Positions 1-64,000 of a DNA stretch of 64,000 bases are shown in pieces. The DNA is from Salinibacter sp. 10B (GTDB lineage Bacteria; Bacteroidota; Rhodothermia; Rhodothermales; Salinibacteraceae). Under the pieces are notes generated by a model, which was given only the letters and a program-made list of their open reading frames with translations, ran no database searches and was not told where the DNA came from. Location: positions 2,916,668-2,980,667 of the forward strand of contig NZ_MQWC01000004.1 of NCBI RefSeq assembly GCF_002954405.1. Reading direction: 5' to 3'. The stretch's first letter is position 1. Every line of letters begins with the position of its first letter. The translations under genes were made by a program, and so were the position numbers.

Positions 1-1
1 C

Positions 2-340
2 GATTCCCAACGGATCGAGGCGGCGCGCGAGATGATCGACGACGGATACTGCGAAATTGTTGTTCTGTCGATGGGGGCGTCCGGGGCACTTCTGATTACG
101 GCCGACCGGGCCGAGCACGTTCGCTCGCCCACCGTTCCCATCAAAAGCCGGGTGGGCGCGGGCGACAGCATGGTGGGTGGGCTCACGCTGGCCCTCGCTC
201 GCGAAGCGCCCCTGCCCCGCGCTGTCCGCTACGGCGTCGCCGCCGGGGCCGCCGCCGTTATGACGCCCGGCACCGAGCTCTGCCGTCAGGCAGACGTCGA
301 GACGCTCTTCGACCAGATGACCTCTGAACACAACGCCTGA
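2..340 (+). CDS. pfkB: PfkB-family 6-phosphofructokinase, C-terminal part (5' end outside window)
   Basis: The reading frame is open from the left edge, so only the last ~112 residues are present. They hold the family's second signature, VGAGDSMVGGLTLALA, whose Asp is the catalytic base of ribokinase-fold sugar kinases. A VAAGAAAVMTPGTELC tail follows that resembles E. coli Pfk-2 more than ribokinases. The likely reaction is ATP-dependent phosphorylation of fructose 6-phosphate, or of a related sugar phosphate such as fructose 1-phosphate. The N-terminal half that would settle the substrate is missing. A 160-base spacer separates it from kup, so co-transcription is uncertain. Confidence 0.82.
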   Translation, partial: DSQRIEAAREMIDDGYCEIVVLSMGASGALLITADRAEHVRSPTVPIKSRVGAGDSMVGGLTLALAREAPLPRAVRYGVAAGAAAVMTPGTELCRQADVETLFDQMTSEHNA

Positions 341-501
341 GCCCAAACGACACAAATTCAGTTCCCTGACCCCACAAAAGTCAGAGGGGACGTTTCCCTA
401 CACTCAGATTCTCCAACCCTGGTAGAATCGCAATAGAATGACTTCCTTTCTTGATCTCCAGTCCTCTCTCCCTGGAATTCTGGTCTCGTCCCCTCCTGTC
501 T

Positions 502-2394
502 ATGAGTCCCCACAACTCGCAGGACGATAACCCCACCGGCCGACGCCTCCTCGTCCTGGGACTCGCGACGATTGGGATTGTGTATGGCGACATCGGGACC
601 AGTCCCATCTACGCCATCCGCGAGTCCTTTCACGCCTCCTACGGCCTCGACGCCACCGCCGCCAACGTGCTGGGGGTTCTTTCGCTTATCTTCTGGTCGC
701 TCATTCTCGTCATTTCGATCAAGTACCTGGCACTGGTCCTCCGGGCCGACAACCGGGGGGAAGGGGGAATTATCGCCCTCACGGCCCTCGTGAGTCCGCA
801 AAATGAAAAGGCGGCCGGACGCCGCTGGGTGCTCGTCCTGCTGGGGTTGTTCGGGGCGGCTCTGCTTTACGGCGACAGCATGATTACGCCCGCTATCTCC
901 GTGCTGAGTGCGATTGAAGGGCTCCAGGTGGCCACGCCCGTGTTCGAGCCGTACGTCATCCCCATTACGATCGCCATTCTGGCCGGCCTCTTTGCCGTTC
1001 AGTCCCACGGGACGGCGGGCGTAGGCGCCATCTTCGGCCCCATCACGCTCGTCTGGTTCCTGACGCTGGCGGGGCTGGGCCTCGTGCAAATTGTGCAGCA
1101 TCCCGACATTCTGGCCGCGGTGAATCTCACGTACGGGGCTTCCTTTTTCCTCCGAAACGGCTGGACGGGCTTCCTGGTGCTGGGCTCGGTCTTTCTGGTG
1201 GTGACGGGGGGCGAGGCCCTCTATGCCGACATCGGCCACTTCGGCGTGCGGCCCATCCGCCTCACGTGGTTTGGAGTGGTTCTGCCCTCGCTTCTCCTCA
1301 ACTACTTCGGGCAGGGCGCCCTCATTATCAGTCACCCCGAGACGATCGAGCACCCGTTCTACAACATGGTGCCAAGATGGGGACTCTATCCGCTGGTGGT
1401 GCTTGCCACCGTAGCCACGATCATCGCCTCGCAGGCCGTTATTTCCGGGGCGTTCTCTCTCACGCGTCAGGCCGTTCAACTCGGCTACTTCCCCCGTCTG
1501 ACCGTCGAGCAAACCTCCGAGACGAAGTTCGGCCAGATCTACATGCCGGCGATCAACTGGATGCTGATGATTGCCTGCATTGGCCTCGTGCTCGGCTTCC
1601 AGTCGTCGAGCAGCCTGGCCTCGGCCTACGGTGTGGCAGTCACGACGGACATGGTGTTTACGACCCTCTTGTTTGCCGTCGTGGTAACCGCCCGATGGAA
1701 GTGGAATAAGTGGGCAGTGGCCGGGATGCTCGTAGTGCTTCTCACGATCGACCTCTCGTTCTGGGGCGCCAATCTCCCCAAAATTCCAACCGGAGGCTGG
1801 TTCCCACTCGTCGTTGCCGGCCTCATGTTCGTCGTCATGACGACGTGGAAACGCGGCCGCCAGATTCTGGGCGAGCGCCTGAGCGAGAAGATTATTTCGC
1901 ACGACGCGTTTCTCGAACGGGTCGAGGAAATGTCGCCTCAGCGCGTGCCCGGTACGGCGGTCTTCATGGATTCAAACCCGGAGGGCACGCCGCAGGCGCT
2001 CCTTCACAACCTGAAGCACAACAAGACGCTCCACGAACGGGTGATCATTCTCACGATCCTGACCCGCGACATTCCGTACGTGGAGGAAGATCGGGAAGAG
2101 ATCACGGAATTGGGGAAGAACGTCTACCGCGTCACGATCGACGTCGGCTTTGCAGAGGATCCGAACGTCCCTGTCTTCCTGCGCCAGTGCGAGATCGACG
2201 GCGAAGGCTTTGACTTGTCGACGACGACCTTCTTCCTGGGCCGCGAGACGATGCTCGCCACTAAGAAGCCCGGCATGGCTCTCTGGCGGGAGCGGCTGTT
2301 TGCGGGAATGTCCCGAAATGCCAAGCGGGCCGCGGCCTATTTCCACATCCCGTCGGACCGCGTCGTCGAAATTGGCACGCAGATCGAACTCTGA
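502..2394 (+). CDS. kup: Kup-family potassium uptake protein
   Basis: This 630-residue protein is the usual length for Kup (E. coli about 622). The family signature IVYGDIGTSP lies at residues 26-35. About twelve hydrophobic segments follow up to roughly residue 460, then a hydrophilic cytoplasmic C-terminal domain. Kup proteins import K+ by proton symport across the inner membrane. In a salt-in halophile, K+ uptake is central to osmotic balance, which is inference from the acidic neighbouring proteins. I chose the ATG at 502. The frame extends upstream to a TTG at 451, but the signature then sits unusually far in. The PE gene begins 12 bases after its stop. Confidence 0.95.
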   Translation: MSPHNSQDDNPTGRRLLVLGLATIGIVYGDIGTSPIYAIRESFHASYGLDATAANVLGVLSLIFWSLILVISIKYLALVLRADNRGEGGIIALTALVSPQNEKAAGRRWVLVLLGLFGAALLYGDSMITPAISVLSAIEGLQVATPVFEPYVIPITIAILAGLFAVQSHGTAGVGAIFGPITLVWFLTLAGLGLVQIVQHPDILAAVNLTYGASFFLRNGWTGFLVLGSVFLVVTGGEALYADIGHFGVRPIRLTWFGVVLPSLLLNYFGQGALIISHPETIEHPFYNMVPRWGLYPLVVLATVATIIASQAVISGAFSLTRQAVQLGYFPRLTVEQTSETKFGQIYMPAINWMLMIACIGLVLGFQSSSSLASAYGVAVTTDMVFTTLLFAVVVTARWKWNKWAVAGMLVVLLTIDLSFWGANLPKIPTGGWFPLVVAGLMFVVMTTWKRGRQILGERLSEKIISHDAFLERVEEMSPQRVPGTAVFMDSNPEGTPQALLHNLKHNKTLHERVIILTILTRDIPYVEEDREEITELGKNVYRVTIDVGFAEDPNVPVFLRQCEIDGEGFDLSTTTFFLGRETMLATKKPGMALWRERLFAGMSRNAKRAAAYFHIPSDRVVEIGTQIEL

Positions 2395-2406
2395 CCTCAG
2401 ACCGAC

Positions 2407-2994
2407 ATGTCCTCCCTCGACGACTACCTGGCCACGCGTGACCTCTGCCGCACGCCGGAGCCGTCCGGCAATTCGGGCGACGCCTCTGAAGAGCCGCTTT
2501 TCGTGATTCAAAAGCACGACGCGAGCTCGCTTCATTACGACGTTCGTCTGGAGGTGGACGGCGTCCTGATGTCCTGGGCTGTGCCCAAGGGACCGTCGAC
2601 CGATCCTGGAGACAAGCGACTCGCCCAGCCGACCGAGGCCCATCCGCTCGACTATGCGACCTTCGAAGGCGTGATTCCGGACGGCAACTACGGGGCGGGC
2701 ACCGTGCTCGTGTGGGACCTGGGGCCATACCGCAACCTGCGCGCCGACGAGGAGCCGCCCGTCTCGATGGCGGAGGCCCTCGATGAGGGCAAAGTGGAGG
2801 TGTGGCTAGAGGGGCAGAAGATTCGAGGCGGATACGCGCTGATTCGCATGGACGATGCCGACGACCGGTGGCTGCTCATCAAAATGGACGACGAAGCCGA
2901 CGCCCGCCGCAACCCGACCCGCACGCAGCCCGCGTCGGTGCTGAGCGACCGCACCCTCGACGACATTGCCGAACAAGAGTCGGAGACGCCATGA
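2407..2994 (+). CDS. ligD: LigD 3'-phosphoesterase (PE) domain protein, stand-alone
   Basis: The 195 residues match the 3'-phosphoesterase module of LigD, which trims 3'-phosphates and 3'-ribonucleotides from DNA ends before NHEJ ligation. The catalytic pattern QKHDASSLHYDVRLE supplies H37, H43, D45 and R47, and H79 follows in EAHPLDYATFEG, the spacing known from Pseudomonas LigD. WAVPKGPS and PDGNYGAGTV are further family blocks. In most bacteria this domain is fused in front of the ligase. Here it ends with a TGA that overlaps the next ATG (ATGA at 2991-2994), suggesting translational coupling. No ku gene is visible in the window. Confidence 0.92.
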   Translation: MSSLDDYLATRDLCRTPEPSGNSGDASEEPLFVIQKHDASSLHYDVRLEVDGVLMSWAVPKGPSTDPGDKRLAQPTEAHPLDYATFEGVIPDGNYGAGTVLVWDLGPYRNLRADEEPPVSMAEALDEGKVEVWLEGQKIRGGYALIRMDDADDRWLLIKMDDEADARRNPTRTQPASVLSDRTLDDIAEQESETP

Positions 2995-3987
2995 TGGCTG
3001 CCCTGGAGTCCCTTCCCGATTCGGCGCAGGAGCAACTGCGCACGGCGGATCCGCCGACGTGGACGGAGCCGATGCTGGCGACGCTCACGGACCGGCGGTT
3101 CTCGGGCGACGGGTGGCTTTTCGAGCGAAAGCTGGACGGGGAGCGCTGCCTGGCGTTCAGAAACGGGACGGACGGGCATTTGCGGTCGCGCAACCGGAAG
3201 TCGCTGAATGCCCCGTATCCAGAGTTGGTAGAGGCCATCGAGGGTCAGTCTCCCACTCCATTTGTTCTGGATGGGGAGGTGGTCGCGTTTTCGAAGGGGA
3301 TCTCCAGCTTTTCGCGGCTCCAGCAGCGCATGCAGATCGACGATCCGGAAGAGGCCCGCGAGAGCAGAGTTGCGGTGTACTACTACGTATTCGACTTGCT
3401 CCATTTGGACGGATACGACCTTACAAACCTCGCCCTGCGCAACCGGAAGTCGGTGCTCAAGAAAGCCTTCTCGTACGACGACCCGCTCCGCTTTACTCCA
3501 CATCGCAATACGGAGGGGGAGGCCTTCTTCGAAGAGGCCTGCGAGAAGGGCTGGGAGGGAATCATCGCCAAGCCCCTAAGTCCACGCCCGCTCGACGCAC
3601 TGGCTGAAGTTCAAGTGCGTACGGCAGCAGGAGTTCGTGATCGGGGGCTTCACCGATCCGCACGGCGAGCGCGTTGGCTTCGGTGCACTGCTGCTGGGGG
3701 TCTACGACCACAGCGACCTGGTGTACGTGGGAAAGGTGGGCACCGGCTTCGACGACGAGACACTCCGCACACTGCATGATCGTTTATCGGCGCTGGAACG
3801 GAAGACATCGCCCTACGACCAGGGCAATCCTCCCACGACGGAGGTGCACTGGGTGACGCCTGCGCTGGTGGCCCAGATTGGGTTCGAGGAGTGGACCCAC
3901 GACGATCGCCTCCGGCAGCCTCGCTTCCAGGGACTCCGTCGCGACAAAAACCCCACAAACGTAACCAGGGAGGAACCGACCTCATGA
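2991..3987 (+). pseudogene. ligD: ATP-dependent DNA ligase (LigD LIG domain) with a frameshift
   Basis: The first frame (ATG 2991) encodes the adenylation domain. The nucleotide-binding lysine motif KLDGER is at residue 47, followed by VLDGEVVAF, FDLLHLDGYDL and GWEGIIAK. At about 3585 homology jumps to the next frame (ARSTHWLKFKC, then FVIGGFTDPHGERVGFGALLLG), which holds ligase motif V and the OB-fold and ends at 3987. The original frame continues with unrelated sequence to a stop at 3779. The change equals one extra base or two missing. If real, the product lacks motif V and the OB-fold and should be inactive; a sequencing error is possible. The stop at 3985-3987 overlaps the ATG of the polymerase gene. 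Confidence 0.85.
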
Positions 3988-4904
3988 GTACAGCAACCAT
4001 CGAGATCGACGACCACACGGTAGAGATCGGGAATGCCGACAAGGTGCTGTTTCCGGACGCGGGCTTCACGAAGGCCGACCTGGCCGACTACTATGCCCGA
4101 ATTGCGGACGACATGCTTCCGCACCTCGAAGGCCGCCCCGTGACGATGCAGCGGTTTCCGGACGGCATTGCGGAAACGGGCTTCTATGAGAAGAAGGCCC
4201 CCGAGCACTTTCCCGACTGGATTCGACGGGTGTCGGTCGAGGTGGAGGGCACGGGCGAGACCCAGCCCCAGGTGGTGTGCGACAATGCCGCCACGCTCGT
4301 GTACCTGGCCGATCAGGCCTGCATCACGCCGCACGTGTGGCTGAGCCGCGCCGACGCGCTTCGTCACCCCGACCGCATGATCTTTGACCTCGATCCTCCG
4401 AGCGATGAGTTCGGTCCGGTTCGATTTGCAGCTCGTGCGCTTCGGGACGTACTGGAGACGGTTGGACTCTTTCCGTTTGTTATGACCACCGGATCGCAGG
4501 GCGCGCACGTCGTGGTGCCCTTCGACGGTTCGGCGTCTTTCGACGTCGTTCGGGCCGTTGCCCGGGACCTGGCAACCATTCTGGCTGAACGCCATCCCGA
4601 TCGGTTGACAACCGCCGTCCGCAAAAAGAAGCGGGAGGGGCGGATCTTTCTGGACTACCTTCGCAACTCCTACGGGCAGAACAGCGTGGCGCCCTACGCG
4701 GTGCGGGCCCTGCCCGGGGCCCCCGTTGCAACGCCGCTGGACTGGAACGAACTCGGCGGCGCCCTGCACGCCCAGACGTACACCGTCGACAATCTTTTTC
4801 GGCGGATGGGACAAAAGGCCGATCCCTGGGCAGACCTCCAAAACAAGGCCCGCCCCCTTGAGGACGCCCGCAAGTGCCTGGATGAATTCGAAACAGAACC
4901 GTGA
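3984..4904 (+). CDS. ligD: LigD polymerase (POL) domain protein, stand-alone
   Basis: This 306-residue protein is the primase-polymerase module of LigD. It adds ribonucleotides or deoxyribonucleotides at breaks and gaps during NHEJ. Visible motifs are the metal-binding pair in FDLDPPS (D135 and D137), TTGSQGAHVVVPF (S171, H175) and the late block FLDYLRNSYGQ, all in family order. The N-terminal VGNADKVLFP-like block is seen as IGNADKVLFPDAG. It starts inside the stop of the ligase gene (ATGA overlap). The three modules keep the PE-LIG-POL order of Pseudomonas-type LigD but are separate polypeptides. Confidence 0.93.
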   Translation: MSTATIEIDDHTVEIGNADKVLFPDAGFTKADLADYYARIADDMLPHLEGRPVTMQRFPDGIAETGFYEKKAPEHFPDWIRRVSVEVEGTGETQPQVVCDNAATLVYLADQACITPHVWLSRADALRHPDRMIFDLDPPSDEFGPVRFAARALRDVLETVGLFPFVMTTGSQGAHVVVPFDGSASFDVVRAVARDLATILAERHPDRLTTAVRKKKREGRIFLDYLRNSYGQNSVAPYAVRALPGAPVATPLDWNELGGALHAQTYTVDNLFRRMGQKADPWADLQNKARPLEDARKCLDEFETEP

Positions 4905-5106
4905 GTGGAGCTCCTTTCAATTGTACGCTGCCTTGACGGTCTCCACTTCCGCCTTCGGGGTAGTCGGGACCGTACTCCCCTTGAAGGTCCCTGCCCCTGG
5001 AACCGGTTCCAATTTTTGCAGATTCTGCGGTCCGGCTCTTGACTCTGTCGGCCCCACTGCCAATTATCGATACTCCCGCCAACCTTCTTTCTAGTTCCAC
5101 GGCACT

Positions 5107-6348
5107 ATGGCAGATCGTGAACGACTCGGCATCGGGTTCATTGGCAGCGGCTTCATCGCGCAGTTTCACATCGACTCGTGGCAGGCGGTGCGCGACGCCG
5201 ACGTGCGGGGCGTGTGGAGCCCGAACCGCGATCACGCAGAAGAGGCCGCGACTCTTGCTCGGGAGAAGCGCGTAGGCGACGCACAGGCCTACGACTCCAT
5301 CGGCGAAATGGTAGAAGCGCCGGAGATCGACGCCATCTGGATTGCGGGGCCCAACCACGCCCGCATCGAGAACATGGAGGAGATCGTCGAGGCGATCGAC
5401 GCCGGCGCCGACCTCGTGGGCATCGCCTGCGAGAAGCCGCTGGCCCGCACGGTGCCGGAGGCCAAGCGCATGGTGGAGTTGGTGGAAGAAGCCGGTGTGC
5501 TGCACGGCTACCTCGAAGACCAGCTCTTTTCCCCCGGCATTCAGAAAGGCCGCGAGATCATTTGGAAACGCGGGGCCGCGCTCACGGGGCGGCCCTACCT
5601 GGCGCGAGCGGCCGAAGAGCACAGCGGCCCCCACGCGCCCTGGTTCTGGAAGGGCGATCAGCAGGGCGGCGGCGTTCTCAACGACATGATGTGCCACAGC
5701 GTGGAGGTGGCGCGCTACCTGCTCACCGAGCCGGGCGCCCCCCGCGACAGCATCCGTCCCACGAAGGTGTCTGCCCAGATCGCGAGCCTCAAGTGGACGC
5801 GCGACAAGTACGCGGATCTGCTCCAGGAGCGGTACGGGAGCGACGTCGACTACCGAAAGCGACCGTCGGAGGACTTCGCCCGGGCGACGATTGAGTACGA
5901 GGATCAAGAGGGCAACACCCTCATCAGCGAAACCACTACGTCCTGGGCGTTCGTCGGTGCCGGGCTGCGGCTCCGGTCGGAGCTCCTCGGCCCCGAGTAC
6001 GCGATGGAAAACAACTCCCTGCAGTCCGAAACGGAGGTCTTCTTCAGTCGCGAAGTGGAAGGCGAGGCCGGGGAGGACCTCGTCGAGAAGCAGAATGCCG
6101 AGCAGGGCCTCATGCCGGTTGTGGGCAACGAGGCCGACGCCTACGGGTATGAGGGCGAGAACCGTCACTTCGTGCGCCACTTCCTCGACGGCACACAGCC
6201 GCAGCTCGACTTCCACAGCGGGCTGGAGGTCGTGGAGCTTCTCATGACCGCCTACATGAGCGCCGAAAAGGAGCGCACCCTGGAGTGGAAGCCGGACGAT
6301 CTCGACGACTTTGTGCCCGCCGTGCAGCAGGGGACGTGGACCCCGTAG
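5107..6348 (+). CDS. Gfo/Idh/MocA-family NAD(P)-dependent oxidoreductase
   Basis: The 413 residues begin with a Rossmann nucleotide-binding block, GIGFIGSGFIAQFH. The family's EKPLA motif follows near residue 120, and its lysine normally takes part in catalysis. The later GGGVLNDMMCHSVEVARYLL segment is the usual substrate-site helix. Such enzymes oxidise or reduce sugars, inositols and related compounds with NAD(P); the substrate here cannot be read from sequence. There is no signal peptide. It stands alone after a 202-base spacer and faces the PQQ-type sugar dehydrogenase gene across a shared terminator. Confidence 0.85.
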   Translation: MADRERLGIGFIGSGFIAQFHIDSWQAVRDADVRGVWSPNRDHAEEAATLAREKRVGDAQAYDSIGEMVEAPEIDAIWIAGPNHARIENMEEIVEAIDAGADLVGIACEKPLARTVPEAKRMVELVEEAGVLHGYLEDQLFSPGIQKGREIIWKRGAALTGRPYLARAAEEHSGPHAPWFWKGDQQGGGVLNDMMCHSVEVARYLLTEPGAPRDSIRPTKVSAQIASLKWTRDKYADLLQERYGSDVDYRKRPSEDFARATIEYEDQEGNTLISETTTSWAFVGAGLRLRSELLGPEYAMENNSLQSETEVFFSREVEGEAGEDLVEKQNAEQGLMPVVGNEADAYGYEGENRHFVRHFLDGTQPQLDFHSGLEVVELLMTAYMSAEKERTLEWKPDDLDDFVPAVQQGTWTP

Positions 6349-6369
6349 TAGATTCCCTTTTTCCAAAAG

Positions 6370-6409
6370 AAAACGGGCGGATGCACCGAATCGTGCATCC
6401 GCCCGTTTT
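6370..6409. terminator. bidirectional intrinsic terminator
   Basis: A perfect 17-bp stem (arms 6370-6386 and 6393-6409, 6-base loop) has a T run on the 3' side of each strand. It sits exactly between the converging oxidoreductase and PQQ dehydrogenase genes. Confidence 0.95.
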
Positions 6410-6437
6410 TTGTTGGTGTAGTTGCGATTGCAGGCAA

Positions 6438-7634
6438 TTACGACTCCACAGGCTCCAGTCGGTACAGCCCCCCGTTCGGCATGTCGGTGAGGACGTAGAG
6501 GTAGCCGTCCGGTCCCATGGCCACGTCGCGAATGCGGCCGATCTCGTTGCGGAGGAGTTCTTCCTCGTGGACGACCTCATTGTTGTCGTTGAGCTCGACG
6601 CGCAGGATCTTCTGGTGGGCTAGGGCGCCCATGAAGAGGTGGTTCTTCCAGTTCGGGAATTTGTCGCCCGTGTAGAACTCCATCCCCGAGAAGGCGGGGG
6701 AGGGATCCCAGTACTTCACCGGCTGCGTGAAGCCGGGTCCTTCGGTGCCCCCAATGGGCGATTGGTCCGAGTACTCGTCGCCGTAGGTCACGTCCGGCCA
6801 TCCAAAGTTTCGACCCGCCTTGATGAGGTTGAGCTCGTCGCCCCCGTGCGGGCCGTGCTCGTGCTGCCAGACATCGCCGGTTTCTGGGTGAATCGCCATG
6901 CCCTGCTGGTTTCGGTGGCCGTAGGTATAGACCGCGTCAGGGATGTCGTCCCGGCCTACGAAGGGATTGTCCTCGGGCACCGAGCCGTCCATGTTGAGGC
7001 GGATCGTGGTGCCGATCGTATTCGTCGAATCCTGTGCGCCCGGGCCGTTGGCCTGTCGTTGGCCGCGCTCGCCCATCGTGACGTACATCGTGCCGTCCTG
7101 GTGGAAGGAGATGCGAGAGCCGAAGTGAAGCCCCGACTCCACGGCGGGCGACTGCCGATACAGCTCCTCAACGCTCGTGAGGGCCGTGCCGTCGAGCTTC
7201 GCGCGCGCCACTGCCGTTGCGCCCCGATCCCCATCATCCGAAATCGAGTACGACATATAGATCCAGCCATTCTCCTCGTAGTTCGGGTGGACGCGCACGT
7301 CGAGCAGGCCGCCCTGTCCGTTCGCCCACACGTCCGGCACGTTCGAGAGCGCAGTGCGTTCGTCGCCGTCGACCAGGTAGAGGGTGCCCTCTCGTTCAGT
7401 GATGAGCGTGCGCCCGTCCGGCAGCCAGTCAACTCCCCACGGATGCGCGAGGCTGTCCACCATCTTGACCACGCGGAAGGTCGCCTCCTCGGACTCAACC
7501 TTCTCCAACACCACCTCCCTATCCGGAGGGGAGACCGTCGTTTGGGCCGACTCGGCATCGCCTCCGGTATTACAGGCACAAAGAACAAACGTCAAGGCAA
7601 GTGCAAGAGGACGTAACGCAGGAATAGAGGTCAT
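6438..7634 (-). CDS. PQQ-dependent sugar dehydrogenase family lipoprotein
   Basis: The 398-residue product starts with a lipoprotein signal ending in LCAC, so it is probably anchored facing the periplasm. The body matches the soluble glucose/aldose dehydrogenase family (YliI-like beta-propeller): LAHPWGVDWLPDGR, GGLLDVRVHPNYEENGWIY, then YGHRNQQGMAIHP and HGPHGGDELN, where the catalytic and PQQ-contacting residues of the family lie. Family members oxidise aldose sugars with PQQ and pass electrons to the respiratory chain. PQQ dependence is inferred from the family. It ends at the shared terminator and is transcribed alone. Confidence 0.88.
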   Translation of the reverse strand: MTSIPALRPLALALTFVLCACNTGGDAESAQTTVSPPDREVVLEKVESEEATFRVVKMVDSLAHPWGVDWLPDGRTLITEREGTLYLVDGDERTALSNVPDVWANGQGGLLDVRVHPNYEENGWIYMSYSISDDGDRGATAVARAKLDGTALTSVEELYRQSPAVESGLHFGSRISFHQDGTMYVTMGERGQRQANGPGAQDSTNTIGTTIRLNMDGSVPEDNPFVGRDDIPDAVYTYGHRNQQGMAIHPETGDVWQHEHGPHGGDELNLIKAGRNFGWPDVTYGDEYSDQSPIGGTEGPGFTQPVKYWDPSPAFSGMEFYTGDKFPNWKNHLFMGALAHQKILRVELNDNNEVVHEEELLRNEIGRIRDVAMGPDGYLYVLTDMPNGGLYRLEPVES

Positions 7635-7911
7635 ATTGGATCACAGTTGGGTGGGATTCCGGTACAGACATTCCTTCTTCACGCTTTGTGCACGGCTCCG
7701 TTCCAATGCTCGTCACCGGCTACATGATAGTTACGTGCATGTCACGAGCCTCTTTAGGGGCGGGGATCGGCGAACGGGGACGGACAGAACCTCTACAAAC
7801 GAGCGCCGTCGAGCGATGTATTCCCGGCAATAATGGTCTTGATAAAGCGTCGGTTCAGTCTCATTTTGTCCGCGCGCTTCTTTCGTCCTCGTTCCTCCTC
7901 GTCTCTTTGCA

Positions 7912-8634
7912 ATGCATCTGGCCACCCGTGATCTCGCGAAGCGCTACGACAATTTTGAGCTCTCAATTCCGGACCTCGCCGTCGAGTCGGGCACGGCCGT
8001 CGGCCTCGTCGGCAACAACGGCGCCGGCAAGACCACCTTCCTCCGACTCGTCCTCGACCTCATCCGGGCCGACGCGGGCACTGTGCAGCTCGACGGCGAA
8101 GTCGTGGCCGACACGTTCGACTGGAAACCGCGCACCGGCTCCTACCTCGGCCCCTCGTTTCTGATCGACTTCCTGACGCCGGACGAGTACTGGCACTTCG
8201 TGGGCCAGACCTACGACCTCGACGAGGCCACCGTCAACGACCGACTCCAAGCGTTCACCGACTTCTACGTCGACGAGCCGATCGGGGACACCACGAAGTA
8301 CATCCGCGACCTGTCGACCGGCAACAAGAACAAGGCGGGCCTCATCGCGGCCCTTCTGCCCGAACCGGATCTGCTGATCTTCGACGAGCCGTTTGCGAGC
8401 CTCGACCCGCGCTCACAGATCCAGCTCAAGGAGCTGCTGCAGGACCGGCGCGGCGAGGCCACGATGCTCATCTCCAGCCACGACCTCGGCCACGTGACGG
8501 ACGTGAGCGACCGGATTGCCATTCTGGAGGATGGCGAAATTGTGCGCGACGAGCCGACCGACCCGGATACGCTGGAGGACCTGACCACCTACTTTGCCGA
8601 AACCATTCGGCCGAAGGAGGAAGCGGTGGCGTAG
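7912..8634 (+). CDS. ABC transporter ATP-binding protein
   Basis: This 240-residue ATPase has Walker A GNNGAGKT at 34-41, the signature LSTGNKNKAGL near 134, Walker B LLIFDEP near 155, and the switch histidine in LISSHDLGH. The signature (LSTGN rather than LSGGQ) is seen in exporters of the CcmA/NatA type. It lies 68 bases ahead of a multi-span membrane protein and should energise it. The spacer between the two carries a palindrome made of 7-bp words. The substrate is unknown. Confidence 0.93.
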   Translation: MHLATRDLAKRYDNFELSIPDLAVESGTAVGLVGNNGAGKTTFLRLVLDLIRADAGTVQLDGEVVADTFDWKPRTGSYLGPSFLIDFLTPDEYWHFVGQTYDLDEATVNDRLQAFTDFYVDEPIGDTTKYIRDLSTGNKNKAGLIAALLPEPDLLIFDEPFASLDPRSQIQLKELLQDRRGEATMLISSHDLGHVTDVSDRIAILEDGEIVRDEPTDPDTLEDLTTYFAETIRPKEEAVA

Positions 8635-8656
8635 CGGCCGTGGGCCGTTGGCCGCT
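8633..8656. repeat. palindromic 7-bp-word repeat between ABC genes
   Basis: A 24-bp stretch reads as GCGGCCG, TGGGCCG, TTGGCCG, i.e. a 7-bp period, with AGCGGCC at 8633-8639 pairing to GGCCGCT at 8650-8656. It lies between the co-directional ATPase and permease genes, like the other four elements of this kind in the window. Confidence 0.6.
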
Positions 8657-8702
8657 GCGAGGCTTTCGTCGAAAATCGACTGCCCTCAGTCTCCAGAACG
8701 CC

Positions 8703-10187
8703 ATGTCCGTTCTTGACGCCCTTCAGCATCAGTGGAAACGGCACTGGCGCTCGGCGACCCGGGTCCGGAGCGTCCTGTCGACTCTGCTCCTGGTACTGGG
8801 CGCGGTGTATTTCGGTCTGCTCTTCGTCGGCGGAGGCCTGATATACCCGCAGATCATGGCGGAGGTGGCTCCGAAGCAGGATCCGCTCCGCCTACTCAAC
8901 GCCGGACTTCTGTACGGCGCGATCGGGCTTCTCGTCGCCCGGTTTTTCCTCCAGCGGTCGGCGGGCAGTGCCGTACAGCCGTATCTGGCGCTGCCGCTCC
9001 GACGGGGACAGCTCGTCCGCACTCTGCAGGTCACCTCGGCCCTGAGCCTCTTCAACGTGCTGCCCCTCGTCCTGCTGGCGGCGTTGTGGACCAGTACAGT
9101 GTGGCCGAAGGCCTCGCCCCTTGGCGCTGCGTGCTGGGGCATTGGGGTGCTGCTCCTCGTGATTCTTACGCAGAGCGCCAACAGCCTTCTGCGGGCCGCC
9201 TGGGACCGGAGCGCAGCCCGTGTAGTTGGGGCAAGTGCCGTCCTCGCAGCTGCCGCCGCGGGGGGAGAATTCTTCGGCTTCTGGAGCCTCACCGCAGCCT
9301 CGGAGCAGCTCTTCGGAGGGCTGAGTGCTGGACGTCTGCTTCTACTCGCAGGGCTCGGCTGCGCAATCGGAGCGACGATCCTCGCGGCCCACTGGGCATT
9401 GCGAACACGGCTCTACGCTCTGTGGACGAACACGCACGAAGAGGCTGCAGGGACTCTCTCATTCCCAGAGCTGGAGGGGGTCGAAATCCAGGGACGAACA
9501 GCCTCCCACGCACTGCTGGGCGCGAAGCTGATTCTCCGCAACAAGCGCCCCCGACAGATGCTTGGGGTTGCCATTCCACTCAACCTCGGATTTCTCGCCT
9601 TTCTTGCAGGCCAAGGAACGGTAGATCCCTACTTCGAGATTCTCTTCAGCTTCGTGCTGAGCGGATTTCTTGCCTTTCCGTACTTTCAGTTCGGGTACGC
9701 CTGGCATGGACGACACTTCGACGCGCTCCTGATTCAAACGGAGTCGTCGCACACGCTCGTTCAGGCCCACTTCGCTCTGTTCGCGGGCCTCTGCCTGTGC
9801 TCGATCTTGGCGATCCTTCCCGTGGTGGTCTGGCTGGCCCCCGGCATTCTGGACGCATTGGCCGCCCTGTTCCTCTACAACCTCGGCGTCTGCGGTCCCT
9901 TTTTCCTTCTGCTGGGCACGTGGAATCGGACAGCACTCGCCCTCAATCAGACGACCTTCTTCAACTACCAGGGCAGTTCCTCCCTGCAAACCATCTCGAT
10001 CGCGGTGCTGATGGGCCTCCCGCTTGGACTCTTTTTCGCCATGGGCCCCCAGTCCACGCTGTGGGCATTGGCGGGGCTCGGGGCGCTCGGCCTGTGCACT
10101 GCGCCGCTCTGGATGCGCGGCCTGGCGCACCTGCTCCGACGGCACCGGCATGCGATGGCGGCGGGCTTCCGGGCAACCGATCCGTAG
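8703..10187 (+). CDS. ABC transporter permease, DUF5687-like
   Basis: The 494-residue protein has about ten to twelve hydrophobic segments and no signal peptide, with a basic C-terminal end (LLRRHRHAMAAGF). It resembles the DUF5687 permeases that Bacteroidota pair with NatA-like ATPases. Its position directly after an ATPase gene supports a role as the membrane half of the transporter. I chose the ATG at 8703; the frame is open further back but that part has no membrane character. A truncated relative lies at 10577-11041, so the locus probably once held a second copy. Confidence 0.8.
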   Translation: MSVLDALQHQWKRHWRSATRVRSVLSTLLLVLGAVYFGLLFVGGGLIYPQIMAEVAPKQDPLRLLNAGLLYGAIGLLVARFFLQRSAGSAVQPYLALPLRRGQLVRTLQVTSALSLFNVLPLVLLAALWTSTVWPKASPLGAACWGIGVLLLVILTQSANSLLRAAWDRSAARVVGASAVLAAAAAGGEFFGFWSLTAASEQLFGGLSAGRLLLLAGLGCAIGATILAAHWALRTRLYALWTNTHEEAAGTLSFPELEGVEIQGRTASHALLGAKLILRNKRPRQMLGVAIPLNLGFLAFLAGQGTVDPYFEILFSFVLSGFLAFPYFQFGYAWHGRHFDALLIQTESSHTLVQAHFALFAGLCLCSILAILPVVVWLAPGILDALAALFLYNLGVCGPFFLLLGTWNRTALALNQTTFFNYQGSSSLQTISIAVLMGLPLGLFFAMGPQSTLWALAGLGALGLCTAPLWMRGLAHLLRRHRHAMAAGFRATDP

Positions 10188-10202
10188 AGCGACGCTTGTC
10201 GG

Positions 10203-10472
10203 TTAGGCAACGACCGCCTCTCGATCCTCAGACGTATGCTCACCGGCCGCCCCCTCGTCACAGTGAGCGATTACCAGTTCGCAAAGCAGCTTCTGCCGCT
10301 CCAGCTTCAGCCCTCGAAGGCTCCGGGAGATCGTCGTGATCTTTTGCTTTGCCACTTCGGCCGACTGTCCAGCCTCGATTCGCTTCCGATCATTGTAGCT
10401 CGAATGCAGGGCTGGATCATGTGCCCACAGTTCAGACTCGTTGTCAAACCGAGACCAGAGCTCCTTGTACAT
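10203..10472 (-). CDS. hypothetical protein, 89 residues
   Basis: An ATG-started frame of 89 residues, charged and probably alpha-helical (for example AEVAKQKITTISRSLRGLKLERQKLL). I do not recognise it. It runs against its neighbours, lies in a somewhat lower-GC stretch between the intact permease and its truncated relative, and has no conserved motif. It may be a genuine small gene or a chance frame in decayed DNA. Confidence 0.3.
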   Translation of the reverse strand: MYKELWSRFDNESELWAHDPALHSSYNDRKRIEAGQSAEVAKQKITTISRSLRGLKLERQKLLCELVIAHCDEGAAGEHTSEDREAVVA

Positions 10473-10576
10473 CGGCTTTTGTCGACTCTTGCGAACGCAA
10501 AAGATAAAAAACTACGTCTACGGTTCGACCTTTGAGACGGGGTCTGCGTGACATCAGATGCATGCCGTAGAACGAA

Positions 10577-11041
10577 GTGCAGATATGCCAGCTTTCAGGT
10601 TTCCGGTCGGTCAGTCTCGCCGTCGGGCCGGCCCTGATCGCACTTCCGGTACTCGCGTGGACCGATCCATTCCTCTTGGTACCGATCGCAGCATTTGCAC
10701 TCTACAATGCCGGAATCACCGCGCCGGTGATAACGTGGACGAGCATGTACTGGAACCGGAGGTGGGTCAACCCGGAGCAGCGCCGGATTTCCATGATCGG
10801 TGGTGGGGGACCGGTGCGAACCCTGGTGTTCTCTCCGCTTCTCTGGGCGCTCCCACTCGCAACATTGTATTGGGGGAATCTACCAGCGGTCCTTGGAAGC
10901 GTAGCTCTCCTGGGCCTCGCGAGCCTAGCGACATTCCGCTTTTGGCGTCCCCGGCTGGAGGCGACGTTTCGGCAGCGGCGTCACGCCCTGCTGCGAGGCT
11001 TCCGGGGCGAGTGGATTTCCCCCCGTGAATGGTACTGGTAG
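10577..11041 (+). pseudogene. 5'-truncated copy of the DUF5687-like permease
   Basis: The 154 residues align with only the last third of the intact permease at 8703-10187. FALYNAGITAP matches FLYNLGVCGP, and RQRRHALLRGFR matches RRHRHAMAAGFR at the C-terminus, with hydrophobic segments in the same places. No ATG starts the frame (first start-like codon is GTG at 10577), and no matching N-terminal sequence is seen upstream. This is best read as the remnant of a duplicated or paralogous permease gene. Confidence 0.65.
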
Positions 11042-11277
11042 AAGTGGACGCTCCGAGCACAGGAAGAGTCGGGTTCCCCTCAAGCATCCGGTGGCCCCCA
11101 CTTCGCCCTCGCGCCCCTTTGCCCTCTCGCTCGGGCAAATTCGGAAGATACGAACCAAAGAGCCGCCGTTCCTCCGTTCTGTGCTTCAACGTCCGATTGC
11201 CGTGCCGTCGCATTTCTCCGACCCGATGGTTAGGTTTGGCGATCGGCACCTGCTTTTGTCTCACCCGCTTTCCCTTT

Positions 11278-11841
11278 ATGCCGTCAATTTGCGTCTACTG
11301 CTCCTCCAGCAATGCCATTTCCGAGGTCTATCCGCCCGTGGCGGAAGCGCTCGGTCGGGAAATTGCCCATCGCGGGCACACGCTCGTGTACGGGGGCGGA
11401 GCAGTCGGACTGATGGGCGTGATGGCGCGAGCGGCCCACGAGGCGGGGGGGAACGTGACTGGCGTTATTCCTTCGAAGCTGCAGGACCGCGAGGGCATTG
11501 CCTACGAAGCCGACGAGCTCCTCGTGACCGAGACGATGCGGGAGCGAAAGAAGCTCATGTACGAGCGGGCCGACGCATTTGTGGTGCTGCCGGGCGGATA
11601 CGGGACGCTGGAGGAGTTCATGGAGGTGCTCACCCTCAAGCAGTTGGGCTATCACGATCGGCCCATCGCCATTCTCAACGTCGACGGCTTCTACGACACG
11701 CTGCTGGACTTCTTCGAGGAGCTTCGAGAAGGGTACTTTGCACGAGAAGCCATCACGGACCTTGCCCACGTGGTAACGACCCCCGAGGCCGCGCTAAATC
11801 GGCTGGACGTTGTGCCTGCAGAAGACGGCCTTCCGTCCTAA
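11278..11841 (+). CDS. LOG-family protein (nucleoside 5'-monophosphate phosphoribohydrolase)
   Basis: The 187 residues carry the family blocks LVYGGGAVGLMG and PGGYGTLEEFMEVLT, the PGGxGTxxE motif of the lysine-decarboxylase-like Rossmann fold. Proteins of this group cleave nucleoside monophosphates, including cytokinin riboside 5'-monophosphate in plants and some bacteria, to base and ribose 5-phosphate. The bacterial role is usually nucleotide salvage or clean-up; the exact substrate is unknown. I chose the ATG at 11278, as the upstream extension is low-complexity and unrelated. The leader is pyrimidine-rich with no Shine-Dalgarno site. It converges with the response regulator gene. Confidence 0.9.
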   Translation: MPSICVYCSSSNAISEVYPPVAEALGREIAHRGHTLVYGGGAVGLMGVMARAAHEAGGNVTGVIPSKLQDREGIAYEADELLVTETMRERKKLMYERADAFVVLPGGYGTLEEFMEVLTLKQLGYHDRPIAILNVDGFYDTLLDFFEELREGYFAREAITDLAHVVTTPEAALNRLDVVPAEDGLPS

Positions 11842-11889
11842 TCGTTTGCGGCCTGTCCTCTGCGGCGCGAGCCCGTTTGGCAGCACCTC

Positions 11890-12627
11890 CTACACTGCTT
11901 CTGTTGCGGTCTCCTCCACCCGGTCGGCCCCTTCCAGCTTGTATCCGATGCCGTAGACGCTCTGGATGGCCCATTCGTCTTCACTGTTTCCGTCCATCAC
12001 ATCACGGAGGGCGTTCACGTGACGGTCGATCGTTCGGGTTTCGACGGCCGACGGGAGATCCCACACGTCGCGGAGAATCTGCTCCCGGGTGGCCGTACGA
12101 CCCCGTCGCCGGAGCAGGTAGGCAAGCAGTTTGTACTCCAAGTCCGTGAGCTGTACGGGATCCCCATTGCGCACCACTTCCTCGTTGTCGAGGTCGACCT
12201 GGAGCCCGCCCACATTGAATACGCCGCCTTCCTCTTCCACCTGTGCCTCGCGGCGGAGCAGGGCGTCGATCCGGGCGAGGAGCTCTTCCGTTTCAAACGG
12301 CTTGGTCAGATAGTCGTCGGTGCCGACCTGGAAACCACGCATCTTGTGCTCGTGGTCACCGAGGCCGGTGAGCATGAGCACCGGCGTCCGCACGCCGTCC
12401 TCGCGCGCTTGGCGCAGGACCTCGAAGCCGTTCTGGTCGGGCAGTTTGGCATCGAGAATAATGAGGTCATACCCCGGTAGACGGGTGGCCTCCTCCTCCG
12501 CGTCGGTTCCATTCTCGGCTAGCGTGACCTCGTAGCCTTCCGATTCGAGGTAGAGGACGAGGCTCGTACTGAGTTCACTGTCGTCTTCGACGAGGAGAAG
12601 ATGAGGACCCTGCTCGGTGCCGGACAT
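11890..12627 (-). CDS. OmpR/PhoB-family response regulator
   Basis: The 245 residues comprise a canonical receiver followed by a winged-helix DNA-binding domain. The receiver has the acidic pair in LLVEDDSEL, phosphoacceptor D59 in IILDAKLPDQNG, T87 and K109 in DDYLTKPF. The winged helix includes LTDLEYKLLAYL, TRTIDRHVNALR and SVYGIGYKL. All phosphorylation residues are present, in contrast to the regulator at 42479. No histidine kinase gene is adjacent, so the partner is encoded elsewhere. I chose the start at 12627; an upstream in-frame start adds only an unconserved stretch. Confidence 0.93.
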   Translation of the reverse strand: MSGTEQGPHLLLVEDDSELSTSLVLYLESEGYEVTLAENGTDAEEEATRLPGYDLIILDAKLPDQNGFEVLRQAREDGVRTPVLMLTGLGDHEHKMRGFQVGTDDYLTKPFETEELLARIDALLRREAQVEEEGGVFNVGGLQVDLDNEEVVRNGDPVQLTDLEYKLLAYLLRRRGRTATREQILRDVWDLPSAVETRTIDRHVNALRDVMDGNSEDEWAIQSVYGIGYKLEGADRVEETATEAV

Positions 12628-12877
12628 AGAGTAAGTGGCGTAGTTGACGGGGAATATTGGGCTCGTACCCAGCACTGATCCGAAACGCAGGATGCAAGAG
12701 GATGTGTCTGGTCCACCTCACTGGTGCTGTAAAGGTCCTGAAACATTCCGTCCCGGCAAGTGCCGGTGGAGTGGAAGGGAGACCCCAAGATATGAGGGAG
12801 GGCCACCGGAAGAGGGGGAGAATCGCCTTCTGTTGAGGGGGAGTGTTGGAGAAGGTGAGCTTTGCTCTGGCTTCCGT

Positions 12878-14314
12878 CTACCCGTGCACCACGGCGAGCG
12901 GCTTCAGCCGGGCCACCTTGCTGGCAAGCCGTGCACCCGCGACCGTTTCCACGACCGCGTCGATGTTCTCCTTGAGCTTTACGCCGCCGGCAGACGGAGA
13001 TCCTTCTCCGCGGACGGGCACCCCCTGGCCTTCCAACTCTTCGTCAATTGCCACCGGCTCGGCGTGGTGGTTGGCTTCGTGGCGGCTCATCGTCCGTCCG
13101 GCACCGTGGCACGCGGAGCCGAAGCTCTTCTGCATGCTCTCGCGCGTGGCGAGCATGACCCATGAGTTTTCTCCCATGCTTCCGGGCACGAGCACCGGCT
13201 GGCCGAGGGCACGGTAGGGGAGCGAGATTCCCGGCGTTCCCGGGCCGAAGGCGCGAGCCGCGCCTTTCCGGTGCACGTAGCAGCGCATGTGCTTGCCCTC
13301 AACCTGATGCATTTCCACCTGGCCGAGGTTGTGGGCGACGTCGTAGACCGTCTTGAGGCGCTGCCCGGCCCCGTCGAGCACATCGTCGAACACTTCCCGG
13401 ACGCGGTGGGCTAGCACCTGGCGGTTGGCGTAGGCGTAGTTGGCCGCGGCCTTCATGGCCCCCATGTAGTCCTTCGACTCGCGGGAGTCGAGGGGAACGC
13501 AGGCGAGATTCGGGTTCGGCGGTGTGATGTCGTAGGAGGGAGCGGCCTCCTGAAATCGCTCGATATAGTCCGCGCAGACCTGCCGGCCGTAGCCGCGCGA
13601 CCCGCAGTGAATTTGGGCGACGAGAGTATCCTCCTTGAGTCCCATCGTCACGGCGGCGGCGCGATCGAAGACCTCCTCGACGCTGTGAATCTCGATGAAG
13701 TGCTCGCCTCCGCCGAGGGTGCCGAGCTGTTGGGCCCCAAGCGAGCGGGCAACCTCGCTAACCTTGCCAGGATCGGCGTCGTTCAGGCGCCCCCCTTCTT
13801 CGGCCCGGACGAGATCATCCTGCTGGGCCATGTCCTTCCGCAGCGCCCACTGTGCTCCCGACTGCGCCACGTGGTCGACCTCGCTTTTGTTCATTTGGAT
13901 GGACCCCTCCGCGTCCGATCCACTCGGGATGTGCGCTTTGAGGGCATCGGCAAGGGCGTCGAAATTGCCCTTGGCCTCCTCAAGATCGATGTCCGATCCC
14001 AGCAGCCGCACACCGGTGTTGATGTCGTGACCAATAGCGCCTGGGGCAATGGTGCCCACCGGCCACTTCGACACGGCCACAATGCCCACCGGGGCGCCCT
14101 GGCCGCTATAGACATCGGGCATTACAACAAGATGGCCAACCAGTCCGGGCATCATCGCCGTCTGGATGGCCTGTTCTATTGCTTCCCCCCGAATAATATC
14201 CCCGATCAGCTCCTCATTGGCAATAATGCGTACCGGAACGCGCATCGCCTCTCGGAACGACTCCGGAATTTCCCACGTGAAGTCGTCGATCCGCGTTAAA
14301 TCTGTACGTTCCAT
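12878..14314 (-). CDS. rtcB: RtcB-family RNA ligase, divergent active site
   Basis: The 478-residue protein aligns along the whole RtcB family. These enzymes join 2',3'-cyclic phosphate or 3'-phosphate RNA ends to 5'-OH ends using GTP and Mn2+. Metal ligands H205, H236 and H328 (in VAHNLG) and the guanylylated H403 in CHGAGR are kept. Several normally fixed residues differ. The Mn2+-binding Cys of the usual DINCG block is Thr100 in GHDINTGVRLL. The Asn before H205 is Glu (GGGEHFIEI). The usual His of MPDVHxGxG is Tyr69. It may be an RtcB paralogue with altered metal use or substrate. No archease or rtcA is nearby. Confidence 0.88.
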   Translation of the reverse strand: MERTDLTRIDDFTWEIPESFREAMRVPVRIIANEELIGDIIRGEAIEQAIQTAMMPGLVGHLVVMPDVYSGQGAPVGIVAVSKWPVGTIAPGAIGHDINTGVRLLGSDIDLEEAKGNFDALADALKAHIPSGSDAEGSIQMNKSEVDHVAQSGAQWALRKDMAQQDDLVRAEEGGRLNDADPGKVSEVARSLGAQQLGTLGGGEHFIEIHSVEEVFDRAAAVTMGLKEDTLVAQIHCGSRGYGRQVCADYIERFQEAAPSYDITPPNPNLACVPLDSRESKDYMGAMKAAANYAYANRQVLAHRVREVFDDVLDGAGQRLKTVYDVAHNLGQVEMHQVEGKHMRCYVHRKGAARAFGPGTPGISLPYRALGQPVLVPGSMGENSWVMLATRESMQKSFGSACHGAGRTMSRHEANHHAEPVAIDEELEGQGVPVRGEGSPSAGGVKLKENIDAVVETVAGARLASKVARLKPLAVVHG

Positions 14315-14541
14315 ATGTTCGGTTCAACGTGCGCAAACGGACCATTTCGACAGTCCTTGGCGCTACGTCTCGGTTGATTCTGAGGAGCAGCATTCTGGGT
14401 GTTTGAACCAGATGGGGAAATTCAGTGTTCCCCCCACAGTCCCAAGAGGGGCCGTCACCACAGTCTGTACTCCCCGAGTGAGTGGGGGGCGTCGCTCCTT
14501 CACACGGAAGAAATACGGTCGATTCCGGGGCCAGGAATTGT

Positions 14542-15693
14542 CTATGCCGGAATCTCTTCGGTCTTCTCGGCAGCCTCCGATTCGGTAGTGCCGACCTCAT
14601 GGATCCAGCCGCCGCCCAACACGTCGTCGTCTTCGTAGAGCACGAGGCTTTGTCCGGGCGTAATGGCCCGTTTGGGCTCTGCAAAAGCGACCTTTAGCGT
14701 GTCCTCGTCCGGCTGCCAGGCCAGGCATCCCGCGCCGTCGTCGTTATATCGAATCGTGCCCCACGCCGGACGCTCCTCTTCAATTTTAGGGTATTTGACG
14801 AGATTGATCTCGTGGGCCGTGAGCGTTTGCTCCATGAGCTCTTCTTTCGGCCCCACCGTGATCGTGTTCGTCTCCGGATCAATGTCGGTTACGTACACCC
14901 GCTCGCCCAGGGCCAGGTCCAGCCCGCGCCGTTGGCCGATGGTATAAAAGGGATAGCCGTCGTGCTCTCCTACGACGGTTCCGTCACTCAAGACGAATTT
15001 GCCGCCGCTCACCTCTTCTTCAAGCCCATCAACGCGATCCTTTAGGAAGCGGGGATAGTCGTTGTCTGGGATGAAGCAGATCTCGTAGGAGTCGGGCTTG
15101 TCGGCCACGTTGTCGAGACCGAAGTCGGCGGCCATTTCTCGGATCTCGGACTTCTCGTATGCCCCAAGGGGAAAGATGGACCGGGCGAGGTGTCCCTGCG
15201 GCAATCCCCAGAGGGCGTAGCTTTGGTCTTTATTGCGGTCTTTCCCCCGGCTCAGCACGTAGCGTTCTATCTCCTCGTCGTAGCGAACGTTGGCGTAGTG
15301 GCCCGTGGCGATGTACTCGCAGTCCAGGTCGTCCGCCCGCTGCAGAAGGGCGTCCCACTTGATGTGGGTGTTGCAGAGGACGCAGGGATTGGGGGTGCGG
15401 CCCGAGAGGTATTCGTTGGTAAACCGCTCAATCACCCAGTCGCCAAACTCTTCCCGAAGGTCAACGACGAAGTGGGGGAAGCCGTGTTTGGTGGCCACCA
15501 CCCGGGCGTCGTTCATCGATTCGATGGAGCAGCACCCAACCTCTTTGTCGCTACGGCCGCCGCTGGTGGAGTAGTCCCACGTTTTCATGGTGAGGCCGAC
15601 CACGTCGTAGCCGCGCTCCTTGAGCAGGACGGCGGTGACGGAGGAGTCGACGCCGCCGCTCATTGCGACGAGGACACGTCCCTTAGTACTCAT
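14542..15693 (-). CDS. mnmA: tRNA-specific 2-thiouridylase MnmA
   Basis: The 383 residues carry the ATP-pyrophosphatase P-loop SGGVDSS (12-18), the catalytic pair C104 in PNPCVLCN and C206 in YEICFIPD, and the family blocks GHYANV, KDQSYAL and YTIGQRRGL. MnmA adds sulfur to C2 of the wobble uridine in tRNA-Lys, -Glu and -Gln, with sulfur delivered by a relay from a cysteine desulfurase. I chose the ATG at 15693 because homology begins there (GRVLVAMSGG). rtcB follows on the same strand after 227 bases, another RNA-acting enzyme, though an operon is not certain. Confidence 0.96.
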   Translation of the reverse strand: MSTKGRVLVAMSGGVDSSVTAVLLKERGYDVVGLTMKTWDYSTSGGRSDKEVGCCSIESMNDARVVATKHGFPHFVVDLREEFGDWVIERFTNEYLSGRTPNPCVLCNTHIKWDALLQRADDLDCEYIATGHYANVRYDEEIERYVLSRGKDRNKDQSYALWGLPQGHLARSIFPLGAYEKSEIREMAADFGLDNVADKPDSYEICFIPDNDYPRFLKDRVDGLEEEVSGGKFVLSDGTVVGEHDGYPFYTIGQRRGLDLALGERVYVTDIDPETNTITVGPKEELMEQTLTAHEINLVKYPKIEEERPAWGTIRYNDDGAGCLAWQPDEDTLKVAFAEPKRAITPGQSLVLYEDDDVLGGGWIHEVGTTESEAAEKTEEIPA

Positions 15694-16008
15694 GGCTGTT
15701 GAGGAATTGGGAAGAAAGAATGGGGGCTTCGGTCTCGGGCGTCGAGACAAGGGCGATTGGGTCGACGGCACCGCCACTGGACGGTGCATCCACGACTACT
15801 TGATTTTATGTCAAACTGTCTTCCTGAAACCCGCGTTCCGTCAAGCAGCCGGAATGTAGGCCTGAGTTCGTCTGGAATTGACGGCGGGCTGGAGCGCGCG
15901 CCTTCAGACGATATTCGCGTGTATTCAGACAATATTTGCTTGTACCACGAGGCGGGGACGGGGATCTTGCACGTTGTCGTATCCTCCCGTGAGCCTTCGA
16001 CTTCGGAT
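15694..16008. other. divergent mnmA-ridA intergenic region
   Basis: No protein-like frame is seen. The region must hold both divergent promoters. Near ridA it contains a tandem pair of 21-bp units, listed separately. Confidence 0.6.
15903..15944 (+). repeat. two tandem 21-bp direct repeats upstream of ridA
   Basis: Units at 15903-15923 and 15924-15944 are adjacent and identical at 18 of 21 positions (both begin TTCAGAC and end TGTA). The 21-bp spacing is two helical turns. They end 64 bases before the ridA start, so they could be operator sites. Confidence 0.6.
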
Positions 16009-16407
16009 ATGTCTACTTCCACCTCCACGTCCCGTAGCACCGTAAAGACTCCCCTTGCCCCGGCTGCCATCGGACCGTATAGCCAGGGCATTCTCGTTGG
16101 CGACCAACTCTACGTTTCCGGGCAGATTGCCATCGATCCGGAAACGGGCAGCATGGTCGATGGGACGATCGAGGAAGAAACGGAGCGCGTGCTCGACAAT
16201 ATCGGCGCCATCCTGAAGGCGGCAAGCATGAGCTTCGAGAATGTCGTGCGCTGCGAGGTCGTGATGACCGACGTCAACGATTACGCCCAGATCAACGAGG
16301 TGTACGCGCGCTACTTCAACGAGCAGCCGCCCGCCCGTCAGGCCGTACAGGTGGAAGGGCTGCCCCGTAATGCCCGCGTCGAGATTTCATGCATTGCCGT
16401 TCGGTGA
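16009..16407 (+). CDS. ridA: RidA-family enamine/imine deaminase
   Basis: The 132 residues match RidA/YjgF. IGPYSQGILVGDQLYVSGQI, ARYFNEQPPARQAVQV (with the conserved Arg that binds the substrate carboxylate) and NARVEISCIAV appear in family order. RidA hydrolyses reactive 2-aminoacrylate and related imines released by PLP enzymes such as threonine dehydratase, protecting other PLP enzymes. Members act as trimers in the cytosol. I chose the ATG at 16009; the first dozen residues are a Ser/Thr-rich extension. Two tandem 21-bp repeats lie just upstream. Confidence 0.94.
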   Translation: MSTSTSTSRSTVKTPLAPAAIGPYSQGILVGDQLYVSGQIAIDPETGSMVDGTIEEETERVLDNIGAILKAASMSFENVVRCEVVMTDVNDYAQINEVYARYFNEQPPARQAVQVEGLPRNARVEISCIAVR

Positions 16408-16412
16408 CGATC

Positions 16413-16441
16413 CCCCGCCGGCCGCGCGCTTAGGGGCGGGG
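16413..16441. terminator. GC-rich hairpin between convergent genes
   Basis: CCCCGCC (16413-16419) pairs with GGCGGGG (16435-16441) between ridA and the convergent lipoprotein gene. There is no T run, so this is only a candidate terminator. Confidence 0.35.
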
Positions 16442-16488
16442 CTCTGAGCGCTGAAAGAGACCACAGGCAGCGGGCCGCGACGTTTCCG

Positions 16489-17106
16489 TTACGACGATAC
16501 CTCGATCGAGTACGACACCTTGATTTCGATTTCGTCGAAGGGCTCTCCCACGTTATCGGGATCGTTGAGGCGAAGCTGCAGAAGGGCGAGCGTGTCCCCG
16601 TTCTTGAGTACACTCGCCACGTCGGATGCCCCGGCCCCCAGCGTCATGGTAACATCTCTATTGTTTTCCGGAACCGGGACGGGCTCCGCCGTCGCAATCA
16701 AAGGCCCTGACTCTCCCCCGAGATAGACTTCTGCACGGGAAAGGTAGGGGAATACCTTTGCCGACACCTCTAAGGGGCTGTCCCCGAACGCTGTGCGTTT
16801 TCCAGTAATGCGTCGGAACGTAACATTGGTGACCTTGGCCGAAACGATGTCTGATCGTGAGGCCGCGGCTGCCTGTTCCAACAGCGCGTCCAGACTGTTC
16901 TCGGAAGAGGCTGACACTGAGATGACCCCCTCTTGAACGTCCTCCTGGCTGTACTGATGCTTGTAGACGATTGGCTCAAGCCCGGTGTTGTTGTTCAGGG
17001 TGATCGTCTCTTCCCCCTCTCCGAGAGAGTCGCACCCAGCGAGCAACAGACTGCCGGTGACGATGACGGCCAATACGTAGAAACGGTGGAGGGTTGAGTA
17101 CTTCAT
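16489..17106 (-). CDS. putative lipoprotein, unknown function
   Basis: The 205-residue product has a clear lipoprotein signal (SLLLAGC, cleavage before Cys25) and a mature part rich in beta-strand-like segments, with no motif I recognise. It is probably an exported beta-sandwich protein anchored in a membrane. It lies 73 bases after the amidase gene on the same strand and could be co-transcribed with it. The start ATG follows a pyrimidine-rich leader. Confidence 0.75.
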   Translation of the reverse strand: MKYSTLHRFYVLAVIVTGSLLLAGCDSLGEGEETITLNNNTGLEPIVYKHQYSQEDVQEGVISVSASSENSLDALLEQAAAASRSDIVSAKVTNVTFRRITGKRTAFGDSPLEVSAKVFPYLSRAEVYLGGESGPLIATAEPVPVPENNRDVTMTLGAGASDVASVLKNGDTLALLQLRLNDPDNVGEPFDEIEIKVSYSIEVSS

Positions 17107-17179
17107 AGGGAACAGGAAAAGACTAGGATAAATGGACGCCCGTCACTGGCTAACGTCAGTCGCGTGCGGGGAGGAGCGT

Positions 17180-18442
17180 CTACTCGCCTCGGTAAATCCC
17201 CTTCTCGTACACTTTCTTGTAGTTGCGTACAGCCCGGAAGAGGCCGCTCGCAAGGAGGGTTTGCCCCCGATCACTCCTCAAAAAGCGTGCCTCCTGCGGA
17301 TTGGTCAAAAATCCGAGCTCCACGAGCACCGAGGGCATCGAGGCACTCCAGAGCACATAGAAGCCCGCCTGGTGCACCCCACGGTTGTCGCGCTGGACCC
17401 GGTTTTCGAACTGACCCTGAACGAGGGATGCCAGCTTCTCGCTCTGCCGCATGTACGCGCTCTGGGTGAGGGTTTGACGCACGAGGGCCTGCTCGTCGTA
17501 ATCCTCATACTTTTCGGTGTTTTCCTCGTACTTGATCACGCTGTTTTCGCGCTCCATGACTTTTTCGGCGGCCTCCGTTTTGGACGGGCCGAGGAAATAG
17601 GTTTCTGTCCCGTGGGCCGCATGGGCACGGGCGGCGTTGACGTGCAGGGAAATGAAGAGCTTTGCGCCAGCCTTGTTGGCCATGTGTCCCCGCTCCTCCA
17701 GCGGGATGAATCGGTCGTCTGTTCGCGTGTACACCACGTTGATGCCGAGTCGGTTCTCGATGTAGTCCCCGAGCTTGTGAGCCACGTCGAGCACGATGGT
17801 CTTCTCGTACAATCCATTCGCAGTGGCGCCAGGATCCTTGCCGCCGTGTCCGGGGTCGAGGACAATGGTGTCGAGCTTCCAGCGCTCTCGGGCGTCCTTC
17901 GAGGCCCCATCGGATCCCTGCTGGGAGCCGGTGGAGACTTGTTGGATCACATCGGAGGAGGACGAGGAGCCTCCGCTTGCATCGGCTACGGTTCGTTGTC
18001 CCGCTTCCGTGTACGACAGGTTGAGCAGCAGGTCGTTGGAGGCGCCGTCCCGGTACGCCTCCGCCGTTACGGGCCGCTCCGGGTCCAGTTGAAAGCGGAG
18101 AATGAGGTGCCCATTCTGCGTCGTCGCGGTATACGTCTGCACCGGCCCTTGCGGGGCGGTTTTCTGATAGCGATCATGGAGCGTCGTATTGTAGAGGACC
18201 CATTCGATTTGATGTGTGCCTGCCGAGCGCGGCATGCCGTACGCCCGAATGGTGTCCGGCGTGCGCACCCGTACCACGTACCCCTGCCCGTCCGATCGGG
18301 CCGTAAACATCACATCCTCCACGACGGCGGTGGCCTGTGCCGTATTCAGGCCCAGACCCAGGAAGAGCGCTATGATCACAAGCCCGATCCGCATCCGGGT
18401 TCTCGATCTCTGGTGGGGTGGGTCAGGGAAAGGAGGGGACAT
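17180..18442 (-). CDS. N-acetylmuramoyl-L-alanine amidase (AmiC type)
   Basis: The precursor is 420 residues from the ATG at 18442, or 404 from 18394, where a compact signal peptide begins (MRIGLVIIALFLGLGLN, ending near AQA). The N-terminal half looks like an AMIN domain that targets peptidoglycan or the septum. The C-terminal half is Amidase_3, with zinc ligands in LDPGHGG, GLYEK and ISLHVN and the catalytic Glu in VELGFLTN. The enzyme cuts the amide bond between MurNAc and the stem peptide during cell separation. It lies in a leftward run of envelope genes beginning with an ECF sigma factor, but a 403-base spacer separates it from that operon. Confidence 0.93.
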   Translation of the reverse strand: MSPPFPDPPHQRSRTRMRIGLVIIALFLGLGLNTAQATAVVEDVMFTARSDGQGYVVRVRTPDTIRAYGMPRSAGTHQIEWVLYNTTLHDRYQKTAPQGPVQTYTATTQNGHLILRFQLDPERPVTAEAYRDGASNDLLLNLSYTEAGQRTVADASGGSSSSSDVIQQVSTGSQQGSDGASKDARERWKLDTIVLDPGHGGKDPGATANGLYEKTIVLDVAHKLGDYIENRLGINVVYTRTDDRFIPLEERGHMANKAGAKLFISLHVNAARAHAAHGTETYFLGPSKTEAAEKVMERENSVIKYEENTEKYEDYDEQALVRQTLTQSAYMRQSEKLASLVQGQFENRVQRDNRGVHQAGFYVLWSASMPSVLVELGFLTNPQEARFLRSDRGQTLLASGLFRAVRNYKKVYEKGIYRGE

Positions 18443-18845
18443 AGAACTGTAGAGAACTCCGCGCGGAACTGTGAAGCAGATGCCCGGCTCCGTTAGCAAC
18501 TGCAATTCTGGTGCCAGTATGGCGGAGCCGGCCCCTTCGCCGAAATTATGGCTCTTATATAATGAAAGCTATCGCACCTAAAGTAAAACTCGAAGTGTTA
18601 ATGTGTTGGCAAGGCGGAGGGGGATGGAATGCCTCGTACCAGTGATCCAGGACGGTGTGCACCGAATTGTCCGGTTCAAAAGAAAACCGTCGTTGCGAGG
18701 TGTATCTGTTTGTACTGGGGATGCCCAATGCGTGTGTGGAGCCGTACGTGTGGGCTGCCGAGAGAGACGCTGACAGTGCGACACGCTACGGTTCTAGACC
18801 AAGCAATGGGGCGGCCCGAGGGGGGCGCAACTGATCTCAACATCC
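18443..18845. other. 403-base spacer upstream of the amidase gene
   Basis: No convincing frame. An AT-rich block at about 18545-18612 is the likeliest promoter region for the amidase gene on the minus strand. A fit to the Bacteroidota consensus (TTG, TAnnTTTG) is only partial. Confidence 0.4.
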
Positions 18846-19559
18846 CTACTGCTTCGGGGGGGGGCCAAGGAGTTGCTGGAGGCGGTGCTCAATCATCTGG
18901 TCGCGCATCTGGCGGCGCTTTTGAAGACTGCGCTGGACCTTCTGGATTTCCCGTTGGAGGCGTTCAATTTCCCGGCGTCGATTTTCTTGTTTGATCTCAA
19001 AGATTTCATTCAGTAGGGTGCGAAGCGTATCGATCCGAGCCCGGCGCTCGCCGCTATCCTCCGGCAGCACGCGAATGGCGTGGGCAAGATTTTGGGCCTG
19101 CTGCTCCATCGTGCGCTCGCGGACGAGGCGCTCGTACAGTTCACGATTGGCCTTCTGGACCTCATTCAGGTATTGTCGCTGGGGGTCTTGCGTGTCCACC
19201 GACGCTCGCCCCTGTGCCGTGGAGGAGCGCGCAGAAATTTCCTGTAGGATGACGGACGATTCCTGGGCGTTGACCTCGTCTTCGGACACCGGGCGCAGTC
19301 CATCGTTGATGGCGAAGAGACGTCCGTTCAGTTCAATGACGGGTCGTTGAATGCCCATAAACTGGTACTGAGCCGTCATCCCGTCCAGGTTTAGATCCGA
19401 TGGCAGCTGACTGTCGGTGAGCTGTTGCCCGTCGACGAAGATGGTGCCATCGCGGATCGTAAGCGTGCGCGTCTGCTGCGCCGTTGTAATTGGAGCAGCG
19501 GCGCCCCACAGCAGCGTGCCGAGGAGAAGGCTACAGACGAGGGAGAAGAAGCGAGTCAT
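18846..19559 (-). CDS. exported coiled-coil protein, unknown function
   Basis: The 237 residues start with a signal peptide ending near TTAQQ. A short beta-rich region (LTIRDGTIFVDGQQL) follows, then from about residue 110 a long, highly charged helical stretch (for example RREIERLQREIQKVQ) that should form a coiled coil. I do not recognise a family. It lies 53 bases after the anti-sigma-like gene on the same strand and is probably the third gene of that operon. A periplasmic sensing or structural role under the sigma factor is a guess from context. Confidence 0.75.
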   Translation of the reverse strand: MTRFFSLVCSLLLGTLLWGAAAPITTAQQTRTLTIRDGTIFVDGQQLTDSQLPSDLNLDGMTAQYQFMGIQRPVIELNGRLFAINDGLRPVSEDEVNAQESSVILQEISARSSTAQGRASVDTQDPQRQYLNEVQKANRELYERLVRERTMEQQAQNLAHAIRVLPEDSGERRARIDTLRTLLNEIFEIKQENRRREIERLQREIQKVQRSLQKRRQMRDQMIEHRLQQLLGPPPKQ

Positions 19560-19612
19560 CGGACGTACGGGAATTCATTCAACAACGAGCGGACCGCAGG
19601 CAGAGAGACAGG

Positions 19613-20242
19613 TCAGGGGGTTGTCTGGTCGACGGTTTGAAGCCCGCTGCCCCAAGCGTCCGCGCCGCTTCGAGAACGCAGTTGCTCGATGCGTTGATGC
19701 AGGCGTACCATCTCGTCGCGGTCGTCCCACTCAGGTATGGAGCGCGCCTCGGGATCCTGTTCCGTTCCGGTCGCAGCGGACGCGGATTGTTGCTTCGTGG
19801 AAGGGGGCGTCGTGCTTGCGGTCGACGACGCCGGGGAATAGGAGCGGAGCTGCCACCAGCCAAGTCCCACAACCAGCAGCACGGCCAGGGCCGCACTGGC
19901 ACCCTGAAGCCGCTGCGTCCAGGATCGGTCCGGAGCCTGAGCCGGGCGATTGGCGGCCCGGTCCGAGGGGGAGGAGGCAGACCCATTCTCGGCAGCGTCG
20001 GCGGCCTGCTCTACGATGTCGTCGATCACCGTGGGGGCAGGCGATGGCGAGGAGCGACGGTCCAGTGCGTCCTTCGTCTCTTGAAGCTGTTCGTACTCTT
20101 CCCGAAGCGCGTCGTCTTCAGTCAGGCGATGGTCGAACGCGGGGTCGTCCACGTCCTCGCCGTACAGATGCTGAATGAGGCGTAGCGAGTCGTCCATAGA
20201 TGCAGTGGTCGTCTGAATGCGACGAATCAGGGGGCCTCTCAT
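19613..20242 (-). CDS. membrane protein, probable anti-sigma factor
   Basis: This 209-residue protein has an acidic N-terminal part of about 110 residues, one transmembrane helix at roughly 114-133 (SAALAVLLVVGLGWW) and a Ser/Thr/Gln-rich outer part. Its first codon overlaps the stop of the ECF sigma gene (ATGA at 20239-20242), the usual arrangement for a sigma factor and its membrane-bound antagonist. I see no zinc-binding ZAS motif, so the anti-sigma role rests on layout and topology. An internal ATG at 20197 is an alternative start. Confidence 0.65.
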   Translation of the reverse strand: MRGPLIRRIQTTTASMDDSLRLIQHLYGEDVDDPAFDHRLTEDDALREEYEQLQETKDALDRRSSPSPAPTVIDDIVEQAADAAENGSASSPSDRAANRPAQAPDRSWTQRLQGASAALAVLLVVGLGWWQLRSYSPASSTASTTPPSTKQQSASAATGTEQDPEARSIPEWDDRDEMVRLHQRIEQLRSRSGADAWGSGLQTVDQTTP

Positions 20243-20844
20243 GAGTTGTTCGTGCCCGCAAGGGAAGCCTTGTCGGAGTCTTCCATCATTTTGCGAAGGT
20301 TTTTGAGCGCATAGCGCATGCGACCCAAGGCCGTATTGATGGACACGTCTTGCAGTTCGGCAATTTCACGGAAGGTGAGGTCCGTTTCCTGCCGAAGAAG
20401 TAACACCTCGCGCTGCTCAGGGGCCAACTGCTCGATGTGCTCGTCAAGCCATTCCCGCTGCTCGGCCCGGTGTAATTCTTCGTCGGCGTAGGGCGAATCA
20501 TCTTCGAGCGTTTCCCAAAATGAACGTCCGTCGTCCGGGTCGTGGGGCATATCCGCCCACTTCTTCTGCTTCCGCATGTGGTCGATGGCCGCGTTCCGGG
20601 CGATACTCATGACCCAGCTTAGCCACTTCCCCTCGTGGGAGTACGCCCCGTCGGGGTCCTGCATGGCATTGATGACGCGGACGAAGGTGTCCTGAAAGAT
20701 GTCGTTGGCCGTTGCTCGGTCCTTCACCATGCCCATCAGGTAGCCGAAGATACGGTCCTGGTGTCGTTCCACGAGCTGGCGGAAGGCAGTCTCGTCGCCG
20801 TCCTCCAGGTAAGCGGTCACCAGTGCCTCGTCGGATGGTTGCAT
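20239..20844 (-). CDS. ECF-family RNA polymerase sigma factor
   Basis: The 201 residues contain region 2 (AFRQLVERHQDRIFGYLMGM, DIFQDTFVRVINA, and WVMSIARNAAIDHMR, which contacts the -10 element). Region 4 follows (LAPEQREVLLLRQ, DLTFREIAELQDVSINTALGRMRYALKNLR). Length and order are typical of RpoE-like group IV sigma factors. The next two genes encode a membrane anti-sigma candidate and an exported coiled-coil protein, suggesting an envelope-stress regulon. I chose the ATG at 20844; the slightly longer frame begins with GTG. Confidence 0.95.
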   Translation of the reverse strand: MQPSDEALVTAYLEDGDETAFRQLVERHQDRIFGYLMGMVKDRATANDIFQDTFVRVINAMQDPDGAYSHEGKWLSWVMSIARNAAIDHMRKQKKWADMPHDPDDGRSFWETLEDDSPYADEELHRAEQREWLDEHIEQLAPEQREVLLLRQETDLTFREIAELQDVSINTALGRMRYALKNLRKMMEDSDKASLAGTNNS

Positions 20845-21081
20845 GCGCGGTCCCACTCAGTGAGCACGTTTGAACGCGTGAGGGGGCATGTCGGACAAAA
20901 TAACGGGCCGTCGGGGCCGATTATTATGTCGGAGCGAGATGCCCCCGAAGTAGAACATTGGACCGACGTCTAACGCCGAGTCCGGCGAGGGGATTCGGCC
21001 TCTGTTGGAAAGAGGTGCCCTCGCCTGTGTCGAAAGGAGATCGAAGGGGGCGGTGCGATTGTCGGGAGCGTCTCCCAGTTG

Positions 21082-22011
21082 CTACAGGTCTTGAAGGGCT
21101 GTACGCATCCGGCTGCGGGTGTCGCTGTCCGGGAGGCGGCCGTACCCAGCCCGCACGTTGTCCTGTAAGTGGTCAGGATCAGACGTGCCGGGAATGACGC
21201 ACGTCACTGCTTCGTGTCCCAGAATATACTTGAGAAAAAACTGCGCCCAGCTCTCACAGTCGAACGACGAGGTCCAGTCTGGGAGCGGGATCCCCTCCAC
21301 TCGGCCGAACAGCGATCCGCCCTCGAACGGTCCGTTCACGATCACACCGACCTCATTTTCAGCAGCGAGGGGCAGGAGGCGCTCTTCGGCTCGCCTCGTC
21401 TGGATGGAATACGGCAGCTGGACGAAGTCGATGTTGCGGCTCTGTATGATGTGAGCGAGGTCGTCGAAGGCCCCAAGAGTGTAGTGCGTAACGCCGACGT
21501 ATCGGACCTTGCCCTGTGCTTTCCAGTCCTGCAGCGTGTCGAGGTGCGTCTCCCAATCGACGAGATTGTGCACCTGCATCAGATCCATCGGCCGCTGGTT
21601 CATGCGGGTCATCGAGCGCTCCATCTGCTCCATGCCCTTCTCTCGACCGCGTGTCCAGACCTTCGTTGCCCCGAAAATCTCGTCGGTAAGCCCCAACTCG
21701 GCACTGAGTGCGCCGACCACGCGCTCGGCCCGCCCGTACATTGGGGAGGAGTCGATGACGGAGCCGCCCAGCGCCACCAGCTGGCGCAGTACCTCCTTGA
21801 GGGGCTCTCGTGCCTCTGAACTCGTCCCCACGTCGAACTGTCGCCACGTGCCCAGGCCCACACAGGGAAGCGGCTCGCCCGTAGAGGGAATGGGCCGTGT
21901 GTGCACCTCAGCAGAGGGGCTACCAGTGGGGGCGAGAGGGGCGAACGCCAGGGCTGCCCCGGCACCGAGGGTGCGCTTGAGCATTGTGCGACGGGAGAGA
22001 GGGGTCCGCAT
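21082..22011 (-). CDS. aldo/keto reductase with Tat-type signal
   Basis: The 309-residue protein begins with a twin-arginine signal (SRRTMLKRTLGAGAALAFA), so it should be exported folded. The mature part has the aldo/keto reductase tetrad D87 and Y92 (VIDSSPMYG), K117 (GATKVW) and H148 (MQVHNL), with VIPGTS near the end. It would reduce carbonyl compounds with a nicotinamide cofactor. Cytosolic aldo/keto reductases are the rule; exported Tat versions are an uncommon subgroup of unknown physiological role. It is transcribed alone. Confidence 0.88.
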   Translation of the reverse strand: MRTPLSRRTMLKRTLGAGAALAFAPLAPTGSPSAEVHTRPIPSTGEPLPCVGLGTWRQFDVGTSSEAREPLKEVLRQLVALGGSVIDSSPMYGRAERVVGALSAELGLTDEIFGATKVWTRGREKGMEQMERSMTRMNQRPMDLMQVHNLVDWETHLDTLQDWKAQGKVRYVGVTHYTLGAFDDLAHIIQSRNIDFVQLPYSIQTRRAEERLLPLAAENEVGVIVNGPFEGGSLFGRVEGIPLPDWTSSFDCESWAQFFLKYILGHEAVTCVIPGTSDPDHLQDNVRAGYGRLPDSDTRSRMRTALQDL

Positions 22012-22331
22012 CGGAGCAGGCGATTGTTTGGAAGAGAGGACTGAAAAACGCTGGGGTCACGTTGGCGTCGACTGCGGAAGGCCATCAGCGTGCGGACGTA
22101 AGAGGCTTCGTCCTCACGACTCCGTTCAATAGACGTTCAGCAGAGAACTGTGGCGCCATGAGAGTCCAAGGGCGGCTTCGGCGTGCAACGGTGCCCTTAG
22201 ACGTATGGCCTTGACCGTACAGCCCAGCCACAGAACAAGACTGAAAAAGGGACGGCCCTCGCGGGTCCGTCCCTCATTCGTCTCAGCAAAATGGCAGTCG
22301 TCCGTCCAAGACTGGACGACCCGGTTCGGGA
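22012..22331. other. 320-base spacer between aldo/keto reductase and rpsU
   Basis: No protein-like frame. It holds the promoter side of the reductase gene and, at the right, the rpsU terminator listed separately. Confidence 0.6.
22244..22274 (-). terminator. intrinsic terminator of rpsU
   Basis: Arms AGGGACGG (22248-22255) and CCGTCCCT (22267-22274), with extra inner CCC/GGG pairing, are followed on the minus strand by a run of five T (22248-22244). It lies 58 bases past the rpsU stop. Confidence 0.75.
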
Positions 22332-22544
22332 TTAGCGCCGCTTCCGGTTGTCGCCGCGCTTGCGCTCGCGGTGGCGGCGGCGACGCGCCTTCTTCTTCTT
22401 GAGCCGTTTCTCCTCCGACGGCTTCATGTACGCCATGTTCTGCCGATACTCCTGCAGAATGCGGCTCCGGTTTACCTGGCGCCGGAAGCGTTTGAGTGCG
22501 CGATCAATGTCTTCGTTGTTTCGAACCTTAACACCAACAGCCAA
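22332..22544 (-). CDS. rpsU: 30S ribosomal protein bS21
   Basis: The 70 residues match bS21 (VKVRNNEDIDRALKRFRRQV, then a very basic tail). In Bacteroidota bS21, with bS18 and bS6, holds the anti-Shine-Dalgarno end of 16S rRNA on the ribosome. The start codon is TTG at 22544; no in-frame ATG precedes it. A perfect AAGGAGG stands 8 bases upstream. This strong site, in a genome segment where other genes lack one, fits the known autogenous control in which ribosomes lacking bS21 expose the anti-SD and translate rpsU. It is transcribed alone and ends in an intrinsic terminator. Confidence 0.96.
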   Translation of the reverse strand: MAVGVKVRNNEDIDRALKRFRRQVNRSRILQEYRQNMAYMKPSEEKRLKKKKARRRRHRERKRGDNRKRR

Positions 22545-22551
22545 CGTGGAT

Positions 22552-22559
22552 CCCTCCTT
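22552..22559 (-). promoter_or_regulatory. strong Shine-Dalgarno site of rpsU
   Basis: AAGGAGGG on the minus strand, with AGGAGG 8 bases ahead of the TTG start. It decides the start codon and is the likely target of bS21-dependent autoregulation. Confidence 0.85.
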
Positions 22560-22701
22560 GAGGAGTCTGGTTATGTAGGTTGTGTATGGACGCTATCTAT
22601 TCAGCGCGCCCGCTTCAACGGAAGGGAGGAAGGGCGTGTTTCTTTGAGGGCGGGGGGGTGCTCGTTTGTGTGCTCTTTTCGTACCAATCCGCTCGGTCTT
22701 C

Positions 22702-23295
22702 ATGGCCTCCTCGTATCGTCTCGTTCTGGGCACCGGCAATCCCGGCAAAGTGGACGAGCTCCAGGCATTGCTCGCCGATCTCCCGATTGATCTCATTCCG
22801 GCCTCGTCCCTTGAGGTGCCGCCGGAGGTGGTGGAGGATGCCGACACGCTGGAAGGAAATGCCCAGAAGAAGGCCGAGACGTTCCACCGGCACAGCGGCC
22901 TGCCCGCCCTTGCCGACGACACCGGACTGGAGGTGGCGGCGCTCGACGGTCGCCCCGGCGTCCACACGGCTCGCTTCGCCGGTCCCGACGCCACTCCCGA
23001 CGACAACAAAAGAAAGCTTCTGGAGGTGCTGGATGGTGTGGAGGATCGACGTGCCCGCTTCCGCACCGTGGTGGCACTCGTGGATGAGGACGCGGTACAC
23101 ACCTTCGAGGGCGTTTGCGAGGGCACCATCACCACCGCTCCCCGCGGCGACGGCGGCTTCGGATACGATCCGCTCTTCCAGCCGGACGGCTTCAAGCAGA
23201 CGTTCGCGGAGATGCCGCCGGACGCCAAAAACGAGATCAGCCACCGCCGCAAGGCCCTGGATGCTTTACGCTCTTTCCTGGCAGATACAGATTGA
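22702..23295 (+). CDS. rdgB: non-canonical purine NTP pyrophosphatase (RdgB/HAM1)
   Basis: The 197 residues carry the family blocks GTGNPGKVDEL at the N-terminus, LADDTGLEVAALDGRPGVHTARFAG with the catalytic acidic residues, and GGFGYDPLFQPDG and SHRRKALDAL near the end. The enzyme hydrolyses dITP, ITP and XTP to the monophosphate, keeping deaminated purines out of DNA and RNA. I chose the ATG at 22702, where homology begins. dtd follows on the same strand after 111 bases, so the two clean-up genes may share a transcript. Confidence 0.96.
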   Translation: MASSYRLVLGTGNPGKVDELQALLADLPIDLIPASSLEVPPEVVEDADTLEGNAQKKAETFHRHSGLPALADDTGLEVAALDGRPGVHTARFAGPDATPDDNKRKLLEVLDGVEDRRARFRTVVALVDEDAVHTFEGVCEGTITTAPRGDGGFGYDPLFQPDGFKQTFAEMPPDAKNEISHRRKALDALRSFLADTD

Positions 23296-23307
23296 TTCCC
23301 CGTACAG

Positions 23308-23331
23308 GCGTCTCGCCGAGACGCTTCTTCT
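23308..23331 (+). terminator. small hairpin after rdgB
   Basis: GCGTCTC (23308-23314) pairs with GAGACGC (23318-23324) and is followed by TTCTTCTT. It may act as a weak terminator or attenuator between rdgB and dtd. Confidence 0.4.
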
Positions 23332-23406
23332 TATCTCTGCGCCCCGCATCATCGGCACGACCTTCGGCCCCCGGGACGCCTCTTTTTTCATTCCCCCTTC
23401 CCTGAT

Positions 23407-23859
23407 ATGGTTTCCCTTGTCCAACGCGTTTCCGAAGCTGCCGTCGAGATCGACGGCGAAACCGTCGGCGCGATCGACGATGGGCTGCTCATCCTGCTCG
23501 GCATCCACGAGGACGACACAGAGACCGAGAGCGACTGGTGTGCCTCGAAGTGCGCCCACCTGCGCGTCTTTCCCGATGCTGACGGCAAGATGGACGAGTC
23601 GCTGCTTGACACCGGCGGCGAGGCCCTCGTCGTGCCGCAGTTCACGCTGTACGGGGACGTGCATCGCGGCAATCGCCCGTCGTTTGATGAAGCCGCGCCC
23701 CCGGACCACGCCGAGCGCCTCTACGAACACTTCGTGGACGCGCTGGAAACCGAATTGGGCCGCTCGGTGCCGACGGGCGAATTCGGGGCCATGATGGACG
23801 TGCGCCTCACGAACGACGGCCCCGTGACGCTGTGGGTCGAGCAGCGCGCCGATGCGTGA
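23407..23859 (+). CDS. dtd: D-aminoacyl-tRNA deacylase
   Basis: The 150 residues match Dtd along the full length: the MVSLVQRVSEAAV start, the QFTLYGD block, and NDGPVT, the Gly-cisPro motif at the dimer interface that gives chiral selectivity. Dtd removes D-amino acids, and glycine mischarged on tRNA-Ala. The usual SQFTL block reads PQFTL here, so the first Ser is Pro while the Thr is kept. The gene directly follows rdgB. Confidence 0.95.
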   Translation: MVSLVQRVSEAAVEIDGETVGAIDDGLLILLGIHEDDTETESDWCASKCAHLRVFPDADGKMDESLLDTGGEALVVPQFTLYGDVHRGNRPSFDEAAPPDHAERLYEHFVDALETELGRSVPTGEFGAMMDVRLTNDGPVTLWVEQRADA

Positions 23860-24179
23860 CAGCGGCTTCGACGTCGCGCTTGCGTACGTGACCCTGTCGA
23901 CTTTCACTCTGCGGCTGCAGCGAATGGCCCTTTCTACCGAAGGGGGCGATGAGTGCCCAACGGGAGCATAAATCCAGCCACGTGCACCCATTGGCTCGGA
24001 TGTCGCAGAGAGGATTGGCAGGGAGGACTCTCATTCAGGGGCCTACAGAAGGATGGGCCGAAGGTCAAGGGTACGGGCGGCGGGACAGTCGATCTTAGAA
24101 GATGCGAGAAACCCTCGCCAGGGCCTCGACCACCGGGAAGGCCCCCGTCCACTGTCCCGTTCCCCTGCCGCCTGTTCCC
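23860..24179. other. 320-base spacer upstream of the TPR protein gene
   Basis: No protein-like frame beyond a short unconserved extension of the downstream gene, and no clear regulatory motif. Confidence 0.5.
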
Positions 24180-25802
24180 ATGACTGCTCCAGCTGTGTCT
24201 CGTCCCGTCCGGTTGTTGGTTTCCCTCCATCTCGGCCTGTTGCTGTTCGCCCAGCCGACGCTGGGGCAGGACGAGGCGTATGGGGAAATCGATTTCCCCA
24301 TTTCCTGCGCACCGGAGGCCCAAGTGTCCTTCGACACGGGGCTTGCCCTGCTCCACCACATGATGTACGAGCAGGCAGCCGGTCATTTTGAGACGGCGGC
24401 CGAGGCGGACGCGTCCTGCGCAATGGCGCACTGGGGCGTGGCGATGACGCAGTTGCGCCCGCTCTGGGCTCCCCCAACGGAAGCGGAGTTTACGAGAGGC
24501 CGGACTGCCATCGAGAAGGCCCAGGCACTGGAGGCGGACTCCGAGAGGGAGCGGGCCTACATTGACGCCCTGGCATCTTACTATACGGCGGCCGAGACCG
24601 GAACGCACCGCGACGGGGTACGGGCCTGGGAAACGGCTCAGCGTAACCTTCACGAGGCTAATGCGGACGACGTGGACGCCGCGGCGTTCTGGGCCCTGGC
24701 GCACCTCGCGACGGCCCCACCGGATGACAGCACCTACGCCCATCAGAAACGGGCCGGCACCGTGCTGGAGACGCGTCTGGACGCGGCGCCCCGCCATCCT
24801 GGGCTGTTCCATTACCTGATTCACGCTTACGATAATCCGGTTCTGGCGGAAAAGGCTGTCGACGTGGCCCGGGCGTACGACAAGTTGGCGCCCGACGTCC
24901 CGCACGCCCTGCACATGCCGAGCCACATCTTCGTGCGACTCGGCGTCTGGCCGGACGTGATTGAGTGGAATCGACGCTCGGCCGACGCGGCATTGCAGCA
25001 GTCGCCGGACGCCTACACGTCGCTTCACCACGCCCACGCGCTGGACTACATGATATACGCCCATCTGCAGCGGGGTGAAGATCAGAAGGCACGGGCAGCG
25101 CTGGACAAACTGATGGGGGTCGAAACCTATCAGCCGCACCCCGCGGCAGCATACGCCATCGCCGCGGCCCCGGCCCGGTACGCCCTGGAGCGACGGCAGT
25201 GGGACGAGGCGGCGGCCCTGCCCTTGCGCGTCCACGACACGTTTCCGTGGAACGACTTTCCGGAGCATGAAGCTATCACGTACTGGGCGCGCGGATTGGG
25301 CGCCGCCCGGAACGGCGATCTGTCGGCCGCCCGGGCAGTGGTGGACACGCTTGAGTCCATCCATGAGCGGACGCTGGAGAAGGGAGAAGACTACTGGGCC
25401 CTTCACGTGGATGCCCGACGAACGACGGTGCAAGCCTGGATTGCTTACGCCGAGGGCGACACGACCCGTGCACTGATGCTCATGCGGACGGCGGCCGACC
25501 GGGAAGACTCGGTCGACAAGCATCCGATTACCCCAAGCGCCGTGCTGCCCGCTCGCGAGTTGTTGGGAGACCTGCTGATGGCGACGGATCAGCCCGCTGA
25601 GGCGCTTGATGCTTATCGGGCGGCGCTGGTCATTTCGCCTAAGCGGTTCCACAGCCTGTACGGCGCCGGACGGGCGGCAGAGGCCGCCGGGCAGCCCACC
25701 GTGGCGACCTCCTTCTACGCAACGCTGGTTGAGAGTGCTGAACCGGCGGTGGAAACCCGGAGTGGACTCACGCACGCTCGGGCCTTTTTGAGTGAGCGGT
25801 GA
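24180..25802 (+). CDS. exported TPR-repeat protein
   Basis: The 540-residue precursor has a signal peptide ending near LG/QDE. The mature protein is almost wholly helical, with tetratricopeptide-like pairs from the first repeat (LLHHMMYEQAAGHFETAAEADASCA) to the end (AEALDAYRAALVISPKRFHSLYGAGRAAEAAG). Repeated histidine-containing blocks, HPGLFHYLIHAYD and HALHMPSHIFVRLG, are characteristic of a large family of uncharacterised TPR proteins in Bacteroidota and other phyla. The function is unknown; TPR arrays usually bind proteins or peptides. I chose the ATG at 24180 because it gives the clean signal peptide. Confidence 0.82.
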   Translation: MTAPAVSRPVRLLVSLHLGLLLFAQPTLGQDEAYGEIDFPISCAPEAQVSFDTGLALLHHMMYEQAAGHFETAAEADASCAMAHWGVAMTQLRPLWAPPTEAEFTRGRTAIEKAQALEADSERERAYIDALASYYTAAETGTHRDGVRAWETAQRNLHEANADDVDAAAFWALAHLATAPPDDSTYAHQKRAGTVLETRLDAAPRHPGLFHYLIHAYDNPVLAEKAVDVARAYDKLAPDVPHALHMPSHIFVRLGVWPDVIEWNRRSADAALQQSPDAYTSLHHAHALDYMIYAHLQRGEDQKARAALDKLMGVETYQPHPAAAYAIAAAPARYALERRQWDEAAALPLRVHDTFPWNDFPEHEAITYWARGLGAARNGDLSAARAVVDTLESIHERTLEKGEDYWALHVDARRTTVQAWIAYAEGDTTRALMLMRTAADREDSVDKHPITPSAVLPARELLGDLLMATDQPAEALDAYRAALVISPKRFHSLYGAGRAAEAAGQPTVATSFYATLVESAEPAVETRSGLTHARAFLSER

Positions 25803-25943
25803 CGGGGAGGGCGCGCCCCCATCCCTCACACCTGTCTGCGTCATCGGGCCACGGCACACTGCACCAAATCGCCACGGAGGAGCGCTCACGCGTGCAGTAC
25901 TTGAGGGGAGCACGCGTTTTTGCCCCAAATGAGGATCACAGCC

Positions 25944-26210
25944 ATGCCCACCGATCCCGCACTGCCTCGTCGTGCAGGGGAGCCGACGATTCCGCGTCAC
26001 GGGTTGCTCCCCGCTCCGTCCATTCAGACTGTCTCGCCGGATGCGTCCGACGAGCTGCCGGAGCCGCCCGGTACTTCCTTCGGCGGTCTGCACCAGGCCG
26101 ATGTTCAACGATCACTCGGCGCCGTCGGCCTCGTCTGCCGTTCCGTGCTTGCCTGTCTCATTGTGATTGTCAGTTTCGCAGGCGTCCTGATCGTGCTTCT
26201 GTGGCTGTAG
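25944..26210 (+). CDS. small single-span membrane protein, unknown function
   Basis: The 88-residue frame has a proline-rich polar N-terminal part and one strongly hydrophobic helix at the C-terminus (SVLACLIVIVSFAGVLIVLLWL), like a tail-anchored protein. An ATG at 25929 is an alternative start. I recognise no family. It lies between the TPR gene and a convergent exported protein gene. Confidence 0.45.
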   Translation: MPTDPALPRRAGEPTIPRHGLLPAPSIQTVSPDASDELPEPPGTSFGGLHQADVQRSLGAVGLVCRSVLACLIVIVSFAGVLIVLLWL

Positions 26211-26385
26211 GGGAGGACCTACGGACGAACGTACTCCGCCGACGTCATCTGAGTTGAGGTCCATGACGGCAAGTGTCTTCAGGGCGAGACGAGCGTCTCG
26301 TCCCACGGCTTTCGCTTCAGGGGCTGTTACCGAGACTGTGTTCACTCCTCCTGTTGATTCTGCCCGACGGTGGGAGCAGGGAATG

Positions 26386-26835
26386 TCATGGACGCCTTTT
26401 CAGGCGTCCCGAGTCGAAGACGTACTGATGAGTTGCGACGGTTTCCGGATGAGGAAGAGCACAGGCCTCAAGCTGCTCGACGTAGACCGTGCCGCCCTCA
26501 ATCCGATCGATCGACGGGCAGTACTCGGGTTCAAAGCCGCCGACGACCTGCATTCCGTCGTCCGTATTCAGGTAGATGGCGACCTGCTTGTAGAGCACGG
26601 CCGTCCCGCCGCCCCCAATCCCGAATTCGACGAGCACGTCGGGGGCTCCATCCCCAGTGAGGTCGCCCTGTACCGGACGCTTGTACAGGATCGGGCCTTC
26701 TTCTTCCTCAATCGTCGGGGCATAGTCTTCGAATAATGCAAGGGCCTCTTCCTTCGGTTCCGAATTCTGAGCAACTCCCATCTGAGGGACACATACGATG
26801 AGGAGAAGGCACAGGAGAACGCAGTGACGCAGCAT
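26386..26835 (-). CDS. small exported protein with an FG-GAP/VCBS-like segment
   Basis: The 149-residue precursor has a signal peptide ending near MGVAQ. The mature part includes GDLTGDGAPDVLVEFG, which resembles the Ca2+-binding D-x-T-G-D-G loop of FG-GAP/VCBS repeats, followed by beta strands and two Cys (EYCPS, EACALP) that could form a disulfide. The function is unknown. I chose the ATG at 26835 because upstream sequence is not conserved-looking. It is transcribed alone. Confidence 0.65.
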   Translation of the reverse strand: MLRHCVLLCLLLIVCVPQMGVAQNSEPKEEALALFEDYAPTIEEEEGPILYKRPVQGDLTGDGAPDVLVEFGIGGGGTAVLYKQVAIYLNTDDGMQVVGGFEPEYCPSIDRIEGGTVYVEQLEACALPHPETVATHQYVFDSGRLKRRP

Positions 26836-27211
26836 CGGACGCAAGAAGTGCTGTACTGAAAAAATCTGGCGGCCCGAAGATGAGAAGGAAACCGCTGGAC
26901 AAACGGAAATGAAATGATCATCTCCCAAATGAGACGCTCTCTTCGTCAGAAAGATGGGATCAGGAATGTCGGTGGCGACCTCCAGGCTTCAGCCGCCAAA
27001 ATGATACTGGAACGAGTGATACCTGGATGCAGGATTCAAGAGAGTAAAACTAAGAGATAAAATCAATTAGCTCATTTTTAAGTATAAAAACGGTTATTGT
27101 AGCGCCGTTGGAGTCCAACGGCGCTACAATGGTTCTTGCCCGTCCCGAAAAAATGATGAGTTGGTATGAGTGCGGTTGTCGAAATGGGGCACAACCTGGA
27201 GCGAAAGGAAG
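26836..27211. other. 376-base spacer with an AT-rich island downstream of gltD
   Basis: No gene is seen. The part from about 26995 to 27095 is far richer in A+T than anything around it and ends at a perfect 16-bp hairpin, listed separately. Confidence 0.6.
27096..27130. terminator. perfect 16-bp hairpin downstream of gltD
   Basis: Arms 27096-27111 and 27115-27130 are fully complementary with a 3-base loop. On the minus strand a short T run (CCGTTTTTATAC) follows a few bases later, so it may end gltBD transcripts. It could also be the end of a lost element. Confidence 0.5.
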
Positions 27212-28693
27212 CTACCGAAAGGGAATCGGCGGGTTCTGCGTCTGCAGGCTGGCCGGGAGCTTCGATGTGCCCATGAGGTAGCGGTCGATCTGGCGAGCGG
27301 CGTCGCGGCCCTCACCGATGGCCCACACCACGAGCGAGGCGCCCATCCGCGCATCCCCCGCGGCAAAGACGCCGTCCACGTCCGTCATGAGGTTGTCGTC
27401 CGTCGCGAACGTGCCGTGATCGTTCAGCTGCACGCCGAGCGAGGAGAAGGGATTGCTCTCGGGGCCGGTAAAGCCGATGGCTACGAGCACGAGGTCGGCC
27501 GCCACACGGAAGTCGGGATCGATCACGGTCTTGTCGACGCGTGATCCGTTCTCGTACGTCCACTCCACGCGCTCGGCCCGCAATTCGTTGACGTGTCCGT
27601 CGCCGTCCGTGTCGGCCAGCTCGGTGGTGTTGACGGCAAACTCCTGCGTCCCGCCTTCCTCCTGCGCGTACGTCTTCTTGAAGACCTGCGCCGTTTCGGG
27701 CCAGGGGTTGTCCGCCGGGCGCTCGGACGGCGGCTTCTGGTTGATGCCGATCTGCACGACCTGCTTCGCGCCCTGCCGGTGCGCGGTCGCCACACAGTCG
27801 GCGCCGGTGTCGCCTCCGCCCAGCACGACGACGTTCTTGCCCTCGGCCGTCACGCCGTTCGGGACGGACGTGCCGTGCTGGCGCCGGTTCTCCTGCGGCA
27901 GAAAGTCCATTGCCGGCATCACGCCGGCCAGGTCGGTGCCGGGCACCGGAAGCTCACGGTGCTTCTGCGCGCCGATCGCGAGGCAGGTGGCATCGTACTC
28001 GTCATGGAGTCGGTCCGCGGCGAGGTCGGGGCCGATGGCCGTGCCCGTCACGAATTCGATCCCCTCCTGCTGGAGCTGATCGACGCGTTGGTCGACCCGT
28101 TTCTTAGCGAATTTAAAGTCGGGGATGCCGTACGTCATGAGTCCGCCGGGGGCGTCGTCGCGCTCGTAGACGGTGACGTGGTGTCCCGCCCGGTTCAGCT
28201 GCTGCGCGGCAGCGAGCCCCGCCGGTCCACTTCCGATAATGGCAACTCGATGATCGGTGCGGCTCGTGGGCGGCTCCGGTTGAATCCAGCCCTCCTTCCA
28301 CCCCTTGTCCACGATGGCCCGCTCGATGCTCTTAATCGTCACCGGGTCGTCGTTGTAGGACAGCACACAGGCGTCCTCGCACGGCGCCGGGCACGTGTAG
28401 CCGGTAAACTCGGGGAAGTTGTTTGTGGCGTGCAGCTGTTCGAGGGCTTCTTTCCAATCTTCCTTGTGCACGAGGTCATTCCACTCCGGAATGCGGTTGC
28501 CGATGGGACAGCCGCTCATGCAGGTCGGCACGCCGCAGTCCACGCAGCGCTCGCCCTGATCTTTCAGGTGCTCCGGGTCCCAGTCGGGCGCCCAGATTTC
28601 GGCATAGTCGCCCGCACGCTCCTTCGGATCGCGCTTGCCGATGGAGCGGCGCTTGTGCTTGAGGTACCCGTCGGGGTGGTGTTCGCGGGGCAT
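27212..28693 (-). CDS. gltD: glutamate synthase small (beta) subunit
   Basis: The 493 residues match GltD. The N-terminal iron-sulfur region has CVDCGVPTCMSGCPIGNRIPEWN and CPAPCEDACV. The FAD-binding GSGPAGLAAA lies near residue 155, the NADPH-binding VLGGGDTGADC near 300, and GVFAAGDARMGASLVVWAIGEGR at the end. GltD passes electrons from NADPH to GltB, which makes two glutamates from glutamine and 2-oxoglutarate. It follows gltB on the same strand after 171 bases that hold a 7-bp-word hairpin. Confidence 0.97.
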   Translation of the reverse strand: MPREHHPDGYLKHKRRSIGKRDPKERAGDYAEIWAPDWDPEHLKDQGERCVDCGVPTCMSGCPIGNRIPEWNDLVHKEDWKEALEQLHATNNFPEFTGYTCPAPCEDACVLSYNDDPVTIKSIERAIVDKGWKEGWIQPEPPTSRTDHRVAIIGSGPAGLAAAQQLNRAGHHVTVYERDDAPGGLMTYGIPDFKFAKKRVDQRVDQLQQEGIEFVTGTAIGPDLAADRLHDEYDATCLAIGAQKHRELPVPGTDLAGVMPAMDFLPQENRRQHGTSVPNGVTAEGKNVVVLGGGDTGADCVATAHRQGAKQVVQIGINQKPPSERPADNPWPETAQVFKKTYAQEEGGTQEFAVNTTELADTDGDGHVNELRAERVEWTYENGSRVDKTVIDPDFRVAADLVLVAIGFTGPESNPFSSLGVQLNDHGTFATDDNLMTDVDGVFAAGDARMGASLVVWAIGEGRDAARQIDRYLMGTSKLPASLQTQNPPIPFR

Positions 28694-28762
28694 AGAAGCT
28701 ACAACTTATGAGGGGAGGTCCAATCGGATGAAGACGGACAGACGACGCGTTCTGCCCGGGGG

Positions 28763-28816
28763 ATTGCGTATTTCGTATTGCGTATCTGTGTGAATGCTGA
28801 TCCTACGCAATACGCA
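28763..28816. repeat. palindromic 7-bp-word repeat between gltB and gltD
   Basis: The left arm (28763-28785) is three ATT[GT]CGT words plus AT, an exact 7-bp period. The right arm (28804-28816) is the inverse, TACGCAATACGCA. An 11-bp perfect stem forms around an 18-base loop. The same word family recurs at 60068-60133. Confidence 0.8.
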
Positions 28817-28864
28817 CGCCTGCACTCGGTAGGCAGTCCAGGATGGGATTCTCGATAAGCGCAA

Positions 28865-33436
<4,572 letters not shown>

Positions 33437-33576
33437 AGTCGTGTAGTGCGCCTCGCCAAAAAGTCGTAATGCGTGCCGAGCAGCGAGTCCGGTTGTTGAT
33501 CGCGACTCCGCTTTTCACTGCAGGGATTCCACTATTTCAATGAAGGATCTGTTACTATCAAATCAGCATTCGGTGC

Positions 33577-33616
33577 AAAGCGCTTTCACTCACCACTTCT
33601 TCACGAAAAAGCGCTT
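33577..33616. promoter_or_regulatory. paired AAGCGCTT palindromes in the gltB/amidohydrolase promoter region
   Basis: AAAGCGCTTT (33577-33586) and AAGCGCTT (33609-33616) have centres 31 bp apart, close to three helical turns, between two divergent genes. This is a plausible dimeric-repressor operator pair; the regulator is unknown. Confidence 0.45.
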
Positions 33617-33687
33617 CGCAAAATAGGTACGATCCTGACCTACTGTTCTTTCGTGAGACTAATGCGATACCACGGCGTCCCGGCCCA

Positions 33688-35319
33688 ATGAGCACCTCCA
33701 CTGACCGAATCCTTCACAATGCTCGCATCTACACGGTTGACGACCGGCACCCCACGGCCTCGGCGGTGCGTATCCGAAACGGACGCATTCTAAGGGTGGG
33801 GGGCGACGCCGCGGCGGTGTCGGAAGGGACGAATGCACGTCGTATCGATGCCGGCGGATGCACCATCGTGCCGGGGCTTATCGATGCTCATGCCCACCTC
33901 CACGAGCTCGGGCAGACGCTGTGCCGGGCGGATCTGACCGGTGCAGACTCCCTTCAGGCAGTGGTGGAGACGCTCCGGCGCTTTGTGGAAGAGCGCGATC
34001 TTTCGCCGGACGGCTGGCTCCGTGGCCACGGTTGGGACGAGACCGACTGGCCCTCCTCCGAACGGCCCTCACGCGACCGATTGGACGCCGCGTTCCCGGA
34101 CCGGCCGGTCTGGCTCGTGCGGACGGACGTACACGCGGGATGGGCCAATACGGCTGCGCTGGAGGCCACGGTGGGGCTCGACCGTCTCCGCCGCATGAAC
34201 GATCCCGACGGCGGCCGCATCCAGCGCACGACCGACGGTCGTCCCACGGGCATTCTGATCGACGAGGCAATGACGCTGGTGACCGATGCGATTCCGCCGC
34301 CGAGTGACGAGCGGCAGGCTCGTCATCTTCGCATGGCCCTCCGACATGCGGCTCGCCACGGTCTCACTGGTCTGCACGACGCCGGCGTAACCCTCGACAA
34401 GCTCCGGCGATTCCGGCAATTCATCGACGACGGGACTTTCCCTCTGCGCGTCTACGCGATGGTGGAGGGGCAGAGCGATGCCTTTGATCACTTCTGTGAA
34501 CACGGCCCGTACCACGACCCGTCGGGCCGACTGCTGGTCGAGTCGGCCAAGTTCTTCGCGGACGGTGCTCTCGGCAGCCGGGGCGCGGCGCTGCTGGACG
34601 ACTATGCGGATGAGGCGGGGAATCGGGGCCTTCTGCTCCACGATCCAGCGGAGTTTCGGGCGCGGGTGCGGACTGCGGCAGAAGCGGGCCTCCAGGTAAA
34701 TACGCATGCCATCGGCGATCGGGCCAACCGGTTCGTGCTGGATGCGTACGAAACGGTGATGAGCGCCCCCGGCATGGAGCTCCGCCGCCCCCGCATCGAG
34801 CACGCACAGGTGCTGGCGTCGCGCGACGTACAGCGATTTGGCGAACAGGACGTGATTGCGTCCGTCCAGCCCCTTCACGCGACGAGCGACATGGGGTGGG
34901 TGGAGTCGCGGCTCGGTCCCGATCGGCTTGCCGGAGCCTACGCCTGGAAACGTCTTCAGAAGGCTGGGGCGCCCCTTGCTTTCGGGTCCGATGCGCCCGT
35001 TGAGTCAGTCGATCCCCTCCAGGGATTTCATGCGGCGGTGAGCCGTCAGGATGCCGACGGGAGACCGGCGGGGGGATGGCACCCGTCCGAACGGCTCTCC
35101 CGGGCCGAGGCGCTGTACGGCTACACGCGGGGGGCGGCCTACGCTGCGTTCATGGAGGACGAGGTGGGCTCGATTACGCCCGGGAAGCGGGCGGACCTCA
35201 CGGTGCTTTCTCAGGATATCATGCAGGTCCCGGTCGAGGACCTTCTCGATATCAAAGTGGTGGCCACGTACCTCGATGGTACGATCATGCACGCCTCCCC
35301 AGATTGGCCCGATCCTTGA
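33688..35319 (+). CDS. amidohydrolase family protein (YtcJ-like)
   Basis: The 543 residues match the YtcJ-like branch of the amidohydrolase superfamily. There is a small beta-sandwich start (ILHNARIYTVDDRHPTASAV), the metal-binding HxH at 68-70 (GLIDAHAHL), WLRGHGWDETDW, VNTHAIGDRANRFVLDAYE, RIEHAQVL and FGSDAPVESVDPLQGFHAA. These metal enzymes hydrolyse amide or imine bonds; no substrate is established for most. No signal peptide is seen. It is divergent from gltB and 200 bases ahead of moaC. Confidence 0.9.
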   Translation: MSTSTDRILHNARIYTVDDRHPTASAVRIRNGRILRVGGDAAAVSEGTNARRIDAGGCTIVPGLIDAHAHLHELGQTLCRADLTGADSLQAVVETLRRFVEERDLSPDGWLRGHGWDETDWPSSERPSRDRLDAAFPDRPVWLVRTDVHAGWANTAALEATVGLDRLRRMNDPDGGRIQRTTDGRPTGILIDEAMTLVTDAIPPPSDERQARHLRMALRHAARHGLTGLHDAGVTLDKLRRFRQFIDDGTFPLRVYAMVEGQSDAFDHFCEHGPYHDPSGRLLVESAKFFADGALGSRGAALLDDYADEAGNRGLLLHDPAEFRARVRTAAEAGLQVNTHAIGDRANRFVLDAYETVMSAPGMELRRPRIEHAQVLASRDVQRFGEQDVIASVQPLHATSDMGWVESRLGPDRLAGAYAWKRLQKAGAPLAFGSDAPVESVDPLQGFHAAVSRQDADGRPAGGWHPSERLSRAEALYGYTRGAAYAAFMEDEVGSITPGKRADLTVLSQDIMQVPVEDLLDIKVVATYLDGTIMHASPDWPDP

Positions 35320-35409
35320 TGAAAAGAGTAGTGCGCCGACGGTGCAGGGACGTGTGGGGGAAACGATGGCGTGATTGTCGCCTCCGGTAGATGCTCCGTC
35401 GAAACCAAT

Positions 35410-35437
35410 ACCACCCCTCGGGATTGGAAGGGGCGGT
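35410..35437 (+). promoter_or_regulatory. leader hairpin upstream of moaC
   Basis: ACCACCCCT (35410-35418) pairs with AGGGGCGGT (35429-35437) with one mismatch. It lies about 80 bases before the moaC start. A regulatory role is possible; it does not match the proteobacterial Moco motif as far as I can tell. Confidence 0.25.
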
Positions 35438-35519
35438 GTGGCGGCCGTTCTTGAAGGAGAATACTGAACGTCCGGTCGTCTCCAGATGCTCCTGTTTCCA
35501 CCGATTCGCTTTTCAAGTC

Positions 35520-36032
35520 ATGCCTGATCCTTCTACCCTTACCCCTGTTGATCGCAGTGGCGGTGTTCGGATGGCCGACGTGTCCCAGAAGTCGGATTCC
35601 GCCCGTACCGCCGTAGCGTTCGGGCGCATTCATCTGGGCGAAGAGGCCTTCCAGCGCGTCCGCGACCACGACATCAACAAGGGCGATGTCCTGACGACGG
35701 CTCAGATTGCTGGCATCATGGGGGCCAAGGAAACGAGCAAGCTCATTCCCCTCTGCCACGACGTAATGATCAACGGCGTCGAGGTCGACTTTACATTCAA
35801 TGAGGAGAAGGAAGCCATCGACATTCGGGCCTTTACGAAGTCCTTCGGCGTGACGGGCGTGGAAATGGAGGCCCTGACGGCCGTATCGGTGGCCGCCCTC
35901 ACGATCTACGACATGTGCAAGTCGGTGACGAAGGACATTCGGATCGGCGACGTGCACCTGCGGGCAAAGACGGGAGGGCAGAGCGGCAACTGGAAGAGTG
36001 AGGTGTCCGCGGAAGAGCCTGCTCAAAACTGA
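35520..36032 (+). CDS. moaC: cyclic pyranopterin monophosphate synthase MoaC
   Basis: The 170 residues match MoaC: VDRSGGVRMADVS, KGDVLTTAQIAGIMGAKETS, LIPLCHD, and the highly conserved GVTGVEMEALTAVSVAALTI with YDMCKSV, ending in KTGGQSG. MoaC converts the MoaA product to cyclic pyranopterin monophosphate in molybdenum cofactor synthesis. No other moa or moe gene is in the window. The usual CHP of the family is CHD here. I chose the ATG at 35520; upstream sequence is not homologous. Confidence 0.96.
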   Translation: MPDPSTLTPVDRSGGVRMADVSQKSDSARTAVAFGRIHLGEEAFQRVRDHDINKGDVLTTAQIAGIMGAKETSKLIPLCHDVMINGVEVDFTFNEEKEAIDIRAFTKSFGVTGVEMEALTAVSVAALTIYDMCKSVTKDIRIGDVHLRAKTGGQSGNWKSEVSAEEPAQN

Positions 36033-36071
36033 CCTTGGGGGGCAATTCGTTTCCGTCTCTCCTCTCTTGAG

Positions 36072-36140
36072 CGTGATGCATGAAGTGTGAGGCGTGTGGC
36101 TGCACGCTCCCTTGTCACACATCATGCTTCACGCATCACG
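36072..36140. repeat. palindromic 7-bp-word repeat between moaC and the next gene
   Basis: Left arm 36072-36096 (CGTGATG, CATGAAG, TGTGAGG, CGTG) and right arm 36116-36140 (CACACAT, CATGCTT, CACGCAT, CACG) both show a 7-bp period and are complementary at 20 of 25 positions. Confidence 0.75.
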
Positions 36141-36189
36141 AGCGCAGCCCACACCCTCGGTTTCTTTTCTTCTCGTTGGCTACCTCTCT

Positions 36190-36801
36190 ATGAGTCTGCC
36201 GGACACAGTCACGGAATCGCTCGACCGCGTCGCTGGCTTCACGGCCTTTGCTACGGTCGGCGCGCTGGGCCTCACGCAGGACCTGACGCACGCGGTGCTG
36301 GAGAGCATCGGCGACATGGAGGGGGCCGATCCGGAGGTCGTGGCCGAAGAGACGCTCTGTCTTGTGGCCACGGCCACCGCACGAGCGGCGGAGGTAGGGC
36401 TGGAAGAGGAGGCGGACCACCGTCCCTCCATCGTACAGACGCTGCTCGACCTGCCGTTCACGTATCGCGACTACCTGATCGGCAAGGCCATGGTGGCGGA
36501 TCAGAATCCGGAATTGTCGGAGGTAGGCGAGCAGGTGCGCGAGCGGCTGCAGGGCAAACGGGAGTTTTACACCACCCACCTCCCCGAGGGGCAGTTTCCG
36601 GGGCCGCACGCCCTTAGTGACAAGATGGAGTTATGGATGGGCCGCGTGAGCCCGCCGAAGCTGCCGGAGACGCCGCAGGAACGCCTGGAGTCGCTCGGCC
36701 TCGTGGAGCCGACCGTGGCGCACCTCAAGCTCGTGCTGGCGTACGGACGGCGGGGGGCACCGCCGACGGGAGACAGCCCTGCTGAGAGACAAAAAGCATA
36801 G
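36190..36801 (+). CDS. hypothetical cytoplasmic protein, 203 residues
   Basis: I recognise no family. The protein is acidic and mostly helical, with no signal peptide or membrane span. LLDLPFTYRDYLIGK and QGKREFYTTHLPEGQFPGPHA are its most distinctive parts. It follows moaC on the same strand after 157 bases that hold a 7-bp-word hairpin, so the two may be in one transcript. The start follows a long pyrimidine-rich leader. Confidence 0.7.
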   Translation: MSLPDTVTESLDRVAGFTAFATVGALGLTQDLTHAVLESIGDMEGADPEVVAEETLCLVATATARAAEVGLEEEADHRPSIVQTLLDLPFTYRDYLIGKAMVADQNPELSEVGEQVRERLQGKREFYTTHLPEGQFPGPHALSDKMELWMGRVSPPKLPETPQERLESLGLVEPTVAHLKLVLAYGRRGAPPTGDSPAERQKA

Positions 36802-36837
36802 GGCTGAAACGGGGCAACGATACACGTTCAAACGATC

Positions 36838-36854
36838 GACCGCAGACGGCGGTC
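36838..36854. terminator. hairpin between convergent genes
   Basis: GACCGC (36838-36843) pairs with GCGGTC (36849-36854) between two converging genes. There is no T run. Confidence 0.3.
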
Positions 36855-36863
36855 AGAAAGGCC

Positions 36864-37784
36864 CTACTCGCGTACCCGCGACTGTTGCGAGCCCGTAGAG
36901 GCTTCTTCGCCAGGCGCGTCCATTTCCGGGAGGTCCAGCGGCTCGTTCGTTGCCGCATCCAGTTCCTTGTCCAGTGCCTCCAGGTCGTCGTCGAAGCCGT
37001 CGGCCGTGGAGAACACGTCCTCGATCTCGTGAATGGACTGCTGCGTCTCCTCCACCTCTTCGACCAGCGCGTCGAGCTGCATCGTGACCTCGTCTGGATT
37101 CTGCAGGGTCCAGGACTGCTCGTGGATGTATTTTACCACGTCCTCGATGGTGCCCAGCTGCGCCCCGATGATCTCCAGGTTTTCGTGCGCCTTGCGGAAT
37201 CGCGCCAGTCGCTTTTTCAGGATGTTAAGCCGGCGCTCCTTCACCGAGCGCACACGGTCGGAGTCGTCGGCCATGTCTGCTTTGAGGGCCCGGATGGACT
37301 CCCGGATGCTGGACTCGGTGGAGTTTTCCGCGAGGTCGCGGTACCGCTCGCGCTGGTGTAGGAGTTCGAGGTAGGAGCGCAGGAGCCCGTCGATCTTCTT
37401 GACGTGATTGTCCAGGAGGCCCTGCGAGGCGTAGCTGAGCTGCTGATAGTTGGCGCGAATCTCGTCCTTGAGCTCACGAAGCTTGTAGTACCGGCGCTGG
37501 CTGCGCCGGTGAAGCTGCCGGTAAAGCTCTCCCTGTGCGAGGGGCTTGTGGCGTTCGGCCCGCTTTTGGGAGCGCACGTGCCGCTGGAAGCGCGGGTGGC
37601 GGGGCATGACGCCCAGGTACACCAGCTCCGTTCCCGCGCCGAGCACGAGGAGGAGCTCGAAAAGCCAGGATGGGGCTAGTCCCGTAAGGCCCGTCCCGAC
37701 TGCGACCGCGGCCACGACCATGAGAAACACCAGATTCCAGGTGTTTAAGAAGGCCTCTTTCGTGTAGTTGATGTCGTTATCCAT
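36864..37784 (-). CDS. membrane-anchored coiled-coil protein of the PspA cluster
   Basis: The 306 residues begin with two hydrophobic helices (NLVFLMVVAAVAVGTGLTGL and LFELLLVLGAGTELVYLGV). A long charged, helical cytoplasmic domain follows, with coiled-coil character from about residue 75 to 250, and a final acidic tail. No family name comes to mind. It is the third gene of a leftward set after pspA and a small coiled-coil gene, 50 bases downstream of the latter. A membrane platform for the PspA-type protein is plausible from context. Confidence 0.72.
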   Translation of the reverse strand: MDNDINYTKEAFLNTWNLVFLMVVAAVAVGTGLTGLAPSWLFELLLVLGAGTELVYLGVMPRHPRFQRHVRSQKRAERHKPLAQGELYRQLHRRSQRRYYKLRELKDEIRANYQQLSYASQGLLDNHVKKIDGLLRSYLELLHQRERYRDLAENSTESSIRESIRALKADMADDSDRVRSVKERRLNILKKRLARFRKAHENLEIIGAQLGTIEDVVKYIHEQSWTLQNPDEVTMQLDALVEEVEETQQSIHEIEDVFSTADGFDDDLEALDKELDAATNEPLDLPEMDAPGEEASTGSQQSRVRE

Positions 37785-37834
37785 GTATCACGTGCGCAAC
37801 CGGCAAAAAAATTGGTCCGTTTCCTCCGTCTTGT

Positions 37835-38302
37835 TCAATCCTCATCCGTGCCCGATGGGGGCGTCCGCATCCGGCCGATTGTCTTCTCGGGTCCGTCCGG
37901 AGACGCATCGGCGTTCGTGCCTACATCCTCCGTCTCGTCGGGAGACGGAGACCGTGGGGAGGAGGACTGCGATGCTTTGTATTGCTGGAGAAGCGCCTCG
38001 GCCCGCTTTTCCCGACGATGTTCCTCGTATTTGCGGAGCTCCTCGTCTGTCTCTTGACGCTCGTCTTTGGCGTTGAGTGCCACTTCCAGCCGCGCGTCCT
38101 GCTTCGCAAATTGCCCACGCAGTGCATCGACGAGCGACTCGGTTTCCGATAGCAGCCGCTCCGCCCCATGCTTCATCTTCTCCACCACACTCTGCACTCG
38201 CTGTTGCTTCTTCAACGCCTTGAGCTGCGACTGTAGCCGCTTCTTCTCGCGGAGGTGCTCCTTCTCCGCTGCCTTGAGCCGCTCAAACTCCTCGTCTGTC
38301 AT
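37835..38302 (-). CDS. small coiled-coil protein of the PspA cluster
   Basis: The 155 residues are almost all charged helix up to about residue 110 (for example KKRLQSQLKALKKQQRVQ), followed by a Ser/Pro/Asp-rich tail. The tail contains EKTIGRMRT, closely matching SKTIGKQRT near the C-terminus of PspA encoded just upstream. It has no membrane segment. It probably acts with PspA, and the shared peptide may be a common docking site. Confidence 0.72.
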   Translation of the reverse strand: MTDEEFERLKAAEKEHLREKKRLQSQLKALKKQQRVQSVVEKMKHGAERLLSETESLVDALRGQFAKQDARLEVALNAKDERQETDEELRKYEEHRREKRAEALLQQYKASQSSSPRSPSPDETEDVGTNADASPDGPEKTIGRMRTPPSGTDED

Positions 38303-38403
38303 ACCGATCTGTGGATTGGAATGTTAGGATTTCAGCGTGAGAGGAAGACCGTGCCTCCATCCGAGCAAAACGGACGTTCCGGGCCTCTTCCCAGATCGGT
38401 TGC

Positions 38404-38470
38404 AATGTGGAATTGGGAATTCGGAATGAGTACTTGGTCCTCCGAATTCCACATTCCAAAATCCACACTC
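38404..38470. repeat. palindromic 7-bp-word repeat between pspA and the next gene
   Basis: The left arm beginning at 38404 reads AATGTGG, AATTGGG, AATTCGG, AATG. The right arm (from 38441) reads CCGAATT, CCACATT, CCAAAAT, CCACACT. Both have a 7-bp period and are complementary at about 20 of 29 positions. Confidence 0.75.
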
Positions 38471-38471
38471 C

Positions 38472-39254
38472 TCACTCGGATTTGGTACGCTGCTTGCCGA
38501 TCGTCTTCGACGGCTCCTCCAGCTCCTCCTCGTCCGGAATCTCAATCTCTCCTTCGTCGTCTGGGCTCGTTGCCTCCGCATCACTGCTCATGCCCATCTC
38601 GGTCTTGAACTGGTTCACGACCTCCTCGGCCCGGAGCTCTTCGGCGTCCTCCTCAATCTGGAGGGCCTCACTGTCCACTGAGTCGAGGGCCAGCTCCAGC
38701 CGCGCCTCGTTCTTGGCCGTCTCTTCGTTGAGGCGGCTCACCATCTCGTCGTGCGTTTGGTCGAGGCCCGACACCTCAAACTGCTCCATCGTGTCGGCAA
38801 TCTCGGCCTGCCACTGCGCGCGCTCGTGCTGTCGCAGTGCATCTTTCGCCTCCTGAATCTTCTGCTCCTTCTCGCGCATGAAGGCTTTCTTTACCTTTAG
38901 GGCCTTCTCGTACGCCCGCTCGGCGTGTTGCAGTTGCTCCTGGGTTCGCTCAAGGTTCTCCTTTGCGTCCTCGAGCCGCATCGCATACTTCTTGGCAATG
39001 TCGTCGCGGTCGGACTTGATGGCGGTCCGGATGCGGTTGGAGAGCTGCTCCACTCGGTTCTTCGATTTGTCGACTTCCTTCTGGAGCATGATCATGTTCG
39101 CCTTCACCGTGGCGATGTTTTCATTCATCTCCGGGACTTGGTCGTTGAGCTCCCGAATGTTCTGCTCCAGAATCATGCGGGGATCCTCCATCGCCGAGAC
39201 GGCCCCGCCGAAGAGAGACGTGACAAAACGCTTGAATCGTGACCAGACAGACAT
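38472..39254 (-). CDS. pspA: PspA/IM30 (Vipp1-like) membrane-protecting protein
   Basis: The 260 residues match the PspA/IM30 family. The N-terminal amphipathic helix region (WSRFKRFVTSLFGGAVSAMEDP) is followed by MILEQNIRELNDQV and the long hairpin coiled coil to about residue 220. Such proteins form ESCRT-III-like polymers that bind and stabilise a stressed inner membrane. The C-terminal extension is very acidic and ends with SKTIGKQRTKSE, a peptide repeated in the next gene's product. Two further coiled-coil genes follow on the same strand. Confidence 0.92.
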   Translation of the reverse strand: MSVWSRFKRFVTSLFGGAVSAMEDPRMILEQNIRELNDQVPEMNENIATVKANMIMLQKEVDKSKNRVEQLSNRIRTAIKSDRDDIAKKYAMRLEDAKENLERTQEQLQHAERAYEKALKVKKAFMREKEQKIQEAKDALRQHERAQWQAEIADTMEQFEVSGLDQTHDEMVSRLNEETAKNEARLELALDSVDSEALQIEEDAEELRAEEVVNQFKTEMGMSSDAEATSPDDEGEIEIPDEEELEEPSKTIGKQRTKSE

Positions 39255-39483
39255 GGACAGCTGCTCGTTGGCGGAGAAGATCGTGTTGTTATCGTTTTCA
39301 TATACCTCTGAGCGCGCCGAATTGTTACAGCCTCTCCCTCCAAATCTTCATCTTCATTCCGGCGTAGACCAGTGAGACCCGGATTGACGCCGTCTACGTT
39401 CTATTTTCCCTCATGTCTTCGACTCAATCACGCGGGTGCTTCGACTCCGCTCGATGGAGCCGCTCCCCACTAACCCTTTTCCG

Positions 39484-40491
39484 ATGAGCCACGTGACGCC
39501 CCTTCCTGAAGACCACCACGCCGCCGTCTTTTCTCTCGACAGCGGCCGCCGGTTGCGCGATCCGATCTGTGAGCATCTCGGCATTTCCCCCGGCAAGCAT
39601 GAAGAACGCACCTTCGACGACGGCGAGCACAAAATTCGTCCGTTGCAGAGCGTACGGGACCAGGACGTTTATCTCGTCGAATCGCTGTACAGCAACAATG
39701 CCCTCTCGGTCAACGACAAACTGGTGCGGACGCTCTTCTTTCTCGCGGCGATGCGGGATGCGGGGGCCGAGCGCGTCACGCTGATTGCGCCATACCTCTG
39801 CTATGCCCGCAAGGACCGGCGCACGAAGCCGCGCGATTCGGTCTCCATTCGGTACCTTGCCACCGTTCTGGAGTCGATGGGCCTCGACCGCGTCGCGACG
39901 ATGGACGTGCACAACCCAGCGGCCTACGAAAACGCCTTCCGCATTCCGGCGGAGCACCTGACGGCAGCCCCGCTGTTCGTCGATTCGGTCGTCCCACTCA
40001 TCGGCGACCGGGAGGTTGTGGTTGTGTCGCCCGACGCCGGCGGGGCAAAGCGAGCCGAGGGCTTTCGGCAACGGCTCGACGAGCGGCTCGGACGATCCGT
40101 TCCCCTCGTGTTCATCGAGAAATTTCGGAGCGAGGACGCCGTGTGGGGCGGTACCGTAGTAGGTGACGTCAAGAACCGAGTGGCGATCCTTCTCGACGAC
40201 CTCATCAGCAGCGGCACGACGCTCGCCGAGGCTGCCACCGCGTGCCGTGAGCACGGGGCAACTGCCGTGTACGCGGCCGTCACACACGGCGTGTTCTCGT
40301 CCGGCGCGAACCAGACTCTCGACGATCCCGCCCTGGAGCGTCTCGTCTTTCTCGACACCCTCCCCCCAGCCCGCCTCGCCCCGAACGTGCGCGAGCGCCG
40401 GGCGGAGGTGCTGTCATGCGCCCCTCTGCTGGCCGGGGCCATTCAGCGATTGCATACCGGCGGCTCCCTCGTGGAACTGAGCGGTCTGTAG
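39484..40491 (+). CDS. ribose-phosphate pyrophosphokinase (PRPP synthetase) family protein
   Basis: The 335 residues show the PRPP synthetase layout. The flexible ATP-binding region is YLCYARKDRRTKPRDSVSIRY, the substrate loop ATMDVHNPAAYENAFRI is near residue 140, and the PRPP-binding loop is LLDDLISSGTTLAEA near 240. The reaction is ATP plus ribose 5-phosphate to PRPP and AMP. Several blocks differ from the housekeeping enzyme, for example DVHNPAAYE instead of the usual DLHAGQIQG-like stretch, so it may be a second, specialised copy. I chose the ATG at 39484. It is divergent from pspA. Confidence 0.85.
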   Translation: MSHVTPLPEDHHAAVFSLDSGRRLRDPICEHLGISPGKHEERTFDDGEHKIRPLQSVRDQDVYLVESLYSNNALSVNDKLVRTLFFLAAMRDAGAERVTLIAPYLCYARKDRRTKPRDSVSIRYLATVLESMGLDRVATMDVHNPAAYENAFRIPAEHLTAAPLFVDSVVPLIGDREVVVVSPDAGGAKRAEGFRQRLDERLGRSVPLVFIEKFRSEDAVWGGTVVGDVKNRVAILLDDLISSGTTLAEAATACREHGATAVYAAVTHGVFSSGANQTLDDPALERLVFLDTLPPARLAPNVRERRAEVLSCAPLLAGAIQRLHTGGSLVELSGL

Positions 40492-40572
40492 CAGGTCGTC
40501 CCCGCTCCCGAGTCCCCGCGGACGTTCCAGCGAGGCACTACCTCAAAATCGGTACAGACAACTGGGGCGATC

Positions 40573-40986
40573 TTATTCTTCTCCCTTCCCGGTGTGGTCA
40601 TTTCCGACGAACAGGAAGTAGAGCGCAATCATGAGAAGGGTGAACTGAAACTCCATTCCTCTCCCCATATTGCCCGAGCCCATGTTTACCGAGTTCCAGC
40701 CGTGCTGGAGATGAACCATAAAAATTGCTCCGAGCATGACGGGGGCAATGAAGAGGCCCGCTAATCGGGTCATCCAGTCCCACCCAAATCCGCCGAGCAG
40801 AACGAAGAGTCCCCCGAGGGTTTCGACAATTGCCAGCAGACCAACGACGAATACGGGCATGTCCATCATCTCTGCCATGCCGCCGAGTACCGGGAATTTG
40901 GTGAGTCCGTGGTACAAAAAGACGCTTCCAAGAGCGACGCGAAGAAACCAGTGCGAGTAGGGTGCAAATGCGCGAAGTTGATTCAT
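40573..40986 (-). CDS. DoxX-family membrane protein
   Basis: The 137 residues have four hydrophobic segments and DoxX-type blocks: FLRVALGSVFLYHGLTKF, LAIVETLGGLFVLLGGFG and LGAIFMVHLQHGW. Family members are small membrane proteins linked to quinone or thiosulfate redox and oxidative stress; a specific activity cannot be assigned. I chose the ATG at 40986; the frame is open further upstream but that sequence is not family-like. It is transcribed alone, divergent from a lipoprotein gene. Confidence 0.88.
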   Translation of the reverse strand: MNQLRAFAPYSHWFLRVALGSVFLYHGLTKFPVLGGMAEMMDMPVFVVGLLAIVETLGGLFVLLGGFGWDWMTRLAGLFIAPVMLGAIFMVHLQHGWNSVNMGSGNMGRGMEFQFTLLMIALYFLFVGNDHTGKGEE

Positions 40987-41288
40987 GATCGTAAATGGGA
41001 TCTGTGCAAAATATGGGCTCGCCCTCCCATTAAAGAAGAAGGCAATCTTCACGGGATACGTGCTACATGCTATCTGCACGTTACAATCGCTTCCTTACAT
41101 CGACCCCGGCAGCCGGAGTGATCAACCCGGGACGCCTGCTTCCCTTTTCCCACATCGGTCGATGTGTGAAGAAACGTGACGACGGGACGTGAAAGTACAC
41201 TCCAGTCCTCAGAAGTCGCTTCTCCTCAGCGCTATTTCGCCCCTTCCGGCGTCCCTTTGCCTCCCTCTTCCGACATCTGCCCTTGTTT
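40987..41288. other. 302-base divergent intergenic region
   Basis: No gene is seen. Two small dyads are present, ACGTGC/GCACGT (41058-41063 and 41076-41081) and CACATC/GATGTG (41151-41156 and 41161-41166). Their role is unknown. Confidence 0.4.
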
Positions 41289-41822
41289 ATGATTCGTTCC
41301 CGCTCCCTTATCCCCTTCACGCTCGCCTGCGCCCTGCTGTTGGTCGTCGGATGCTCGTCGAGTCGCCTGCCGACGCTCACGTCGGACGATCCCTCTGCGG
41401 TTATTGGCACCTATCAGATCCGACAATTCGAGTTTGAACCGGACGCCTCGGTCCTTGAGGAAATCGACGTGCTGGAGTACGTAAACCCAGACGCGTCCAG
41501 TTTAGAGCTCACAAGCAGTCGGGACTTTGTACTGACGTACCGCCCCCGCAACGGGGAGCCGGTCACCCTCACGGGGACATTCTCCCTGGATTCGAACAAA
41601 GTCGAACTCGCCGGTCAGCGGGAAGATGTCGGGCAGTACCAGGACATCCTCCTTGATCGCACGTTTTATCTGCACCACCAGAAACCGGATGTGCTTTGGG
41701 TACACACGAAGAAGCAGGTTGCGATTGAGGAATTGTCTGCCTCGTACGACGGTCTGACAGGGGTGGAAGGGACGCTGCGTCTCGAACTCGTGCAGACGTC
41801 TTCCACCGCCGGCGGCCGATGA
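41289..41822 (+). CDS. putative lipoprotein, unknown function
   Basis: The 177-residue precursor has a lipoprotein signal ending in LLVVGC. The mature part looks like a lipocalin-type or other small beta-barrel (VIGTYQIRQFEFEP, FVLTYRPRNGEPVTLTGTFSLDSNKVEL), but I cannot place it in a family. I chose the ATG at 41289, which follows a long pyrimidine-rich leader. It converges with the next gene, ending only 11 bases before it. Confidence 0.72.
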   Translation: MIRSRSLIPFTLACALLLVVGCSSSRLPTLTSDDPSAVIGTYQIRQFEFEPDASVLEEIDVLEYVNPDASSLELTSSRDFVLTYRPRNGEPVTLTGTFSLDSNKVELAGQREDVGQYQDILLDRTFYLHHQKPDVLWVHTKKQVAIEELSASYDGLTGVEGTLRLELVQTSSTAGGR

Positions 41823-41833
41823 TCTTCCGGGAA

Positions 41834-42406
41834 TCAGCTTGCCGGGCCCGCTTCCAAAGGAGGAGGGGGCCGGGCGGCGGTCCCCAGGGAGACGTCGACG
41901 CTTCGCGCCATGACGAGAGGCCACACCCCGATAAGGGTGCTCAGGTGACTGCGGAGGCCTGCCAGGTTGGCGCGCGCGACGTTTGCGATGGGCGGTTCGG
42001 TGAGGGCTGTTGCGAGGGAATAGACCGATGCGTACCGTGTGCTCAACTCCTCAAGGGCTTGGTAGCCCTGCGAGAGAACCTCGGCGAGGTTTGGAACGGA
42101 AGGCTCGATCCCACCCTCCACAGTAAAGAATGGGTCGGCCTCATTCGTCGTCCCGTTTCTTTTCGCGCCGGATCCCGAAACGGTTCTCTTCGGAGCGGCT
42201 GCCGACGAATAGGACTGCACGAGCACGTACATCCGGTCCAGGTCGCGCTGAAGATGTCGCAGCACGGAGCCAATCACCGGCCGCACCGATTCGTGCGACT
42301 GGACGTTCTCGTTCGCAGTCCAGTCCCGAAAGGCCTCGGTTACGCGCTTTTGATTCTGATATAGCAGGCGGACACTCGACTGAAGGAGCTCTGAGCGGGA
42401 CGTCAT
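41834..42406 (-). CDS. hypothetical protein, 190 residues
   Basis: The protein is mostly helical with no signal or membrane span, and I recognise no family. Its first half (LLQSSVRLLYQNQKRVTEAF) and the segment LSQGYQALEELSTRYASVYSL suggest a helical bundle. It ends in a Pro-rich tail. It lies 72 bases downstream of the atypical response regulator gene on the same strand, so the two may be functionally linked. Confidence 0.65.
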   Translation of the reverse strand: MTSRSELLQSSVRLLYQNQKRVTEAFRDWTANENVQSHESVRPVIGSVLRHLQRDLDRMYVLVQSYSSAAAPKRTVSGSGAKRNGTTNEADPFFTVEGGIEPSVPNLAEVLSQGYQALEELSTRYASVYSLATALTEPPIANVARANLAGLRSHLSTLIGVWPLVMARSVDVSLGTAARPPPPLEAGPAS

Positions 42407-42478
42407 AAGAAGAGGAATCTGGGGATTGTCCAGTGAGCGTGCGGGGCGTTGGGAAGCCAGCGCGGGGAGGGACCGCCG

Positions 42479-43204
42479 TCAGGCGTATTCCACACAGGCG
42501 AACTCATATCCTTTTCCGTACACCGTTTGGAGATAGGCCGGCCGTTCCGGGTCGTACTCCAGTTTCTCGCGGATCTTGGCGACGTGCCGGTCGATGGTGC
42601 GAAGGCAGATGCCGTTCCGGCTGCCCCACACCGCGTCGCGCAGCTCGTCGCGGGGCACCACGTCTCCCCGGTGTTCGACGAGGTAGCTCAGGATTTCGAA
42701 CTCGAGCGAGGTAAGGGAAATGCGTCGTCCTCCCCGCACGCAGGTATGCGCCGCCACGTTGATCGTCAGGTCATCGAAGTCGTACACCTGCGGGCCGTTG
42801 GGCGTCGAGGACGACGGAGAGCGTCGATTCCGAACGGCGTAGATGCGGGCCTCAAGCTCCTCCAGGGCACATGGCGTGACGATGTAATCGTCCGCCCCCA
42901 GGTCGAAGCCATGCAGCTTGTCGGCCAGGCAGTCCTGATCGGAGAGCAGGAGGAACGAGGCCTCAATGGACTGTTGTTCTGCCGCGTCCAGCAGGTCGAA
43001 CCCACTTTTGCCGGGAAGGGTCACGCTGAGTAGCACGACGTCGTATCCCGGCGGCTGGAGCAGGTAACGGAGCGCCGCGTCGACGTCGCTTACAGTCGTG
43101 GTCACGTATTTGGGAGAGCTGAAGTAGTCCAGCAATCTCGTACTGGTGGCCTCGTCGTCTTCTACAATGAGTAGACGGGTAGGGGACTGCGACCTTGTGT
43201 CCAT
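42479..43204 (-). CDS. OmpR-type response regulator with a degenerate receiver
   Basis: The 241 residues have the fold of an OmpR regulator: acidic residues E15-D17 in LLIVEDDEA, then a winged helix with LTSLEFEILSYLVEHRG, LRTIDRHVAKIREKL and TVYGKGYEF. The receiver has lost two key residues. The phosphoacceptor Asp is Ser60 (DVVLLSVTLPGKSG) and the switch Lys is Thr110 (DDYIVTPC). It should therefore not be controlled by phosphorylation at the usual site. Such pseudo-receivers may respond to ligands or partners. The DNA-binding half looks intact. Confidence 0.9.
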   Translation of the reverse strand: MDTRSQSPTRLLIVEDDEATSTRLLDYFSSPKYVTTTVSDVDAALRYLLQPPGYDVVLLSVTLPGKSGFDLLDAAEQQSIEASFLLLSDQDCLADKLHGFDLGADDYIVTPCALEELEARIYAVRNRRSPSSSTPNGPQVYDFDDLTINVAAHTCVRGGRRISLTSLEFEILSYLVEHRGDVVPRDELRDAVWGSRNGICLRTIDRHVAKIREKLEYDPERPAYLQTVYGKGYEFACVEYA

Positions 43205-43725
43205 GACATCAGTTCAGTTGTGGAAAGAACGCGTACCGGTCGTACTCGCTTGCGAGCCAATCCTCTGCTCCGAAGTGGAGGAGCGAACCAGGGCAGAGTC
43301 TTTGTCCCGTCTGCTCTCTCCGGTACGACGAGGGCCCCAACGGTTTCTTTGGGAGCGCTGTGATTTTGGTGATGATCGAACGAGAGGCCTCAAAACCGGC
43401 CCCTCCGTTGGAGGAACCGGTGATCTCTTCCTATGAAGGGGGCTTCAGCAGTCTACAATTCCAGGCCCGCCCCCTCGTGCTCTTGTCATTAATTTGTCCT
43501 GTCATCCGAGGGCTAAATCGGGACACGCCACTGGCAGACGCTGCGAGACGGTCGGGCAGGCGGTAGGGGGGCATGAGATCGTTACGTTCGTGTGCGCTGC
43601 CTTCGCACCTGTAATCGATCGGACAGAAGGCCGAGGTCGACGAAGAACGACGGGGCATGGGGCGTTTATCGGGCTGGAGCATTGTCTCCGAGTTCGTACC
43701 TCTACTCTAACCCACACCCAAGACC
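43205..43725. other. 521-base spacer between the response regulator and csbD
   Basis: No frame reads like a protein. A hairpin with arms ACCGG (43395-43399) plus CCTCC and GGAGG plus CCGGT (43417-43421) stands in the middle. The promoter of csbD and that of the divergent regulator must lie here. Confidence 0.5.
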
Positions 43726-43944
43726 ATGAGCAGCCCGACCAAGCAGCAAGCGAAAGGGGCCTGGAAACAGTTCAAGGGACGCCTGCAAGAAGCGTGGGGC
43801 GTCCTTACGGACGATGACCTTGACCGCTACGAAGGCAAGCGCGAGCGCCTCGAAGGGTACATTCAGGAGAAGACTGGAGAGCAGCGCCAGGCCATTCGAG
43901 ACAAGATCGACGAGATCTCTCGAAAGGTGAAGTACAACTTCTAG
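43726..43944 (+). CDS. CsbD-family stress protein
   Basis: The 72 residues match CsbD: KQQAKGAWKQFKGRLQEAWG followed by LTDDDLDRYEGKRERLEGYIQEKTG. These small, charged, abundant proteins are induced by general stress in many bacteria and have no known activity. Two more small stress-type genes (DUF1328 and fasciclin) follow on the same strand. Confidence 0.92.
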   Translation: MSSPTKQQAKGAWKQFKGRLQEAWGVLTDDDLDRYEGKRERLEGYIQEKTGEQRQAIRDKIDEISRKVKYNF

Positions 43945-44075
43945 CGGGGCAGGTGTCCTCTCTCTCCGGTGCCCAGGGAGGCGTCCTGGGGCCGGGCAGG
44001 GGATGATTTAAATCGCCCGTCCTCCACACACGGAGGCGCACATTTCCTCTATTTCTTCCGTTACAGTTTCCAGCC

Positions 44076-44240
44076 ATGCTCCGACTTGCTGTCGTATTTC
44101 TCCTCATCGCTATCGTCGCCGCCGTTTTTGGATTCGGCGGCATCGCAGGGACGTCGGCCTGGATCGCGAAGATTCTCTTTGTCGTCTTCCTTATTCTCTT
44201 CGCCCTCTCCTTCTTGTTTGGCCGCCGATCCCTCGTGTAG
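44076..44240 (+). CDS. DUF1328-family small membrane protein
   Basis: A 54-residue protein with two hydrophobic helices. The first includes [20 protein letters not shown] short [11 protein letters not shown] loop links to a second helix, ending in FGRRSLV. The [18 protein letters not shown] region is the hallmark of DUF1328 (YtjA-like) proteins, often found near CsbD and other stress genes. The ATG at 44076 follows a pyrimidine-rich leader. Confidence 0.9.
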
Positions 44241-44423
44241 TCCATTTGCGGTCGTAAACCGCAGTCCTCACGGTTTCCTCAGGCAATCATCACCCCGTCC
44301 GCAGCCCACGGTAAGAAATATTATCGTCGGCGGAGGTAGAGGGAAACGAGTGTCAGTCCACGCCGATCGCCTCCGGCTGAGACTCTCCATCGTGCCAATT
44401 TCCTCTACAGACCTTCCGTTGCC

Positions 44424-44978
44424 ATGCCAATGATTCTTCGCGCTCTTGCCCCGATTCTCCCTCTCGTGGCGATTCTCGCACTGGACCTCACCATTGTGAT
44501 GCCGGTGTCCCGTGCCCAGTCGTTCCCTTCGACGAGCGAGCCGTCTGGAGAACGGCCGCCGGAGGTGATGGACGTGCTGCGAGAGCGGGAGCGGTATTCG
44601 GTGCTGGTTGCTGCGCTTGAGCGTACGGGCATCGATCAGGGCCTCGCCATGAGCCCGTCGTTCACGCTCCTTGCGCCCACCGATTCCGCGTTTAGGGCGC
44701 TCGACGTCCGGCTTGCGGACCTAGAGAGCCACGAGGTCGCGGAGATTCTCCGGAATCACGTGATCCAGAAGGCGCTCACCACGCGCCAGTTGCAGGGCTA
44801 TTCCAAGATCCAGAACACCCGGGGACTCTCGCTCCAAGTGAGCGCGGATGCCCGCACAATCGGTGCGGCAACACTCGTAGCCCCCGACGTGCGGATTGAA
44901 AACGGCATTGTGCACGGCATCGACACCGTGATTACTATGAAGACGGCAGTGGAGGGAGTGCCGTCCCCATCGGAATGA
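44424..44978 (+). CDS. exported fasciclin (FAS1) domain protein
   Basis: The 184-residue precursor has a signal peptide ending near SRAQ and a single FAS1 domain. The H1 motif appears as FTLLAPTDSAFRAL and the H2-like end as VRIENGIVHGIDTVI, with LRNHVIQKALT between. FAS1 domains mediate adhesion or protein interaction at the cell surface. An ATG two codons later (44430) is an alternative start. It is the third small gene after csbD. Confidence 0.9.
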   Translation: MPMILRALAPILPLVAILALDLTIVMPVSRAQSFPSTSEPSGERPPEVMDVLRERERYSVLVAALERTGIDQGLAMSPSFTLLAPTDSAFRALDVRLADLESHEVAEILRNHVIQKALTTRQLQGYSKIQNTRGLSLQVSADARTIGAATLVAPDVRIENGIVHGIDTVITMKTAVEGVPSPSE

Positions 44979-44985
44979 GCGGGTC

Positions 44986-47334
44986 CTACCGCTCGGAAAG
45001 CTCAATGAACATCACGTCGCTCTCTCGACGTTCGGCGTGGGTGTACGCAAACGTGTCTCCGTCTGGCCCAACGGTGAGATGATGGTCGGGATGCCAGTTG
45101 GAAAAGGTATAGAGCGGGACCGATTGCCCCGACTCCAGGTCGTGGTAGGTAAGAACCGCGGTGCGAAATCGGCGATGACGCAGGAAGTACACTCCCTCGG
45201 GGCCGATGCGCCAGCTCGTGTAGTCACGAGGCTCAACGGCGGCCACGACCCGACGGACGTTCGATTCGTTTTTCCGTTCGGCGACGAGGGATGGGGACGG
45301 CGTGCCCTCTGCACTACTGTCTTGAGCGACGAGGCTATCTGCGGGCCGGGTGCGCAGGGGAAACTGGGTCGTATCCAGGGGGGCGGCCCAGATGCCCGTC
45401 GTGTCGGGACGAACGAGGTAGAGCGTTTCCCCGGTGGGCGATTCCTGCGCGGCGAGAGCGCCGCCGGCGGTGACCTGCTGCACCCGCGCCGTATCTGGGG
45501 ACGTTCGCCAGACATCCCAGGTGCCGGTCTGGTTGGAAGCGTAGTAGAGCCAGCGATCGTCGTGCCCCCACTGCGGTGCCAGCACCTCCGACGCGGTGTT
45601 GGTGATCTGCGTGAGGGGGCCGCCGGACGCCGGCACGACGAAGAGGTTGGCATTCCCGTTCCGCCGGGCCACGAAGCTGAGCCGGGTGCCGTCCGACGAC
45701 CACGTGACGGACCGGATGGACGGTCCGTTCAGCGATGTGATCTGCGTTGGGGTGGCGCCGTCGATCCCGGCGGTCCAGACCTCCGGATGCCCCGAGCGCT
45801 CCGAAACAAAGGCCAGCCGGGTGCCGTCCGGCGACACGCTCGGATCGGTGTCTTCCTGGGTGGAGGAGATCGACGGTGCGGCCTGGAAAGCGTCGTAGTG
45901 GCTAGAGCGCCGAAGCGTCCACACGTCCAGTTGGGCCGACTGCTGGGTGTAGGCCAGTCGCCGCCCCGACACGGAGGGATGCCGGAAAAAGGTGCCTTCG
46001 CTGGCCGCCCGCACGAGGGAGGGCGTTCCCCCGTCCACGTCCACTCGCCAGAGTCCGTTGATTCCGCCCCGGCGCGCCGAGTACAACAGTTCGTCGCCGT
46101 CCGCCGACCACGCCAGGCCGTGAATCGAGGTGCTGTCGGTGGTTACCTGGGTCGGCTCGCCGCCCGCCGTGGGGACCACGAAGACATTTTCGACGCCTTC
46201 GACGAGGCCCCGGACGAATGCAATCCGGCTGCCGTCCGGCGAGAAGACGGGCGACGTGTCCCCGATGGACCAAAGCGGGGGCGCGGTGACCGATCGCACC
46301 GAGTCGGCGTCGGGCAGGTGCACGGAAAGGGCAAACGCCCGGTGCGGATACTGCTGCGCCGAAACGGCGAGCGTGGTCTGTGCGGTGTCGGGCGACCAGG
46401 CGACGCTGTGAATGCGACGGCGGGGCATCCGGACCACGAGTCGGGGGTGCCCCCCAATCGACGGCACGATGGCCACCTGATGCTCGTCGCCCGCCTCACG
46501 GGCATAGGCCACGAACCGCCCCTGAGGCGACCAGGCGGGGCTCCAGTCCACCGTTGTGTCGGCCGAGAGCCGCAGCGGCCGGTCCGCGCCGCGCTGCATG
46601 AGGTAGATGTTCTGATAGAGGCTGTCGGCGTTTCGCCAGGCAAAGACCACCTGCTGACCGCTAGACGAGAGCATCGGGTCAAACTCCTCGCCGGGAAACG
46701 TGGTGAGGGGCGTGGCGGGCGGCGGCGCCTTGGACGTCGTGCCAGTCTCCACTTCCGACCACGACACGACACTCACCAGCAAAATCACCGCGAGAACCGC
46801 ACCGATCGCAAGGATCCACTTTCGCTCCACGATACTCTCGGCCACAACCACCCAGAAATCGCGCGCCCCCGTCAACGACATCCGCAGCGGACTCGAGACG
46901 CGATCGATGAGGCGGCGAAATGGCGACGTCGCTTCGGATGCCGTCTGTACCTCGATCGACTGCGCGTCGTCCGTCGAAGTTTCCGGGAGTTCCACCGGAG
47001 CGATGAGTCGATACCCGGTCTTGCGTATGGTTTCGATGTACGACGGATCGCGCGAGTCGTCGTTGAACACCTTGCGCAGTTGCGAGATGCACCGGGATAA
47101 TACATCGTCCGTCACCACGGTGTCGGTCCAGACCACGTCTTTGAACTGCGATTTGGTGACGGTTTTCCCCGACCGCTCGGCAAGGCAGAGCAAGACCTCC
47201 ATCACCTTGGGTTCGAGCTGGACCTCCTCATCCTCGTCTTCGTGGCGGACACGGTTCAGCATGGGCTCCACGAACCAGTCTCCAACCCAGAATCCGTCGG
47301 CAAACGGGGACGTCGATCGTAGATCGTCAGACAT
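44986..47334 (-). CDS. membrane-bound winged-helix regulator with TolB-like propeller
   Basis: The 782 residues start with an OmpR-type winged helix (about 15-113: LEPKVMEVLLCLAERSGKTVTKSQ, RCISQLRKVFND, YIETIRKTGYRLI). A linker, one transmembrane helix (173-192) and a long outer region of WD40-like/PD40 repeats follow, such as GRFVAYAREAGDEHQVAIVP and GTRLAFVSERSGHPEVW. The layout is that of CadC-type one-component regulators that bind DNA while sensing outside the membrane. The sensor here is a TolB-like beta-propeller, which could bind proteins or polysaccharides. Target genes are unknown. It is transcribed towards the fasciclin gene. Confidence 0.88.
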   Translation of the reverse strand: MSDDLRSTSPFADGFWVGDWFVEPMLNRVRHEDEDEEVQLEPKVMEVLLCLAERSGKTVTKSQFKDVVWTDTVVTDDVLSRCISQLRKVFNDDSRDPSYIETIRKTGYRLIAPVELPETSTDDAQSIEVQTASEATSPFRRLIDRVSSPLRMSLTGARDFWVVVAESIVERKWILAIGAVLAVILLVSVVSWSEVETGTTSKAPPPATPLTTFPGEEFDPMLSSSGQQVVFAWRNADSLYQNIYLMQRGADRPLRLSADTTVDWSPAWSPQGRFVAYAREAGDEHQVAIVPSIGGHPRLVVRMPRRRIHSVAWSPDTAQTTLAVSAQQYPHRAFALSVHLPDADSVRSVTAPPLWSIGDTSPVFSPDGSRIAFVRGLVEGVENVFVVPTAGGEPTQVTTDSTSIHGLAWSADGDELLYSARRGGINGLWRVDVDGGTPSLVRAASEGTFFRHPSVSGRRLAYTQQSAQLDVWTLRRSSHYDAFQAAPSISSTQEDTDPSVSPDGTRLAFVSERSGHPEVWTAGIDGATPTQITSLNGPSIRSVTWSSDGTRLSFVARRNGNANLFVVPASGGPLTQITNTASEVLAPQWGHDDRWLYYASNQTGTWDVWRTSPDTARVQQVTAGGALAAQESPTGETLYLVRPDTTGIWAAPLDTTQFPLRTRPADSLVAQDSSAEGTPSPSLVAERKNESNVRRVVAAVEPRDYTSWRIGPEGVYFLRHRRFRTAVLTYHDLESGQSVPLYTFSNWHPDHHLTVGPDGDTFAYTHAERRESDVMFIELSER

Positions 47335-47527
47335 GAACGGCGTGTGGCGTGGGGAAGCGAGGACCCGCAGGTCCGAAATGAAACGTCATGACAAGTTCCT
47401 TTCACTTGTCCCTGCGATTCCCAGTTCCTCACTGGTCCGAGAAGCGTTTCTCGCACACCTCGACTGGACACAAGAGGGGAAACCCACCGCCAGAGCTGAG
47501 TTGGGACGTCCCCTGAGGGAAAATCGA

Positions 47528-47743
47528 TTACGACTTCTTTCGTCCCACGTAGACGAGGCCCGCTCCGATCACGAGTGCAATGCCAGAGGCAACCGGTCGA
47601 ATAGGGATTGTGGTTTGCTCCTCGCTTTCCACCTCGACCGGACCGACGTCGGCCACAGTCTCGTCGGTCGTGAAGGAGATGCTACCAACGGCAAACCCCA
47701 AAAGCCCCAGGCAGATGAGAATGATGCCAAGGATACGGGTCAT
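47528..47743 (-). CDS. small two-span membrane protein
   Basis: The 71 residues have an N-terminal hydrophobic helix (ILGIILICLGLLGFAVGSI), an acidic loop of about 25 residues and a second helix (VASGIALVIGAGLVYVGRKK). It resembles DUF3185-like small membrane proteins, but I am not certain. I chose the ATG at 47743; a TTG two codons upstream is also in frame. Confidence 0.7.
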   Translation of the reverse strand: MTRILGIILICLGLLGFAVGSISFTTDETVADVGPVEVESEEQTTIPIRPVASGIALVIGAGLVYVGRKKS

Positions 47744-48014
47744 GGACAAAACAGTCGTTGAGAGAAATGTACGTCAATGAGGCAGCAGACGGCTGCCGAC
47801 CATCTTTAACTCAGATGAGACGCTCCGTTCCCCTGCGCGCGTCCCGTTTCACCAATTGTCACGGCTGAGAAGAAATGTGAATGGACGCCTCGCCCGGGGT
47901 ACTGCAGCACGTCACAACCTCCTTACGACTGCGCACGAATGAGAAGAACCTGAAACCCAGCGCCAGGGTTAGACCGGTTGACGCATTGGATTACCCGAAC
48001 AGAAGACCCAAACG

Positions 48015-48755
48015 ATGAATACACACCGAATCCTCTCTTCTCAAGGGCGTCTTGTCCTCATTCTTTCCCTGCTGTTGCTGACGATGGGAGCCTGCACAGA
48101 CCAGCAGCAAGCTAAACAGACGGAAGCCGAGATTCAGAACGAGCTGTCGGAAATGAAACAGGACGTTCGCTCGTCGCTCCGTGAGGCCGATCAGGAGTTC
48201 AACCAGATCGCGCAGCGGATCGAGGCGTCGGGGGAAAACGCACAATCGGAAGTGGCACAAGAGCTCCAGAATCTTCGTCACCAGCGTGAGGCCCTGGAAC
48301 GAAAGGCCGACAAACTGGAGGCGAGTGGGTCCGAGGAGGTGCAGGACGCCCGAACGGCTCTTCGCTCTCAGATGCGGGAGCTCAAGCAAAATCTGGAGGC
48401 GGTCCGGCTCAAGACCCTCGACACAAAAGAGGAATTCGTGCAGGAGGTGCAGGCCGACGTGGACGAGATTAACCAGCGGCTGGATCGGCTCGAGAAGGAC
48501 ATGCGCACGGCCAGTGATTCGCTCCGATCGGAGTACGCAGATCGAATGGAGACCCTTCAGGCCGAGCGAAAAGACCTCAAGCAGCGACTGGAGACGCTCC
48601 GGCAGGCCGGCAGCGAAGAGTTTGCAGAGATGCGTGTGGCAATGGCCGAGGACGTGGCCGCGCTCGGGGCCAACCTCGAACAGCTGTCCGACGAGGTGCA
48701 AAAGTCCCTTCGCCCGGAAACCGCACGTGCGGATTCGGGAACCGACACGCGCTAG
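48015..48755 (+). CDS. coiled-coil lipoprotein
   Basis: The 246-residue precursor has a lipoprotein signal ending in LTMGAC. Beyond it, nearly the whole protein is charged alpha-helix with heptad character (for example REALERKADKLEASGSEE). It lacks any enzymatic motif. Long coiled-coil lipoproteins can span or staple the envelope; the role here is unknown. An AsmA-like gene follows on the same strand after 202 bases. Confidence 0.78.
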   Translation: MNTHRILSSQGRLVLILSLLLLTMGACTDQQQAKQTEAEIQNELSEMKQDVRSSLREADQEFNQIAQRIEASGENAQSEVAQELQNLRHQREALERKADKLEASGSEEVQDARTALRSQMRELKQNLEAVRLKTLDTKEEFVQEVQADVDEINQRLDRLEKDMRTASDSLRSEYADRMETLQAERKDLKQRLETLRQAGSEEFAEMRVAMAEDVAALGANLEQLSDEVQKSLRPETARADSGTDTR

Positions 48756-48957
48756 CCAGTTGGGCGTTCGGGTGCAATCCACGAACGTCCTTCGGGGATC
48801 TCGTCGCTCGCTGCTGCTTCTGGGAAATGTCTCCTTCGCCACGGGGTACGGGGCTGCTCTCTTCCTCTGGTCCCTGAACTCGTTTCGGTCAGTCAGGTTT
48901 AAGCTGCACCGCTCAGTCGAGGGCATCGCCACTGCGTTCTCCACGTCCCCGACCCGA

Positions 48958-50655
48958 ATGGGCGACTCCACTCCCAATCATCGAACCTCGCGCAAGCGAC
49001 TCCTGCGCACGGTTGGACGCTGGGCCGCGCTCCTCGTTCTCCTGCTCGGCGTCGGACTCCTAACGGCTCAGGTTCTTCTGGAGACAGTGGTGGACGCCGG
49101 CACCGTAGAAACGATCATCAACGACGAGTTGTCTCGCTCGACGAACGGGCGATACCATGCGACGGTCGAAGCGGTGGACTGGAGCCTCTGGAATCGGTCG
49201 GCCCAGATTCGAGGGGCAGTGTTGAAACCCGACTCTGCAGCCTCCCGTGCCCAGAACGGATCCAGAGAACAGCCTCTCGCTGCCGAGTACGCCGCCCGCA
49301 TCGACACGCTGCAGCTGACGGGACTGCACCTCTGGCCTCTTCTCTGGCAACGCATGGTGTCGGTCGAAACGGTCAGCGTCCGGCGCCCGACTCTGCGGAT
49401 CACCCGCCATGAGCACACGCGCTCCGACCAGGACACGACGATGCCCCCGCCGCTTCAGCAGCGGCTTCCGGCGATGGCCATTCAACATCTAGAGGTTCGG
49501 CGGGGCACCCTCGTCACTCGGGGAGCGGCGTCCACGCCCGCACCGCCCATGCCGGTCGATTCCCTCTGGGGGGGTTCGCTTTCCGCCACGGGGGTACGCA
49601 CCGACCCAGGAGCCCTTCGCGACACGAGCCGTCTCGTCGTCAGTGATTGCCTTCGCATCTCGGTCGAGGGATACCGGCGCCTGTCCGCAGATCGACTCTT
49701 TGCGGTTCGAATGGGCCCGGTTCGGGGATCGGGCGCCGATTCTTCTTTGGCGGTCGAAAACGTTCAGGCTCATCCCACTGTGCCGGACGCCGAGTTTATG
49801 CGGCGGCACGGCCACCGGACGAACCGACTCGACGCCTCGATTCGCCGGGTGGCACTCCAGGGCATCGATCTTCAGCGGGCGCTCGTGGGAGACGCACTGC
49901 TACTCCGCACGGCCGTGCTCGACTCGCTACGGGTGGACGTGTATCGGGACAACCGTCTGCCGCCGCCTCGTTCGGATCCGCCGCCCAACATGCCGCACGA
50001 GCGTGCCCAGCTTCAGCGTCGACCCTTTCAAATCGACTCCATTCGCGTGACGAACGGAGCGGTGCGGTACGCGAAGTGGGATTCTGCCTCGGCGGCCCCC
50101 GGCCACATTACCTTCGGGTCCATCAAGGCCACAATCCGGAACGTGACGAATCGTCCCAGGGACACAGTCCCGGCGTCTCCCGCCATCATCGACGCCACGA
50201 CTCGGGTGGCCGGGACCGGTCGACTGGCGACCACCATTCGCTTGCCGCTCCGATCCCCTACCCTCTCCTTCTCCTACGAGGGCCGGCTGGGCCCGATGGA
50301 TCCCCGGGCGTTCAACGACGCGCTCGTTCCGTTGTCGGGCGTTCGGATCGAGGATGGGCACCTCGATAGTCTCCGGTTTTCCGCACAAGTTGAGGACGGG
50401 GAGGCTCGGGGGACCCTGCACGGCACCTATCGATCCCTCGACGTGGAAGTGGTGGACGAGGACAAAGGACGCAGCCTCGGCACCCGACTGCGCTCGTTCG
50501 TCCTGGACAAGCTGATGGTCAAGTCGAGCAACACGCCCGATGATCCTCCGCTTCGCACCGGCACTATCGAGCACGAATACGAGGAGGGAGATACCTTCTT
50601 CAAGTTCTTGTGGCACTCTCTCCGGAGCGGCCTCTACTCGCTGGTCGGACTCTGA
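48958..50655 (+). CDS. AsmA-like membrane-anchored envelope protein
   Basis: The 565 residues have one N-terminal transmembrane helix (WAALLVLLLGVGLLTAQVLL) and a long region of beta-strand repeats, in the manner of AsmA/DUF748-type proteins. VEAVDWSLWNRSAQIRGAVL is typical of the family start. Near the C-terminus, TGTIEHEYEEGDTFFKFLW and SLRSGLYSLVGL recall the end of DUF748-like proteins. Larger relatives form bridge-like lipid-transfer channels between membranes. I chose the ATG at 48958. An open frame continues upstream, but that part overlaps the coiled-coil lipoprotein gene and is a shadow. Confidence 0.72.
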   Translation: MGDSTPNHRTSRKRLLRTVGRWAALLVLLLGVGLLTAQVLLETVVDAGTVETIINDELSRSTNGRYHATVEAVDWSLWNRSAQIRGAVLKPDSAASRAQNGSREQPLAAEYAARIDTLQLTGLHLWPLLWQRMVSVETVSVRRPTLRITRHEHTRSDQDTTMPPPLQQRLPAMAIQHLEVRRGTLVTRGAASTPAPPMPVDSLWGGSLSATGVRTDPGALRDTSRLVVSDCLRISVEGYRRLSADRLFAVRMGPVRGSGADSSLAVENVQAHPTVPDAEFMRRHGHRTNRLDASIRRVALQGIDLQRALVGDALLLRTAVLDSLRVDVYRDNRLPPPRSDPPPNMPHERAQLQRRPFQIDSIRVTNGAVRYAKWDSASAAPGHITFGSIKATIRNVTNRPRDTVPASPAIIDATTRVAGTGRLATTIRLPLRSPTLSFSYEGRLGPMDPRAFNDALVPLSGVRIEDGHLDSLRFSAQVEDGEARGTLHGTYRSLDVEVVDEDKGRSLGTRLRSFVLDKLMVKSSNTPDDPPLRTGTIEHEYEEGDTFFKFLWHSLRSGLYSLVGL

Positions 50656-50706
50656 TCCACTGTGAATCGACTGTTCTTCCACAACGCGCAGCGAAGGGGA
50701 GCGGCG

Positions 50707-51723
50707 TTATACCCGTTCCCGGGCGAGTTGGAGGTATCGTCGGGCCATTCGGCGCCAGCGGGAGGCTTGGCGCCGCCGTTCGTCGTCCAGGTGCCAGATG
50801 GCAATGGCGGCACGGATGAGTGCATGATAGGCTTCGTAGAAGGAAAGGAGTGGGGCCGAGACATCGTCTTCCGTCCGGGTCCGATAGTGCGCAATCAGCT
50901 GCTCCCCAATCCAGGACGCCCCGAGCCGGTTGCATTCGAGGGATAAAAACGCCAGGTCCGAGGCCGGGTCATGCAGCCGCAGCGTTCGATTGAATTCGAG
51001 GCAATCGATCACCATCGGCGGATCGGTGAGGCACACGTGCTCCGGCCGCAGGTCGCCGTGCGCATCCACGACCCGAGCACCTCGCGCGCCCAGCCGGTGT
51101 GGATGCGCAGTCACCCACTGCAGCAGTCCCGCCACAACCGCCCGCACGAGCGAGCGATTGAGTCCGTAATGCGGCCGTTCCAGGGAGGCCCCTTTCGCCC
51201 GCACGTTCGCCGCGACGCGCCCCCGATATGTGCCCGGACTCCAGTCCAGCGGCTCGGCCCGCTCGTAGAAGGCTGTGAGTTTGGCGCCCAGGTGCCGCAC
51301 GTCATTCAGTGAGACCGTTCCCCGCTGGATGCAGGCATCCAGCATGCGCTCCCGCGGCAGGCGCCGCATCTTCACCAGCCAGTCGACCGGTGGTCCATCA
51401 CCTCCAACCCTCCGGCCGGTCTCCATTTCTGTTACGGGCACGACAGCCTGATACACGGGCGCCGCAAGCCGTCGATTGAGCACCACCTCGGTCTCGCAGG
51501 CCCGTTGCCGTGCCTCACGCGTTCGATAATCGATGAGGCGTGTACGGATCGGCTTCTTCAATTTGTAGGCATGTGCCTCCGTGAGAAACACCCAGGCCAT
51601 GTGCGTCTCAATGGTCTCCACTGGCCCCTCGCCCTCAGGATAGCTCGATGCCCGGCGCAGCGCTGCCACCGTCGTTTCGAATTGGGCTCGGACCTCTTCG
51701 GAAATGCTCGTGAGACCGTGCAT
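50707..51723 (-). CDS. aminoglycoside phosphotransferase-like (COG2187-type) protein
   Basis: The 338 residues have a kinase-like fold. HMAWVFLTEAHAYKLKKP holds the candidate ATP-binding Lys, and RLIDYRTREARQRACETEVVLNRRL is distinctive of the group. The catalytic loop is VVDAHGDLRPEHVCL, with the metal-binding block VIDCLEFN. Similar proteins are annotated as phosphotransferases, sometimes fused to an AAA or P-loop kinase domain that is absent here. The substrate is unknown. It converges with the AsmA-like gene. Confidence 0.82.
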   Translation of the reverse strand: MHGLTSISEEVRAQFETTVAALRRASSYPEGEGPVETIETHMAWVFLTEAHAYKLKKPIRTRLIDYRTREARQRACETEVVLNRRLAAPVYQAVVPVTEMETGRRVGGDGPPVDWLVKMRRLPRERMLDACIQRGTVSLNDVRHLGAKLTAFYERAEPLDWSPGTYRGRVAANVRAKGASLERPHYGLNRSLVRAVVAGLLQWVTAHPHRLGARGARVVDAHGDLRPEHVCLTDPPMVIDCLEFNRTLRLHDPASDLAFLSLECNRLGASWIGEQLIAHYRTRTEDDVSAPLLSFYEAYHALIRAAIAIWHLDDERRRQASRWRRMARRYLQLARERV

Positions 51724-51911
51724 TGGAGATGGAGGGTTGAACAGGAGGCCGGGGGGAGGGGCCGATCAATTCTAGTGAACCTCTCCGGCGCGGGCGTGCT
51801 CCGTAATGTGCGATTGGCGTGAGGGGAAGCGGTTCCACTTGTCACTGCCCGATGCCATCCCGATGTTGTGCTCTGGTACAATCATGTTTCTGGTCGGAGC
51901 AATACAGGATT

Positions 51912-54506
51912 ATGTCGGAGTCTACTCCCTGGGTCGTATGCAAGTTTGGGGGCACGAGCGTGTCGAGCCGGGCCCGCTGGGACACCATCGCTGAGGTGGT
52001 GCGCACACATCGAAACGAGGGGCGTCACCCGTTTCTCGTCTGCTCGGCCCTGCAGGGCATCTCGGATCAGCTGGAGGTGCTGGTGCGCGAGGCGACGGAC
52101 GGGGACCCGCGGCCCACGCTCAACACCATCCGTGATCGGCATCGGGCGCTAGCTGCGGATCTGGAAGTGGACGCGGAAACGACATTGAACGAGGGCTTTG
52201 AGCGACTGGAGTCGCTCACCGAAGAGATCATGCAGGAGGATTCGCCCTCGCCCCGACAGCGGGCTGCCGTCATGGCTTCGGGCGAACTGTTGTCCACCCG
52301 CCTCGGCGTGGCCTATTTGTCCGCGCAGGGCGTTCCGGTGGAGTGGCTGGACGCACGCGAGTTTCTGCGAGCGAAGGACGACGCCAACGTGCCGCCCCGC
52401 CGCCAGTACCTCGCGGCCACCTGCGCCTCCCACTCCGATCCGGTGCTGCAGTCGCACCTTAATGACAATCCCGACACGCTCTATCTCACGCAGGGCTTCA
52501 TTGCGAGTAATGCCCTCGGCGAGACCGTCCTCCTCGGGCGGGGCGGCTCGGACACCTCCGCGGCTCACTTTGCGGCGAAGCTCCAGGCCGAGCGGCTCGA
52601 AATCTGGACGGACGTCCCCGGCATGTTTACGGCCAACCCGAGTGAGGTGCCGTCGGCCCGCCTGCTGCGCCGACTTGGCTACGACGAAGCGCAGGAACTG
52701 GCCACGATGGGCGCGCGGGTACTGCATCCCCGCTGTCTCGGCCCCGTGAAGCGGCACCGCATTCCTCTCCACATCCGAAGTACGGAGGATCCTAAGGTCG
52801 ACGGGACAATCGTAGCCGGCGACGGCCCCGATGTCGGGCCGCACGTGAAGGCCATCTCGGCCAAAGATGAGGTGACGGCCGTGAGCATGGACACGCTCGG
52901 CATGTGGCAGGAGGTTGGCTTCCTGGCCGACGTCTTCCAGATCTTCAAGCACCACGGCCTCTCGGTGGACCTCGTGGCGACCTCTGAGGCCAACGTCACG
53001 GTCACGCTTGACCCACAGGCCAACGCGCTGGACGCCGATGTTTTGGATCGTTTGCTGCACGACCTCAACCAGTACTGCGACGCGGAGCTGATCCGATCGT
53101 GCGCGGTCGTAAGCCTTGTGGGACGTCACATTCGCTCCCTTCTCAGTGACCTCGGGCCGGCGTTCGAGGTGTTCGACGAGAAGAAAGTACACCTCGTCAC
53201 ACAGGCCGCGAGCGACCTCAATATGAGCTTCGTGGTGGATGAGGAGCAGGCTCCTCGTCTCGTGCGCGAGTTGCACGCCCAGTTCTTTGGGGCCAAGGCG
53301 CCGGACGCCATTTTTGGTCCGCGATGGCAGGAGCTGGTGGACAGTGTGGACGCGGACGGTCGCCAGCCCGACGCGTGGTGGCGCGATCGCCGCGAGGATC
53401 TCTTGACGCTGGCCGACGAGCAGTCGCCACGCTACGTTTACAGCGAAGCCACCATCCGGGAAAAGTCAGACGACGTGCATGCGCTGGAGGCAATTGAGCA
53501 GCCCTTCTACGCCATCAAGGCAAACCCGCATCCCGATGTGCTTCGGCTGCTGGAGGAAGAGGGCGTGGGCTTCGAGTGCGTTTCGCCGGGCGAGCTGGAC
53601 CGCGTCTTCGAGGCCGTGCCCGATATCGATCCGGAGCGGGTCCTTTTCCAACCCAACTTTGCGGCCCCGGAGGAGTACGCCGAGGCCTTTGAGCGCGGTG
53701 TGCACGTGACACTCGACAACGTGCAGCCCCTCGTCGAGCGACTGGCCATCTTCGCCAACGAGGAGATCTTTGTGCGTGTGGATCCGGGTGAGGGCCACGG
53801 CCATCACCGCCACGTCCGCACTGCGGGTGCACAGTCGAAGTTCGGCGTGGTGCCCGCCGAGCTGGAGCGCCTTCGGGCGGCGGCCGACCGGGCCGGCACC
53901 TCCGTCGTGGGCCTCCACGTGCACGTGGGCAGTGGCATTACGGACGAAGACACGTGGGCCGACCTCGTGGACTTTCTGGCGTCGCTTGCCACCGACTTTC
54001 CGGACGTGCGCACACTCAACGTGGGCGGCGGGCTCGGCGTGCCGGACCGCCCCGGCGCCGCTCCGGTCGATCTCGATTCGCTCAACGACGTGCTCAACGA
54101 GGCCGCCGCGCGACATCCGCAGTATACCCTCTGGATGGAGCCGGGCCGTTACCTTGTGGCGGAGGCGGGCGTACTCCTCGCACAGGTTACACAGACCAAA
54201 GCGAAAGGACCGGTGCACTACATTGGGCTCGACACCGGCATGAACAGCCTCATCCGGCCGGCCCTCTACGGCGCGTACCACGAAATTGCCAATCTCTCGC
54301 GCCTCGGCGACGCACTGTCTGTCACTGCCGACGTGGTGGGGCCGATCTGCGAAACCGGGGACGTGCTGGGGCACAACCGTCAGCTTCCAGATACGGACCC
54401 GGGCGACGTTCTCCTCGTGGCCACGACGGGGGCCTACGGGGCGAGCATGGCCAACCACTACAATCTGCGCCCGCCCGCCGAGGAGGTGCTGCTTTCAGAC
54501 GACTGA
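51912..54506 (+). CDS. bifunctional aspartate kinase / diaminopimelate decarboxylase
   Basis: This 864-residue fusion joins the first and last steps of lysine synthesis. Residues 1-300 are aspartokinase (VCKFGGTSV, VLLGRGGSDTSA, IWTDVPGM). About 310-470 are two ACT domains (VSMDTLGMWQEVGFLADVF, VSLVGRHIRSL), which usually bind lysine for feedback control. From about 480 on is PLP-dependent diaminopimelate decarboxylase: K536 in YAIKANPH, HVHVGSGI, NVGGGLGVPD, MEPGRYLV and catalytic Cys in CETGDVLG. Such fusions are known from Xanthomonadaceae. I chose the ATG at 51912. A second aspartokinase is encoded at 61465. Confidence 0.96.
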   Translation: MSESTPWVVCKFGGTSVSSRARWDTIAEVVRTHRNEGRHPFLVCSALQGISDQLEVLVREATDGDPRPTLNTIRDRHRALAADLEVDAETTLNEGFERLESLTEEIMQEDSPSPRQRAAVMASGELLSTRLGVAYLSAQGVPVEWLDAREFLRAKDDANVPPRRQYLAATCASHSDPVLQSHLNDNPDTLYLTQGFIASNALGETVLLGRGGSDTSAAHFAAKLQAERLEIWTDVPGMFTANPSEVPSARLLRRLGYDEAQELATMGARVLHPRCLGPVKRHRIPLHIRSTEDPKVDGTIVAGDGPDVGPHVKAISAKDEVTAVSMDTLGMWQEVGFLADVFQIFKHHGLSVDLVATSEANVTVTLDPQANALDADVLDRLLHDLNQYCDAELIRSCAVVSLVGRHIRSLLSDLGPAFEVFDEKKVHLVTQAASDLNMSFVVDEEQAPRLVRELHAQFFGAKAPDAIFGPRWQELVDSVDADGRQPDAWWRDRREDLLTLADEQSPRYVYSEATIREKSDDVHALEAIEQPFYAIKANPHPDVLRLLEEEGVGFECVSPGELDRVFEAVPDIDPERVLFQPNFAAPEEYAEAFERGVHVTLDNVQPLVERLAIFANEEIFVRVDPGEGHGHHRHVRTAGAQSKFGVVPAELERLRAAADRAGTSVVGLHVHVGSGITDEDTWADLVDFLASLATDFPDVRTLNVGGGLGVPDRPGAAPVDLDSLNDVLNEAAARHPQYTLWMEPGRYLVAEAGVLLAQVTQTKAKGPVHYIGLDTGMNSLIRPALYGAYHEIANLSRLGDALSVTADVVGPICETGDVLGHNRQLPDTDPGDVLLVATTGAYGASMANHYNLRPPAEEVLLSDD

Positions 54507-54507
54507 C

Positions 54508-54546
54508 GGCGGACCGCCGTCCCTTGCTTCGGGAACGGCGTCCGCC
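54508..54546. terminator. strong hairpin between convergent genes
   Basis: Arms 54508-54523 and 54531-54546 are nearly fully complementary (one bulge, one mismatch) around a 7-base loop. It lies just after the aspartokinase/decarboxylase stop and faces the DUF4382-like gene. There is no long T run. Confidence 0.6.
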
Positions 54547-54598
54547 TACGTGCGCAGCCGTCGCAGCGGGGCCGCGATTTCAATGCGGACGGAGGGGG

Positions 54599-55444
54599 TT
54601 AGTCGTCGTCCCCATCGTCGTCATCGTCTCCGTCGTCGTCATCGTCGTCCTCGTCATCATCGACCTCAATTTCGGTTACGCCGTCCTCAAACTCTGCCTC
54701 GAACTCCACGAGTTCGTCGGTCGACGCGTAGTCGAATTGCGAAAGGTCGCGAACGGTCCCGTCTGAGTTGCGGAGCCAGCGGGTCGGGTCCAGGCGAACG
54801 GTGAGGCTGCGGGAGAGGCCGTCGCCCGTCACCTCAAGCGGCGGACTCAGCTCGCGCTCAATCTCGATCTCCGCCTCAAAGTAGGTCGTGAAGTCGGTGG
54901 ACGTGCCGTCATTTTGTGTGAACGTGCCCACGACGACCATGCTCGCGTCGTCCGGCCAGTTGGGGAAATCCTCAACGATCGATTCGCGAAGGGCCTGGAG
55001 CGACTGCTCGTCATCGTCGTCTTCGTCTGCGTCGACGTCTTCGACTTCAAACTCGAACTCGTCGTAGCGGCCCGGCGGGATCTGATTGTCAGCCAAGGGA
55101 GCTACCTCATTCGTGTCGAGGGGCAGATCCAGGAATGAGGGCCCCGCCTCAAAATCTGCGCTGTCGTCGCCGTCGAGCTCGACCTCGGAGACGATGAGAC
55201 GAAGGTCTGTGATCGAAAGAGTCCCATTCGATCCGTCAATGTCCAAGCCATCGTGGTTCGACTTGAGGGTAGCCGCAGTCGTTCCGGAGGTCGAGTAGCT
55301 CGTTGCAAACCCGACCTTTACGGTGCTTCCCTCCATTGTAGGCCCGGTCGAGTCGCAGGCCCCCAGCAGAAGGACCGACGCGACGAGGACAGCAGTACTG
55401 GACAAGACGCGACTCAGCAGTGACGTATTTCGATTGTGGTCCAT
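54599..55444 (-). CDS. DUF4382-like lipoprotein with a poly-Asp tail
   Basis: The 281-residue precursor has a lipoprotein signal ending in LLLGAC. The mature part resembles DUF4382 surface proteins: SITDLRLIVSEVELDG, an internal acidic patch, PPGRYDEFEF and LTVRLDPTRWLRNSDGTV. The last 25 residues are almost only Asp with a few Gly, and a shorter acidic run (DADEDDDDEQ) lies mid-protein. Such tails could bind Ca2+ or Mg2+ or help solubility at high salt. The function of the family is unknown. Confidence 0.8.
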   Translation of the reverse strand: MDHNRNTSLLSRVLSSTAVLVASVLLLGACDSTGPTMEGSTVKVGFATSYSTSGTTAATLKSNHDGLDIDGSNGTLSITDLRLIVSEVELDGDDSADFEAGPSFLDLPLDTNEVAPLADNQIPPGRYDEFEFEVEDVDADEDDDDEQSLQALRESIVEDFPNWPDDASMVVVGTFTQNDGTSTDFTTYFEAEIEIERELSPPLEVTGDGLSRSLTVRLDPTRWLRNSDGTVRDLSQFDYASTDELVEFEAEFEDGVTEIEVDDDEDDDDDDGDDDDDGDDD

Positions 55445-55827
55445 GGAGAGGCGGTAGGTCTCGTTCGTGGATATTCTGTTTCTCTAGAGTGGACGATCCG
55501 AAACTGCCGACGTTACATCCGCTCTCCTTCTCGGTGCGTGTCGGCGGAATGAAAATTCCCATCTGAGGACTTCAATACGGGCCAGTGCCCCATTTTCGGC
55601 CACACGTCTCGTGTAGATGTTGTTACGAATGCCCTTCCTTCAAAAACCAATGCCCTCAGAACTTTTCTTGCCTCCCCTTCATGCGTGGCCAAATACTATG
55701 GCACGTGGACGGCTCGTCCCCGACTCGTGCCCACCCTAAGGGACAGGCACGAGACGGGAAACGAACCCATCACGGGACTGACACACTCGGTGCACGTGTC
55801 AGCCACGTGCCAACGTGATGCAGAGCC
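55445..55827. other. 383-base spacer between two lipoprotein genes
   Basis: No protein-like frame. Two dyads are visible: CTCGTGCC/GGCACGAG (55724-55731 and 55746-55753) and TGACAC/GTGTCA (55779-55784 and 55796-55801). The second lies just past the upstream gene's stop on the minus strand and could help end its transcript. Confidence 0.45.
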
Positions 55828-56436
55828 TCAGTCAATGTTCGGGTTCGTGTGGTGAAAAACCCCGGCCGGGTTGCCCCGATGGATCCAGGCGTGAAGCCCC
55901 GTGAAGTCCTCGGCACTCTCGTAGTGCCAGCCGTGTGCCTCCGACACCTTTAACGTGCGTGGGGACTGCTCGTCGTTGAAGAGGTTGGGCGGGGCGCAGG
56001 TCTGATCGCCGGGAACAATGTACTCAACGGCCCCGAGAATGAGGTCGTCATCGTGCATTGCGTCGTGTGGGTCTCCGGGCGCGGGGGTGTAGGATTCATT
56101 CGGAAAATAGACGAGCACCGGCGGGTCGTCTCGGTCCGTCCCGAAGGGCGGAACCCGGTCCGCAAAGTGAAAGCCCATTCCGGGGACGTACGGTGAAACG
56201 GGCACATAACCGTCCGCCCGGGCCGCCTCAATGTCTCGATATTTCTTGGTATTCTGTCGGACGGCATTCAACTGCTGGGCGAGAGACGCCTCAATTGCCG
56301 TCCCTTGCTTTTGTATCACTGATGATTCCTGGTCCAGGGGCTCTATCGTCTCCGAACGGGGGGCAACCCCATCGCACCCGATCGAGAATAATCCAATGAC
56401 AAGTGTAATGACAAGTGCTCCTGGGAATCGTCTCAT
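55828..56436 (-). CDS. His-rich putative lipoprotein, unknown function
   Basis: The 202-residue precursor has a lipoprotein signal ending in FSIGC. The mature half has a helix (SLAQQLNAVRQNTKKYRDIEAA) and then a compact domain with many His: GMGFHFADR, DPHDAMHDDD, EAHGWHYES, GLHAWIHRGNPAGVFHHTNP. The C-terminal HAWIHR-NP-GVF block looks conserved, as in uncharacterised secreted proteins of several phyla. The clustered His suggest metal binding, which is inference. No enzyme class can be assigned. Confidence 0.72.
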   Translation of the reverse strand: MRRFPGALVITLVIGLFSIGCDGVAPRSETIEPLDQESSVIQKQGTAIEASLAQQLNAVRQNTKKYRDIEAARADGYVPVSPYVPGMGFHFADRVPPFGTDRDDPPVLVYFPNESYTPAPGDPHDAMHDDDLILGAVEYIVPGDQTCAPPNLFNDEQSPRTLKVSEAHGWHYESAEDFTGLHAWIHRGNPAGVFHHTNPNID

Positions 56437-56625
56437 AGCATCCTCCTTACGTTTTTATAGAGACGCGGATCGTAAAACTAGAGAGACATGTCCATCCGCA
56501 CCATAGAGGAGGGGGCAACCACCTGTGGGCTTATGGCGTACCCAATCGTACGCGACATCCACAGGACCCGGATTTGCCCGAGTCGAGAGACCATGCTATG
56601 AGGAAAACGAGCCTCTGCCGTACAG

Positions 56626-56700
56626 TCACCAAATGCTAAAGAGCATTCCGGCTACGAGGAGCCCAACGAGGGTCTGAAGCGAAATCTCAATCGGCATCAT
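56626..56700 (-). CDS. possible 24-residue membrane peptide
   Basis: An ATG-started frame encodes MMPIEISLQTLVGLLVAGML plus four residues (FSIW): one hydrophobic helix with no charged residue apart from a single Glu. It begins 6 bases after the stop of the zinc-ribbon-like gene on the same strand. Size and layout recall tiny membrane peptides such as KdpF, but no partner is evident. It could be chance. Confidence 0.35.
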   Translation of the reverse strand: MMPIEISLQTLVGLLVAGMLFSIW

Positions 56701-56706
56701 GGTCTC

Positions 56707-56880
56707 TTATTCTACTGACTCCATACGCGGGGAGCGATCCTTTATTTTGTTCCCGCATGCTTCACAGATTAAGACGGCGGTGGCATCGTCCGCATCTTCC
56801 AAACCTGCTCCGTGCCGCCGATGGATCGTGAGACGATTCTGACACGCACAGTAGCGATAGCGATCTTCTTTTCCTTTCAT
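56707..56880 (-). CDS. small zinc-ribbon-like protein, 57 residues
   Basis: The frame has two Cys pairs, YCACQNRL and ICEACGNKI, spaced about 27 residues apart, consistent with a zinc ribbon. The rest is charged. I chose the ATG at 56880; a longer frame to 56940 has no conserved look. I recognise no named family. A possible 24-residue membrane peptide follows immediately. Confidence 0.55.
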   Translation of the reverse strand: MKGKEDRYRYCACQNRLTIHRRHGAGLEDADDATAVLICEACGNKIKDRSPRMESVE

Positions 56881-57093
56881 TTGTGAGGCTGGAGACGGTC
56901 GGAGGGTGGGCGAAAACCGTATTGGAGAACCTTCTCTCAAGGGGACGACCGAAAAACCAATACGTTACAAGAGCGTGAGCGAGAGCCCAAGACGAATGCC
57001 ATCGCCTTCGCTTTTCCGGACTTGATCGGATCAGAGAGCGATTTGTGTTCGTCCGAGCGTATCCGTCGCGTTGAATCGCCTCACCTTCCTCCC

Positions 57094-57909
57094 GTGGTAC
57101 AACACATCCGTCCCCTCCTCGAATCGATCGATGGGGAGTGTGCTGTGGCCGTCCGCTCCCTGGAGGCGTCGAGCGAAGAAGTGCTACTCGATGCCAACGT
57201 GGAATTCCATGCCGCCAGCACGATGAAGGTGCCGGTGATGGTGGAGCTGTATCGCCAGGCCGCGAACGGTCAGTTTTCTCTCGACGATTCGATTCGGGTC
57301 GAGAACGAATTTCGGAGCATCGTCGACGAAAGCCCCTACGCCCTAGATCCTGCGGACGATAGCCACGACGCGCTGTACGAACACCTCGGGGACCGGCGGT
57401 CGATTCGCACGTTGATGCGCGTCATGATTACGGCCAGCAGCAATCTTGCGACGAACCTTCTCCTTGAGGTGGTGGGGCCGGAGAAGGTAACTCGCACAAT
57501 GCACCGATTGGGGGCCGAGGGCCTTCAGGTGCGGCGCGGCGTGGAGGATTCGAAGGCGTTCCGGAGGAACCGCAACAATACGACGACGGCGCACGGCCTC
57601 CTCGTGTTGTTTGAGCACATCGCCCGCGGCACGGCCGTCAGTGAAGAGGCCTCGGCCGAGATGATCAATATTCTGAAGGCACAAGAACACACGGAGATGA
57701 TTCCCGCTCGTCTGCCCGATACGGTAGAGGTGGCGCACAAGACAGGATGGATCACGGGCGTCCGCCACGATGCCGGGATCGTGTTTGTCCCCGAGGGACC
57801 GACGTACGTACTCGTGCTCCTCTCGCGCAACCTGTCGGACGTGCCCGCTGGGGTTGAGACACTCTCGCGGATCTCACGTGTCGTGTACGATGCCCAGAGG
57901 GGGTCCTGA
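57094..57909 (+). CDS. class A beta-lactamase-fold serine hydrolase
   Basis: The 271 residues carry the catalytic blocks of the class A fold: STMK with nucleophile S42 and K45, SSN in ITASSNLATNLLL, and KTG in AHKTGWITG. No signal peptide is seen, whereas true beta-lactamases are exported, so a cytoplasmic hydrolase is more likely. The start is unclear. There is no in-frame ATG near the 5' end, so I chose GTG 57094; TTG codons at 57022 and 57043 would add an unconserved stretch. It converges with the next gene, ending 8 bases before it. Confidence 0.82.
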   Translation: MVQHIRPLLESIDGECAVAVRSLEASSEEVLLDANVEFHAASTMKVPVMVELYRQAANGQFSLDDSIRVENEFRSIVDESPYALDPADDSHDALYEHLGDRRSIRTLMRVMITASSNLATNLLLEVVGPEKVTRTMHRLGAEGLQVRRGVEDSKAFRRNRNNTTTAHGLLVLFEHIARGTAVSEEASAEMINILKAQEHTEMIPARLPDTVEVAHKTGWITGVRHDAGIVFVPEGPTYVLVLLSRNLSDVPAGVETLSRISRVVYDAQRGS

Positions 57910-57917
57910 GAGGGAGT

Positions 57918-58133
57918 TCATGCCTTTGCCTTTCGGCCCGTACGCGTCGAGAGGCCAAAGGGCAGGTACAGCGGGCACGTGCCCACCGCACTGGTGAGCA
58001 AGAAAATCACAGACACCGTGCCCAGGATCCAGGCCGTGAGGCCGGAGATCTGGCCGGTAATGAAGAGAATCCCGACGAAGAGGGCGGCCAGCACGCGAAT
58101 GACTCGGTCGAAAAAGCCCATATTTTTGGTCAT
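57918..58133 (-). CDS. DUF2892 (YgaP-like) small membrane protein
   Basis: The 71 residues start with MGFFDRVIRVLAALFVGILF and continue with TAWILGTVSVIFLLTSAVGTCPLYLPFG, the two-helix DUF2892 pattern with its conserved GTCPLY end. In some proteins this module anchors a rhodanese domain; here it stands alone. I chose the ATG at 58133, where homology begins. It diverges from the SAM riboswitch and metY. Confidence 0.9.
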   Translation of the reverse strand: MTKNMGFFDRVIRVLAALFVGILFITGQISGLTAWILGTVSVIFLLTSAVGTCPLYLPFGLSTRTGRKAKA

Positions 58134-58403
58134 AACATACCTCGGATTAAGCGAAAAAGAAGGAGGAAAAGGTATCATCCAGTATCGGAAGCGTCGGGCA
58201 GTGCGTCTGTAGGGGATTTCTCTATGAGAGGTCACAGAAAAGGAGCGTTCCCCTGTACGTCGTTCGTCCACCGTGTTGTCAGACAGAATCGTCCCGGATG
58301 CCGGAGTCTGTTTCCAGTTCGTCAAAACTTCCTCCGATACCTCGTTGACATTAACCGAGGTGGCGCGTATTGTTAGAGACCGAAGACAAAATATTATCAG
58401 CAC

Positions 58404-60064
<1,661 letters not shown>

Positions 60065-60067
60065 CGA

Positions 60068-60133
60068 GTATTCCGTATTGCGTATTTTATCTGGCTTGGA
60101 GCTCTAGATACGCAATACGGGATACGCAATACG
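60068..60133. repeat. palindromic 7-bp-word repeat between metY and metX
   Basis: Right arm 60108-60133 reads ATACGCA, ATACGGG, ATACGCA, ATACG (7-bp period). Left arm 60068-60085 pairs with its first 18 bases with one mismatch. The words are the same family as at gltB-gltD. Confidence 0.85.
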
Positions 60134-60193
60134 TGGGCCTGTTTCTGATCATCGACTATTTCTACTCCTTCCGAACTCGCCTCTCCTGCTCCA

Positions 60194-61258
60194 ATGCCTC
60201 AAACCCTCACCCTCCCCCAGTTTACGTTTGAGGACGGGACGACGCTGCGGGACGTACCGGTGGCCTACCAGACCTGGGGCACCCTCAACGCGGCGGGCGA
60301 CAATGCCGTGCTGGTGTGTCATGCCCTCACCGGGGATCCGGACGTGTCCGACTGGTGGGGGGCGCTTCTTGGACGGGATCGGGCCCTCGATCCCACAGAG
60401 GATTTCGTCGTGTGTCTGAACGTGCCGGGGTCTCCCTATGGCACGGTCTCGCCCCTTACGGTAAATCCGAAGACGGGAGCCCGCTACCGCACGGACTTTC
60501 CGATCGTTACCACCCGTGATACCGTGCAGCTCCACCGCCGCGCCCTGGAGCAGTTGGGCGTGCGGCGGGTGGCCTGTGCCGTCGGCGGCTCGATGGGGGG
60601 GATGCACGTGCTGGAGTGGGCGTTCGAGACGACCGACGACGGGGCGCCGTTCGTGCAGTCGATCGTGCCCATTGCTGTCGGGGGGCGCCACAGCGCCTGG
60701 CAAATTGGGTGGAGCGAGGCGCAGCGGCAGGCCATCTATTCCGACCCCAAGTGGCAGGACGGCGAGTATCCGCTCGACGATCCCCCCACGAGCGGGCTCT
60801 CCACGGCCCGCATGATGGCGATGGTGTCCTATCGCTCCCGCGACTCGCTCGACGGACGGTTTGGACGCGAGCGAATGGAGGAGCAATCCGAGAAGCCCTA
60901 CGCGGTAGAGAGCTATCTGCGCCATCAGGGCAAAAAACTGGTAGATCGCTTCGACCCGCAGTGCTACGTGACGCTTACGAAGCAGATGGACACGCACGAC
61001 GTGTCTCGCGATCGAGGAGAGTATGAGGCGGTGCTGGCGTCTATCGAACAGCCGGCCCTCGTAGTAGGCATCGATTCCGATGTGCTCTATCCCCTCTCTG
61101 AACAACAGGAGTTGGTGCAGCATCTGCCGCAGGCGACCCTCGAGATTCTGTCCTCCCCACACGGGCACGATTCGTTCCTCATTGAGCTCGAGGAGCTGAG
61201 CGAGATGGTGGCCGGTTGGCGCGCGAACGCGAATGTGCCGTCGTCGGTCGCGGCATGA
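60194..61258 (+). CDS. metX: homoserine O-acetyltransferase (MetX)
   Basis: The 354 residues match MetX, an alpha/beta hydrolase: VCHALTGDPDVSDWW, NVPGSPYGTVSP, the nucleophile S133 in GGSMGGMHVLEW, the catalytic Asp in GIDSDVLYPLSEQQ and His in SPHGHDSFL. It transfers acetyl from acetyl-CoA to homoserine, giving the substrate of MetY. The GGSMGGMQ block reads GGSMGGMH here. The 129-base spacer after metY carries the palindromic repeat, so both are probably expressed from the SAM-controlled promoter. Confidence 0.96.
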   Translation: MPQTLTLPQFTFEDGTTLRDVPVAYQTWGTLNAAGDNAVLVCHALTGDPDVSDWWGALLGRDRALDPTEDFVVCLNVPGSPYGTVSPLTVNPKTGARYRTDFPIVTTRDTVQLHRRALEQLGVRRVACAVGGSMGGMHVLEWAFETTDDGAPFVQSIVPIAVGGRHSAWQIGWSEAQRQAIYSDPKWQDGEYPLDDPPTSGLSTARMMAMVSYRSRDSLDGRFGRERMEEQSEKPYAVESYLRHQGKKLVDRFDPQCYVTLTKQMDTHDVSRDRGEYEAVLASIEQPALVVGIDSDVLYPLSEQQELVQHLPQATLEILSSPHGHDSFLIELEELSEMVAGWRANANVPSSVAA

Positions 61259-61278
61259 TCATCCCGCGAAGGGAGGGC

Positions 61279-61360
61279 ACGATGCCGGAGGCATTCGCAT
61301 ATATGGGGCAGTGCCGTGCAATGCGGGACAGGGTGTGAATCCCTCCGCAGAATTGCCTTC
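61279..61360 (+). promoter_or_regulatory. structured leader upstream of the aspartokinase gene, cobalamin-riboswitch-like core
   Basis: The spacer holds ATGCC/GGCAT (61282-61286 and 61290-61294) and a segment reading GCGGGACAGGGTG, TGAATCCCTCCGCAG (61323-61350) in which AGGG pairs with CCCT and TGCGG with CCGCA. This resembles the conserved core of cobalamin riboswitches, but I find no clear B12-box, so the assignment is tentative. Confidence 0.3.
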
Positions 61361-61464
61361 GTTCATCCGGTGGGGCCGATCAGTGAGTACAACACACTTG
61401 CGTATCGCCATAGAAAACCTGAAAATGACCTCGACACGAAATACGGAAAACGAAACCTCGTTCC

Positions 61465-62430
61465 ATGCCTGAGCGCTCCTCCTCGTGTACGTCTCAACGC
61501 GCGCGACCGGTTCGCGTGCTGAAGTTTGGTGGAACCTCCGTGGGGGCTGCGGACGGGCTCCGCAACGTCTGTCGGATCATTCGAGACGCCGTCGGCACGT
61601 GCCATCCCGTTGTCGTTGTCTCGGCTGCGTCGGGGGTTACGGACGACCTCGTGCGGGCCGCCGACGAAACGCGCGGAGATCGGGCTACGGCCGAGGCGTG
61701 GGTCCGCCACGTGGGGCGACGCTACCGTACACTCGCAAAAGAAGTGGTTGGAGATGGTCCGGCGTGCAGCCAGTACGAGCCTGTTTTGCAGGCCGAGCTG
61801 TCGGAGCTTCGCCGCGCCCTGCAAGGGGGGGCAGGCACTGATGCATCTGCGGCCCGGGATGCCGTCATGGCAACGGGAGAACGCCTAATGGCACCGCTGC
61901 TCGCGGCGCTCCTTGCGGCGGACGGATGCCCGGCCCGGCCGGTTGATGCGACTGCTCTCATCCGCACCGACGATGCGCACGGCGACGCCACGGTGCAGTG
62001 GGAGCCGACCCGTCAGCAGACACGGGCCTGGTTTCGGGAGTGGACGGAAGCGACGGAGATCGTTGTGCCCGTCGTTACTGGCTTTATCGGAGCAACGGCC
62101 GAGGGCACAACCACCACGATTGGGCGAGGCGGGAGTGATCTCTCGGCGGCGACCCTCGCTCGGGCCCTGGAGGCCGAACGGCTGGAGCGCTGGACCAATG
62201 TGGACGGCCTCTATACCCGCGATCCAGCCACCCATGACGACGCCCGTCGCCTCCACCAGCTCGATTTTGAACAGGCGCGCACCTGGACGAAAGCCGGGCG
62301 GTTGGGGATGCATCCGTGCACGCTCGACCCGCTGGCCGCCGCTGATATCCCCGTACACGTCCGCTGCACGCACCGCCCGGATGCTGAGGGGACCCGCATC
62401 GTGCCCGCTGCGTCGACGGTGCATTCCTAA
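61465..62430 (+). CDS. aspartate kinase, catalytic domain only
   Basis: The 321 residues match the aspartokinase catalytic domain: VLKFGGTSVG near residue 20, VMATGERLMAPLLAALL, TTTIGRGGSDLSAATLA, and WTNVDGLYTRDP. The protein ends where the ACT domains of LysC normally begin, so it should lack feedback control through ACT domains. Its position after metY and metX suggests it feeds aspartate into homoserine and methionine, while the fused enzyme at 51912 serves lysine. It may pair with a separate homoserine dehydrogenase encoded elsewhere. Confidence 0.92.
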   Translation: MPERSSSCTSQRARPVRVLKFGGTSVGAADGLRNVCRIIRDAVGTCHPVVVVSAASGVTDDLVRAADETRGDRATAEAWVRHVGRRYRTLAKEVVGDGPACSQYEPVLQAELSELRRALQGGAGTDASAARDAVMATGERLMAPLLAALLAADGCPARPVDATALIRTDDAHGDATVQWEPTRQQTRAWFREWTEATEIVVPVVTGFIGATAEGTTTTIGRGGSDLSAATLARALEAERLERWTNVDGLYTRDPATHDDARRLHQLDFEQARTWTKAGRLGMHPCTLDPLAAADIPVHVRCTHRPDAEGTRIVPAASTVHS

Positions 62431-62607
62431 CGGGGACTCGTTTCCCACTCCCCTCCGGCATGGGCTCGATCCATCGTACGTGACCGTCGGGTTGGAAATC
62501 CCCAACATCGTGTCGAGATCGCAACACCCCGCGCATGGGAGAAACGATGGGGAAAGACCGGACGTTGCGATGGACCGGTTTTGCTCTATTCATCAATGGG
62601 TGCTCGC

Positions 62608-63255
62608 ATGTCTGAGCTTGCCAACCTCCGACGAGAGTATGCGCAAGAGGAACTGTCGCGCGATCACGTGGCCGACGATCCCATCGAACAGTTTCGCGAC
62701 TGGTTCGACGAAGCCCTCAAGGCCGAGGTGCACGAGCCGAACGCCATGACGCTGGCCACCGCCGCCCCGGATGCTGCTCCGTCCGCCCGCATTGTGTTGC
62801 TAAAGGGGGTGGACGAGCGAGGCTTTCGATTCTACACCAACTACGAGAGTCGGAAGGGCACCGAGCTGTCGCAGAATCCGCACGTGGCCCTCGTGTTTTG
62901 GTGGGCGCCCCTAGAGCGACAGGTGCGGATTGAGGGCGAGGCGATCCGGCTTCCCGAAGAGGAATCGACCGAGTACTTTCACAGCCGTCCCCGAGGGAGC
63001 CAGCTTGGGGCCTGGGCGTCACCGCAAAGTCGGGTTGTGGAGAGTCGCAAGGCCCTGAAGGAGAACCTTGAGGCCGTCACGGCGAAGTATGGAGACGACG
63101 AGACGATTCCTCGCCCCAATCATTGGGGAGGCTTTGTCGTTCGTCCCACCGAAATTGAGTTTTGGCAGGGCCGTCCCAATCGCCTCCACGATCGGCTCCG
63201 CTATCGCCGTCCGGCGCTCGATGCGGAGTGGACGCTCGAACGCCTTGCGCCCTGA
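62608..63255 (+). CDS. pdxH: pyridoxamine/pyridoxine 5'-phosphate oxidase
   Basis: The 215 residues match PdxH: LRREYAQEEL, PNAMTLATA, PSARIVLLKGVDERGFRFYTNYESRKG (FMN site), FWWAPLERQVRIEG, YFHSRPRGSQLGAWASPQS, and the end WGGFVVRPTEIEFWQG with RLHDRLRY. It oxidises PNP or PMP to pyridoxal 5'-phosphate using FMN and O2. The cofactor is needed by MetY and the decarboxylase encoded nearby. I chose the ATG at 62608; an ATG at 62596 is possible. Its last codons form the first part of a 48-bp tandem repeat. Confidence 0.96.
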   Translation: MSELANLRREYAQEELSRDHVADDPIEQFRDWFDEALKAEVHEPNAMTLATAAPDAAPSARIVLLKGVDERGFRFYTNYESRKGTELSQNPHVALVFWWAPLERQVRIEGEAIRLPEEESTEYFHSRPRGSQLGAWASPQSRVVESRKALKENLEAVTAKYGDDETIPRPNHWGGFVVRPTEIEFWQGRPNRLHDRLRYRRPALDAEWTLERLAP

Positions 63256-63377
63256 CGAGACGTTTGGTTGTTGAGGAGGAAGTAGTTTCAGACTGCGCCC
63301 TGACGAGACGTTTGGTTGTTGAGGAGGAAGTAGTTTCAGACTGCGCCCTGACGAGACGTCTGGTTTTCGAGGAGGAG
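63247..63377 (+). repeat. 48-bp tandem repeat overlapping the pdxH stop
   Basis: Units at 63247-63294 and 63295-63342 are identical, and a third partial, diverged unit runs from 63343 to about 63377. Each begins GCGCCCTGACGAGACG. The first unit contains the last two codons and stop of pdxH, so the array seems to have grown from the gene's 3' end. Confidence 0.92.
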
Positions 63378-63403
63378 GCGCGACGGGGGAGCGTGGGGAA
63401 CTG

Positions 63404-64000
63404 CTACGCCACCGGCACCTCAATGAGGCTCATGCCGTTGCCGATTGCCGCGTCGAACGCGTCTTTCAACTCCTCCGGTGTCGTGGGGCGGTAGCCGTCG
63501 ATGCCGAAGCTCTCAGCAAAGGTCGGGAGATCGGGGTTCGTGAGTCCCGTGCCGAAATGCTCGCCCGTGTGGTTCATCTGCTTCTCCGAGATGAGCCCGT
63601 AATCGTCGTCGTTGAAGACGATGATCGTGTATTCGGCTCCCAGACGTGTCGCGGTCTCGATCTCTGCGGCGTTCATGAGGAAGCCGCCGTCGCCCGTGGC
63701 GGCCACGACGTTCGCGTCCACCGCGAGGTCGGCGGCGAGGCCGCCCGGTACGGCAATGCCCATCGAGGCGAGGCCGTTGGAGATGATGCACGTGTTGGGT
63801 TTGTAGGTGGGGAAGTTCTGCGCGATGGCCATTTTGTGGCTTCCCACGTCCGAGATGAGCACGTCCTCGGGCGCCATGGCCTCTCGGAGCAGCGGCAGCG
63901 TGTCCCGAAGAGTGAACGGGGCCTCTCCAGAGGGCTCGCGCTGGACATCCGTCACGATGCTCGCACGAAGATCGGCGTACCAGTCCGGGTCGAATCCGAG
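63404..64000 (-). CDS. TPP-dependent enzyme, acetolactate synthase-like, C-terminal part
   Basis: The frame is open to the right edge, so the start lies outside. The visible 198 residues are the C-terminal TPP-binding domain. It has the GDGGFLMNAAEIETATRLG motif with its NDDDYGLI partner (the GDG-x25-NDD signature), preceded by SNGLASMGIAVPGGLAADL. GEHFGTGLTNPDLPTFAESFG is like acetolactate synthases. It probably condenses pyruvate to acetolactate, but other members of this superfamily remain possible. It converges with pdxH across the 48-bp repeats. Confidence 0.78.
   Translation of the reverse strand, partial: LGFDPDWYADLRASIVTDVQREPSGEAPFTLRDTLPLLREAMAPEDVLISDVGSHKMAIAQNFPTYKPNTCIISNGLASMGIAVPGGLAADLAVDANVVAATGDGGFLMNAAEIETATRLGAEYTIIVFNDDDYGLISEKQMNHTGEHFGTGLTNPDLPTFAESFGIDGYRPTTPEELKDAFDAAIGNGMSLIEVPVA

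Follow-up and report, generated by a model that had tools for sequence, protein, structure and literature searches.

The window analysed here, a stretch of 64,000 nucleotides from the genome of Salinibacter sp. 10B, carries the rpsU gene on its minus strand at positions 22332-22544. Its 70-amino-acid product was identified as ribosomal protein bS21 by a match to the Pfam family Ribosomal_S21 (PF01165; 66.1 bits, cut-off 27), and this gene is the sole S21 match in the 4.75 Mb genome. Upstream of rpsU lies a gene of the Ham1 family on the opposite strand, with a gene for a D-Tyr-tRNA deacylase next to it, and an aldo/keto reductase gene is located downstream. The encoded bS21 is 97% identical to that of a Salinivenus sp. 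MAG, the closest named relative found, and Salinivenus is placed at NCBI in the Rhodothermota, Rhodothermia, Rhodothermales, Salinibacteraceae.

The rpsU leader reads, in the order of the mRNA, CTCCTC-AAGGAGG-GATCC-ACG-TTG, and the TTG (22542-22544, minus strand) is the single ATG, GTG, or TTG codon in the rpsU frame near the conserved N-terminus. The Shine-Dalgarno (SD) motif AAGGAGG, which an earlier, sequence-only reading of the window had noticed 8 bases before this TTG, is present exactly as described, at 22559-22553 of the minus strand, and its AGGAGG complements nt 1535-1540 of the organism's own 16S rRNA. It is followed by GATCC (22548-22552, minus strand), the complement of 16S nt 1529-1533, and preceded by CTCCTC (22560-22565, minus strand), for which duplex prediction suggests possible extra pairing with the 3' extension AGAGAG of the 16S rRNA, a pairing that hinges on the position of the mature 16S end. 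No Rfam element with an E-value up to 1 was matched between 22100 and 22900, and no sigma-70 promoter was found near rpsU between 22150 and 22800.

The 3' end of the 16S rRNA, inspection of which had been proposed along with the original observation, reads GGATCACCTCCTAGAGAG in this organism; the anti-SD is present and intact. The uninterrupted helix that rpsU forms with it consists of AGGAGG, comprising 6 bp with an energy of -8.5 kcal/mol. When A1534 is skipped, the GATCC of the mRNA may pair with 16S nt 1529-1533, which would constitute a predicted extension of the SD helix, and CTC may pair towards the 16S 3' end. The interrupted pairing amounts to -14.7 kcal/mol against nt 1532-1544 and to -24.3 kcal/mol against nt 1529-1546. 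Relative to the published criterion of less than -13 kcal/mol for nt 1532-1544, the value is thus -14.7 for the interrupted and -8.5 for the uninterrupted pairing, calculated with a program that differs from the free_scan of that paper. Nucleotide 1529 of the 16S rRNA borders helix 45.

Among the 57 predicted genes of the window, GGAGG or AGGAG precedes the first start of two, rpsU and an ORF at 55828-56436 (minus strand), and the claim that the other starts in the window lack such a site is close to correct. This second ORF encodes a lipoprotein-like product of 202 amino acids and is preceded by TAAGGAGGATGCT-ATG, which contains AAGGAGG. The use of SD motifs in the genome was assessed in 376 predicted genes in 460 kb, composed of the window and 20 stretches across contig C4, two of which were picked for ribosomal protein (r-protein) operons; the genes were predicted with our own gene finder and their start positions are uncertain. 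In this sample, 26 genes had GGAGG or AGGAG ahead of a candidate start, versus 30 in the mock window. Sites of -11 kcal/mol or lower numbered 37 versus 22 in the mock when the best of all candidate starts was taken, and 10 versus 6 for first starts, and at -9 to -4 kcal/mol no excess over the mock was detected in the 376 genes. SD motifs therefore occur near chance level in this sample of the genome, with a small excess in the strong tail. This agrees with the start-site logos of Salinibacter ruber and Rhodothermus marinus, which are reported without an SD (PMC3155529).

When the 376 genes were compared by their first starts, rpsU displayed the lowest energy (-14.7 kcal/mol, RNAduplex against 16S nt 1532-1544), the runner-up having -13.6 kcal/mol and a start that was probably assigned wrongly. 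With all internal candidate starts allowed, rpsU ranked third against the same tail, and first against nt 1529-1546 (-24.3 kcal/mol, with the next at -19.2 kcal/mol). It also has the strongest site of the 26 r-protein genes tested (25 identified by Pfam, and rpsU itself), its -14.7 kcal/mol comparing with -7.8 for rpsF, -7.3 for rpsC, and -2.0 for rpsR. The rpsC gene (L144:6842-7558), with the third strongest r-protein site, starts with TTG as well.

The distribution of the rpsU leader was determined in 169 genomes, represented by one locus each and comprising 78 of the 95 Rhodothermales that had a match, 23 other members of the class, and 68 other members of the phylum; the loci were partly top-scoring matches and partly picked to cover families, and the sample is not random. 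In one genome (G218, locus L190), the expected place has no ATG, GTG, or TTG, and rpsU seems to begin with a CTG behind GGAGGCAGTTTC; this genome was excluded from the counts, by which 168 remained. A site was considered strong at -9 kcal/mol or lower against 16S nt 1530-1540. Strong sites were found in 18 of the 19 genomes of the family of the window (f1, families being numbered only; mock 0), which we take to be the Salinibacteraceae, and in 25 of the 58 remaining Rhodothermales (mock 1), amounting to 43 of 77 for the sampled order. Outside the order, such sites were found in 11 of the 23 further class members (mock 0) and in 43 of the 68 further members of the phylum (mock 1). No site of -9 kcal/mol or lower was detected in families f3, f40, f43, and f46 (0/2, 0/5, 0/3, and 0/3, respectively), yet these families keep a non-AUG rpsU start. 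The comparison of rpsU leaders that had been suggested on basis of the window alone thus turned out favourably for the window's own family, and for the weak start codon throughout the sampled order, but the SD itself is patchy across the Rhodothermales.

The start codon of rpsU is TTG or GTG, and never ATG, in all 77 sampled Rhodothermales whose start could be assigned. These genomes belong to 14 families and are phylogenetically nested, and therefore do not represent 77 independent events. TTG and GTG were counted 17 and 2 times, respectively, in f1, and 40 and 18 times in the other Rhodothermales; f1 and f40 each contain both codons, and f5 has GTG throughout. Starts were chosen by fixed preferred distances to the conserved motif. 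In 46 of the 77 genomes an in-frame stop precedes the rpsU start before any in-frame ATG is met, in 27 the reading frame is open without ATG for 80 nt upstream, and in the remaining 4 an in-frame ATG lies 11-20 codons upstream, which makes the start less certain there. Control genes of the same order, taken from 30 rpsR loci and the organism's own genome, revealed an ATG start for bL9 in 22 of 22 cases where the motif was found, and an available ATG at 29 of 30 starts found for bS18 and at 12 of 12 for bS6; 2 of the 22 bL9 leaders reach -9 kcal/mol. Moreover, 24 of 26 r-protein genes of the own genome start with ATG, the two with TTG being rpsC and rpsU. Because TTG or GTG is found in 77 of 77 genomes and a strong SD in 43 of 77, the weak start of rpsU is better conserved in the Rhodothermales than its SD. 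TTG or GTG starts were also found for rpsU in families f15 and f18 (2 and 4 genomes), presumably Chlorobia.

The residue equivalent to Tyr54 of Flavobacterium johnsoniae bS21 is Arg in the bS21 of the window. With the bS21 of locus L009, which has Tyr at this place, as the reference for the column, the 100 sampled Rhodothermia displayed 93 Arg, 5 Lys, and 2 Ala, and Tyr in none. Among the 168 genomes, a Tyr in this column went together with an ATG start in 23 of 23, 11 of which have a site of -9 kcal/mol or lower, and 116 of the 145 genomes without this Tyr have a non-ATG rpsU start. The main exception is family f11, which we assume to represent the Balneolaceae and which contributes 17 of the 29 genomes with ATG and no Tyr. 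In 11 of the 17 rpsU leaders of f11 (L062, L204-L208, L210-L213, and L219), the ATG is preceded by AAAGGA(T/A)GTGA, which complements the 16S rRNA over a long stretch, interrupted by one mismatch in the core of the SD. The sequence signature of rpsU does not need the pocket tyrosine. According to the main text of McNutt 2023 (PMC9976891), Chlorobia bS21 has lost Y54 as well, and autoregulation is still considered there, as 'similar but not identical'.

The region 3' of the SD in f1 pairs better with the 16S rRNA than shuffled versions do, the mean fraction of shuffles that are as good being 0.02 in 19 genomes. This fraction was below 0.1 in 17 of 33 families overall. As a trait of the entire class the 3' extension was rejected, the fraction being below 0.1 in 4 of the 15 Rhodothermia families tested (f1, f8, f41, and f42), and it is put forward as a candidate feature of the family of the window alone. 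In f1, GGAGGGATC is present in 12 of 19 leaders, and a single f4 genome and a single f8 genome have it too; GGAGGGATT is present in one f42 leader, and families f14, f20, and f32 together contribute four genomes with the full GGAGGTGAT. Family f5 has GAGTGAT in 10 of 16 leaders, which is a 16S complement with one interruption. A leader hairpin that would hide the SD was also considered, and candidates exist in the form of CTCC-NNNN-GGAG in part of f1 and CACTC-NAG-GAGTG in the majority of those f5 leaders that have a site. Such folds were rejected as a means of hiding the SD, its accessibility not being below that in shuffled leaders (mean percentile of 0.56 for 19 f1 and 0.53 for 11 f5 leaders).

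When the whole genome was searched for the extended motif, AGGAGG-N(0-1)-GATC with a start-like codon behind it, 16 places were found, versus 5 for a backwards control pattern. By our own coding scores, the 15 places other than rpsU include one convincing gene start and a doubtful one, and the former speaks against rpsU being the sole gene with the extended motif. It belongs to an HNH-nuclease gene (Pfam HNH_5, HNH; L294, G000:C4:3801643-3802155, with further loci L295-L323), which was matched in 55 of 60 Rhodothermales genomes, weakly and partially in G233. Leaders of this gene were read at 30 loci, from 30 of the 55 matching genomes, and two of these loci have no candidate start. Of the 28 usable loci, 19 reach an energy of -9 kcal/mol or lower, versus 5 in the mock, with many G-rich SDs, and the start is ATG in 27 and GTG in one. 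The gene was noticed through its motif, so that the organism's own genome must be discounted in this count, and the GATC part of the leader was seen in that genome alone. The HNH leader weakens the notion that rpsU stands alone, and points to SD genes being few but not limited to rpsU. It also hints that bS21-less ribosomes might translate several genes rather than one.

Autoregulation of bS21 has been demonstrated in F. johnsoniae (McNutt 2023, PMC9976891), and the main text of the same paper argues for it in four of the five Bacteroidia orders and in the Chlorobia. The extension beyond Flavobacteriia, which the sequence-only reading had proposed, is accordingly in print already. As far as F. 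johnsoniae is described there, the Salinibacter gene resembles it in that an anti-SD is present, SD use is not general, and rpsU is an outlier with extended 16S complementarity. In contrast to F. johnsoniae, it has Arg for Tyr54, a shorter uninterrupted core (6 bp versus 9-13 bp in the F. johnsoniae type; PMC9976891), GATCC past the A1534 that is skipped, and a weak start, UUG in this gene and UUG or GUG in its relatives of the order. The Chlorobia are described as having no Tyr54, a strong rpsU SD, and predicted autoregulation (PMC9976891, main text); the sampled Rhodothermia equally lack Tyr54, whereas the helices of the Rhodothermales are interrupted and often absent. Neither Rhodothermia nor Salinibacter is named in the main text of that paper, although the Rhodothermia may stand in its supplementary figures, and its main text does not contain UUG, GUG, or TTG. 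No report on a UUG start of rpsU or on bS21 of the Rhodothermota was found in the open-access literature, and no earlier description was found there of the fact that rpsU of the sampled Rhodothermales strictly avoids AUG as its start. A weak start codon as regulatory input in a translation gene has a counterpart in Escherichia coli infC, which encodes IF3 and is autoregulated through its AUU start, with the difference that the sensor in infC is IF3 rather than anti-SD access.

The most likely reading of these data is that rpsU is kept under translational feedback, to which we assign a probability of about 0.5. The underlying bS21 model reportedly goes back to Jha et al. 2021. Most mRNAs of the lineage would be read without SD pairing, and rpsU would combine a UUG or GUG, which initiates poorly, with an extended stretch that complements the 16S 3' end apart from a slight interruption. 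In 30S subunits without bS21 the 3' tail would be more accessible, pair with the rpsU leader, and allow initiation at the UUG. We infer that the tail would be sequestered in bS21-replete ribosomes, and subunits that contain bS21 would then pair less with the leader and rarely initiate. The weak start codon would tie initiation to pairing and thereby widen the response. Such feedback in this lineage had been proposed from the window alone, and it gains support from the intact anti-SD, the lack of clear general SD use, the outlier position of rpsU among the r-protein genes, the conservation of the leader in 18 of 19 f1 genomes, and that of the weak start across the sampled order. It is weakened by the Arg at Y54, the uninterrupted helix of 6 bp with -8.5 kcal/mol, the SD of the HNH gene, and the lack of strong sites in over half of the other Rhodothermales. 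More tentatively, feedback gated by the start codon may operate in the Rhodothermales and in several other lineages of the phylum that have an Arg54-type bS21, in which rpsU would be held to UUG or GUG and be initiated efficiently solely via a long imperfect 16S helix on subunits lacking bS21, without the Tyr54 pocket, and a small further set of SD genes, such as the HNH gene, would respond to the same ribosomes.

The absence of Tyr54 from the 100 sampled Rhodothermia would also fit residual SD use without feedback, in which the anti-SD is free, a few genes keep an SD to be translated efficiently, and that of rpsU would do no more than offset its weak UUG. This possible but rather doubtful explanation is favoured by the HNH gene, which has an SD of -9 kcal/mol or lower in 19 of 28 loci and nearly always an ATG start, by the AAGGAGG of the second window gene, by the small excess of strong sites over the mock in the genome sample, and by rpsC, which combines a TTG start with the third strongest r-protein site. 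However, it leaves the absence of ATG from 77 genomes unexplained, even though TTG and GTG interchange among them. Moreover, SD and weak start are separable, as f3, f40, f43, and f46 have a weak start and no site of -9 kcal/mol or lower, and the Tyr54 genomes use ATG in 23 of 23, 11 of them behind such a site. The universality of the non-AUG start in the sampled order, which the SD does not share, could instead indicate that the start codon is the conserved element, in which case rpsU output would track IF3 or initiation stringency through UUG or GUG, and the SD would be secondary. We consider this unlikely, as the SD is conserved in 18 of the 19 f1 genomes and the sequence 3' of it pairs better than shuffled versions in this family. 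If translational feedback on rpsU holds, specialized bacterial ribosomes, which are rare, would extend to a class that the main text of the key paper does not name, and the rpsU start, never AUG in the 77 genomes, provides a feature that is easily tested.

Finally, variation in the 16S tail was compared with that in the rpsU leaders. A strict 16S-end pattern was matched in 28 of 146 genomes of the class, and its misses may reflect an absent 16S, masked stretches, or the strictness of the pattern; a 16S family search was successful in 11 of 40 genomes of the order, and 2 of 45 genomes matched a short pattern. In the 14 genomes with known tails, the own tail gave the lowest energy in G000, G179, G215, G221, G159, and G184, it did not in G228, G241, G216, and G233, and the remaining four had at most a slight site or nearly equal energies. 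General covariation of SD and anti-SD was dropped as evidence, no consistent pattern being present across these 14 genomes. In one f3 genome the 16S rRNA ends with UUACCUCCUU, and its rpsU leader is without a site. Two genomes of the window's genus (G228 and G241; L268 and L269) have a 16S rRNA that ends with CACCUCCAGA, containing CACCTCCAGAAGAG with a U to A change after CCUCC, and their leaders do not pair best with their own altered tail. In two Rhodothermales genomes of family f45 (L266 and L267), the 16S rRNA ends with UUACCUCUCA, in which an altered anti-SD, GGATTACCTCTCACAGAG, replaces GGATCACCTCCT, and the rpsU leaders of these two genomes pair best with their own 16S tail, at a weak -7.1 kcal/mol.
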